Assembly (NCBI GenBank): GCA_029251405.1
Contig: JAQXDK010000001.1
Span: forward strand, 1 to 37,610
Origin: Flavobacteriales bacterium
GTDB lineage: Bacteria > Bacteroidota > Bacteroidia > Flavobacteriales_D > Parvicellaceae
Reading direction: 5' to 3'
DNA length: 37,610 bases
Shown: one piece after another, positions 1 through 37,610 of the stretch
Numbering within the stretch: position 1 is the stretch's first letter
Layout: every line of letters starts with the position of its first letter
The notes under the pieces: model-generated
What the model was told of the DNA's origin: nothing
What the model saw: the letters and a program-made list of their open reading frames with translations, nothing else
Databases searched by the model: none
Position numbers and translations under genes: made by a program

Positions 1-127
1 AAAGAATTATGCAGGTATACCGATATCAAGTGGAGTTTATTTGATACATATAAAGGTTCCTGGAGTGTGTGAGAAGGTGTTGAAGTGGTTTGGTGTGATA
101 AGACCTCCAGATTTAGATAGTTTTTAG
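1..127 (+). CDS. C-terminal end of a large surface protein (partial)
   Basis: Reading from base 2, an open frame without a start runs to a TAG at 125-127 and gives about 41 residues. The piece reads as one or two beta strands (SSGVYLIHIKVPG) followed by a tail ending KWFGVIRPPDLDSF. From memory, similar tails close large FlgD-Ig-like surface or secreted proteins of Flavobacteriales, where this last Ig-like unit follows a long extracellular region. It lacks the simple basic-ended type A sorting signal I would expect for type IX secretion. The rest of the gene lies left of the window, so its function cannot be read from here. It is followed by a hairpin and greA on the same strand. Confidence 0.6.
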   Translation, partial: KNYAGIPISSGVYLIHIKVPGVCEKVLKWFGVIRPPDLDSF

Positions 128-137
128 ACTAATTTCT

Positions 138-145
138 TATATTTG
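138..145 (+). promoter_or_regulatory. Possible -7 element for greA (TATATTTG)
   Basis: TATATTTG matches the Bacteroidota -7 consensus TAnnTTTG exactly. I see no TTG at the expected -33 distance, so it is weak alone. If it is used, transcription starts near 150 and the greA message carries the hairpin at 165-183 in its leader. Confidence 0.3.
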
Positions 146-164
146 TAAAAAATATAATTTATTG

Positions 165-187
165 AATCCGCTATTGGCGGATTTTTT
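165..187 (+). terminator. Intrinsic-terminator-like hairpin in front of greA
   Basis: AATCCGC (165-171) pairs perfectly with GCGGATT (177-183) around a 5-base loop, and the 3' arm runs into a T-rich tract. It sits about 40 bases after the stop of the left-edge gene, so it may be that gene's terminator. It also ends only about 15 bases before the greA start codon. There is no room for a promoter in between, so every greA message starting upstream must contain it. It could therefore be an attenuator or leader element. Shape and T-tract are seen; the role is inferred. Confidence 0.55.
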
Positions 188-202
188 ATTCAAATAGATA
201 TT

Positions 203-676
203 ATGTCAGAAATTAACTATTATACACCAGAAGGTTTAGATAATTTAAAAAGTGAGATTAAGCAACTTGAGTCCATAGAACGTCCTAAGATTTCTCAACA
301 AATTGGTGAAGCAAGAGATAAAGGTGATTTGTCTGAAAATGCTGAGTACGATGCTGCTAAAGAAGCCCAAGGAATGCTAGAGGCAAGAATTTCTAAGCTA
401 AAAAATAAACTAGCTAATGCTAGATTAATTGATGATAGTGAAATTGACAACAGTAAAGTATTTATTTTATCGACAGTTAAAATCAAGAATATTAAAAACA
501 AGATGGAGCTTAGTTATACATTAGTTGCTGAAAACGAAGCCAATATAAAATCTGGTAAGATTTCTGTCGATTCTCCCATAGGTAAAGGTCTTTTAGGTAA
601 AGAAGTTGGCGAAATAGCTGATATAATAACACCAGCTGGTGTAATGCAGTTTGAAATCATATCTATAACTAGATAA
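203..676 (+). CDS. greA: Transcription elongation factor GreA
   Basis: GreA binds in the secondary channel of RNA polymerase and stimulates cleavage of the nascent RNA in backtracked complexes. The 157-residue product has the family length and order: an N-terminal antiparallel coiled coil (about residues 10-75) and a C-terminal FKBP-like domain (about 80-157). The tip motif GDLSENAEYDAAKE carries the two acidic residues needed for cleavage, D42 and E45 (E. coli D41 and E44). The C-terminal half has the usual VDSPIGKGLLGKEVGE stretch. The stop overlaps the start of the next gene (TAATG), so the two are translationally coupled. A hairpin with a T-tract lies just upstream and must be in any greA transcript. 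Confidence 0.96.
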   Translation: MSEINYYTPEGLDNLKSEIKQLESIERPKISQQIGEARDKGDLSENAEYDAAKEAQGMLEARISKLKNKLANARLIDDSEIDNSKVFILSTVKIKNIKNKMELSYTLVAENEANIKSGKISVDSPIGKGLLGKEVGEIADIITPAGVMQFEIISITR

Positions 677-1071
677 TGAAAGATTCTATTTTTACTAAAA
701 TTATTTATGGAAAAATTGATTCGTTTAAAGTACTCGAGAACGAAAATTTTCTTGCTTTCTTAGACGTAAACCCAGTTAAAGATGGACATACATTAGTAAT
801 CCCAAAACTTCAAGTTGATTATATTTACGATTTACCAGAAGATGTCTTTAAAGAGCTTTTTGTTTTTTCAAAAAAAGTTGCTAAAATGCTCGAAAATTCT
901 TTTAGTTGCAATAGAATCGGAATTTCTGTAGTTGGCTTAGAAGTACCACACGCTCACATTCATTTAATACCTATTAATAAAATTCAAGATATGAATTTTG
1001 AAAATAAAAGAGCAGAATATTCAAATAAACATTTTACTGAAACTCTTAAAAGAATTAAAGATTCTAACTAG
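676..1071 (+). CDS. HIT family nucleotide hydrolase
   Basis: Cytosolic histidine-triad protein, expected to hydrolyse or transfer nucleotide monophosphates (HINT/Hit-like branch). The signature HAHIHLIP places the triad at H92, H94 and H96. The start SIFTKIIYGKI and the DVNPVKDGHTLVIPK segment are typical of short bacterial HIT proteins, and 131 residues is the usual length. The start codon overlaps the greA stop, and greA followed by HIT is a pairing I recall from many Bacteroidota. The 3' end overlaps convergent ruvC by 8 bases. The true substrate cannot be told from sequence. Confidence 0.93.
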   Translation: MKDSIFTKIIYGKIDSFKVLENENFLAFLDVNPVKDGHTLVIPKLQVDYIYDLPEDVFKELFVFSKKVAKMLENSFSCNRIGISVVGLEVPHAHIHLIPINKIQDMNFENKRAEYSNKHFTETLKRIKDSN

Positions 1072-1615
1072 TTCTTTTGGGATTGTTTTTTAGAAAATCT
1101 TTCCAACCACTGTATGAACTTTGACTTTGTTGACCATTTTGAAAGTGGTGACATACAGCAACTGCAATCCCATCTGAAGCATCTAATTCTTTGGGGAGCG
1201 CATTAAGTTTTAAAATGCTTAATAACATTGCAGCTACTTGTTCCTTACTTGAAGCACCATTTCCAGTAATAGATTGCTTTATTTTTCTTGGAGAGTATTC
1301 TTCAATAGGCAAGTCTTTTACTAGAGATGCAGCCATTGCAACACCTTGGGCTCTACCCAATTTAAGCATTGATTGAACATTTTTCCCAAAAAAAGGAGCT
1401 TCTACTGCAACCTCGTCAGGATAGTATTCTTCAATTATATGTGTGATGCTCTCAAATATTTTTTTTAGCTTCAACTGATGGTTCTCCAACTTAGACATTC
1501 TTACAACACCAGTACTTATCAAATTAATTTTTTTACCCGTAATTCCAATCAACCCATAGCCAAGTACGTTGGTGCCAGGGTCAATTCCTAATATGATTTT
1601 GTCAAATTCTTTCAA
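1064..1615 (-). CDS. ruvC: Holliday junction endonuclease RuvC
   Basis: RuvC resolves Holliday junctions as a dimer with RuvAB. The protein has the RNase H-like fold signature: IILGIDPGT with the first catalytic Asp, VAVEAPFFGKN with the catalytic Glu, and LDASDGIAVAVCHH with the last two acidic residues. I place the start at a TTG at 1615-1613, five residues before the IILGIDPG strand, giving 183 residues, the normal family length. An ATG at 1762 would add 49 residues rich in basic and hydrophobic residues that no RuvC has; they are the antisense of the neighbouring membrane gene. No ATG lies closer to the conserved strand. The gene overlaps the divergent start of that neighbour and, at its 3' end, the HIT gene. 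Confidence 0.93.
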   Translation of the reverse strand: MKEFDKIILGIDPGTNVLGYGLIGITGKKINLISTGVVRMSKLENHQLKLKKIFESITHIIEEYYPDEVAVEAPFFGKNVQSMLKLGRAQGVAMAASLVKDLPIEEYSPRKIKQSITGNGASSKEQVAAMLLSILKLNALPKELDASDGIAVAVCHHFQNGQQSQSSYSGWKDFLKNNPKRTS

Positions 1616-2567
1616 AAATAAAAGTCTAAAATTATGTAAAGTTATTTTTAAAAATACCTTTTTTCTAACATTACCAGTTTTTCTTTTAGCAATTGTTTTT
1701 ATAATATTTAATATTAAAAATAATCTCGAGATAGTATCTTCTTTTATTGAGGGTCTTTCCATGGAATTAATTCCTTATTTGACTATTGTTTTTATCCTGC
1801 AATTTGCTAATTGGACTTTGGAAGCTGTAAAACTTAAAATATTACTTCCTCATGATAAGCTAAATTTTCAACATATTTTAAAATCTATTTATGTTGGGAA
1901 TCTAACTGCTTTACTTACTCCAAAAAGATTGGGAAATTTTATAGGACGTAAGTGGTTTATAAAAGAAAAATCGGATCACATTATTTCAGCTACACTTTGT
2001 GGAAATATCATCCAGCTCTTTACAACCATTTTAATAGCATTAATCTCATTTATTTACCTACTCAACAACCAAATGAAGTATTTAGAAATATTTAATACCA
2101 ATCTTTATTTATTCGTTTTCATATATGGATTTGCATCTTTAATTCTCTGTTATTTAATATTTAATAATAAATGGCATCAACTATTTAAAAATATTAATTT
2201 TAGTAAGTTTTCTTTTAGATACCTGAAGAATTTATCTAACATTAGGCGCTTGAACACATTAGGAGTCTCAATTTTAAGATATTTAATTTTTATATTACAA
2301 TATTATTTTTTATTTATTGGTTTTGAAATTCCAATTACAATTTTAGCAACTACAATTATGGTAGGGTTATTATTTGGATTTGTTACTTTTATTCCTTCAT
2401 TAGCTCCTGGTAATTTAGGAACTCGAGAGGCGATTTCTATTATATTACTAGGTGGATCAATTGTTGGTATTCAATTTTCAATAATCTCCTTTATAGTATG
2501 GTTCATAAATGTGGCAATTTCTTCACTTATAGGAGGATTAATTATTTTAAAAACAAGTCGTAAATAA
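1593..2567 (+). CDS. UPF0104 / lysylphosphatidylglycerol-synthase-TM-like membrane protein
   Basis: Integral membrane protein of about 324 residues with roughly eight hydrophobic segments. It resembles the flippase-like TM domain shared by MprF, YbhN and archaeal UPF0104 proteins. Family marks are LTPKRLGNFIGRKW in the first half and APGNLGTREAISIILLGG near the end, matching the usual LTPGRLGE and GGLGVREG patterns. The first ATG is at 1593; a TTG at 1569 is a longer option. Either start reaches back into the divergent ruvC gene. The stop overlaps the next gene (TAATG), which encodes a membrane glycosyltransferase, so the pair may make and move a lipid-linked or envelope glycan. The substrate is unknown. 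Confidence 0.8.
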   Translation: MILSNSFKNKSLKLCKVIFKNTFFLTLPVFLLAIVFIIFNIKNNLEIVSSFIEGLSMELIPYLTIVFILQFANWTLEAVKLKILLPHDKLNFQHILKSIYVGNLTALLTPKRLGNFIGRKWFIKEKSDHIISATLCGNIIQLFTTILIALISFIYLLNNQMKYLEIFNTNLYLFVFIYGFASLILCYLIFNNKWHQLFKNINFSKFSFRYLKNLSNIRRLNTLGVSILRYLIFILQYYFLFIGFEIPITILATTIMVGLLFGFVTFIPSLAPGNLGTREAISIILLGGSIVGIQFSIISFIVWFINVAISSLIGGLIILKTSRK

Positions 2568-3670
2568 TGGTGTTATTACTTTTAGTTTTTTTGATGTACT
2601 TGACATTTATTTTCATTCCCATTTTTGGGTTTTTAAAAATTGATACTACTATATATAGCTCCAAAAAAACAGTAAATCGTAACTCTGTCACCTTAATTAT
2701 CCCTTTTAGAAATGAGGAAAATAGAATATTAAAGTTATTAGAAGCTATTGAAAGACAAAATGATTTTTCTCTTATTAGTAAGGTGGTTTTTGTAGATGAC
2801 CATTCAACAGACAACTCTGCTGAAATTATAAAGACTTGGATTTTAGATCAGCAACATTCGGTTGAAATTAAAAGTTTAAAATTCCATTATGGTAAAAAAA
2901 GAGCCATTGATTTAGGTGTTAATTATGCTGATTCTAAATATCTAATGATTCTTGACGCGGACATTTCTTTCAATAATTCATTTTTTAAAAATTTAGGATC
3001 TCTTTTAAAGACAGAATGTGATTTATATTTATTTCAAGTTGTTGAAAATTCAGGCCTTTTTTTTTCTAAAATCATTTCTTATGTATTAGCAATTATTACA
3101 ATTGGTATGGCCAATCTTAAAAGACCAATTTTATCAAATGGAGCTGCAATAGTTTTTAAGAGAATGAGTTATTTAGAAATCAATCCATTTTCTGATAACT
3201 TTCATATTAGCTCAGGTGATGATATTTCTATTCTAAATAGTTTTAAAAATAATAATCGATTAATAAATACAGCCATGAATTCTAATTTGATTGTCTTTAC
3301 GGAAGGTGCTGAAACATTTAGATCGTTAATAAAAAGATCGTTAAGATGGTCTGGTAAAATGAAAGTTTTTACATTAACTACAACCAATATAGTTGCATTT
3401 TTATTTTTACTATGTAATTTATTAGTTTGGCCTTTAGCTATATATGCTATGGTATATTCCGTTACAGAACTTTTATTACTTCTAGCTGTTAAATTTTTTG
3501 CAGATGTTATTATTTTAACTTTTGCAAGTTTTAATTTTAAAGACTATTCTTTAATTAAATACTCTTTGCCAATGTTTATTTTCTACCCAATTATATTATT
3601 AGTAGTTCTTTTTTTTAATGCTGTGAATTACGATTTAAAATGGAAAAAAAGAACAGTAGTTAAAAGATAA
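2567..3670 (+). CDS. Membrane-anchored family 2 glycosyltransferase
   Basis: Inverting GT-A glycosyltransferase of 367 residues. An N-terminal membrane segment (about 1-24) precedes the catalytic domain. Visible motifs are VTLIIPFRNEENRI and VVFVDDHSTDNSAE (nucleotide binding), MILDADISF (the DxD-like metal site), SSGDDISI (catalytic acidic residues) and RSLRW, the xxxRW motif of processive or membrane GT2 enzymes. Three further hydrophobic segments follow (about 275-355), as in CESA-like and ceramide-glucosyltransferase-like enzymes. It is coupled to the flippase-like gene upstream by a TAATG overlap, which suggests one envelope glycolipid or polysaccharide pathway. Donor and acceptor cannot be named. 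Confidence 0.85.
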   Translation: MVLLLLVFLMYLTFIFIPIFGFLKIDTTIYSSKKTVNRNSVTLIIPFRNEENRILKLLEAIERQNDFSLISKVVFVDDHSTDNSAEIIKTWILDQQHSVEIKSLKFHYGKKRAIDLGVNYADSKYLMILDADISFNNSFFKNLGSLLKTECDLYLFQVVENSGLFFSKIISYVLAIITIGMANLKRPILSNGAAIVFKRMSYLEINPFSDNFHISSGDDISILNSFKNNNRLINTAMNSNLIVFTEGAETFRSLIKRSLRWSGKMKVFTLTTTNIVAFLFLLCNLLVWPLAIYAMVYSVTELLLLLAVKFFADVIILTFASFNFKDYSLIKYSLPMFIFYPIILLVVLFFNAVNYDLKWKKRTVVKR

Positions 3671-3675
3671 TATTG

Positions 3676-3972
3676 TTAAATTTTAGAGTTAAGAATTTCT
3701 AAAAATTTAGTTTCAGATAGTACACCAGATTGTCTCCATTTTATTTCAGAATTTTGAAATAAAATAAATGTAGGTATTCCTTTAACTTGAAATCTGTTGG
3801 CAACTTGTTGGTTATTATCAACGTTGATTTTAATAATTTTAAGTTTATCCCCTAACTCTTTCTTAATATTTTTTAGTATTGGATTCATAGTTTTGCAAGG
3901 AGCACACCAATCTGCATGAAAATCTACTAAAACTGGATGATCACTTTTTATAATTTCTTGAAAAGTCCCCAT
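3676..3972 (-). CDS. Thioredoxin
   Basis: Small cytosolic thioredoxin of 98 residues with one thioredoxin fold. The redox site is WCAPC (residues 23-27) after the VLVDFHAD strand, and the cis-proline loop is GIPTF. There is no signal peptide. It starts one base after the stop of the persulfide dioxygenase/rhodanese gene, so the two form an operon. A thioredoxin is a sensible reductant for persulfides carried by rhodanese domains, but that link is inferred from position. WCAPC differs from the classical WCGPC; Ala here is common in bacterial thioredoxins. Confidence 0.93.
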   Translation of the reverse strand: MGTFQEIIKSDHPVLVDFHADWCAPCKTMNPILKNIKKELGDKLKIIKINVDNNQQVANRFQVKGIPTFILFQNSEIKWRQSGVLSETKFLEILNSKI

Positions 3973-3973
3973 T

Positions 3974-5368
3974 TTAATTTACGATTAGTTCATTTTGTAT
4001 TTTCACGGAAGTTTCTTCTGAAATTGCTGCAAATCCTCCTTGAATATCTACAATATTATTTATATTTTTTCTTTTCAAAAGCGAACAGGCAATCATAGAC
4101 CTATATCCTCCTTGACAATGCACATAGTTTTTTTTATTTGCATTATAATTTTCATAATTTTTTAAGAAGTTTCCTAGTGGAAGAAGTTGACTATTTAATA
4201 GATGACCATTTTCGTATTCGCTCTTTGCTCTTACATCAACTACATTAGAATCTGTGTTTATTTCTTTTTCGAATGCTAACGGACTTATTGATCTAACAGT
4301 ATCAGTTTCGTAGCCTTGTTTAATCCAAGTATCCATACCACCTTCTAAGTAACCAATGGTATTGTCAATTCCAACTCTTGATAATCTGGTTACAGCTTCT
4401 TCGACTCTACTAGGGTCTACAACTAATATTATTGGAGATTTAATATCTTCAATTACCGAAGCTGCCCAAGGTGCAAAACTTCCGTCTATTCCAACAAAAA
4501 TAGCTCCAGGAATATGAGCATTTGCAAAATCTTTAGGTTTTCGGCAATCAATAATTATGGATTTTTGCCTGTGTTTTTTAAAATCTGTAACATTTAAAGT
4601 GGTCATTCCATTATTGATTATTTTTTCAAATGGTTTGTTGATGGACTGATTCATTTGAACATTAATTGGAAAGTAATTGGGAGGAGACGCTAGTCCGAAG
4701 GTTACTTCTTTTACAAATTCATCAATTTTAAGATTGCTACTCAATGCATAATTAACTTTCTTTTGATTTCCTAAGTTATCAAAGGTCTCTTTACTCATGT
4801 TTTTTCCACATGCAGATCCTGAACCGTGTGCAGGATAAATAATGGTTTCATCTCGAAGTGGAAATATTTTTTCCCGAAGAGATTTGTAAAGAAGTTGGGC
4901 TAAATCTTTTTGGGATAAGTGACTTTTAACTGCTAAGTCTGGTCGACCAACATCGCCAATAAATAGGGTGTCTCCAGTAAAAATACAATGTTCTTTTTCA
5001 ATTTCATCAAATAACAGATAGCAGGTAGACTCTAAAGTATGACCAGGAGTATGTAATGCCTTTATTTTAACATCTCCTAATGCAAATATTTCATTATCAT
5101 AAGCAGTATGAAACTCAAATTCAGCCTTTGCATTTGGACCAAACACGATTTTTGCTCCAGTTTTCATGGCAAGATCTACGTGTCCAGAAACAAAATCGGC
5201 ATGAAAATGGGTAATGAAAATATATTTTAGAACAGTTTTCTCAGCTGCTATTTTATCTAGATATTTTTGTGTTTCTCTTAACGGATCTACTATAGCTGAT
5301 GCTTGACCAGATTTAATAAAATATGTTGCTTCTGAAAGGCAACCTGTATAAATTTGTTCTACTTTCAT
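3974..5368 (-). CDS. ETHE1-like persulfide dioxygenase fused to two rhodanese domains
   Basis: Predicted sulfur-oxidation enzyme of 464 residues in three parts. Residues 1-200 are a metallo-beta-lactamase fold with the persulfide dioxygenase pattern: THFHADFVSGH (H54, H56, D58, H63), TPGH (H110), TGDTLFIGDVGRPDL (D133) and PAHGSGSACGK (H181). Such enzymes oxidise glutathione persulfide or a related thiol persulfide to sulfite using mononuclear Fe. Residues about 265-355 are a rhodanese domain whose catalytic Cys position reads VVDPSR, so it is probably inactive. Residues about 370-460 are a second rhodanese with an intact loop, C418 in CQGGYRS. It is followed one base later by thioredoxin. 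Family assignment is strong; the exact substrate is not known. Confidence 0.9.
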   Translation of the reverse strand: MKVEQIYTGCLSEATYFIKSGQASAIVDPLRETQKYLDKIAAEKTVLKYIFITHFHADFVSGHVDLAMKTGAKIVFGPNAKAEFEFHTAYDNEIFALGDVKIKALHTPGHTLESTCYLLFDEIEKEHCIFTGDTLFIGDVGRPDLAVKSHLSQKDLAQLLYKSLREKIFPLRDETIIYPAHGSGSACGKNMSKETFDNLGNQKKVNYALSSNLKIDEFVKEVTFGLASPPNYFPINVQMNQSINKPFEKIINNGMTTLNVTDFKKHRQKSIIIDCRKPKDFANAHIPGAIFVGIDGSFAPWAASVIEDIKSPIILVVDPSRVEEAVTRLSRVGIDNTIGYLEGGMDTWIKQGYETDTVRSISPLAFEKEINTDSNVVDVRAKSEYENGHLLNSQLLPLGNFLKNYENYNANKKNYVHCQGGYRSMIACSLLKRKNINNIVDIQGGFAAISEETSVKIQNELIVN

Positions 5369-5447
5369 GTTGTAAAATTAATTATACTCTTTTGATATAC
5401 CCAATAGATTATAACTTTATTAACATCTTTAGTATTAAATTTACTTT

Positions 5448-6512
5448 ATGATTAGTGATTTGTGTTTATTCATATCTTGGAATGTAGATCCGGCTTTGTA
5501 TGATGGATTAATAACCTTAAGATACTACAGTTTATTTTTTGCTATTTCTTTTTTACTAGGTTTTAGTATTGTAAAAAAAATGTTTTTAAACGAAAATGCT
5601 CCTTTAGAATGGATGGATTCGTTATTAATGTACTGTGTAGTTGGGACCATTCTTGGAGCAAGGTTGGGACATGTTATATTCTACGATCCGGAATACTATT
5701 TAAATAATTTTCTAGAAATTTTTATGGTTTGGAAAGGCGGTTTAGCAAGCCATGGTGCAGCAATTGCTTTAATTGTTGCCATGTGGATTTTTTCAAAAAA
5801 AATAACTAAAAAACATACGTTATGGTCTTTGGATAAATTAGTAATTGCAGTTGCTTTAGCAGCTGGATTTATTAGAGTAGGGAATTTAATGAATTCAGAA
5901 ATTGTAGGAATCCAAACTAATAGTGAAACGAGCTTGTTTTATGAATACAAAGCAAAAGGTCAAATTTCTGTATTTTTTAATATTGACAAAGAAAAAATAC
6001 AATTTATTGAGACTAAAAAAGATACTTTAATCGATGGTGTTTTTTATCCAAAAAAATTGGTAAGCGTTCCCTTAGGTCCAAAAAAAATGAATCCCTATTT
6101 CGCAGAAGCTTTTTCAGATGCTTTTAGTTTTAAAGATCAATCCTCGGATGCAGATTTTTTTTCATCTAATAACTCCAAAGATTTTTCGTTAACTGCTTCT
6201 AACGAGATTGTTTTACCCATTTTTATTATTCGAAGAATACCCACTCAAATTTATGAAGCCATTTCTTATTGGACGATTTTCATTTTTTTATTTTGGGGTT
6301 ATTGGAAAAAGAAATGGTATTTATATCAAGGAAGATTATTTGGAATTTTCTTAACCTTACTTTTTGCTTCAAGGTTTTTTGTCGAATTTTTTAAAGAACA
6401 CCAAGCGTTATCTAATAACTCTTTCTTAACTATGGGACAATATTTAAGTGTTCCTTTAGTCATTGTAGGGCTACTTTTTTGGATTAAATCATCGAAAATT
6501 GATACTGACTAA
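5448..6512 (+). CDS. lgt: Prolipoprotein diacylglyceryl transferase
   Basis: Lgt transfers diacylglycerol from phosphatidylglycerol to the lipobox Cys of prolipoproteins in the inner membrane, the first step of lipoprotein maturation. The order of motifs fits: ITLRYYSLFFAISFLLG, GARLGHVIFYD, WKGGLASHGA (H102, the conserved His region), AAGFIRVGNLMNSEIVG (R143, the Lgt signature), and later RRIPTQIYEA and SRFFVEFFKEHQ. At 354 residues it is longer than the roughly 290 of E. coli Lgt. The excess is a polar insert of about 90 residues between NSEIVG and IPTQIYEA, likely a periplasmic loop; longer Lgt loops are usual in Bacteroidota. The 3' end overlaps the following ABC ATPase gene by 14 bases. 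Confidence 0.95.
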   Translation: MISDLCLFISWNVDPALYDGLITLRYYSLFFAISFLLGFSIVKKMFLNENAPLEWMDSLLMYCVVGTILGARLGHVIFYDPEYYLNNFLEIFMVWKGGLASHGAAIALIVAMWIFSKKITKKHTLWSLDKLVIAVALAAGFIRVGNLMNSEIVGIQTNSETSLFYEYKAKGQISVFFNIDKEKIQFIETKKDTLIDGVFYPKKLVSVPLGPKKMNPYFAEAFSDAFSFKDQSSDADFFSSNNSKDFSLTASNEIVLPIFIIRRIPTQIYEAISYWTIFIFLFWGYWKKKWYLYQGRLFGIFLTLLFASRFFVEFFKEHQALSNNSFLTMGQYLSVPLVIVGLLFWIKSSKIDTD

Positions 6513-7128
6513 AGATCTTTCTGTAAAATATGATAATCGTATAATTAATTTTCCAGATTTAGATATTAAATCTGGAGAGCATATATTGATTTTAGGAAAA
6601 AGTGGCTCTGGTAAAACATCTTTTTTAAACGTAATTGGAGGTTTATCTCGTCCTTATAGTGGTTTTGTTTCCATTAATTCAAAAACAATTGCTTCTCTTA
6701 GTAAAAATCAACTAGATGTATTTAGAGGATTAAATATTGGTTTTGTTTTTCAAACACCTCACTTTGTGAAATCATTAACTATAGAAAATAATTTACTTTT
6801 TAACCAATTTTTGGTGGGGAATACTAATAAAAATCATCTTAATAGGTTGTTGGAAAAAGTAGGTTTACTGAATCGAAAAGACGATCTTATAAATAACCTC
6901 AGTGAAGGAGAAAAACAAAGAATCTCCATTGTAAGAGCTTTAATAAATCAACCAAATATTATTTTAGCTGATGAGCCAACCTCTGCATTAGACGATGAAA
7001 ATTGTGAAATTGCAACTGACTTACTAAAGGAACTTTCCAAGGAAAACAATGCTTGTTTGATCATAGTTACTCATGATAGCAGACTGAAATCTAAATTTAA
7101 TCAATACGTAGAATTAGATGTTACTTAA
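6499..7128 (+). CDS. ABC transporter ATPase (MacB/LolD type, Zrm-like module)
   Basis: Cytosolic ABC ATPase of 209 residues. It has Walker A GKSGSGKT (33-40), the Q-loop in GFVFQTP, signature LSEGEKQR, Walker B IILADEPTS and the switch His in VTHD. LSEGE and ADEPTSALD are typical of the MacB/LolD branch that pairs with FtsX-like permeases. The start is a TTG at 6499 inside the end of lgt; the conserved LTKDLSVKY strand follows immediately, so a later start would cut the fold. It overlaps the permease gene downstream by 11 bases. The group lgt-ATPase-permease-CxxC protein looks like one operon. Its likely relation to PA4064 of Pseudomonas rests on the permease and the downstream gene, not on this protein alone. 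Confidence 0.9.
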   Translation: MILTKDLSVKYDNRIINFPDLDIKSGEHILILGKSGSGKTSFLNVIGGLSRPYSGFVSINSKTIASLSKNQLDVFRGLNIGFVFQTPHFVKSLTIENNLLFNQFLVGNTNKNHLNRLLEKVGLLNRKDDLINNLSEGEKQRISIVRALINQPNIILADEPTSALDDENCEIATDLLKELSKENNACLIIVTHDSRLKSKFNQYVELDVT

Positions 7129-8353
7129 ACTAGCTTGGAGAAATATTATTTACAGACCCTTTTCGTCAGGTCTTTCAATAGTCTTGTTAGCATCTTCGAT
7201 AATGATCATCGTCTTGGCTTTATTAACCATGCAGCAACTTGAAGATAAGTTTGACGAAAATGCAAATAAAGTAGATTTAGTTGTCGGAGCCAAAGGGAGC
7301 AGGCTTCAATTAGTACTTTGTAATATTTTTCATATCGATAATCCTACTGGAAATATAAATTTAGAGGATATTGATTTTTTATCTAAGCATCCCTTTGTTA
7401 AGTCTGCAGTTCCAATATCTCTAGGTGATAATTATAAATCATACAGAATCGTAGGTACTCAAGAAAGTTTTATTAGTAATTTATATTCTTCAAAATTAGC
7501 TGTCGGAAAATTATTTAAAAAATCTCAAGAAGTTGTTTTAGGAGCTAATGTTGCCAAAACATTAAAATTAAAGATTGGCGATAGTTTTTATGGAAGCCAT
7601 GGAATTGAAGCATCTCTTCATCAACATGGAAATGCTAAATATGAAGTAGTTGGTATTTTAAGTCCAACAGGACATATAATTGATAATTTGCTATTGACTT
7701 CTTTACAAACTATTTGGGATGCACATGCAGACAATCATCAGAAAGGCAGTTTTGATTTGAAAAAAGAAATAAAACATGATCACGCTCATCACCACGAAAA
7801 AACTACTAAGGAAATTACAGCATTACTTATAAATTACAGCTCACCAAGAGCAAAGTTTTCTATTCCCGGTTTAGTTAATAAGAAAAAGCAATTAATTGGT
7901 GCTGAGCCAGCCATAGAGATTCAAAGACTTTTAGACCTTATTTATCCAGCTGTCAAGGTAGTTTCAATATTAGCTTGGTTCATTTTTGGGTTATCTTTTT
8001 TAAGCATGTTAGTTACAATGATTAATTCCTTGAAGGATAGAAAATACGAAGTAGCAATGATGAGAGTTTCTGGGGCAACGTCTAAAATTGTTATATTTTC
8101 AATACTTTTAGAAGGTCTTTTGTTATCATTTATAGGATCTTTAATTGGTCTATTAATGGGACATTTTCTGATGTCTGTAATGGGTGTGTATTTAACAAAT
8201 AGTTACCATTATCAATTTACTGGCTTCATTTTTAACCCACTAGAACTATGGATATTTTTAGGAGCAGTTTTAATTGGTATTATTGCTGCATTTTCTCCTG
8301 CAATATCTTCATATAAAATCGATATTTCAAGAACTTTAAAAAATAAAATATGA
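7118..8353 (+). CDS. FtsX-like ABC permease with His-rich extracytoplasmic loop
   Basis: Permease of 411 residues with the MacB/FtsX topology: one N-terminal membrane segment (about 18-38), a large extracytoplasmic domain (about 45-275), then three segments near the C-terminus (about 280-300, 325-350, 375-395). The start LAWRNIIYRPFSSGLSIVLL and the region DLVVGAKGSRLQLVL are characteristic of this subfamily. The extracytoplasmic domain has HADNH (203-207) and HDHAHHH (220-226), a plausible metal-binding loop. It is flanked by its ATPase and by a small secreted protein in the same arrangement as Zur-regulated PA4064-PA4066. Transport of, or response to, Zn is inferred; the fold alone would also fit lipoprotein or peptide handling. 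Confidence 0.85.
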   Translation: MLLKLAWRNIIYRPFSSGLSIVLLASSIMIIVLALLTMQQLEDKFDENANKVDLVVGAKGSRLQLVLCNIFHIDNPTGNINLEDIDFLSKHPFVKSAVPISLGDNYKSYRIVGTQESFISNLYSSKLAVGKLFKKSQEVVLGANVAKTLKLKIGDSFYGSHGIEASLHQHGNAKYEVVGILSPTGHIIDNLLLTSLQTIWDAHADNHQKGSFDLKKEIKHDHAHHHEKTTKEITALLINYSSPRAKFSIPGLVNKKKQLIGAEPAIEIQRLLDLIYPAVKVVSILAWFIFGLSFLSMLVTMINSLKDRKYEVAMMRVSGATSKIVIFSILLEGLLLSFIGSLIGLLMGHFLMSVMGVYLTNSYHYQFTGFIFNPLELWIFLGAVLIGIIAAFSPAISSYKIDISRTLKNKI

Positions 8354-8787
8354 AAAATAAAATCATTTTAATAACAATTTCTTTTTTATTTAGTTTTCCT
8401 ATTTTTTCACAAAATATTATTTCTTGGGAGTTATTAAAAAATGTAGAATTTGATGAAATTTGGTCAGAAGAATTTCAAGCTTATTACATGGTTCCAAAAT
8501 TTTCAAGTTCTGTTAAAGTTTTAGATAATAAAGAAGTACAAATAAGAGGATTTATTATCCCTGTAGATATTGTTCAGGATTATTATGTTCTTTCTGCAAA
8601 TCCTTATAGTTCTTGTTTTTTTTGTGGACAGGCAGGTCCCGAGTCTGTCATGGAAGTTCAATTGATTAAAAAGTATGAAGGATTAAGAATGGATCAAGTT
8701 ATAACTTTTAAAGGAAAGTTAAAGCTAAATGTAGACGATATTTATCAATTAAATTACATTCTTGAAGATGCAGAAATCGTTGAGTAA
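8350..8787 (+). CDS. Small secreted DUF3299-like protein with CxxC
   Basis: Protein of 145 residues with a signal peptide (about 1-20, ending FSFPIFSQ). The mature part has a beta-rich region with VQIRGFIIPVD, then SSCFFCGQAGPES with C89 and C92, and ends with VITFKGKLKLNVDDIYQLNYILEDAEI. The layout (GFIIP, a Cys-containing middle, a GKLKL segment near the end) resembles DUF3299 proteins such as PA4066, though the CxxC form is the Bacteroidota version as I recall it. It has no lipobox Cys after the signal, so it is probably a soluble periplasmic protein. The start overlaps the permease stop (ATGA), marking it as a partner of the ABC transporter. A metal-binding role for the Cys pair is inferred. 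Confidence 0.75.
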   Translation: MKNKIILITISFLFSFPIFSQNIISWELLKNVEFDEIWSEEFQAYYMVPKFSSSVKVLDNKEVQIRGFIIPVDIVQDYYVLSANPYSSCFFCGQAGPESVMEVQLIKKYEGLRMDQVITFKGKLKLNVDDIYQLNYILEDAEIVE

Positions 8788-10005
8788 TTAAATTATTTTT
8801 TTAATCTCAGACCATACAATTTTGGTTGCTCCAATTTTATTTTGAATTATTTTTTTTATTTGATTTTTTTTATTTTCCATTTCTTTAGAATTTTCTAAAA
8901 GTTTTAAAATTTTCAACTTTAGCTCCAAAGAGTTATTAATTTTAAACGCTACGTCTTCTTTTAACATTAGTTGAGCTTCTGGAAATTTTTCAATTTTAGG
9001 ACCAAATAAGATTACATTACCTTTTGCACCAGCTTCTAAAATATTATGAAGTTTACCACTAAAACCTCCACCTATAAATGCTATGTCAGAAAATTCGTAC
9101 AAATTGGCTAATAGTCCAATTTTATCAATGATTAATACTTTTGGATTAGATTTTGAAAAATTAGTTTCTGATAATAGTAAACAATGATCTCCAAATTTAG
9201 ATTTTAATTTTAATAAGTTTTTATGATTTATTTCATGTGGTACAATTATCCAATTTACATGCTTCAAATCTTTAATAATGTCTACAACTAAATTTTCTTC
9301 TGTGTCCCACGAAGAACCTAAAATGACACATGGTTTACCAATGTTGAAATTTTTAATTTTTTTTAAATCTTTTATATTATTTACTTGGTCGTATCTCAGA
9401 TCCCCACAATAATTAGCGTTAGTGAATCCTTTAGACTTCAAAAGATCAAGAGAAGAATGATCAAGAGTGAAAATCTTAGTCATAGATTTTAAAACTCTTA
9501 AGGAATTTCCAGCAAAAAACTTAAAATACCATTGATTTTTTCTAAATTTTGAAGAAGCCAAAAATGTGGGGATTTCTTGATTTTGGCATTCTAATATTAA
9601 ATTTAACCATAAGTCATATTTTATAAATATTATCAGTTTTGGTTTAATAAATGCTACAACTTTTGCGCTATTTTTTTTAGTGTCAATAGGTAGATAAAAT
9701 TTAAACAAGTCACTGTTTTGGTATTTGAAATTTTCAAAACCTGAGGGACTAAAAAAAGATATCGCTACTTGGTGGTTGTCGTTTTTAAGTATTTCGTCTA
9801 TCAAAGGAACCGCCATAATAGCTTCTCCATGGGAGGCAGCATGAACCCAAAAAGTTATTTTATTAGAATTTAACTTCTTTAAGTTTTCCTTCCAGTATCT
9901 TCTTCCTTGGTTACCAATTCTAGCTTTCTTATTACCTAAGACCGCTGAAAGTTTCAAATAAATATTTAATAATTTAATTCCTAATTGGTAGAGTTGAGAT
10001 GCCAT
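8788..10005 (-). CDS. waaA: 3-deoxy-D-manno-octulosonic acid (KDO) transferase
   Basis: WaaA adds KDO from CMP-KDO to lipid A precursors at the cytoplasmic face of the inner membrane, so this cell makes LPS or lipooligosaccharide. The 405-residue protein has a hydrophobic N-terminal segment and the family motif WVHAASHGE, where E61 aligns with the catalytic Glu. ISFFSPSGFE, LPIDTKKN, GDLRYDQV, GSSWDTEEN and, near the C-terminus, the nucleotide-binding FIGGGFSGKLHNILEAGAKG follow in order. It begins directly after the stop of the outer-membrane protein gene upstream and ends base-to-base with the convergent DUF3299-like gene, so no terminator fits between them. Confidence 0.94.
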   Translation of the reverse strand: MASQLYQLGIKLLNIYLKLSAVLGNKKARIGNQGRRYWKENLKKLNSNKITFWVHAASHGEAIMAVPLIDEILKNDNHQVAISFFSPSGFENFKYQNSDLFKFYLPIDTKKNSAKVVAFIKPKLIIFIKYDLWLNLILECQNQEIPTFLASSKFRKNQWYFKFFAGNSLRVLKSMTKIFTLDHSSLDLLKSKGFTNANYCGDLRYDQVNNIKDLKKIKNFNIGKPCVILGSSWDTEENLVVDIIKDLKHVNWIIVPHEINHKNLLKLKSKFGDHCLLLSETNFSKSNPKVLIIDKIGLLANLYEFSDIAFIGGGFSGKLHNILEAGAKGNVILFGPKIEKFPEAQLMLKEDVAFKINNSLELKLKILKLLENSKEMENKKNQIKKIIQNKIGATKIVWSEIKKII

Positions 10006-10752
10006 TTAGTTGTAGTAAAATTCTTTGGGCTCTTTTCTTAATACTGGAAAAATCCAACCAGCTCTAATACCTAGATAAATATCTAATCTATTTTCAGTGT
10101 ATGGTCCCATTAAATCAATTTGATAGTCTCTAAGCCCCTTATTAAAACCTTCAATTAACTCAATTCCAATATTAAAATTTATCAATCTGTTATTGCTCAT
10201 ATGATGGTAGCCTAAATATTGCTTAAGTAGAAAACCTACTGTGAGTCTGTCATAATATTTTAAATACTCTTTCGATAATTGTGGAATTAAATTATCCTGA
10301 TTTTCTATTCTTATCTTATAGTACATAGTTCCGACACCTCCCTTAAAAAAAATCCCAGAATTGACATTGGGTCCAAATTGGTTATAAATTTTACCAAAAT
10401 CAAAACTAATTAAACCACCTCTATGGTATAAAACAATTAAGTTTTCCTCTCCATTTTGGTTTATTATCCAACCTTGAGAATTTGTCAAATGATTTATAAC
10501 TGAATTAGTTTTAACATTTTGACTGTGAATGAAATTATAATTGAATTCAAAAGTTTGATTTTTTTTATTTTTCAATCCGATTAGAAATCCAATATTTGTG
10601 TTTAGCCCAAAATCTTCACTAAAATCTCCTTTTGGAGACTGAACGGCTAAACTAAATTTAACCATTGGACAAAATATTACAGAATCTTTTATATTTTGAC
10701 CAATTAAGACATTACTACAGAAAACTAAAAATAAAATGATGAATTTATTCAA
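10006..10752 (-). CDS. Predicted outer-membrane beta-barrel protein, function unknown
   Basis: I do not recognise the family. The 248-residue product has a clear signal peptide (about 1-18, hydrophobic core FIILFLVFCSNVLIG then QN). The mature part alternates polar and hydrophobic residues in strand-length stretches rich in Gly, Asn and aromatics, for example NIGFLIGLK, FEFNYNFIH, GIFFKGGVGTMYYKI and IYLGIRAGWIF, as in an eight- to ten-stranded porin-like barrel. It ends EFYYN. It lies immediately upstream of waaA with no gap, so it shares that transcript; a role at the LPS-bearing outer membrane fits but is only contextual. Confidence 0.7.
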   Translation of the reverse strand: MNKFIILFLVFCSNVLIGQNIKDSVIFCPMVKFSLAVQSPKGDFSEDFGLNTNIGFLIGLKNKKNQTFEFNYNFIHSQNVKTNSVINHLTNSQGWIINQNGEENLIVLYHRGGLISFDFGKIYNQFGPNVNSGIFFKGGVGTMYYKIRIENQDNLIPQLSKEYLKYYDRLTVGFLLKQYLGYHHMSNNRLINFNIGIELIEGFNKGLRDYQIDLMGPYTENRLDIYLGIRAGWIFPVLRKEPKEFYYN

Positions 10753-10774
10753 TATGTAATTTTAATTAATTATT

Positions 10775-10782
10775 CAAATATA
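10775..10782 (-). promoter_or_regulatory. Putative -7 promoter element for the waaA operon
   Basis: Read on the minus strand this is TATATTTG, an exact TAnnTTTG match, 23 bases upstream of the start codon at 10752. No good -33 TTG is visible. It is divergent from the nucleotide-sugar operon promoter next to it. Confidence 0.45.
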
Positions 10783-10786
10783 GAAA

Positions 10787-10817
10787 TTGTCATAAATGTA
10801 AGATATACTTATATTCG
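10787..10817 (+). promoter_or_regulatory. Putative promoter of the nucleotide-sugar operon
   Basis: TTG at 10787-10789 and TATATTCG at 10810-10817, separated by 20 bases, fit the Bacteroidota -33/-7 pattern with one mismatch in the -7 box (C for T). Transcription would begin about 15 bases before the GTG at 10837, leaving a short leader. Confidence 0.45.
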
Positions 10818-10836
10818 CACCTCATTAAATAACCTT

Positions 10837-11982
10837 GTGATCGAAAATAATTTAAATATTCAAATGGTTGACTTAAAAAGTCAATATTTAAAAATTAAAA
10901 ATCAGGTAGACAGCGCTATAAACGGAGTTCTTGAAAACACTCAATTTATAAATGGAGAGCATGTTAAAGGGTTTCAATCAGAATTAGCAAATTATATGGG
11001 TGTTAAGCATGTAATAACATGCGCAAACGGTACCGATGCACTTCAGATTGCAATGATGGGCTTAGGTCTTAAGCCGGGTGACGAAGTAATCACGCCTTCT
11101 TTTACCTACATTGCTACTACTGAGGTAGTTGCCTTGTTAGGATTGAAACCGGTTTTTGTGGATTGCGATCCAAACACTTTTAATATTTCAATTAAGGAAA
11201 TCGAAAAAGCAATCACCAGCAAGACAAAAGCTATCGTTCCTGTACACCTCTTTGGTCAGTCTTGTGATATGAAAGCCATATTAAAAATTGCAAAAGAAAA
11301 TGAACTTTTTGTAATCGAAGATAATGCTCAAGCTATTGGTAGTGATTATTTTGGTCTTGCTGAAACGAAAAAAACAGGTACTATTGGAAATGTTGGATGT
11401 ACCAGTTTTTTTCCTTCCAAGAATTTAGGTTGTTACGGAGATGGGGGAGCCTTAATGACTAATGACGATCAATTAGCGGAAAAATTAAGGATGATTGCTA
11501 ACCATGGACAAAGTAAAAGATATTACCATGATATTGTAGGTTGTAACTCTAGACTAGATAATCTACAGGCAGCAGTACTAAGAATTAAGCTTAAAGAGTT
11601 AGATAGTTATATATTAAATAGAAGAAAAGCTGCCGATTATTACGATCAGCATTTGGATGGAGTAGAGGAGTTGTCCGTCCCATTTAGAGATGATAATTCA
11701 AATCACGTTTTTCACCAGTATACTCTAAAATTGAACGATAAAGTAAATAGAGACAAACTCATTCGATATTTAGCATCTAAAAATATTCCAGCAATGGTTT
11801 ATTATCCAGTGCCAGCTCATCAACAAAAAATGTTCTCTAGTATACCGGCTACATTTAACACGATGAATAACACAGAGTGGTTATCAGAAAGAGTGTTTTC
11901 GTTACCCATGCATACTGAATTGAACACTAAACAACAAAATTATATAATAGATAATATTTTAAATTTTTTAAAAATAATATAA
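10837..11982 (+). CDS. PLP-dependent UDP-sugar 3-aminotransferase (WbpE/WlbC type)
   Basis: DegT/DnrJ/EryC1-family aminotransferase, expected to convert a UDP-3-keto-GlcNAc-uronate to the 3-amino sugar with glutamate as donor. Of 381 residues, it shows GTDALQIAM (PLP phosphate), ITPSFTYIAT, VIEDNAQAIGS (D162 contacts the pyridine N) and TSFFPSKNLGCYGDGGA with K195 as the Schiff-base lysine. The opening MVDLKSQY and the EDNAQAIG form are close to WlbC/WbpE. The longest start is GTG at 10837; an ATG at 10864 (residue 10) is a good alternative, since the conserved part starts there. It heads an eight-gene operon that also holds WbpB-, WbpD- and WbpA-like genes, supporting the pathway call. Stop and next start overlap (TAATG). 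Confidence 0.9.
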   Translation: MIENNLNIQMVDLKSQYLKIKNQVDSAINGVLENTQFINGEHVKGFQSELANYMGVKHVITCANGTDALQIAMMGLGLKPGDEVITPSFTYIATTEVVALLGLKPVFVDCDPNTFNISIKEIEKAITSKTKAIVPVHLFGQSCDMKAILKIAKENELFVIEDNAQAIGSDYFGLAETKKTGTIGNVGCTSFFPSKNLGCYGDGGALMTNDDQLAEKLRMIANHGQSKRYYHDIVGCNSRLDNLQAAVLRIKLKELDSYILNRRKAADYYDQHLDGVEELSVPFRDDNSNHVFHQYTLKLNDKVNRDKLIRYLASKNIPAMVYYPVPAHQQKMFSSIPATFNTMNNTEWLSERVFSLPMHTELNTKQQNYIIDNILNFLKII

Positions 11983-13304
11983 TGAAAATAGCTGTAATTG
12001 GAACTGGATATGTTGGTTTGGTAACCGGAACATGTTTGGCAGAAACTGGAAATACAGTCACTTGTGTTGACATTGATGAGCAAAAAATTAATAAACTTAA
12101 GAATGGAATTGTTCCAATTTATGAACCACACTTAGATATTTTTTTTCAAAGAAACATATCACAGAAAAGGTTGTTTTTTACAACATCATTAGAGAAAGGA
12201 ATTGCTGATGCTCAGTTGATTTTCTTAGCTTTACCAACACCTCCTGGGGAAGATGGTTCTGCTGATTTAAGCTACATTCTAACAGTAGCTGAACAATTAG
12301 GTGAATTAATAACTGAATATAAAGTAATTATTGATAAAAGTACGGTGCCAGTTGGAACTGCAGATAAAGTTAAACATACAATTAATAAAAAGGCTAAAGT
12401 AGCATTTGATGTTGTATCTAATCCTGAATTTCTTAGAGAAGGATATGCTGTTGAAGACTTTATGAAACCAGATCGTGTTGTTGTTGGATGTAGTAGCGAT
12501 AAAGCTAAGAATTTAATGGAGGAATTGTACAAGCCCTTTGTTCGTCAAGGAAACCCCATATTATTTATGGACGAAAAATCTGCGGAACTGACTAAATATG
12601 CTGCTAATTCTTTCTTAGCAACAAAAATAACTTTCATGAACGAAATAGCTAACTATTGCGAAATTATTGGAGCGGATGTGGATAAAGTGAGAAAAGGAAT
12701 TGGTACAGACACTAGAATTGGTAAAAGATTTTTATTTCCTGGTATTGGCTACGGAGGAAGTTGTTTCCCAAAAGATGTAAAGGCGTTAAAAAAGTCAGGA
12801 ATGGATGAAAACTATCAGTTTAAAATCATTGACTCCGTAATGGAAGTTAATGATCGACAAAAAACAAAAATAGTTGATAAAATTGTTTCTTTTTATGGTA
12901 ACGATTTATCTGATAAAACATTTGCACTATGGGGCTTAGCTTTCAAGCCTGAGACAGACGACATTAGAGAAGCACCGTCTTTAGAAATAATTGATAAATT
13001 AGTTTCTTTGGGTGCTCAAATTGTTGCATATGATCCAGAAGCAATGAAAAATGTTGAGGAACTAATTGGAAACAAAATCAAATATGCCAGCTCCAGTTTA
13101 GAGGCAGTCCAAGAATCAGATGCTTTAATTATTGCTACAGAATGGGCGGCTTTTAGGAATCCAGATTTTGATGTTTTAACATTATCTATGAAGTCACCTG
13201 TTATTTTTGATGGGAGAAACCTTTACTCTATTGAGTCAATGGAAAAAAGGAATTTCTATTACCAAAGTATGGGAAGAAAAATTGTAAATAATTTGAGAAA
13301 ATGA
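11982..13304 (+). CDS. ugd: UDP-glucose 6-dehydrogenase
   Basis: Oxidises UDP-glucose to UDP-glucuronate with two NAD+. The 440 residues carry the N-terminal Rossmann motif [45 protein letters not shown], and the catalytic loop [10 protein letters not shown] with C261. The C-terminal domain has [25 protein letters not shown] and NPEFLREG separate it from the UDP-GlcNAc dehydrogenase found later in the same operon. It feeds the UXS gene that starts four bases before its stop. The start overlaps the stop of the aminotransferase gene. Confidence 0.95.
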
Positions 13305-14287
13305 AACGAGTCTTAGTCACTGGTGCAGCAGGGTTTTTAGGTTCTCACATTTGCGAACGTTTCTTAAATGAAAATTTTAAAGTCTTGGGTATGGATAATT
13401 TCATAACGGGTTCAACTAATAACGTGGCTATATTATCCAAGCATCAAAACTTCGAATTTATTGAACACGACGTTTCTAATTTCATAAAAGTAGAAGGAGA
13501 AATTGATTATATACTTCATTTTGCTTCACCTGCAAGTCCTATTGATTATTTGAAAATACCCATACAAACTTTGAAAGTTGGTTCTTTAGGAACTCATAAT
13601 TTACTAGGTTTAGCAAAGGCTAAAAAAGCTGTAATATTAGTTGCTTCAACCAGTGAAGTTTATGGTGACCCATTAGTTCATCCTCAAAAAGAAAATTATT
13701 TTGGAAATGTAAACCCAATTGGTCCAAGAGGTGTATATGATGAAGCTAAAAGATTTCAAGAAGCTATGACCATGGCTTACCATACGTTTCACGGAGTGGA
13801 AACGAGAATCGTGAGGATTTTCAACACCTATGGTCCAAGAATGCGATTGAATGATGGAAGAGTTTTACCAGCTTTTATTGGTCAAGCGCTTAGAGGTGAA
13901 GATTTAACTATTTTTGGTGACGGGATGCAAACCAGATCATTTTGTTATGTAGATGATTTAATAAACGGTATTTTTAAGTTGTTATTTTCAAATTATAATT
14001 TCCCAGTCAATATTGGTAATCCTAATGAGATAACAATAAATGATTTTGCTAAAGAAATACTTAAATTAACAAAATCGGACCAGAAAATAATCTATAAACC
14101 TCTTCCTGAAAATGATCCACTAAAAAGAAAACCAGATATAGAATTAGCGAATACTATTTTAAATTGGAAGCCAAAAATTCACAGAGAAGAAGGCTTAAAG
14201 TTAACTTATGATTACTTTTGTTCTCTAAGCAAAGAGCAACTCTACAAGAAGGATCATCAAAATTTTAAATCTTATAATAAATTTTAA
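13301..14287 (+). CDS. UDP-glucuronate decarboxylase (UDP-xylose synthase)
   Basis: Extended short-chain dehydrogenase that decarboxylates UDP-glucuronate to UDP-xylose with tightly bound NAD+. In its 328 residues are [11 protein letters not shown] (NAD binding), [12 protein letters not shown] (a hallmark of UXS rather than dTDP-glucose dehydratase), STSEVYGDP, and the catalytic pair in GVYDEAKR (Y146, K150). [16 protein letters not shown] and FCYVDDLI follow, as in bacterial and plant UXS. It starts within the end of ugd, which supplies its substrate, and its stop overlaps the next start. UDP-xylose or a derived pentose is therefore probably in the surface glycan, although the glycosyltransferase is not in this window. 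Confidence 0.92.
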
Positions 14288-14859
14288 TGAATTATTTCGC
14301 CCATCCTACCGCTGTTATAGATGACCAAGTTGAAATTGGCGAAGCATCTAAAATTTGGCATTTTAGTCATTTAATGAGTGATTCTAAAATCGGAATGCGC
14401 TGTAATATTGGACAAAATGTTGTCATTTCTCCTCAAGTCGTCTTAGGCAACAATGTGAAAGTACAGAATAATGTTTCTATTTATAGTGGTGTTATTTGTG
14501 AAGACGATGTTTTTTTAGGCCCTTCAATGGTTTTTACAAATATAAGTAATCCAAGAAGTGCTATTATTAGAAGAGATTCTTATGAACCAACATTGGTGAG
14601 AAGAGGGGCCTCTATAGGTGCCAATGCTACTATAATATGTGGAAACGAAATTGGTGAATTTGCATTAATTGGTGCAGGTTCAGTTGTCACTAAAATGGTG
14701 AAACCATATGCACTAATTGTCGGTAATCCTGGCAAACAAATAGGGTGGGTTAGTGAGCATGGACATACTCTAAAATTTAAAGATGGTGAAGCAGTCTGTC
14801 CGGAATCATCGCAAGAGTATCAGTTGGTAAATAATGATTGTTTTTTAAAAAAGACATAA
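14287..14859 (+). CDS. UDP-amino-sugar N-acetyltransferase (WbpD/WlbB type)
   Basis: Left-handed beta-helix acyltransferase of 190 residues that, in the Wbp/Wlb pathway, acetylates the 3-amino group of UDP-GlcNAc3NA using acetyl-CoA. Hexapeptide repeats run through most of the protein (VEIGEASKI, IGMRCNIGQNVVI, LGNNVKVQNNVSI, IGANATIICGNEIGE, IGAGSVVTK). The start HPTAVIDDQVEIG and SKIWHFSHL, and GPSMVFTNISNPRSAI, are characteristic of WlbB. Its position between the WbpE-like aminotransferase and the WbpB-like dehydrogenase agrees with that role. The start overlaps the stop of the UXS gene and one base separates it from the next gene. Confidence 0.88.
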   Translation: MNYFAHPTAVIDDQVEIGEASKIWHFSHLMSDSKIGMRCNIGQNVVISPQVVLGNNVKVQNNVSIYSGVICEDDVFLGPSMVFTNISNPRSAIIRRDSYEPTLVRRGASIGANATIICGNEIGEFALIGAGSVVTKMVKPYALIVGNPGKQIGWVSEHGHTLKFKDGEAVCPESSQEYQLVNNDCFLKKT

Positions 14860-14860
14860 T

Positions 14861-15880
14861 ATGGAAAATGTAAAATTTGGTGTTATAGGTACTGGTCATA
14901 TTGGTAAGAGACATGCTGAAATGATTCAAAGAAACCCTTCTTGTGAATTGGTAGCATTGTGCGATATTTTATCTAAAAATAAATTAGGGCTTGAAAATTA
15001 TACTGTTCCATTTTATAATAATCATAAGGAACTGTTGGAATTTCATCCTGAAATTGATGTGGTTTGTATTTGTACACCCAACGGATCCCACTCCAGTATA
15101 GCAATAGAAGTTCTAGAATTTGATAAACATTTAGTAATTGAAAAACCCATTGGATTAAGTAAAGCCAAATGTGAAAAAGTAATTTTCAAAGCTTTACAGA
15201 AGCACAAGCAAGTTTTTGCTGTAATGCAGAACAGGTATTCTCCGCCAAGTCAGTGGCTAAAGCAACTAGTTGAAACTAAAAAATTGGGAGATATATTTAT
15301 GGTTCAAGTAAATTGTTATTGGAATAGAGACGATAGATATTATAAAAAAGGTGGTTGGAAAGGTACTCAAGAAAAAGATGGTGGAACTTTATTTACCCAA
15401 TTCTCTCACTTTATTGATATCATGTACTGGCTCTTTGGCGATATAGAAAATATAGAGGGAAAGTTTAACGATTTTACACATGAAAAATCTACCGATTTTG
15501 AAGACTCGGGTATGATTAATTTTAATTTTATTGATGGCGGAATGGGCAGTGTTAATTATTCCACAGCTGTTTGGAATTCAAATTTAGAAAGTAGTATGAT
15601 CATCGTTGGAAGTAAGGGAAGTGTTAAAGTAGGAGGCCAATATATGAATGAAATAGAGTTTTGTAATATACAAGACTATCAAATGCCTGAATTAGCTCCA
15701 TCTAATCCTCCTAATGATTATGGACAGTACAAAGGAAGTGCTGCCAATCATCATTACATCTTTGAAAATGTTGTAGAGACTTTAAGAGGTAAAAATATAG
15801 CCACAACAAATGTGTTGGAAGGTTTAAAAGTGGTTGAAATAATAGAAAAAATATATAATTTAAGAGATACCAAAAAATGA
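14861..15880 (+). CDS. UDP-GlcNAc-uronate 3-dehydrogenase (WbpB/WlbA type)
   Basis: Gfo/Idh/MocA oxidoreductase of 339 residues, expected to oxidise C3 of UDP-N-acetylglucosaminuronate. The N-terminal Rossmann fold has VIGTGHIGKRHAEMI, then VCICTPNGSHSSIAIE and the catalytic VIEKPIGLSK (E94-K95-P96). The C-terminal domain has GGTLFTQFSHFIDIMYWLFGDI, where the His is a usual active-site residue. From known WbpB/WlbA biochemistry, NADH made here is recycled with 2-oxoglutarate, which couples this step to the PLP aminotransferase that heads the operon. It overlaps the next gene by four bases (ATGA). Confidence 0.87.
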   Translation: MENVKFGVIGTGHIGKRHAEMIQRNPSCELVALCDILSKNKLGLENYTVPFYNNHKELLEFHPEIDVVCICTPNGSHSSIAIEVLEFDKHLVIEKPIGLSKAKCEKVIFKALQKHKQVFAVMQNRYSPPSQWLKQLVETKKLGDIFMVQVNCYWNRDDRYYKKGGWKGTQEKDGGTLFTQFSHFIDIMYWLFGDIENIEGKFNDFTHEKSTDFEDSGMINFNFIDGGMGSVNYSTAVWNSNLESSMIIVGSKGSVKVGGQYMNEIEFCNIQDYQMPELAPSNPPNDYGQYKGSAANHHYIFENVVETLRGKNIATTNVLEGLKVVEIIEKIYNLRDTKK

Positions 15881-17172
15881 AAATTTACGATAAACTTATA
15901 TTAAAAGAAGAAAAATTAGCAGTAGTGGGGTTAGGATATGTTGGGCTACCAATTGCGCTTGAGTTTTCAAAAAAAATTGATGTGATCGGCTTTGATATAA
16001 ATCCAGATAGAGTTGATCTGATGAAAAATAATATCGATCCTAGTAACGAATTGGTTTCCAGTGATTTTGATAATTGTTCTATTGAATTCACTTCTAATTT
16101 AGAAGATTTGAAAGATGTTAAGTTTTTTATTATTGCTGTTCCTACTCCAATAGATAAAAATAAGAAACCAAATATTAATCCATTGTTGTCTGCTAGTACA
16201 ACAGTAGGGGAAGTTTTAAAAAAAGGAGATTATGTAGTATATGAATCAACTGTTTATCCTGGATGTACAGAAGAGGATTGTGTCCCTGTATTAGAGAAAT
16301 TAAGTGGGTTAAAATTTAAAACAGATTTTAAAGTAGGTTATTCTCCTGAAAGGATAAATCCAGGAGATAAGGTACATACCTTGTCAAGTATTATAAAAGT
16401 TTCAGCTGGATGCGACAAAGAATCCGCTGAAGAAATAGCTAAAACTTATGAACTAGTAGTGGATGCAGGTATTCATAGAGCATCCTCCATTAAAGTAGCA
16501 GAGGCAGCAAAAATTATAGAAAACACCCAAAGAGACGTTAATATTGCGTTAATTAATGAATTATCTGTAATTTTTAATAAAATGAATATTAATACTTACG
16601 AGGTCTTAGAAGCAGCAGGTACTAAATGGAACTTTTTAAATTTTAAGCCAGGTCTTGTTGGCGGACACTGTATTGGAGTAGATCCTTATTATTTAACACA
16701 CAAAGCTAAGGAATTGGGTTATCACGCTCAGATAATCAATTCAGGAAGAGCTGTCAATGATTCAATGGGTTCTTACGTAGGAAGAACAGTTGCTAAAAAA
16801 ATTATTGCTTCTGGTACTCCGATGAAGAATGCAAGAGTTTTAGTAATGGGAGCTACTTTTAAAGAAGATGTATCTGATATTAGGAACTCTAAAGTAGTGG
16901 ATGTAATTAATGAACTAAAGTCTTTCTCATGTCATGTTGAGGTTATAGATCCTCATGCTAATTCTAACGAACTAATGGAAGAATATGGGTTTGATTTAGT
17001 TGAAGAAACTTCAGGATTATACAATGCGGCTATTGTAGCGGTAAACCACCTTGATTATACCCTTCTAAATGAAAAATATTTCAAATCTATTTTGTCAGAC
17101 AATGGGTTACTGGTAGATTTAAAAGGAGTTTTCAGAAATAAAATAAATGAATTAGAATATTGGACGTTGTAA
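15877..17172 (+). CDS. UDP-N-acetylhexosamine 6-dehydrogenase (WbpA/WbpO/TviB type)
   Basis: Nucleotide-sugar dehydrogenase of 431 residues making the uronate of UDP-GlcNAc (or UDP-GalNAc) with two NAD+. It has AVVGLGYVGLPIALEF, IIAVPTPID, YESTVYPGCTEE, GYSPERINPGDK, and the catalytic loop GLVGGHCIGVDPYYL with C265; GATFKEDVSDIRNSK is in the C-terminal domain. SPERINPGDK and GGHCIGVDPYYLTHKAKELGYH are the WbpO/TviB form rather than the Ugd form ([16 protein letters not shown]). With WbpB-, WbpE- and WbpD-like genes in the same operon it most likely performs the first, WbpA-like step. GlcNAc versus GalNAc specificity cannot be settled by eye. Confidence 0.88.
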   Translation: MKIYDKLILKEEKLAVVGLGYVGLPIALEFSKKIDVIGFDINPDRVDLMKNNIDPSNELVSSDFDNCSIEFTSNLEDLKDVKFFIIAVPTPIDKNKKPNINPLLSASTTVGEVLKKGDYVVYESTVYPGCTEEDCVPVLEKLSGLKFKTDFKVGYSPERINPGDKVHTLSSIIKVSAGCDKESAEEIAKTYELVVDAGIHRASSIKVAEAAKIIENTQRDVNIALINELSVIFNKMNINTYEVLEAAGTKWNFLNFKPGLVGGHCIGVDPYYLTHKAKELGYHAQIINSGRAVNDSMGSYVGRTVAKKIIASGTPMKNARVLVMGATFKEDVSDIRNSKVVDVINELKSFSCHVEVIDPHANSNELMEEYGFDLVEETSGLYNAAIVAVNHLDYTLLNEKYFKSILSDNGLLVDLKGVFRNKINELEYWTL

Positions 17173-18227
17173 TGAATTTTGAAAAAAAAATATTAATAAC
17201 AGGTGGTGCAGGATTTATTGGTTCTCATTTAGTAAGAAAAATGGTCAATAAATATTCTAAGTATTTAATTGTAAATATTGATAAACTTACTTACGCAGGT
17301 AATTTAAACAATCTCAAAGAGATTGAAAATAAACCGAATTATGAATTTATTAATATAGATATTTGCAACGAGGCAGACTTGTCTAAATTATTTAAGAAGT
17401 ATTTATTTGATGGAATCATACATTTAGCTGCCGAATCTCATGTGGATAGGTCTATTTCCAATCCAAAAGAGTTTATTCTGACCAATGTAGTTGGTACTCT
17501 AAACTTACTTAATGAATGCAAATTACAATGGAAAAATTCAGAAAATAAGTGCTTTTATCATATTTCTACAGACGAGGTCTACGGATCTTTAGGTGATGTT
17601 GGATATTTCCATGAAAATACGTCTTACGATCCCAGAAGTCCTTATTCCGCATCTAAGGCAAGTTCTGACCATCTTGTAAGAGCCTATGGACATACTTATA
17701 ATTTACCAATAAAAATTTCCAATTGCAGTAATAATTACGGGTCTTTCCAGTTTCCTGAAAAATTAATTCCGCTGATAATTAATAATATTAAGCAGCATCA
17801 ACCTTTACCTATTTATGGTAAAGGAGAAAATATTCGAGATTGGTTATGGGTTGAGGATCATGCTAATGCAATAGATTTAATATTTCACCAAGGCAAATTA
17901 GGAGAAACTTACAATATTGGTGGACACAACGAATGGAAAAATATTGATTTGGTTCATCTTTTGTGTGATATAATGGATCGTAAATTAGGAAATGTTAAAG
18001 GGAAGTCTAGAGGTTTAATTACTTATGTTAAAGATAGAGCAGGTCATGACATGAGGTATGCTATCGATGCCAGTAAAATAGAAGAAGAATTGGGGTTTAA
18101 ACCATCAGTTGATTTTAAAGAAGGATTAGAAAAAACCATTGACTGGTATCTAGAAAATGAAGAATGGTTGACCAATGTTACTAGTGGAGATTACCAGAAT
18201 TATTATTCTAAACATTATCAACAGTAA
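17172..18227 (+). CDS. rfbB: dTDP-glucose 4,6-dehydratase
   Basis: Makes dTDP-4-keto-6-deoxyglucose from dTDP-glucose with bound NAD+. In 351 residues it has ILITGGAGFIGSH, HLAAESHVDRSI, HISTDEVYGSLG (the T-D-E dehydratase signature) and SPYSASKASSDH with the catalytic Tyr and Lys; NCSNNYGSFQFPEKLIP and RDWLWVEDHA are also canonical. I start it at the ATG overlapping the previous stop (TAATG); a TTG 12 bases earlier would add four residues with no conserved content. RfbA, RfbC and RfbD are not in the window, so the final deoxysugar (rhamnose, or an amino-deoxysugar) is not defined here. Confidence 0.94.
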   Translation: MNFEKKILITGGAGFIGSHLVRKMVNKYSKYLIVNIDKLTYAGNLNNLKEIENKPNYEFINIDICNEADLSKLFKKYLFDGIIHLAAESHVDRSISNPKEFILTNVVGTLNLLNECKLQWKNSENKCFYHISTDEVYGSLGDVGYFHENTSYDPRSPYSASKASSDHLVRAYGHTYNLPIKISNCSNNYGSFQFPEKLIPLIINNIKQHQPLPIYGKGENIRDWLWVEDHANAIDLIFHQGKLGETYNIGGHNEWKNIDLVHLLCDIMDRKLGNVKGKSRGLITYVKDRAGHDMRYAIDASKIEEELGFKPSVDFKEGLEKTIDWYLENEEWLTNVTSGDYQNYYSKHYQQ

Positions 18228-18979
18228 TGGGTTTTTTAGATAGATTTTTTCCAAAAAAAGAAATTTTATTAGACCCCATAAATCCTGGATTGTTAATTAA
18301 CGACATCCATTCTCATCTAATACCTGGAATTGATGACGGATCTCCAGATATGAATACTACTATTCAACTTTTAGAAAAATTTATTGATTTAGGTTACAAA
18401 AAAGTCATCACCACTCCCCATATAATGAGCGATTATTTTAAAAATACTTCTGACATAATAAATAGTGGGCTTGAAGATGTAAGAAATGAAATTGAAAAAA
18501 GACAGCTAAAGATTCAAATTGAAGCTGCTGCAGAATACAATTTAGAACCTGAATTTGAAAGATTAATTGAAAGTGGAAATATTCTTACTTTTGGAAAAGA
18601 GGAATATCTTTTATTCGAGCTTTCATTTTTTGATGAACCACCAAGAATTAATGAAGTTATTTGGCAAATGAGAGAAAAGGGATATTCTCCAGTTTTAGCT
18701 CACGTTGAAAGATATGGATATTGGCATCAAGATGAAGATAAAATCGAAGAATTGATGAATAGAGGAGTGAAACTCCAGCTTAATATAGGTTCTATAACCG
18801 GTGCTTATGGCCCAGAGGTAAAAAAAGCAGCTGAAAAATTAATAAAAAATAATTCTATTGACTTTGTAGGAAGCGATTGTCATCATTTCCAACATCTAGA
18901 CATGATTGGACATGCCTGTAGATTACCTTTTTTTCATGAACTTATTCAGCAGGATCAAATCCTTAATAAAGAGCTTTAG
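18227..18979 (+). CDS. CpsB/YwqE-type PHP-domain tyrosine-protein phosphatase
   Basis: Metal-dependent PHP-fold phosphatase of 250 residues. In related systems it dephosphorylates the BY-kinase that controls polysaccharide chain export. The metal-binding sites visible are DIHSHLIPGIDDGS (H28, H30), TTPHIM, the LLFELSF strand, VLAHVERY and VGSDCHH. It ends the nucleotide-sugar operon, starting in the stop codon of rfbB, and overlaps convergent fabD by four bases. No BY-kinase (Wzc) or Wza gene is in the window, so its partner must be encoded elsewhere. The position strongly suggests that the operon serves a Wzy/Wzc-type surface polysaccharide. Confidence 0.9.
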   Translation: MGFLDRFFPKKEILLDPINPGLLINDIHSHLIPGIDDGSPDMNTTIQLLEKFIDLGYKKVITTPHIMSDYFKNTSDIINSGLEDVRNEIEKRQLKIQIEAAAEYNLEPEFERLIESGNILTFGKEEYLLFELSFFDEPPRINEVIWQMREKGYSPVLAHVERYGYWHQDEDKIEELMNRGVKLQLNIGSITGAYGPEVKKAAEKLIKNNSIDFVGSDCHHFQHLDMIGHACRLPFFHELIQQDQILNKEL

Positions 18980-19857
18980 ACTTCTGCGCTAGATGTATTT
19001 ATTTTCCTATCTATTTTCTTAAAAAGACCTTGAAGAACTTTTCCTGGACCAACTTCAATAACTTCTAAATTTTGATTCTTAACAATATTGAGCATAGTTT
19101 GTGTCCATTTGACTGGAGATGTTAATTGATCTATTAAATTTTGTTTTATTTTTTCAGGATCGACAACGGGTTCTGCACAAACATTTTGATATATTGGACA
19201 AATAGGACTGCTAAATGATGTGCTATCTATTGCGCTTTTAAGTTCGCTTTTAGCCGATTTCATAATGGGAGAATGAAATGCTCCTCCAACAGGTAATTTT
19301 ATAGCTCTTCGGGCTCCAGATTCTGTTAGTTTTTCAATAGCTATATCAATAGCTTCCATTTCTCCTGAAATAACTAATTGTCCTGGGCAATTATAATTTG
19401 CAGGAACAACGATGCCATTTATATTGGAACAAATTTTTTCTACAACAATATCTTCAAGCCCCAGAATAGCAGCCATTGTAGAGGGGGTTTCTTCACAAGC
19501 TTTTTGCATAGCCAATGCTCGTTTATGTACCAATTCTAAACCATCTTCAAACTTTAGACATTTATTAGAAACAAGAGCGGATATCTCTCCTAGGGAATGT
19601 CCAGCTACCAAATCTGGTTTAAATTTTTCACCTAATGCTTCTGCAAGTATTACAGAATGTAAGAAAATTGCTGGTTGTGTTACTTTGGTTTGTTTTAAAT
19701 CTTCAGTTGTTCCATTGAACATTATTTCTGAAATTTTAAATCCTAGAATTTCATTAGATTTTTCAAATAATTCTTTTGAAACATTCTTAGATTCATATAG
19801 GTCTTTACCCATTCCTGGGAATTGGGCTCCTTGTCCCGGAAATACATATGCTTTCAT
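18976..19857 (-). CDS. fabD: Malonyl-CoA:ACP transacylase
   Basis: Loads malonate from CoA to acyl carrier protein for fatty acid synthesis. The 293-residue protein starts with YVFPGQGAQFPGMG, has the nucleophile elbow GHSLGE (S88) and the catalytic His in GGAFHSPIM (H195), and the usual QPAIFLHS and PVKWTQTM segments. Length is normal. It is the last gene of a minus-strand run (M23 peptidase, MerR-like regulator, BI-1 protein, fabD) with gaps of only a few bases, so it is probably cotranscribed; no separate promoter is obvious in the 5-base gap upstream. Confidence 0.96.
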   Translation of the reverse strand: MKAYVFPGQGAQFPGMGKDLYESKNVSKELFEKSNEILGFKISEIMFNGTTEDLKQTKVTQPAIFLHSVILAEALGEKFKPDLVAGHSLGEISALVSNKCLKFEDGLELVHKRALAMQKACEETPSTMAAILGLEDIVVEKICSNINGIVVPANYNCPGQLVISGEMEAIDIAIEKLTESGARRAIKLPVGGAFHSPIMKSAKSELKSAIDSTSFSSPICPIYQNVCAEPVVDPEKIKQNLIDQLTSPVKWTQTMLNIVKNQNLEVIEVGPGKVLQGLFKKIDRKINTSSAEV

Positions 19858-19862
19858 TTTAT

Positions 19863-20573
19863 TTAATTTCTATTGCCAAATAGCCTTAGCATCATTAGGA
19901 ATAAGTTGATAAAGTCTAGATACAGAGTTAATGCACCCATTATCATAAGCTTTTGAGCAGTTTGGGAACCTTCATCTATTTGACTTCCAATATTTTTAAT
20001 TTTTTGGACATCATATGCTGTTAGTCCAGTAAATACTAAAACACCGACAATTGAAATTAGGTAATGCATTAATGAACTACCTAAAAACATATTTATTATA
20101 CTCGCAATAACAATACCAATTACCCCCATAAATAATAAGCTTCCCCATTTTGTTAAGTCTGTCTTGGTAGTGTACCCTGTTAGTGCCATTACTCCAAATG
20201 TTAGAGAGCTTATGAAAAATGTACTGGCTATTGAAGAAGATGTATAGATAGAAAAAATAGTACTTAAACTGATACCTGTTAAAGTAGAATAGAGAAGAAA
20301 TATTCCCAATAAAAATTTAGCACTGTATTTTTGAAAGCCAAATCCGATAAGCATTACTAAACCAATTGGAGAAAGCATAGATACCCAACCTAAAGTTGTT
20401 AGACCGCCTTCAACATTAATTACATATGATTTCATTCCGTCAGTTGCAAACCATACAGCAGACAGTCCTGAAATAATTAATGCAGTAAACATTAGCGAAA
20501 AAACATTTGCAACAAATGTATTGGTAGTGGTTCTAGATTTTGATAAGGTATAGTTGTTTGTTTTGATTTCCAT
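19863..20573 (-). CDS. Bax inhibitor-1 / YccA family membrane protein
   Basis: Integral membrane protein of 236 residues with seven hydrophobic segments (first about 25-45, last about 215-232) typical of the BI-1/YccA/YetJ family. Recognisable parts are FMFTALIISGLSA-like TM1, GISLSTIFSIYT, and near the C-terminus FTGLTAYDVQKIKNIG, with the conserved Asp that gates the family's calcium leak channel, followed by ALTLYLDFINLFLMMLRLFG. In bacteria these proteins are linked to calcium leak or to membrane protease regulation; which applies here is unknown. It sits between a MerR-like regulator and fabD with 5-base gaps on each side. Confidence 0.92.
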   Translation of the reverse strand: MEIKTNNYTLSKSRTTTNTFVANVFSLMFTALIISGLSAVWFATDGMKSYVINVEGGLTTLGWVSMLSPIGLVMLIGFGFQKYSAKFLLGIFLLYSTLTGISLSTIFSIYTSSSIASTFFISSLTFGVMALTGYTTKTDLTKWGSLLFMGVIGIVIASIINMFLGSSLMHYLISIVGVLVFTGLTAYDVQKIKNIGSQIDEGSQTAQKLMIMGALTLYLDFINLFLMMLRLFGNRN

Positions 20574-20578
20574 AGAAA

Positions 20579-20923
20579 TTACAATTGTTGTTTTAGATTT
20601 AGTAAAAATGATTTAATTTTTGTCATTTTGTCTACGATTTCTTTTTGATTTTTAACTTCAGAAATACTTGTTTTAAGTACTTCTTTAGCGCCATTTAGAG
20701 TATAACCTCTTTCTTTTACTAAGTAGTATATAAGAAAATAATTTTTAACATCTTCTTTAGTAAATTGTCTATTTCCCTTTTTATTTTTTTTTGGTTTAAG
20801 AATATCAAATTCTTTTTCCCAAAATCTAATCAAGGAGGTGTTGACATTTAACATATTAGAGACTTCTCCAATACTGTAGTAAATCTTTGTTGATTTATCT
20901 ATGTCAAAGTCCAAAGGTTTCAT
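20579..20923 (-). CDS. Small MerR-like transcriptional regulator
   Basis: Protein of 114 residues with one N-terminal MerR-type winged helix: YYSIGEVSNMLNVNTSLIRFWEKEFDIL (about 15-42) then the wing GNRQFTKEDVKNY. The rest is a short helical tail with no metal or drug-binding Cys, so it is a minimal MerR-like protein of the type next to a peptidase gene in many Bacteroidota. It begins 2 bases after the M23 peptidase stop. A role in controlling its own operon is possible but nothing in the sequence proves it. Confidence 0.87.
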   Translation of the reverse strand: MKPLDFDIDKSTKIYYSIGEVSNMLNVNTSLIRFWEKEFDILKPKKNKKGNRQFTKEDVKNYFLIYYLVKERGYTLNGAKEVLKTSISEVKNQKEIVDKMTKIKSFLLNLKQQL

Positions 20924-20925
20924 AT

Positions 20926-21894
20926 CTACAGTGATTGAGTTGGTCTAGAAGAAATTTCTATAACCTTATCGTATTCTTCTGGACTTAAGTCATTAAAGAA
21001 GAAGTTTACTGGGTTTATTTGTCTTTTATTTTTGAATACTTCATAATGCAGATGTGGACCCGTAGATTGTCCAGTATTACCAACATATCCAATAAGATCC
21101 CCTCTATTAACTTTCTGACCTTTTTTGCACTTATATTTACTGCAGTGAGCATATCTGGTTTTATAGCCATATCCGTGGTTGATCATTATTGTTTTGCCAT
21201 AGCCTCCAGTCCATCCAACTTTTTCAACTACTCCATCGCCTGTTGCATATATTTCAGTTCCTATTGGAGCTGTGAAATCCATACCTTGATGCATTTTTAA
21301 AATTTTATAAATAGGGTGCATTCTCATTCCAAAACCGGATGCAATTCGGGTCAAGTCTCTGTTGTTAATGGGCTGAATACTAGGAATAGCCTTCACCATC
21401 TTTTGTTTTTCTTTTGTTATTTCAAATACTTCATCGAAAGATTTGGATTGTGAAGCTAATTTTTTTTCAATTAATTCTACTTTTTGTAAGATTTCGATTA
21501 CTAAATCTCCGTATTCTATATTCTCATATTTTTTGAATTTTATCGGATTACCTCCAGTACCTAGTTTTCTTTTATATTCTGGATAAGGGTCAGCTTCAAA
21601 AATTGCTCTATAAATATTGTCGTCTTTGTTTTGAATTTCATTTAGGACATCTAAAATTAAATTAAGATCTTTATTTAAAACAGAAATTTGTTGTCTTAGA
21701 CTTTGGTTCTCCTTGGCAGCTTCATTTTGTATGTAAGACTTGGTGTTGTAAAAAGAAAACGAGATGATAACAACAGATAATACTATCGAAGCAATTAGAT
21801 AATAAGACAGCTTTTTAATTTTACCCCAATAGGATAACTTAACTTCTTCGTAATCTAAGGTTTTTGGATTGTATTTATAATTAATATTTTTCAA
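20926..21894 (-). CDS. Membrane-anchored M23 (LytM) family peptidase
   Basis: Predicted cell-wall peptidase of 322 residues. A short cytoplasmic start is followed by one membrane segment (about 29-50), a coiled coil (about 57-95, 135-165), and a C-terminal LytM domain with the zinc motif complete: HQGMD (H202, D206) and HLH (H281, H283). The intact sites suggest an active endopeptidase rather than an activator like EnvC. The start codon is TTG at 21894; no ATG occurs before the membrane segment, and a TAnnTTTG box lies just upstream. It leads the operon with the MerR-like gene, BI-1 and fabD. In many Bacteroidota I recall this gene sitting divergent to alaS; here one gene lies between. Confidence 0.9.
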   Translation of the reverse strand: MKNINYKYNPKTLDYEEVKLSYWGKIKKLSYYLIASIVLSVVIISFSFYNTKSYIQNEAAKENQSLRQQISVLNKDLNLILDVLNEIQNKDDNIYRAIFEADPYPEYKRKLGTGGNPIKFKKYENIEYGDLVIEILQKVELIEKKLASQSKSFDEVFEITKEKQKMVKAIPSIQPINNRDLTRIASGFGMRMHPIYKILKMHQGMDFTAPIGTEIYATGDGVVEKVGWTGGYGKTIMINHGYGYKTRYAHCSKYKCKKGQKVNRGDLIGYVGNTGQSTGPHLHYEVFKNKRQINPVNFFFNDLSPEEYDKVIEISSRPTQSL

Positions 21895-21911
21895 CTACAC
21901 CTAATTTAGCG

Positions 21912-21919
21912 CAAATTTA
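21912..21919 (-). promoter_or_regulatory. Putative -7 element for the M23 peptidase operon
   Basis: On the minus strand this reads TAAATTTG, an exact TAnnTTTG match, 17 bases before the TTG start at 21894. No TTG is found at the -33 distance. It supports the chosen TTG start because no ATG lies between the box and the conserved protein. Confidence 0.45.
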
Positions 21920-21987
21920 ATCATTTTTAATTTAAGCTAAATATATATTCTTAACTTCTCCTTGTTGAGAACCAACTTAAATAAAAT

Positions 21988-23415
21988 TTAATTTCCTAGG
22001 CAATATAAATTACCATTTGTTGAAGCAATGTAGATTTTATCATTGTAAACAAATGGAGTTGTTTCAAATCCAGCAATAAATTCATCTAAAAGTTTTACAG
22101 AATCATCTGATATTTCATATAATCTTAAACTGTGTAATCCTGCAACTATTAGTTTGTTTTTGACAAAAATAGGTGTACTAACTGATGGATTTATAGCTTC
22201 AGAATAATAAAGTTTTGGAGCTCTGTAGTTGTATATCTTATTAGGTCCTTCTACAATTTTTTTTTCATCTATTTTATTGTGTTCTACAATACTAAGTTCT
22301 CCATTAACTCCAACAAAAGCTGTTAAGTCTTCCCGAACTCCAACACTTCCTATCACTCCACCTTCCCATCTTTTTATTTTTGAACCCTCAACTGGAAAAT
22401 ACCATATTACTGATTTCTCAGGTTTTTTTCTTGGGTTTAATTTGAAGACGCCTCCCTCTCCGTTTATGTACTGTTTTTCCACAGTTACAATTAAACAACT
22501 GTCATTAGTGACCACAGCGCTACCATCGATATCAGATCCAATGTGAAAATCCCAATCAATAGAGTCAGAATCCAAATTATAACCATATATATGTCCACTT
22601 CCACTAGCTATATATAAATGATTTCCTATTCTAGAAGGTGATGATTCAGTAACAAGATTATTTTTATGAGCTATAATATCTTGTTGATTATATAAGTAAG
22701 ATTCTTGTAAAATTTTAGGCTGAAACATTCCATTTTTAATTTTTGCAGCCTCTGGTTTAGGGTCTAAAACAGTGAATAAACCATTTTCTAAACCTATGTA
22801 TAAAGTATCATTAACCATTAAAGCTGATCCGTCTACATCTCTGCTATAACTATGAGTTTTTTTCACGTTGAATCGCCATAGTTCATGGCCATTTAGGTAA
22901 GACACAGCTCTGTAGCTCGGGACGTATTTTGAATCAATAAAATTTCCAAGCCCGAGTCTGCTACCTTGGAATATGATATATTCTTGCTCTTTATTTGGAG
23001 CATCTTTATAATGCCATATGGTGCCGGTTCCTTTAATAACATCATCAAACTTATACTGCCATACCAATTCTCCTGATTCTGCATTTATTTTTTTCAAGTG
23101 GTGGTCATAGCAACCCTGAATTATAAATAAACTGTCATTTTCTTTTACCAACAATGGTTGACCTGTCCAACCTGCGCCTGTCCATTCTCTTTCACCTATT
23201 TTTCTGGATATCGTAGTTCTTCCTTTTCCTATATGGTATTTCCATTTAATATTTAACTTGTCAGGAGCAGCATTACCATAATAATTTCTCCCTTCACCAC
23301 CTAGAAATGTACTGTTTATGATGTTTATTTTTTTTTCTACTTGCCCTACAATATTTAAAGAAATTACTAGGATTAATATAGTACATAGTTTAGTTTTCAG
23401 GCTAGAGATATTCAT
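21988..23415 (-). CDS. Secreted PQQ-like beta-propeller protein
   Basis: Protein of 475 residues with a signal peptide (about 1-24, ending SLNIVGQ). The mature part is a series of beta-propeller blades of the PQQ-dehydrogenase/BamB-like type: repeated units with a final strand such as SGELVWQYKF, GHELWRFNV, DSIDWDFHI and, at the C-terminus, DKIYIASTNGNLYCLGN. Phrases like VDGSALMVNDTLYIGLENG and IDGSAVVTNDSCLIVTVE repeat the same blade layout. I see no catalytic residues of a true PQQ dehydrogenase, so the enzyme role is doubtful; it may be a binding or scaffold protein. It has its own promoter and does not share an operon with its neighbours. Confidence 0.8.
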   Translation of the reverse strand: MNISSLKTKLCTILILVISLNIVGQVEKKINIINSTFLGGEGRNYYGNAAPDKLNIKWKYHIGKGRTTISRKIGEREWTGAGWTGQPLLVKENDSLFIIQGCYDHHLKKINAESGELVWQYKFDDVIKGTGTIWHYKDAPNKEQEYIIFQGSRLGLGNFIDSKYVPSYRAVSYLNGHELWRFNVKKTHSYSRDVDGSALMVNDTLYIGLENGLFTVLDPKPEAAKIKNGMFQPKILQESYLYNQQDIIAHKNNLVTESSPSRIGNHLYIASGSGHIYGYNLDSDSIDWDFHIGSDIDGSAVVTNDSCLIVTVEKQYINGEGGVFKLNPRKKPEKSVIWYFPVEGSKIKRWEGGVIGSVGVREDLTAFVGVNGELSIVEHNKIDEKKIVEGPNKIYNYRAPKLYYSEAINPSVSTPIFVKNKLIVAGLHSLRLYEISDDSVKLLDEFIAGFETTPFVYNDKIYIASTNGNLYCLGN

Positions 23416-23461
23416 AAATATAAAGACTTAAAAAAAAATTATTCTAAAGACAAGAACTTAT

Positions 23462-23492
23462 CAAAAGTATTTTAAAATCAATAACTTTACAA
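23462..23492 (-). promoter_or_regulatory. Putative promoter of the beta-propeller gene
   Basis: On the minus strand TTG (23492-23490), 20 bases, then TACTTTTG (23469-23462) match the Bacteroidota -33/-7 consensus with no mismatch in the -7 box. The start codon is at 23415, leaving a leader of roughly 40 bases. Confidence 0.6.
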
Positions 23493-23518
23493 TTGAGGAA
23501 TAAATTTTCATAAAAACA

Positions 23519-26152
23519 ATGAATTCAAAAAATATTAGAAATGCTTTTTTTTCTTTTTTTAAAGAAAAAAACCATACAATTGAGCATTCAGCACCAATGG
23601 TACTTAAGAACGATCCTTCTCTTATGTTTACCAATGCAGGTATGAATCAGTTTAAAGATATCTTTTTAGAATTTGAAAACCCTAAAAACAAACGAATTGC
23701 CAATACTCAGAAATGTCTCAGAGTTTCTGGAAAACATAATGATTTAGAGGAGGTTGGAGTAGATACCTATCACCATACTATGTTTGAAATGTTAGGAAAT
23801 TGGTCTTTTGGTGATTATTTTAAAGAGGATGCCATAAAATGGTCTTGGGAATTATTTACAAAAGTTTACAAAATTGATCCAAAAAAATTATACGTTACTA
23901 TTTTTGAAGGAGATCAAGATGATGAGACCAAAAAAGATAATGAGTCTTTAAAGGTATGGGAACAATTAATTCCAAGTGAACAAATAATCAACTTTGGAAA
24001 AAAAGATAATTTTTGGGAAATGGGTAGTCAAGGTCCTTGTGGCCCTAGTTCTGAGATTCATATCGACCTCAGAGAGGCCTCAGAAATATCTAAAATTGCA
24101 GGGAAAGAGTTGGTAAATAAAGACCATCCTCAGGTTGTTGAATTATGGAATTTAGTTTTCATGGAGTTTAATAGAAATGCAGACGGTTCTCTTAGTAAGC
24201 TTAATAATAAACATGTCGACACAGGTATGGGGCTGGAAAGACTGGCTATGGTTTTACAAAATAAAAGAAGTAATTACGATACTGATATATTTAAGCCTTT
24301 AATAGATAAGTTAGAAGAAATATCAAATTTTAAGTACATAGCAAGTTCTAATGATAGTACTTCAGAGATTATTGATATATCATTTAGAGTTATTGTAGAT
24401 CACATAAGAGCTGTTGCATTTTCTATTACTGATGGACAGCTTCCTACAAATACCGGAGCAGGATATGTGATAAGAAGAATTCTCAGAAGAGCAATTAGAT
24501 ACGGGTATCAATTCTTAGACTTTAAAGAACCATTTCTTTATCAACTTATTCCAGTTTTAGCACAAAATTTTGATGGAGTTTTTGATGAACTTCAAAAACA
24601 AGAGGAATTTATCGTCAAGATTGTAAAAGAAGAAGAGGCTTCGTTCTTTAGAACTTTAAGTGGAGGCATAAAAAAAATGCAAGAAATCATAAAAAATCAT
24701 GTTAAATCAAATTCCATAAAAATTAGTGGTCAGCTTGCCTTTGAATTGTATGACAGATTTGGATTTCCTTTAGATTTAACACAGCTAATAGCATCTGAAA
24801 ATAAATTAGAAATAGATATTTCAGAATTTAATGCATGTTTAGAAGAGCAAAAAAAAAGATCTAAAAAAGATGCAGTAAAAGTATATGGAGACTGGGTTTC
24901 TATAACTAGTGATCAGGTTCAGAAATTTATTGGTTATGATTATCAAAAATCAAAAGTAAATATTATAAAATATCGATCTGTTGTCAATAAAGGTAAACAA
25001 GAATATCAACTTATTTTTAACGAAACTCCTTTCTATCCTGAGGGTGGGGGTCAAGTTGGAGACACTGGAATTTTAAAAAATGATTTTGAGCAACTTATTA
25101 TAAAAGACACTAAAAAAGAAAATGGGGTAATTGTACACTATGTAGATAAATTACCTTCTAAAATCAACACTTTTTTTAAAGCAGAAGTTGATGAAGAAAG
25201 AAGAATTAAAATTTCAAAAAATCATTCTGCAACTCATTTATTACACCATTCTTTAAGAAATGTTTTAGGAGACCATGTTGAGCAAAAAGGTTCCTTAGTA
25301 AATGCACACTATTTAAGGTTCGATTTCTCTCATTTTACTAAACTTTCAGATAAGGAACTTATGGAAGTTGAAAGGCAGGTAAAGCAACAAATTCGACTAG
25401 CAATTCCTTTAAATGAAGAAAGGGATATTTCTTTAGAATCAGCAAAAGAAAAGGGAGCAATAATGTTGTTTGGTGAAAAATATGGAGACTCAGTAAGGTT
25501 AATTCAATTTGAGAACTCCAAAGAACTTTGTGGAGGTATCCATGTTCCTAATAGTGCTAATATTGGAAATTTTATAATTACATCAGAAAGTTCAATAGCT
25601 TCGGGTGTAAGGAGAATAGAAGCAGTTTCAGACGCTTTAGCCGACAATTTTATTCAAAATAAGCTAGATCAGTTTCATGAAATATCACAGATTTTAAAAA
25701 CTGATGATGCACTTCCTAAAGCAGTTCAAGAAGTAATAAATAAAAATCAATCTATACAGAAGGAATTAGATAGTTTTAAAAATGAAGAAATTAAAATTTT
25801 TAAAAAGAAAATTTTAAATGGTGTCGATAGTTCTAGTGCATTTTCTTTCGTGTTTCAAAACTGTAGTTTTTCCGCAGACCAGATGAAGCAAATAGCATTT
25901 GAAATAAAACAAGAATTATCCACTTTTGTTTTACTTTTAACTAGTGATTTAAATAATAAACCTGTAATTACTCTAATGATTTCTGATGACTTAATCAAAT
26001 CTAAAGATTGGAATGCAGGAAAAATAATCAGAGAACTTTCCAAAGAAATTAAAGGTGGAGGAGGAGGGCAACCATTTTTTGCTTTTGCTGGAGGATCAGA
26101 CGTTGAAGGGTTGAAAAAAGTACATAAAAAAGCAAAAGAAATATTTAAGTAG
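23519..26152 (+). CDS. alaS: Alanyl-tRNA synthetase
   Basis: Charges tRNA-Ala. The 877-residue protein has the full family order: class II catalytic core at the N-terminus (SAPMVLKNDPSLMFTNAGMNQFK, RIANTQKCLRVSGKHNDLEEVG, FEMLGNWSFGDYFK, GMGLERLAMVLQ), the tRNA-recognition domain, the editing domain with zinc motifs HSATHLLHH (near residue 568) and CGGIH (C671), and the C-Ala domain ending in a Gly-rich stretch KGGGGGQPFFAFAGG. Length is normal. A weak box TAACTTTA at 23482-23489 could be its -7 element, with no clear -33. The 3' end overlaps the convergent NtrC-like gene by 8 bases. Confidence 0.97.
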   Translation: MNSKNIRNAFFSFFKEKNHTIEHSAPMVLKNDPSLMFTNAGMNQFKDIFLEFENPKNKRIANTQKCLRVSGKHNDLEEVGVDTYHHTMFEMLGNWSFGDYFKEDAIKWSWELFTKVYKIDPKKLYVTIFEGDQDDETKKDNESLKVWEQLIPSEQIINFGKKDNFWEMGSQGPCGPSSEIHIDLREASEISKIAGKELVNKDHPQVVELWNLVFMEFNRNADGSLSKLNNKHVDTGMGLERLAMVLQNKRSNYDTDIFKPLIDKLEEISNFKYIASSNDSTSEIIDISFRVIVDHIRAVAFSITDGQLPTNTGAGYVIRRILRRAIRYGYQFLDFKEPFLYQLIPVLAQNFDGVFDELQKQEEFIVKIVKEEEASFFRTLSGGIKKMQEIIKNHVKSNSIKISGQLAFELYDRFGFPLDLTQLIASENKLEIDISEFNACLEEQKKRSKKDAVKVYGDWVSITSDQVQKFIGYDYQKSKVNIIKYRSVVNKGKQEYQLIFNETPFYPEGGGQVGDTGILKNDFEQLIIKDTKKENGVIVHYVDKLPSKINTFFKAEVDEERRIKISKNHSATHLLHHSLRNVLGDHVEQKGSLVNAHYLRFDFSHFTKLSDKELMEVERQVKQQIRLAIPLNEERDISLESAKEKGAIMLFGEKYGDSVRLIQFENSKELCGGIHVPNSANIGNFIITSESSIASGVRRIEAVSDALADNFIQNKLDQFHEISQILKTDDALPKAVQEVINKNQSIQKELDSFKNEEIKIFKKKILNGVDSSSAFSFVFQNCSFSADQMKQIAFEIKQELSTFVLLLTSDLNNKPVITLMISDDLIKSKDWNAGKIIRELSKEIKGGGGGQPFFAFAGGSDVEGLKKVHKKAKEIFK

Positions 26153-27314
26153 GAGTAACTACATATTTTTTAACTTCTTTTAAACCAATAATGTCATCAG
26201 ATAATATAACAAGTCTTTCAATAATATTTTTTAATTCCCTAATATTTCCAGACCATTGAATTTTTTGTAATTCAAGTATTGCTTTTTCTGAAATTTCTTT
26301 TTTAGGTAACCCTTGTTCATGAGAGATTCTACTTAGAAAATGCTTGCAGAGTAATGGAATATCATCCTTCCTGTCATCTAAAGAGGGAACATGTATAGGA
26401 ATTACATTTAATCGGTGGAAGAGATCTTCTCTAAAATTCCCATTTTCGATTTCCTTTTTTAAGGTTTTATTAGTAGCTGCAATTATTCTAGGATTAACAT
26501 TAATAGATTTATTTCCACCTACTCTAGTTATTTTATTTTCTTGTAAGGCTCTAAGTACTTTAGCCTGAGCAGAAAGGCTCATGTCTCCTATTTCATCAAG
26601 AAATAATGTGCCGTCAGAAGCCTGTTCAAATTTGCCGATTTTTTGTTTATATGCTGATGTGAACGAACCTTTTTCATGACCGAATAATTCACTTTCTATC
26701 AATTCAGATGGTATTGCTGCGCAATTCACCTCAATAAAAGGCTTTTTTCTTCTGTCGCTATTTTCATGAACTTGTTGTGCTACCAATTCTTTTCCAGTTC
26801 CATTTGATCCAGTTATTAAAATTCGGGCATCGGTTTTGGCTACTTTTAATATTAAATCTTTGATTATGTTTATTTCTTCGCTTTCGCCAATAATTTCACT
26901 ATTAGTAATTTTTTTAATTTTCCTTTTCAAGAAATTATTTTCTTTCTTAAGAAAATTCTTTTCAAATGCATTTTTTACAGACTTAAGTACTCGATTTAAA
27001 TCTAGAGGTTTTTCTATATAATCATAAGCACCTAATTTTAATGTTTGAACAGCAGTTTCAATATCCCCATGTCCGCTAATCATTATAATAGGAATAGTAT
27101 TTTCTTTTTCTGTTACTTTTTTTAAAAATTCCAAACCATCCAAACGCGGCATTTTTATATCACAAAATACCAAATCATAGTTTTTATTTCCAATCATTTC
27201 AAGTCCAACAAACCCGTCAGCAGCTTCTTCAATAGTGTATTTTTCAAACTCTAATATTTCTCTTAGAGCATTTCTGATAGGTTTTTGGTCATCAATAATT
27301 AAAATTGTACTCAT
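26145..27314 (-). CDS. NtrC-like response regulator without a DNA-binding domain
   Basis: Protein of 389 residues: a receiver domain (about 1-118, phosphoacceptor D52 in FCDIKMPRLDG, and the EKP lysine loop), a linker, and an AAA+ domain with Walker A GSNGTGKE (about 169-176), Walker B GTLFLDEIGDM and arginine finger region FREDLFHRLNV. The sigma-54 contact loop, normally GAFTGA, reads GSFTSA. The protein ends soon after the AAA+ lid (NIRELKNIIERL), so the C-terminal Fis-type helix-turn-helix is absent. The ATG at 27314 overlaps the upstream permease stop (ATGA); an in-frame start 12 bases earlier is less likely. It closes the grpE-dnaJ-ABC operon. The partner histidine kinase is not in the window. 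Confidence 0.88.
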   Translation of the reverse strand: MSTILIIDDQKPIRNALREILEFEKYTIEEAADGFVGLEMIGNKNYDLVFCDIKMPRLDGLEFLKKVTEKENTIPIIMISGHGDIETAVQTLKLGAYDYIEKPLDLNRVLKSVKNAFEKNFLKKENNFLKRKIKKITNSEIIGESEEINIIKDLILKVAKTDARILITGSNGTGKELVAQQVHENSDRRKKPFIEVNCAAIPSELIESELFGHEKGSFTSAYKQKIGKFEQASDGTLFLDEIGDMSLSAQAKVLRALQENKITRVGGNKSINVNPRIIAATNKTLKKEIENGNFREDLFHRLNVIPIHVPSLDDRKDDIPLLCKHFLSRISHEQGLPKKEISEKAILELQKIQWSGNIRELKNIIERLVILSDDIIGLKEVKKYVVTPT

Positions 27315-28627
27315 AACTTTAACCATTTAAAAATATCCGAATAGCTTGCTTTTTTGCCATAAGAAAGTATTCCCTTTCTATAAATTTTACCTGAAATCCA
27401 GGTTGTTCCAATAAAGGTTATAATTAGTAAAAATAAGCTTAGGATAATTTCCCAAATTTCTACACTACTATCTCCAATACCCATCGCAATTCGAATAATC
27501 ATAATAATTGGAGAAGTAAATGGTATTTCGCTCATCCAAAATGCCAATGAGGATGAAGGATCATCTATGACTTTTCCTGCCATCATTAGTGCAAAAACCA
27601 TTGGGATTGTCAGCGGTATAAGAAATTGTTGCGTATCAGCTTCCTCGTCTACTGCTGAACCTATAGCAGCCATAAGACCACTATATAATAAGTATCCTCC
27701 TATAAAAAAAAGAATAAAAAAGAATATCAAATAAGGCCATTGAATTTCATAAATTATGAATTGAATAATTTCATTGGAAGTATTCATTAAGGTATTATTC
27801 TTGCTTATTTCTTCAGAACTAAATTGAAATTCAGGGTTGTATTTGTCAGTAATAAATCTTGGCAAAACGGTGAAACTCATTATTGTTGTTACCAAGCTCC
27901 ATATTAAAAATTGGGTTATACCTACCAATCCAACTCCAATTATTTTACCCATCATTAGCTGAAATGAAGAAACTGATGAAATAATAATTTCAACAATCCT
28001 ATTGGTTTTTTCTTCTATTACACCTCTCATTACTTGAAGGGAATACATGAAAATAAAAATGTAAATGAATATTGAAAATACCATTCCAACTATTGCTTTA
28101 CGTTGAATATTTTTGTTCGCTTTATTTTCAATATCAACTACGTCTAAATTAATACTTGTCTTTATCGATTTGTAAGTTGAAATATCAATTTTATTGTAAG
28201 TAACTCTATAAAGCTCAATGGCTTCATTTATAATGCTTGATAGGTGCTTTTGGGCGCCAGTTGACGGAATATCTTTATAAAGACATTTTGCAGTCATTGA
28301 ATTAGTTTTTATCAAATTTATAGGCAAATAAACCAGCAAGTCTAGTTTTTCATCAGCTTTAAAAATCTTTTGAATATCATCATAGCTTTTGTCTTTAGGA
28401 GCCCACTGGAGATGGTATTTTGTAGAGTTTCTAAGAATACTGTCAAACAAATGAGATTCGTCAACAACTAAAATTTCATAATTCTCTTTATTTCCTTTTT
28501 TTAAGTAAGCGGTTAACATTATAAATCCTACTATCAATAGTGGACCCAACAAACTCATTAGTATGAATGACTTTTTTCTTACTCTTGTAGTATATTCTCT
28601 AGATATGATTAAACCTATTTTATTCAT
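27311..28627 (-). CDS. ABC-2 type permease (NatB-like)
   Basis: Membrane subunit of 438 residues of an ABC exporter. One hydrophobic segment near the N-terminus (about 22-42) is followed by a soluble extracytoplasmic domain (about 45-185) and five or six segments in the C-terminal half. IISREYTTRVRKKSFI at the start and RGVIEEKTNRIVEIIISSVSSFQLMMGKIIG before the second membrane block are typical of NatB/YhaP-type ABC-2 permeases. It overlaps its ATPase gene by 8 bases and the NtrC-like gene by four. Related systems export sodium or other small solutes; nothing here fixes the substrate. Confidence 0.88.
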   Translation of the reverse strand: MNKIGLIISREYTTRVRKKSFILMSLLGPLLIVGFIMLTAYLKKGNKENYEILVVDESHLFDSILRNSTKYHLQWAPKDKSYDDIQKIFKADEKLDLLVYLPINLIKTNSMTAKCLYKDIPSTGAQKHLSSIINEAIELYRVTYNKIDISTYKSIKTSINLDVVDIENKANKNIQRKAIVGMVFSIFIYIFIFMYSLQVMRGVIEEKTNRIVEIIISSVSSFQLMMGKIIGVGLVGITQFLIWSLVTTIMSFTVLPRFITDKYNPEFQFSSEEISKNNTLMNTSNEIIQFIIYEIQWPYLIFFFILFFIGGYLLYSGLMAAIGSAVDEEADTQQFLIPLTIPMVFALMMAGKVIDDPSSSLAFWMSEIPFTSPIIMIIRIAMGIGDSSVEIWEIILSLFLLIITFIGTTWISGKIYRKGILSYGKKASYSDIFKWLKL

Positions 28628-29546
28628 TAGCTGTTGCTTTTAAGAACACGTCTTGAATACTAGGAGTTTTTTTTCTTATTTCAACAATTTCAACATGGTC
28701 AATTATTCCTTTGGTAAATTGATTAATTGTCAGATTGTCAAATAACTTAATTTCTGCTTTATTATTTTTTTCATTTACTCTATGGTGCTTTATTATTTCC
28801 CATCCACCCCAGACAGCATTACTAAAACTCATTTGATTCCCAATATATTCAATAGACCATAAGTTATCCTGATAACGTTCTTTCAAGTCTTCTATGTTAC
28901 CCTGGATAATTTTCTTAGACTTGTTGATGATAGCTGCTTCATCACATATTTCTTCAACAGAGTTCATGTCGTGAGTTGATAAAATAATGCTCGTCTTCTT
29001 TTTTTTAAGTTCTAAAATCTCTTTTTTAATTAACAAACTATTTGCGGGGTCTAATCCACTCAAGGGTTCATCAAGTATAATAACTTTTGGTTCATGTAAA
29101 ATAGTAGTGATAAATTGAATTTTTTGTGCCATGCCTTTAGACAAATCTTCAATTCTTTTATGCCACCAATTAGTAACTTGTAATTTTTCAAACCAATAAT
29201 TGAGTTTTTCTTTTGCTTCTTTTTTTGATAAACCCTTTAATTGGGCAAGATATAATGCCTGTTCTCCAACTTTCATTTTTTTATAGAGCCCTCTTTCTTC
29301 TGGGAGATATCCTATGGAATAAACATGTTTTCTAGATAAAATTTCGCCATCGAATTTAATGGTGCCAGAATCCGGCTTCATTATCTGATTAATGATTCGA
29401 ATGAGTGTGGTCTTTCCCGCGCCGTTTGGGCCTAAAAGACCAAAAATTTTTGACTTTTTAATATTAAGATTGATATCTTCTAATGCCTTGTGTCCAGAAT
29501 AGGATTTGTGAAGGTTTTCAATTTCAATTATATTTTTTGAGGGCAT
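28620..29546 (-). CDS. ABC transporter ATPase (NatA-like)
   Basis: Cytosolic ATPase of 308 residues. Walker A is GPNGAGKT, the Q-loop lies in YSIGYLPEERGLYKKMKV, the signature is LSKGMAQK (a variant of LSGGQ), Walker B is VIILDEPLSGLD, and the switch His is in STHDMNSVEE. The extra C-terminal 90 residues match the DUF4162-like tail of this family (VEIVEIRKKTPSIQDVFLKAT). LPEERGLYKKMKV is a hallmark of the NatA/YhaQ group. It lies 16 bases after dnaJ and overlaps the permease gene, so it belongs to the chaperone transcript. Confidence 0.92.
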   Translation of the reverse strand: MPSKNIIEIENLHKSYSGHKALEDINLNIKKSKIFGLLGPNGAGKTTLIRIINQIMKPDSGTIKFDGEILSRKHVYSIGYLPEERGLYKKMKVGEQALYLAQLKGLSKKEAKEKLNYWFEKLQVTNWWHKRIEDLSKGMAQKIQFITTILHEPKVIILDEPLSGLDPANSLLIKKEILELKKKKTSIILSTHDMNSVEEICDEAAIINKSKKIIQGNIEDLKERYQDNLWSIEYIGNQMSFSNAVWGGWEIIKHHRVNEKNNKAEIKLFDNLTINQFTKGIIDHVEIVEIRKKTPSIQDVFLKATANE

Positions 29547-29562
29547 TCTTTTTCTAAGGCAA

Positions 29563-30672
29563 TCAAGAAAAGCGATTTTTCATTCTGTCAAAAAAGCTTT
29601 TAGTTTGATTTTGTTTGGGCTTGAAGTTATCACTTTCGTTTAATTTAAGCAATAATTCTTTCTCATCTTTAGAAATTTTTTGAGGTGTATAAACTTGAAT
29701 ATTAACAATCATATCTCCTCTTCCATAACCGTTTACATCAGGAATACCTTTAGATCTTAACCTTAAATTTTTACCACTTTGTGTTCCTGCTGGTATTTTA
29801 ATTTTTGCTTTTCCTGTTACCATAGGAATTTCAACAGATGTTCCAATTACTGCATCTGAAAAAGTTAGACCTAACTGGTATAACAAGTCGGTTCCATTCC
29901 TAACCAAGTGATCATGCTCTATTTCTTCAATAGCAACAATTAAATCGCCAGGTATACCACCTCCAGGAGCTTCGTTACCTTTTCCTTGCATACTTAACTG
30001 CATTCCCTCCTCAACACCTGCAGGAATATCAATTTCTATAACAGTTTCTTTTTTCTCTAGTCCAGATGCATCAACACCAGAAGGTCTTTTTGAAATCATT
30101 TGACCCGATCCTTTGCAATTAGGACATGTAGATGAGGTTTGCATAGCACCAAGTATGGTGTTAGTAACTCTTGTTACCTGACCAGAACCTTTGCAACTTG
30201 TACAATTTGAAAATTCAACTCCGTCAGCAGCAACAAGCTTCTGGACTTTTATTTTCTTTTTTACACCATTGACAATATCTTCAAGCGTAAGTTTTAATTT
30301 AACTCTAAGATTAGATCCCTTTCTAACTCTTCTTCCACTACCACCACGGCCACCAAAACCACCGCCGAAAGAAGAACCAAAAATATCACCAAAATGATCG
30401 AATATATCATCCATAGACATTCCACCACCACCAAATCCTTGACCACCACTAAATGCAGCATGACCAAACTGATCGTATTGTTGCCTTTTCTGAGGATTAC
30501 TTAATATTTCATAAGCTTCAGCTGCTTCTTTAAAATTTTGCTCAGCTTCCTTATTCCCAGGATTTTTGTCTGGATGGTATTTTATTGCAAGTTTTCTGTA
30601 AGCTTTTTTAATTTCACTTTCTGAAGCACTTTTGCTTAGGTTTAAAGTTTCGTAATAATCTTTTTTACTCAT
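29563..30672 (-). CDS. dnaJ: Chaperone DnaJ with reduced zinc-binding region
   Basis: Hsp40 co-chaperone that stimulates DnaK ATPase and delivers clients. The J domain (1-70) has HPD at 33-35 and ends YDQFGHAAF; a Gly/Phe-rich linker follows (about 74-115). The central region has only two of the four CxxCxGxG motifs: CTSCKGSG (C157, C160) and CPNCKGSG (C183, C186). These correspond to motifs 2 and 3 (zinc centre II); motifs 1 and 4 (centre I) are replaced by VAADGVEFSN and RPSGVDASG-type sequence. The client-binding beta domains and C-terminal region are normal. From memory, Flavobacteriia commonly share this reduced form. It follows grpE by 9 bases. Confidence 0.95.
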   Translation of the reverse strand: MSKKDYYETLNLSKSASESEIKKAYRKLAIKYHPDKNPGNKEAEQNFKEAAEAYEILSNPQKRQQYDQFGHAAFSGGQGFGGGGMSMDDIFDHFGDIFGSSFGGGFGGRGGSGRRVRKGSNLRVKLKLTLEDIVNGVKKKIKVQKLVAADGVEFSNCTSCKGSGQVTRVTNTILGAMQTSSTCPNCKGSGQMISKRPSGVDASGLEKKETVIEIDIPAGVEEGMQLSMQGKGNEAPGGGIPGDLIVAIEEIEHDHLVRNGTDLLYQLGLTFSDAVIGTSVEIPMVTGKAKIKIPAGTQSGKNLRLRSKGIPDVNGYGRGDMIVNIQVYTPQKISKDEKELLLKLNESDNFKPKQNQTKSFFDRMKNRFS

Positions 30673-30681
30673 TTTAGCATT

Positions 30682-31197
30682 TTATTCTCCAACCACTACT
30701 TTGGCAAATCTTATTACTTTATCGTTTATTGTATATCCTTTTTCAATAACATCAATCACTTTACCTTTTAATTTATTTTTTGGTGCCGGTATTTTAGTTA
30801 TTGCCTCATGTATATCTGGGTCAAAGTTTTTTTCAATGGCATCCATAGGTTTTAAACCTTGATTAGTTAGTGTTTTATATAATTTATTGTGAATCAATTC
30901 AAAACCTTCTTTGATGGTTTCCGCTTCACTTACTTTTTCGTTGTTTACGATAGCTCTTTCAAAATCATCTACAACTGGTAAAATTTCTTTCAATAAATTT
31001 TCACTGGCATTGGTGATAATATCAATTTTTTCTTTAGCTGTTCTCTTTCTGTAATTTTCAAATTCAGAATACAGTCTAATATATTTATCTTTAAAATCAA
31101 CGTTTATTTCTTTGACTGTGCTTTCCTCATTTAGTTCGTTTGAGGTTTCTACTTTTTCCTCTGCTTCTTTAGCTTTAGTCTTTTTGTTTGATTTCAT
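30682..31197 (-). CDS. grpE: Nucleotide exchange factor GrpE
   Basis: Releases ADP from DnaK. The 171-residue protein starts with a charged, low-complexity Lys/Glu segment, then a long coiled coil (about 35-90) with YIRLYSEFENYRKRTAKEK, then the beta domain with FELIHNKLYKTLTNQGL, DPDIHEAIT and VIEKGYTINDKVIRFAKVVVGE at the end, the usual C-terminus. It is the first gene of the operon with dnaJ, a NatAB-like exporter and the NtrC-like protein. A perfect inverted repeat lies about 50 bases upstream. No dnaK is in the window. Confidence 0.95.
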   Translation of the reverse strand: MKSNKKTKAKEAEEKVETSNELNEESTVKEINVDFKDKYIRLYSEFENYRKRTAKEKIDIITNASENLLKEILPVVDDFERAIVNNEKVSEAETIKEGFELIHNKLYKTLTNQGLKPMDAIEKNFDPDIHEAITKIPAPKNKLKGKVIDVIEKGYTINDKVIRFAKVVVGE

Positions 31198-31247
31198 GTT
31201 GAATGTTTGATAAGTACATTACAAATTGCGAACCAAATTGTAAAGTA

Positions 31248-31258
31248 GACAAATTGTC
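31248..31258 (-). promoter_or_regulatory. Perfect inverted repeat GACAA-N-TTGTC upstream of grpE
   Basis: An 11-base palindrome with 5-base arms lies 51 bases before the grpE start. Downstream of it on the minus strand is TTTGGTTCGCAATTTG (31237-31222), which could contain a degenerate -7 box. It is not the CIRCE element. A repressor or activator site for the chaperone operon is possible; the shortness of the arms in AT-rich DNA keeps confidence low. Confidence 0.3.
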
Positions 31259-31292
31259 ATAAATTGAGAAAATTTTATTATCAGTAGTTCCT

Positions 31293-31814
31293 TTAAAGGG
31301 ATTTTACCAACTTATCTAATTGTTGATGGAGTGCCATTCCTCTTAGATTTTTAGCAATAATTTTACCCTCTGCATCTAGAAGGAAATTATAAGGTATTCC
31401 TCTGACTCCATACTTGACAGCACCTTCACTTGACCAACCTTTTAAGTCACTAACGTGTTCTTCCCAAGATAGTTGATCTTGTTTTATAGCATTGATCCAT
31501 GCAGACTTATTTTTATCTAAGGAGACACTGTAGATCTTAAATCCTTTAGCATCTTTAAATTTACTTTTAGAATATTTATTGTATGCACTAACTACATTGG
31601 GATTTTCTCTTCTACAAGGTCCACACCAAGACGCCCAAAAGTCTATCAAAACAATATTTCCCTTTAGAGATGATAATTTTATATTTTTATCATTTGGATC
31701 GCTAAATTCGAGCTCTGGTGCAATATTTCCGATTTCTATTCCAGTTGTATTTTGCCCCTGAACTGATAACAGACCAATAAACATATTAAGTATTATTAAT
31801 TTTAAAGTTTTCAT
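31293..31814 (-). CDS. Secreted TlpA-like thiol-disulfide oxidoreductase
   Basis: Periplasmic thioredoxin-fold protein of 173 residues. A signal peptide (about 1-20, ending SVQGQN) precedes an AhpC/TSA-like domain with IGNIAPELEFSDPNDK, DFWASWCGPCRRENP (redox site C64 and C67) and the cis-proline loop RGIPYNFLLD. The resemblance is to TlpA/ResA proteins that reduce apocytochrome c or other exported thiols. The start is 30 bases after the murA stop, so it may share the DUF4290-murA transcript. The physiological partner is unknown. Confidence 0.9.
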   Translation of the reverse strand: MKTLKLIILNMFIGLLSVQGQNTTGIEIGNIAPELEFSDPNDKNIKLSSLKGNIVLIDFWASWCGPCRRENPNVVSAYNKYSKSKFKDAKGFKIYSVSLDKNKSAWINAIKQDQLSWEEHVSDLKGWSSEGAVKYGVRGIPYNFLLDAEGKIIAKNLRGMALHQQLDKLVKSL

Positions 31815-31844
31815 ATTAGAATTTTGTACAATAATTATTCCAAA

Positions 31845-33155
31845 TTAGTTTATCCTTTTAATTTGGGCACCAAGATTTAGTAATCTTTCTTCAATATTTT
31901 CATATCCTCTATCGATCTGTTCGATATTTAGTACCGTGCTTTTACCTTCAGCTGATAGGGCTGCAATCAGCAAAGATACTCCAGCTCTAATATCTGGAGA
32001 TGTCATGGTGATACCTTTAAGTGAAGTTTTTCTGTTTAGTCCGATAACGGTAGCTCTATGTGGATCACATAAAATAATTTGTGCACCCATATCGATGAGT
32101 TTGTCAACAAAAAACAATCTGCTTTCAAACATTTTTTGGTGTATCAAAACACTTCCTCTTGCTTGTGTTGCTGTAACTAAAATTATACTCAAAAGATCTG
32201 GTGTAAACCCTGGCCAAGGTGCATCAGAAATAGTCATTATAGATCCATCTATGAAGGATTCAATTTCATAGTTTTCTTGAGAAGGTATAAAAATATCGTC
32301 TCCAATCCTTTCTAGTTTGATTCCTAATTTTTTAAAAACATTTGGAATCATACCTAACTTTTCGTAGGAAACATTTTTGATGGTTATTTCTGACTGTGTC
32401 ATTGCTGCCAAGCCAATAAAGCTTCCAATTTCTATCATGTCAGGCAAAATTGTATGTGAACAGCCCCCTAGTTTTTCAACGCCATTAATAATTATTTTAT
32501 TAGAACCGAGTCCCGAAATATTTGCTCCCATACTATTGAGCATTTCGCATAGTTGTTGTATGTAAGGTTCACAAGCTGCATTGTAAATTGTTGTTTCTCC
32601 TTTTGCTAGGACAGCAGCCATAACTATATTAGCTGTTCCAGTTACAGAGGCTTCATCCAAAAGCATGAAAGTACCCTTTAGACCCTTTGGTGAATGAGCT
32701 TTATAAAAATTAGTGTCAGGATTGTAGTCGAATTCAGCACCTAAATTTTGAAATCCAATAAAATGAGTGTCTAGCCTTCTTCTCCCAATTTTGTCACCTC
32801 CTGGTTTTGGAATATAGCCTTTGCCAAATCTTGCTAGCAATGGACCGACTACCATAATAGAACCTCTTAAACTGGCACCTTTTCTCTTAAATTCTTCGGA
32901 TGTCATCGTATCAACGTCAACTTCGTCAGCTAAAAAGCTGTAGGATCCTTTTCCGATTTTTTTAATCTTGACACCTAAGGTTTTAAGTAAGTCAATTAAT
33001 TTATTAACATCAATAATATCCGGAATATTATTAATTATAACTTCTTGATCTGTAAGTAAAACAGCATTTATGACTTGTAATGCTTCATTCTTGGCTCCTT
33101 GGGGAGTTATTTCACCCTTAAGTTTTTTACCTCCAATTATTTCAAAAGCTCCCAT
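31845..33155 (-). CDS. murA: UDP-GlcNAc 1-carboxyvinyltransferase MurA, Cys-to-Asp form
   Basis: First committed step of peptidoglycan synthesis: transfer of enolpyruvate from PEP to UDP-GlcNAc. The 436 residues have the EPSP-synthase-like double inverse barrel, with QGAKNEAL (K22) and RGSIMVVGPLLARFG. The loop that carries the catalytic Cys in E. coli (Cys115 in PGGCAIG) reads PGGDKIGRRRLDTH here, so residue D121 takes its place. From known enzymes, Asp at this position still works as the acid but is not alkylated by fosfomycin. The start lies 14 bases inside the DUF4290 gene. Everything else looks complete and functional. Confidence 0.96.
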   Translation of the reverse strand: MGAFEIIGGKKLKGEITPQGAKNEALQVINAVLLTDQEVIINNIPDIIDVNKLIDLLKTLGVKIKKIGKGSYSFLADEVDVDTMTSEEFKRKGASLRGSIMVVGPLLARFGKGYIPKPGGDKIGRRRLDTHFIGFQNLGAEFDYNPDTNFYKAHSPKGLKGTFMLLDEASVTGTANIVMAAVLAKGETTIYNAACEPYIQQLCEMLNSMGANISGLGSNKIIINGVEKLGGCSHTILPDMIEIGSFIGLAAMTQSEITIKNVSYEKLGMIPNVFKKLGIKLERIGDDIFIPSQENYEIESFIDGSIMTISDAPWPGFTPDLLSIILVTATQARGSVLIHQKMFESRLFFVDKLIDMGAQIILCDPHRATVIGLNRKTSLKGITMTSPDIRAGVSLLIAALSAEGKSTVLNIEQIDRGYENIEERLLNLGAQIKRIN

Positions 33156-33792
33156 GATACTTTCTTCTAGGTTTATTTTTTGAGTAGTTTTTATTGTTAG
33201 ATTTTTTCTTTTTAAAAGTTCTCACAATATCACTGGTATCTCTTAGTTTATCGGCACTAATGGTTAATTTTCCAGCGGAGAGCTCTTCTAATTGTTTGAT
33301 AATTAGGCTGTCATTCACACTGTCTCTATTCCACTGTAAGTAAGAAGTTTTCAATAAGTTAGCAATATGTTTTACTAGTTTCTCTTTGTCTTCACCTTCA
33401 GAAAGTTCAGAAGCTGATTTAACCATGTCTTCCATTATCTTACCGTAATGTTTAAACCTAATGTCATTTTTTGGGTAAGGAACCTCGTCTGGTTTGGATT
33501 GGTATAATTCTTTTTCAGGTTTTTTGTAGGGCGATTCAACTTCAAGTTCAAAATTTGAAATGATGTGCAAATGTGCCCAAAGTTTCTGGGCATGTTCTTC
33601 ACTGTTACTATGATTCGTATTTGGATTAATCAAATCCATAACTTTAATAATCACATTTGCTGATTTATTTCTTTGCTCAGCATCCTCAATTTTAATGGCG
33701 TGTTGAACCATTTTTTGTATGTTTCTCCCATATTCTGGGATTACTAATTTTGTTGTATCAGTGTTATATGCTAACTCTAATGATGATCTCAT
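33142..33792 (-). CDS. DUF4290 family protein
   Basis: Protein of 216 residues with no signal peptide or membrane segment. The N-terminal part LAYNTDTTKLVIPEYGRNIQKMVQHAI is the recognisable start of the DUF4290 family, which from memory is nearly confined to Bacteroidota and usually lies in front of murA, as here. The middle is helical and charged; the last 25 residues are a basic, Asn/Lys-rich tail (KKKKSNNKNYSKNKPRRKY) that could touch nucleic acid. Function is unknown. It has a clear promoter and overlaps murA by 14 bases, so the pair is cotranscribed. Confidence 0.88.
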   Translation of the reverse strand: MRSSLELAYNTDTTKLVIPEYGRNIQKMVQHAIKIEDAEQRNKSANVIIKVMDLINPNTNHSNSEEHAQKLWAHLHIISNFELEVESPYKKPEKELYQSKPDEVPYPKNDIRFKHYGKIMEDMVKSASELSEGEDKEKLVKHIANLLKTSYLQWNRDSVNDSLIIKQLEELSAGKLTISADKLRDTSDIVRTFKKKKSNNKNYSKNKPRRKYHGSF

Positions 33793-33815
33793 AATAAATA
33801 GTGTGAAATTGAATT

Positions 33816-33845
33816 CAAATGTAGTAATTAAAAGGAATTATACAA
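33816..33845 (-). promoter_or_regulatory. Putative promoter of the DUF4290-murA operon
   Basis: On the minus strand TTG (33845-33843), 19 bases, then TACATTTG (33823-33816) match the Bacteroidota -33/-7 consensus exactly. The start codon follows 23 bases downstream of the -7 box. Confidence 0.7.
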
Positions 33846-33851
33846 TTAAAA

Positions 33852-36119
33852 TTACACCAATTGAAGCTTAGCAAATTTTAACAACAATTGTTTTTGACCA
33901 GCAGAAGGGAAAAATACAGTTGCTTTGGTGTTTGGAAAATCCCCACTTATTTCTACAACTTTACCCTTTCCAAATCTTTCATGAAGTACTTGGTCTCCTA
34001 GTTTTAATTTTAAAATATCTGTTTGTTTATTTTGATTTGTATTTGAAGATAATGTGTTGACACTTTTTAAGTGACTTAACGGCTTACTGAACTTATTTTT
34101 CAGTGGAGGACGCTGGTTTTTAGAAATAGTTTTTGATAGATCCTTATTTAAATTTTTTCTTGAAAATGTTTGTAGTAGATATTTTGGGTCTAACTCTTCA
34201 AGAAACCTACTTGGTTCACATTGAATTAGATTCCCCCATTTAAATCTACTTACTGCATACGATAGAGTTAAACTTGCTTTAGCTCTTGTTACTGCTACAT
34301 AAAACAGTCTTCTTTCCTCTTCTAAATCTTCTCTTGAATTTTTAGACAACATAGATGGAAATAAATCTTCCTCCATTCCAACAACATGAACATTGGTAAA
34401 TTCAAGCCCCTTTGCAGCGTGAATAGTCATAAGTGACACCTTGTTTTTATTTTCGTCATCATCTTTATCAGCATCTGTTAAAAGTGCGACATCAATTAAA
34501 AAATCCCCTAACGATATGAAATTTTCTTCATTGCTGTTTTTTGAGAATTCTTGTATACCATTTAGTAGTTCTTGAATATTTTCAAACCTTACAATTCCTT
34601 CTGGAGTTCTGTCACTACTTAAATCTCTAATTAAACCAGTATTTTTTGCAATTTCCAAAGCTAATTCGTAGGCATTGGATTTGTTAACTCTGGAGTTGTA
34701 ATTTCTAAGCATAGAACAGAAAAGTTCTAATTTATTTCTAGTACCTGAATTTACATTAAAACCAAATTGATCAGGTTCATTGATAACATCCCACAATGAA
34801 ACATCTTTTTCATTTGCACAAATAAGTGCATTATTTACAGTGGTTTGCCCTATACCTCTTTTTGGATAGTTGATAATTCTTTTTAAAGATTCCTCATCAT
34901 TTAAGTTTGCAGACAATCTAAAATAAGCCAACAAGTCTTTAATTTCTTTTCTTTGATAAAATGATAAACCTCCAAAAATTCTGTAGGGGATATTCAATTT
35001 CCTTAATGCCTCTTCAAACGCCCTAGATTGTGCATTAGTTCTGTAAAGAATTCCGAAATTTTGATATCCTAAATTTTTCACTGAGGAATATTCAAAAATT
35101 TCATTAGCGATCATTTTGCCCTCTTCATTATCAGAATAACTTTTAATGACTTTTATTTTATCTCCAGAATCATTGGCTGTCCATACGCTTTTTTTAATCT
35201 GTTCTTTATTTATTCTTATTATGCTATTAGCTGCCTCAACAATATTTTTAGTAGATCTATAATTTTGTTCTAATTTAAAAAGCTGATAATCTGGGTAATC
35301 TCTTCTGAAGTTAAAGATGTTGTGTATGTTGGCTCCTCTAAAAGAATATATGGACTGTGCATCGTCACCAACAACGCATAAGTTTTCAAATCTTGCGGCC
35401 AAAGATTTAATTATTAAATATTGGGCATGGTTAGTGTCTTGATACTCATCTACCAAAATAAATTTAAACTTCTCCTGATATTTGTAAAGAACTTCGGGGT
35501 TGTGCTTTAAAAGCACATTTGTTTTAAATAATAGATCGTCAAAATCCATTGCAGAAGCTCTAAAACATCTCTTGCTGTATTCCATATATATGTCACCAAT
35601 TCTTGGTCTCCCAGTAGAATTATCTGTAGAAGATATTTCGGAGTCACTTAAATAATTTTCTGCGCTTATTAAGCTGTTTTTTGCAGCCGAGATTCTGTTA
35701 TATACAATTCCAGGCTTGTATAATTTGTCGTCTAGTTTTTTTTCTTTGACAATTGTTTTGATAAGACTTTTCGAATCTTGTGTGTCATATATGGTAAAGT
35801 TTGATGGAAACCCTATTTTTTCATGCTCAACCCTTAAAATTTTCGCAAAGACTGAATGGAATGTTCCCATCCATATATTTCTTGCTTTATCTTCACCAAC
35901 CATTAATGAAATTCTTTCTTTCATTTCTTGTGCAGCTTTGTTGGTGAAAGTAAGAGACAATATATTAAAAGGTTCAATATCATTTTCAATCAGATGAGCA
36001 ATTCGATGGGTTAAAACCTTAGTTTTACCCGACCCAGCTCCTGCAATAACCATGATAGGGCCATTTATTACTTTAGTAGCTGCAATTTGAGAATCGTTTA
36101 GGCCTTCAAGAACATTCAT
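33852..36119 (-). CDS. UvrD/PcrA-type superfamily 1A DNA helicase
   Basis: ATP-dependent 3'-5' helicase of 755 residues used in repair and replication restart. Motifs are in order: Q-motif LNDSQIAAT, motif I GAGSGKT, Ia SLTFTNKAA, II DEYQDTN, III GDDAQSIYSFRGA, IV QNYRST, V MTIHAAKGLEF and VI YVAVTRAK. The C-terminal tail KLGDQVLHERFGKGKVVEI is the Tudor-like PcrA/UvrD end that can bind RNA polymerase. I use the ATG at 36119 (MNVLEGLNDSQ); an ATG 33 bases earlier would add 11 residues with no conserved content. It is a single-gene unit divergent from the str operon. UvrD and PcrA cannot be separated by eye. Confidence 0.95.
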   Translation of the reverse strand: MNVLEGLNDSQIAATKVINGPIMVIAGAGSGKTKVLTHRIAHLIENDIEPFNILSLTFTNKAAQEMKERISLMVGEDKARNIWMGTFHSVFAKILRVEHEKIGFPSNFTIYDTQDSKSLIKTIVKEKKLDDKLYKPGIVYNRISAAKNSLISAENYLSDSEISSTDNSTGRPRIGDIYMEYSKRCFRASAMDFDDLLFKTNVLLKHNPEVLYKYQEKFKFILVDEYQDTNHAQYLIIKSLAARFENLCVVGDDAQSIYSFRGANIHNIFNFRRDYPDYQLFKLEQNYRSTKNIVEAANSIIRINKEQIKKSVWTANDSGDKIKVIKSYSDNEEGKMIANEIFEYSSVKNLGYQNFGILYRTNAQSRAFEEALRKLNIPYRIFGGLSFYQRKEIKDLLAYFRLSANLNDEESLKRIINYPKRGIGQTTVNNALICANEKDVSLWDVINEPDQFGFNVNSGTRNKLELFCSMLRNYNSRVNKSNAYELALEIAKNTGLIRDLSSDRTPEGIVRFENIQELLNGIQEFSKNSNEENFISLGDFLIDVALLTDADKDDDENKNKVSLMTIHAAKGLEFTNVHVVGMEEDLFPSMLSKNSREDLEEERRLFYVAVTRAKASLTLSYAVSRFKWGNLIQCEPSRFLEELDPKYLLQTFSRKNLNKDLSKTISKNQRPPLKNKFSKPLSHLKSVNTLSSNTNQNKQTDILKLKLGDQVLHERFGKGKVVEISGDFPNTKATVFFPSAGQKQLLLKFAKLQLV

Positions 36120-36233
36120 TTGAGGTGAAATTTTTAAGCTGTAAATCAACAATAATTTTACTAATATTTGGTCATAAATTAAACATTTAATAATTCACAT
36201 TAAAAAAACATTTTAAAATTATTTGTTGATATA

Positions 36234-36263
36234 TTGGAATCCTAAGATATTCTTCTACCTTTG
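36234..36263 (+). promoter_or_regulatory. Putative promoter of the str operon
   Basis: TTG at 36234-36236, 19 bases, then TACCTTTG at 36256-36263: an exact fit to the Bacteroidota consensus, as expected for a strongly expressed ribosomal operon. The rpsL start follows 29 bases after the -7 box. Confidence 0.75.
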
Positions 36264-36292
36264 CAAGCCGAAAAATCAATTAATAAAAGAAC

Positions 36293-36670
36293 ATGCCAAC
36301 TATTCAACAGTTAGTAAGAAAAGGTAGACAATCGAAAGTAAAGGTGAGTAAATCTATCGCCTTAAATTCTTGTCCACAGAAAAGAGGTGTTTGCGTAAGA
36401 GTTTACACAACTACTCCCAAAAAACCAAACTCTGCAATGAGAAAAGTTGCAAGGGTAAGGCTTACTAACGGAAAGGAAGTTAATGCATATATAGGAGGTG
36501 AAGGTCATAACTTACAAGAACACAGTATTGTTTTAGTTAGAGGAGGAAGAGTAAAAGATTTACCAGGTGTAAGATACCATATTGTAAGAGGAGCATTAGA
36601 TACTGCCGGTGTAGAAGGCAGATCTCAAAGAAGATCAAAGTACGGAACTAAAAGATCAAAAAAGAAATAA
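36293..36670 (+). CDS. rpsL: Ribosomal protein S12
   Basis: Small-subunit protein at the decoding centre. The 125 residues carry the conserved [13 protein letters not shown] (K43 and K44) and [14 protein letters not shown] (K88) loops. The lysines at the positions that mutate in streptomycin resistance are present, so this is the sensitive form by sequence. It leads the str operon (rpsL, rpsG, fusA) behind a strong promoter. The basic tail KRSKKK is usual for Bacteroidota. Confidence 0.99.
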
Positions 36671-36677
36671 ATTTTAG

Positions 36678-37145
36678 ATGAGAAGAAGAACAGCCAAAAA
36701 GCACATCATATTACCTGATCCTAAATTTAAGGACGTAGAGGTTACTAAGTTTGTCAATAGTTTGATGATCGATGGAAAAAAGAATATTGCTTTCAATATT
36801 TTTTACGATTCCATTGATATTGTTTCCGAAAAATCAACTGAAAATGGTTTAGATGTATGGAAAAAAGCCGTTGAAAATATTACCCCTGCTGTTGAAGTCA
36901 AGAGTAGACGTGTCGGTGGTGCAACTTTTCAAATTCCAACTCCTGTAAGAGATAGTAGAAAGAGATCACTCGCAATTAAGTGGTTAATTGGTTTTTCCAT
37001 GAAAAGAAATGAAAAAACGATGAGTGAAAAGTTAGCTGGTGAAATCCTAGCTGCTTTTAAGGAAGAAGGAGCAGCCTTCAAAAAGAAAGAAGACGTACAC
37101 AGAATGGCTGAAGCCAATAAAGCATTTTCACACTTTAGGTTTTAA
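36678..37145 (+). CDS. rpsG: Ribosomal protein S7
   Basis: Binds the 3' major domain of 16S rRNA and starts head assembly of the small subunit. The 155 residues begin [15 protein letters not shown] and include [43 protein letters not shown] and the C-terminal [21 protein letters not shown], all typical. It lies 7 bases after rpsL and 4 bases before fusA. Nothing unusual is seen. Confidence 0.99.
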
Positions 37146-37149
37146 TAAA

Positions 37150-37610
37150 ATGGCAAGAGACTTAAAATATACAAGAAACATAGGAATTGCAGCTCATATT
37201 GATGCTGGTAAAACCACAACAACCGAAAGAATTTTATATTACGGAGGTGTAAGTCATAAAATTGGTGAAGTTCATGATGGAGCTGCTACAATGGATTGGA
37301 TGGAGCAGGAACAAGAAAGAGGAATTACCATAACCTCTGCTGCAACTACATTAAATTGGAACTACAGAGAAAAAGAATATCATGTAAATATTATCGATAC
37401 TCCTGGTCACGTTGACTTTACAGTTGAAGTTAATAGCTCTTTAAGAGTTTTAGATGGATTAGTATTTTTATTTAGTGCAGTTGATGGTGTGGAACCACAA
37501 TCTGAAACCAACTGGAGATTAGCAAATAATTATAATGTTCCAAGAATAGGTTTTGTAAACAAAATGGATCGTCAAGGTGCAGATTTCTTAAACGTGTGTA
37601 AACAGGTTAA
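37150..37610 (+). CDS. fusA: Elongation factor G (5' part, cut by window edge)
   Basis: The GTPase that drives translocation on the ribosome. About 153 residues are present before the window ends. Visible G-domain motifs are [15 protein letters not shown] (G1), [11 protein letters not shown] (G2, switch I), DTPGHVDF (G3) and NKMDR (G4). The start ATG at 37150 is four bases after the rpsG stop, in the usual rpsL-rpsG-fusA order. The remaining three quarters lie outside the window, so later domains cannot be checked. Confidence 0.98.

Follow-up and report, generated by a model that had tools for sequence, protein, structure and literature searches.

What does an ABC transporter module do when it is encoded directly behind lgt in a member of the Bacteroidota, and is a metal its cargo? 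The question is raised by four genes in a 37,610-nucleotide stretch of a Flavobacteriales bacterium (Parvicellaceae; contig JAQXDK010000001.1), analysed here as the window, which the initial annotation likened to the zinc-responsive PA4063-PA4066 cluster of Pseudomonas aeruginosa. As described there, 5448-8787 holds four same-strand reading frames, each running into the next, and the features referred to below are:

5369..5447, no strand: short region, conserved across the genus, that separates lgt from a divergent MBL-rhodanese gene
5448..6512, + strand: lgt, prolipoprotein diacylglyceryl transferase, 354 aa (PF01790 199 bits; TIGR00544 124.9, cut-off 118.9)
6499..7128, + strand: ABC ATPase, 209 aa, with a TTG start overlapping the end of lgt (PF00005 107 bits)
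7118..8353, + strand: permease of the MacB/FtsX type, 411 aa, homologous to PA4065/ZrgB (PF02687 53 bits, PF12704 42 bits)
7598..7600, + strand: codon of His161, invariant, in the extracytoplasmic domain (100/100 permeases; His168 in PA4065)
7625..7627, + strand: codon of His170, conserved (93/100 permeases; His178 in PA4065)
7724..7726, + strand: codon of His203, invariant, at the base of the variable loop (100/100 permeases; His211 in PA4065)
7775..7795, + strand: HDHAHHH, permease residues 220-226, in the variable His-rich loop
8350..8787, + strand: small secreted OB-fold protein of the CxxC branch of DUF3299, 145 aa (PF11736 15.6 bits)
8614..8625, + strand: CFFC motif, small-protein residues 89-92 (both Cys, C89 and C92, kept in 19/19 aligned relatives)

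A Pfam scan of the module proteins placed LGT, ABC_tran, FtsX and MacB_PCD all above their cut-offs, and the ATPase carries a Walker A motif at residue 33, a signature at 134, a Walker B motif at 154 and an H-loop at 190. The AF2 model of the permease (pLDDT 85.3) resembles LolE, MacB and related chains, its closest folds being of the MacB, LolC/E, heme exporter and FtsX types; with these fold matches, the nucleotide-binding motifs and an FtsX-type permease bearing a MacB-like extracytoplasmic domain, the pair belongs to the MacB/FtsX superfamily, as do MacB and LolCDE. Gene order is unchanged in all ten same-genus regions fetched, and the TTG start within the end of lgt is conserved across the genus.

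The counts below come from two sets of loci. The named loci are the best 80 of 583 confirmed relatives, retrieved with two short permease motifs, their genes being called by a simple longest-ORF script; some stop at contig ends, and two MAG contigs labelled Ectothiorhodospiraceae and Euryarchaeota were counted alongside the others. The second set comprises 38 regions fetched from relatives of the window, and since at least L032, L033, L034, L037 and L069 lie on contigs shared with fetched regions, the two sets overlap. Residue conservation was assessed over 100 permeases from Bacteroidota, Pseudomonadota and Deinococcota, and 19 comparison permeases, from plasmid records outside the 80 loci, were hand-picked for variety. 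The module itself was present in 50/296 Bacteroidota, a patchy distribution.

The likeness to PA4063-PA4066 stands as homology of the ATPase, permease and DUF3299 components. A profile of permease relatives scored 244 bits against PA4065 and 249 bits against a Phaeobacter ZrgB, PA4065 has the same His/Asp set as the window permease (H168, H178, H211, D105, D197), and the ATPase-permease-DUF3299 order of the window recurs in P. aeruginosa, where it is placed after DUF2796 (PF10986, now named ZrgA). The permease tree consists of three groups, one ZrgA-linked, one alkaline-phosphatase-linked and one of Bacteroidota, so that the PA4063-PA4066/zrgABCDE permeases and that of the window stand apart. 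Given the profile score, the PA4066 fold match described below, the tree and the absence of ZrgA, the window module is homologous but not orthologous to PA4064-PA4066/ZrgC-ZrgB-ZrgE and, as judged by sequence comparison, forms a separate Bacteroidota branch lacking ZrgA. The proposal that DUF2796 is missing here and that lgt stands in its place was not borne out: ZrgA scored above cut-off in 0/296 Bacteroidota (four matches at E <= 0.001, and no match in the window's genome), and lgt adjoins the ATPase gene in only three of the best 80 of 583 loci, all from the window's genus.

The cargo of the Zrg/PA4063-PA4066 system is itself disputed, zinc acquisition in Vibrio being set against pyochelin-cobalt export in Pseudomonas. 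PMC9820375 and PMC9817125 describe a zinc-deficiency role for Zrg; according to the former, zrg mutants show poor growth when zinc is scarce, loss of zrgE alone gives no growth phenotype in V. cholerae and the His-rich region of V. cholerae ZrgA is dispensable. PMC11481552 argues that the P. aeruginosa homologue exports a cobalt-pyochelin complex. Records of the ZrgA branch show a Fur-family gene and a gene for a GTP-binding protein just upstream.

The small protein had been called DUF3299-like, and this holds for its fold rather than for the profile search, in which PF11736, at 15.6 bits, stayed below its cut-off of 22. Weak matches to DUF3299 (E <= 1) were nevertheless obtained in 19/19 aligned members of its family, the best at E 1.1e-4. 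The top PDB match to its model is 4HSP, which is PA4066 (Foldseek E 1.1e-3, prob 1.00; next match 3.2e-3), and 4HSP also ranks first in VIA-align 2, which gives Z 9.5 and an rmsd of 5.0 across 114 residues, in effect a tie with other OB folds at Z 9.0. Its weak PDB sequence matches (PilB; a transfer protein) were regarded as chance, and its signal peptide was judged by eye. The annotated CxxC pair is present, and some CxxC occurs in 89/89 proteins of this branch, but the pair marks a difference from PA4066, which lacks it and to which the small protein gives only 14 bits.

In the permease, HDHAHHH lies at residues 220-226 as claimed, but the loop varies and four other residues do not: D104 and D189, like H161 and H203, are kept in 100/100 permeases. 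An alignment with the two LolC/E-like proteins of the genome showed this set in neither. Since G103, G142, G162, P264, G319 and P394 are likewise invariant among the 100, the constancy of the His and Asp residues is no proof of a metal site. The loop is predicted to be disordered (pLDDT < 50 for residues 205-228) and is His-rich in the window, with six His in the 30 residues 204-233 (Fisher p = 3e-4 for a stretch selected for its His) against one in the loop of PA4065. Pooled over the 100 permeases, His makes up 14.1% of the loop and 2.0% elsewhere, and 23/81 Bacteroidota-group permeases, with named loci being the best 80 of 583, have fewer than three His in the loop.

Six comparison permeases belong to operons with ZrgA, which was identified by annotation in five and by tblastn in Aeromonas; these six have zero or one His in residues 204-233, while the 13 others outside the 80 loci divide into seven with at least six His and six with zero or one. 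These sequence counts may indicate that ZrgA and a His-rich permease loop are alternatives, an idea that is suggestive only, because the six ZrgA-linked permeases are kin and the six ZrgA-less ones are loopless too. The alkaline-phosphatase-linked branch, which includes operons of Paracoccus pantotrophus pPAN2 and Deinococcus radiodurans pMP1, likewise has no annotated ZrgA and shares with the window a CxxC small protein (11/11) and the same His/Asp set in the permease, five of its 11 permeases having at least six His in the loop. Its small proteins scored 20.5-45.7 bits against the window-family profile. It differs in that the small-protein gene precedes those of the ATPase and permease, in the phosphatase gene attached to the operon and in its own tree group, and a copper chaperone gene lies nearby in two cases.

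A link to zinc that does not depend on Pseudomonas exists within the Bacteroidota themselves, but the sequence context that suggests it is found mainly in one genus, Pedobacter. A Fur-family gene lies immediately 3' of the DUF gene or genes in 17 of the best 80 of 583 loci, 16 of them from Pedobacter, and upstream of the module these 17 loci carry a MerC-type gene (15/17) and a CobW-type gene (13/17). The palindrome TGCAA-N5-TTGCA was found in 16/17 of them at 25 sites, compared with at most one locus in 300 shuffles, and is absent from the only non-Pedobacter locus (L092). It also lies near the starts of 12/17 CobW-type genes and of 13/15 and 4/4 genes of two MerC clusters, in which one and two members, respectively, were identified as MerC by Pfam. 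Pedobacter-type regulators occur in 25/50 module genomes and 62/246 others (p = 6e-4, uncorrected for kinship), half of the module genomes thus having none at E 1e-15. These loci supply a candidate Zur-type regulator with TGCAA-N5-TTGCA as its predicted operator. The Zur motifs given in PMC3087516 derive from Actinobacteria, Bacilli and Proteobacteria. Our literature searches found nothing relevant on a Bacteroidota zinc regulon, no experimental test of zinc with a Bacteroidota version of the module and, in the small part of the matching literature covered, no account of the Pedobacter Fur-family regulator or of this operator.

The window's own lineage appears to be regulated differently. That no Zur box is recognisable agrees with our search as far as it went, TGCAA-N5-TTGCA having no match in the window at zero or one mismatch and none in the 5369..5447 region upstream of lgt; the failure to find an operator at the operon is a further difference from PA4063-PA4066/zrgABCDE, though one of another type may be present. 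The genome has five exact matches, all inside reading frames, and 90 with one mismatch, a minority of them examined, against 21 for the reversed pattern, a poorly matched control because it contains CG; no convincing box of this type was recognised in the window or its genome. The sequence GTTATNNNATAAC, a consensus for other phyla, has a single exact match at 6407-6419 that is kept in 0/13 relatives and was treated as chance. As the module follows lgt in an apparent single transcription unit without that operator, it is probably not regulated as in Pedobacter. Elsewhere the genome encodes a protein related to the Pedobacter regulator, with identical Cys/His residues, which counts, with three ZIP-type loci and no ZnuA at E 0.01, towards a zinc-type context. 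Two CobW-type matches exceed the cut-off, the first within an 1118-aa frame and the second within one resembling a signal-recognition-particle protein; judged by eye, neither is convincing as a zinc GTPase.

Our preferred reading, to which we attach roughly even confidence, is that 6499-8787 encodes a ZrgA-less mechanotransmission ABC module that handles a metal, probably zinc. Two ATPases and two permeases would form a MacB/LolCDE-like machine whose membrane part, by analogy of fold, would relay ATP-driven movement to the extracytoplasmic domain without passage of substrate through the membrane. That domain may contain a putative metal site centred on H161, H203 and, in most permeases, H170, together with D104 and D189; the disordered His-rich loop beside H203 could capture loosely bound metal, a job that His-rich ZrgA would do elsewhere, and the secreted CxxC OB-fold protein might give or take the metal or a metal-carrying molecule. 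The Zrg homologues and the Pedobacter neighbourhood, where a Fur-family (Zur-type) gene accompanies the module, point to zinc as the likeliest metal and to periplasmic zinc economy as the purpose.

More tentatively, and with clearly less confidence, Zrg-type transporters could be a single branch, out of three or more, of an older zinc mechanotransmission family, in which the permease residues H161, H170, H203, D104 and D189 would be the true metal site, the role of ZrgA would have moved to a His-rich loop that arose in the permease next to H203 in Bacteroidota and part of the alkaline-phosphatase branch, the CxxC OB-fold protein would be a metal carrier and the job would be to supply periplasmic zinc enzymes. 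The ZrgA-less branches of other phyla suggest that ZrgA and the His loop are the dispensable parts and that permease H161, H203, D104 and D189 are the indispensable ones, a short list of residues for testing.

The permease fold would also suit a MacB-like exporter that drives a periplasmic molecule (a metallophore, metal complex or other small molecule) outwards, with the His/Asp set recognising the metal-bound form; the pyochelin-cobalt export argued in PMC11481552 and a gene for a biotin/lipoyl-binding protein directly upstream in two Rhodobacterales relatives favour this reading, which we consider possible though rather improbable. No MacA-type adaptor gene, as expected of a MacAB-TolC pump, was seen beside the module among the ORFs of 2567-11982, judged by eye except for six Pfam-scanned proteins, and one adaptor sequence used as query matched none of the best 80 of 583 loci. 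Zinc uptake into the cytoplasm through the permease without ZrgA, as first proposed for Zrg, is harder to reconcile with the fold types closest to the permease, none of which is known as an importer. Three ZIP-type loci in the genome could import zinc, and we regard this reading as quite unlikely, despite the failure to find ZnuA in the window's genome at E 0.01 and the poor low-zinc growth of zrg mutants.

A LolCDE-like lipoprotein-sorting transporter acting with Lgt, in line with the initial view of a module fused to lipoprotein maturation, would account for the overlap with lgt, for LolE among the closest folds and for LolD as the best NCBIfam match of the ATPase (171.8 bits, cut-off 307.75). 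The permease, however, scored only 32.9 bits with the LolCE model, far below the 145 and 171 of the genome's two other permeases; as all three fall short of the 362.45 cut-off, it is this ranking, and no cut-off, on which LolCDE membership was ruled out. With the patchy distribution and the rarity of lgt beside the ATPase gene among the best 80 of 583 loci also against it, such a transporter is highly improbable. The adjacency of lgt is local synteny at the family level, for which we found no support of a lipoprotein role, and lgt is probably co-transcribed as an upstream neighbour and probably outside the function of the module. A functional link to lgt as the main reading was dropped, because only close relatives have lgt beside the module and, in part of the family (7/24 family regions showing lgt), PhoX separates lgt from the ATPase gene.

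PhoX lies directly 5' of the ATPase gene in 8/38 fetched regions, and an alkaline phosphatase gene, a different phosphatase (PF00245 for seven, record annotation for four), lies directly 5' of the DUF3299-like, ATPase and permease genes in 11/11 Alphaproteobacteria/Deinococcota loci examined, which suggests metal loading, maturation or release of extracytoplasmic phosphatases or other metalloenzymes. We consider this unlikely, since PhoX is not known to be a zinc enzyme, is absent beside the module in the window's genus and adjoins it in only two of the best 80 of 583 loci, both also among the 38 regions, and three alkaline phosphatase queries matched none of those 80; literature searches on DUF3299 with alkaline phosphatase gave nothing relevant. 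The two PhoX-bearing loci L037 and L069 are basal in the permease tree, which only hints at a loss of PhoX.

Four overlapping genes occupy positions 5448-8787 of the plus strand, where the initial annotation had placed them together with a His-rich permease loop and a secreted CxxC protein, all of which were located:

5448-6512, plus strand, lgt
6499-7128, plus strand, ABC ATPase
7118-8353, plus strand, FtsX/MacB-type permease, HDHAHHH at residues 220-226
8350-8787, plus strand, small secreted DUF3299-like protein, CxxC (CFFC) at residues 89-92

The lgt, ATPase and permease products all exceed their Pfam cut-offs. The order MBL-rhodanese gene (divergent), lgt, ATPase, permease, DUF3299-like gene, kdtA (convergent) recurs in all ten same-genus regions fetched, and the TTG start of the ATPase within the end of lgt is likewise retained in the genus; the module is real and conserved. 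A thioredoxin gene accompanies the metallo-beta-lactamase/rhodanese gene divergently from lgt (3676-5368), and the two are retained in nine and ten of the ten regions, respectively.

A P. aeruginosa record with the order DUF2796-ATPase-permease-DUF3299 was used for direct comparison, and a permease profile of the window's relatives scored 244 bits with PA4065, 249 bits with a Phaeobacter ZrgB and 126 bits with a permease from Paracoccus. The AF2 model of the permease resembles LolE, MacB and related chains. In a tree of 51 permeases, midpoint-rooted for drawing purposes and leaving the branching order among its three groups open, Bacteroidota form one group (support 92/90), alkaline-phosphatase-linked permeases of Alphaproteobacteria and Deinococcota a second (89/98) and ZrgA/adaptor-linked permeases a third (100/99); two LolC/E-like proteins of the window's genome are very distant. 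The proposed resemblance to PA4063-PA4066 is thus borne out by permease homology and gene order, but the Bacteroidota modules group separately and are devoid of ZrgA (DUF2796), and the window's module is a ZrgA-less variant of the Zrg kind. Two MAG contigs labelled Euryarchaeota (L106) and Ectothiorhodospiraceae (L084) nest inside the Bacteroidota group, their odd labels reflecting either misbinning or transfer. In one P. aeruginosa record entered as a plasmid (L197, CP109682.1), PA4063-PA4066 lies amid genes that by eye look chromosomal. Eleven module loci with an alkaline phosphatase gene come from alphaproteobacterial and Deinococcota plasmid records (L112, L201, L202, L205-L210, L213, L214), and two of them (L208, L210) have a gene for a PCu(A)C copper chaperone nearby.

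Conservation was assessed over 100 permeases, comprising the window's, those of the best 80 of 583 confirmed relatives and 19 plasmid-record comparisons. D104, H161, D189 and H203 occur in all 100 and H170 in 93, corresponding to D105, H168, D197, H211 and H178 of PA4065, and alignment did not reveal this set in either LolC/E-like protein of the window's genome. These residues may form a metal site; G103, G142, G162, P264, G319 and P394 are equally invariant, so invariance alone is no proof of one. The HDHAHHH loop emphasized initially is real but belongs to a variable part of the protein, beginning directly after H203, with pLDDT below 50 at residues 205-228 and one to 27 His in the surrounding stretch among the best 80 of 583 loci (pooled His content 14.1% vs 2.0% elsewhere). 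Across residues 204-233, six permeases from ZrgA-bearing operons (in Aeromonas, ZrgA was shown by tblastn) hold 0-1 His, and the other 13 comparison permeases hold at least six in seven cases and 0-1 in six. This small and related sample fits a loop able to replace the His-rich stretch of ZrgA, a stretch described as dispensable in V. cholerae (PMC9820375).

The small protein scores below the Pfam DUF3299 cut-off (15.6 bits; cut-off 22), and the assignment made initially fails on that count, but it is supported jointly by other evidence. DUF3299 is weakly matched by 19 of 19 aligned members, three further families being matched by one member each. The AF2 model (pLDDT 82.9) is an OB fold for which both methods rank 4HSP, P. 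aeruginosa PA4066, first in the PDB (Foldseek E 1.1e-3, prob 1.00, runner-up 3.2e-3; second method Z 9.5, rmsd 5.0, 114 residues). Unrelated OB folds reach Z 9.0, counted as a tie, so the fold by itself cannot decide kinship; combined with gene order and the weak profile match, it is decisive. The small-protein profile scores 20.5-45.7 bits with 11 phosphatase-linked proteins and just 14 bits with PA4066, and it does not match another two proteins linked to ZrgA or an adaptor. All 89 proteins of the window's branch (88 from the best 80 of 583 loci plus the window's) and all 11 phosphatase-linked proteins contain a CxxC, whereas PA4066 and five other ZrgA- or adaptor-linked proteins examined do not have it. 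One DUF3299-like relative in the alignment weakly matches DUF1980_C (E 0.007), and a distant kinship is possible.

Within Bacteroidota the module is an accessory, patchy system, since the permease was detected at E 1e-30 in 50 of 296 evenly drawn genomes. Among the best 80 of 583 loci the ATPase gene lies immediately 5' of the permease in 78, and a DUF3299-like gene follows in 70. The initial annotation held that lgt stands in place of a missing DUF2796 gene; ZrgA (PF10986) indeed exceeds its cut-off in none of the 296 genomes (E 0.001 attained in four), but lgt adjoins the ATPase in just three of the best 80 of 583 loci, all of the window's genus, and is two genes off in one. It lies upstream in 24 of 38 regions fetched from relatives, all of the window's family (several of the other 14 stop at contig ends); of the 24, 17 show no recognised gene between lgt and the ATPase, and seven carry a PhoX-type gene there (157 bits, one member). 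The LolCE model gives 145 and 171 bits for two other permeases of the window's genome and 32.9 for the window's permease; the genome also encodes one FtsX-like permease. A fusion to lipoprotein maturation, or any function in common with lgt, therefore finds no support in the regions, loci or LolCE scores, and the lgt part of the cluster is ordinary. Lgt spans 354 aa against 240 Pfam model positions, with an apparent insertion at about residues 170-260 by eye.

The literature diverges on the model systems, with zinc acquisition described for Vibrio Zrg (PMC9820375, PMC9817125) and pyochelin-cobalt export for the P. aeruginosa homologue (PMC11481552); what PA4063 and PA4066 do is described as unsettled (PMC8561739). 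The analysis shows homology, residue conservation, gene neighbourhoods and a candidate operator, from which we infer the metal that may be handled, where in the permease it would bind, in which direction it would move, what the small protein would contribute and how the module is probably expressed. Interest attaches to the invariant residues of the permease, to the branches without ZrgA and to the predicted regulon, and all three can be tested directly.

A Fur-family gene lies directly 3' of the DUF3299-like gene(s) in 17 of the best 80 of 583 loci, 16 from Pedobacter and one from a Cyclobacteriaceae MAG (L092); two of the products score 33.6 and 44.2 bits against PF01475 (cut-off 23.1). Upstream in these 17 are a MerC-family gene (15 loci; 85 bits, one member) and a CobW-type GTPase gene (13 loci; 189 bits, one member), and four CobW-type genes occur in other loci. 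CobW-type GTPases of that kind are often zinc chaperones. The palindrome TGCAA-N5-TTGCA lies upstream in all 16 Pedobacter loci and is not present upstream in L092; it appeared in at most one locus in 300 shuffles, the sixteen same-genus loci being non-independent. Over the best 80 of 583 loci (1.13 Mb) it has 36 copies, against 0-9 for each of ten control palindromes (most for CTGAA-N5-TTCAG). It also precedes each of the four genes of another MerC cluster (two of them confirmed as MerC), located in loci that have no Fur-family gene adjacent: three of Cyclobacteriaceae type plus L070, in which a CobW-type gene comes next. In L051 and L111 it precedes a second DUF3299-like gene followed by a CobW-type gene. 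In Bacteroidota, the palindrome may be the operator of a Zur-type regulator, and there is evidence of a Pedobacter Zur-type regulon that includes the module, the Fur-family regulator of which would sense zinc. In the ZrgA branch, a Fur-family gene (Phaeobacter record) and a GTP-binding protein gene (Pseudooceanicola record) lie just upstream. Loci with the palindrome before MerC or CobW-type genes comprise the 16 of Pedobacter (e.g., L040, L043, L046), L070, L085, L091, L099, L051 and L111, and in six Pedobacter loci (L046, L049, L064, L072, L086, L103) the permease and Fur-family genes flank three DUF3299-like genes in tandem.

In line with the initial failure to recognise a Zur box, the palindrome was not found in the window's operon or its conserved promoter region, and the five exact copies in the genome all lie within reading frames, so expression of the module is probably tied to lgt, without control through this element. 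One-mismatch copies number 90, vs 21 for the reversed pattern. The window's genome (97% complete) has three ZIP-type loci, no ZnuA at E 0.01 and a relative of the Pedobacter regulator (110 bits to the profile) with the Cys and His residues common to that regulator. Across the phylum, this regulator is found in 25 of 50 module genomes vs 62 of 246 others (p = 6e-4, kinship ignored).
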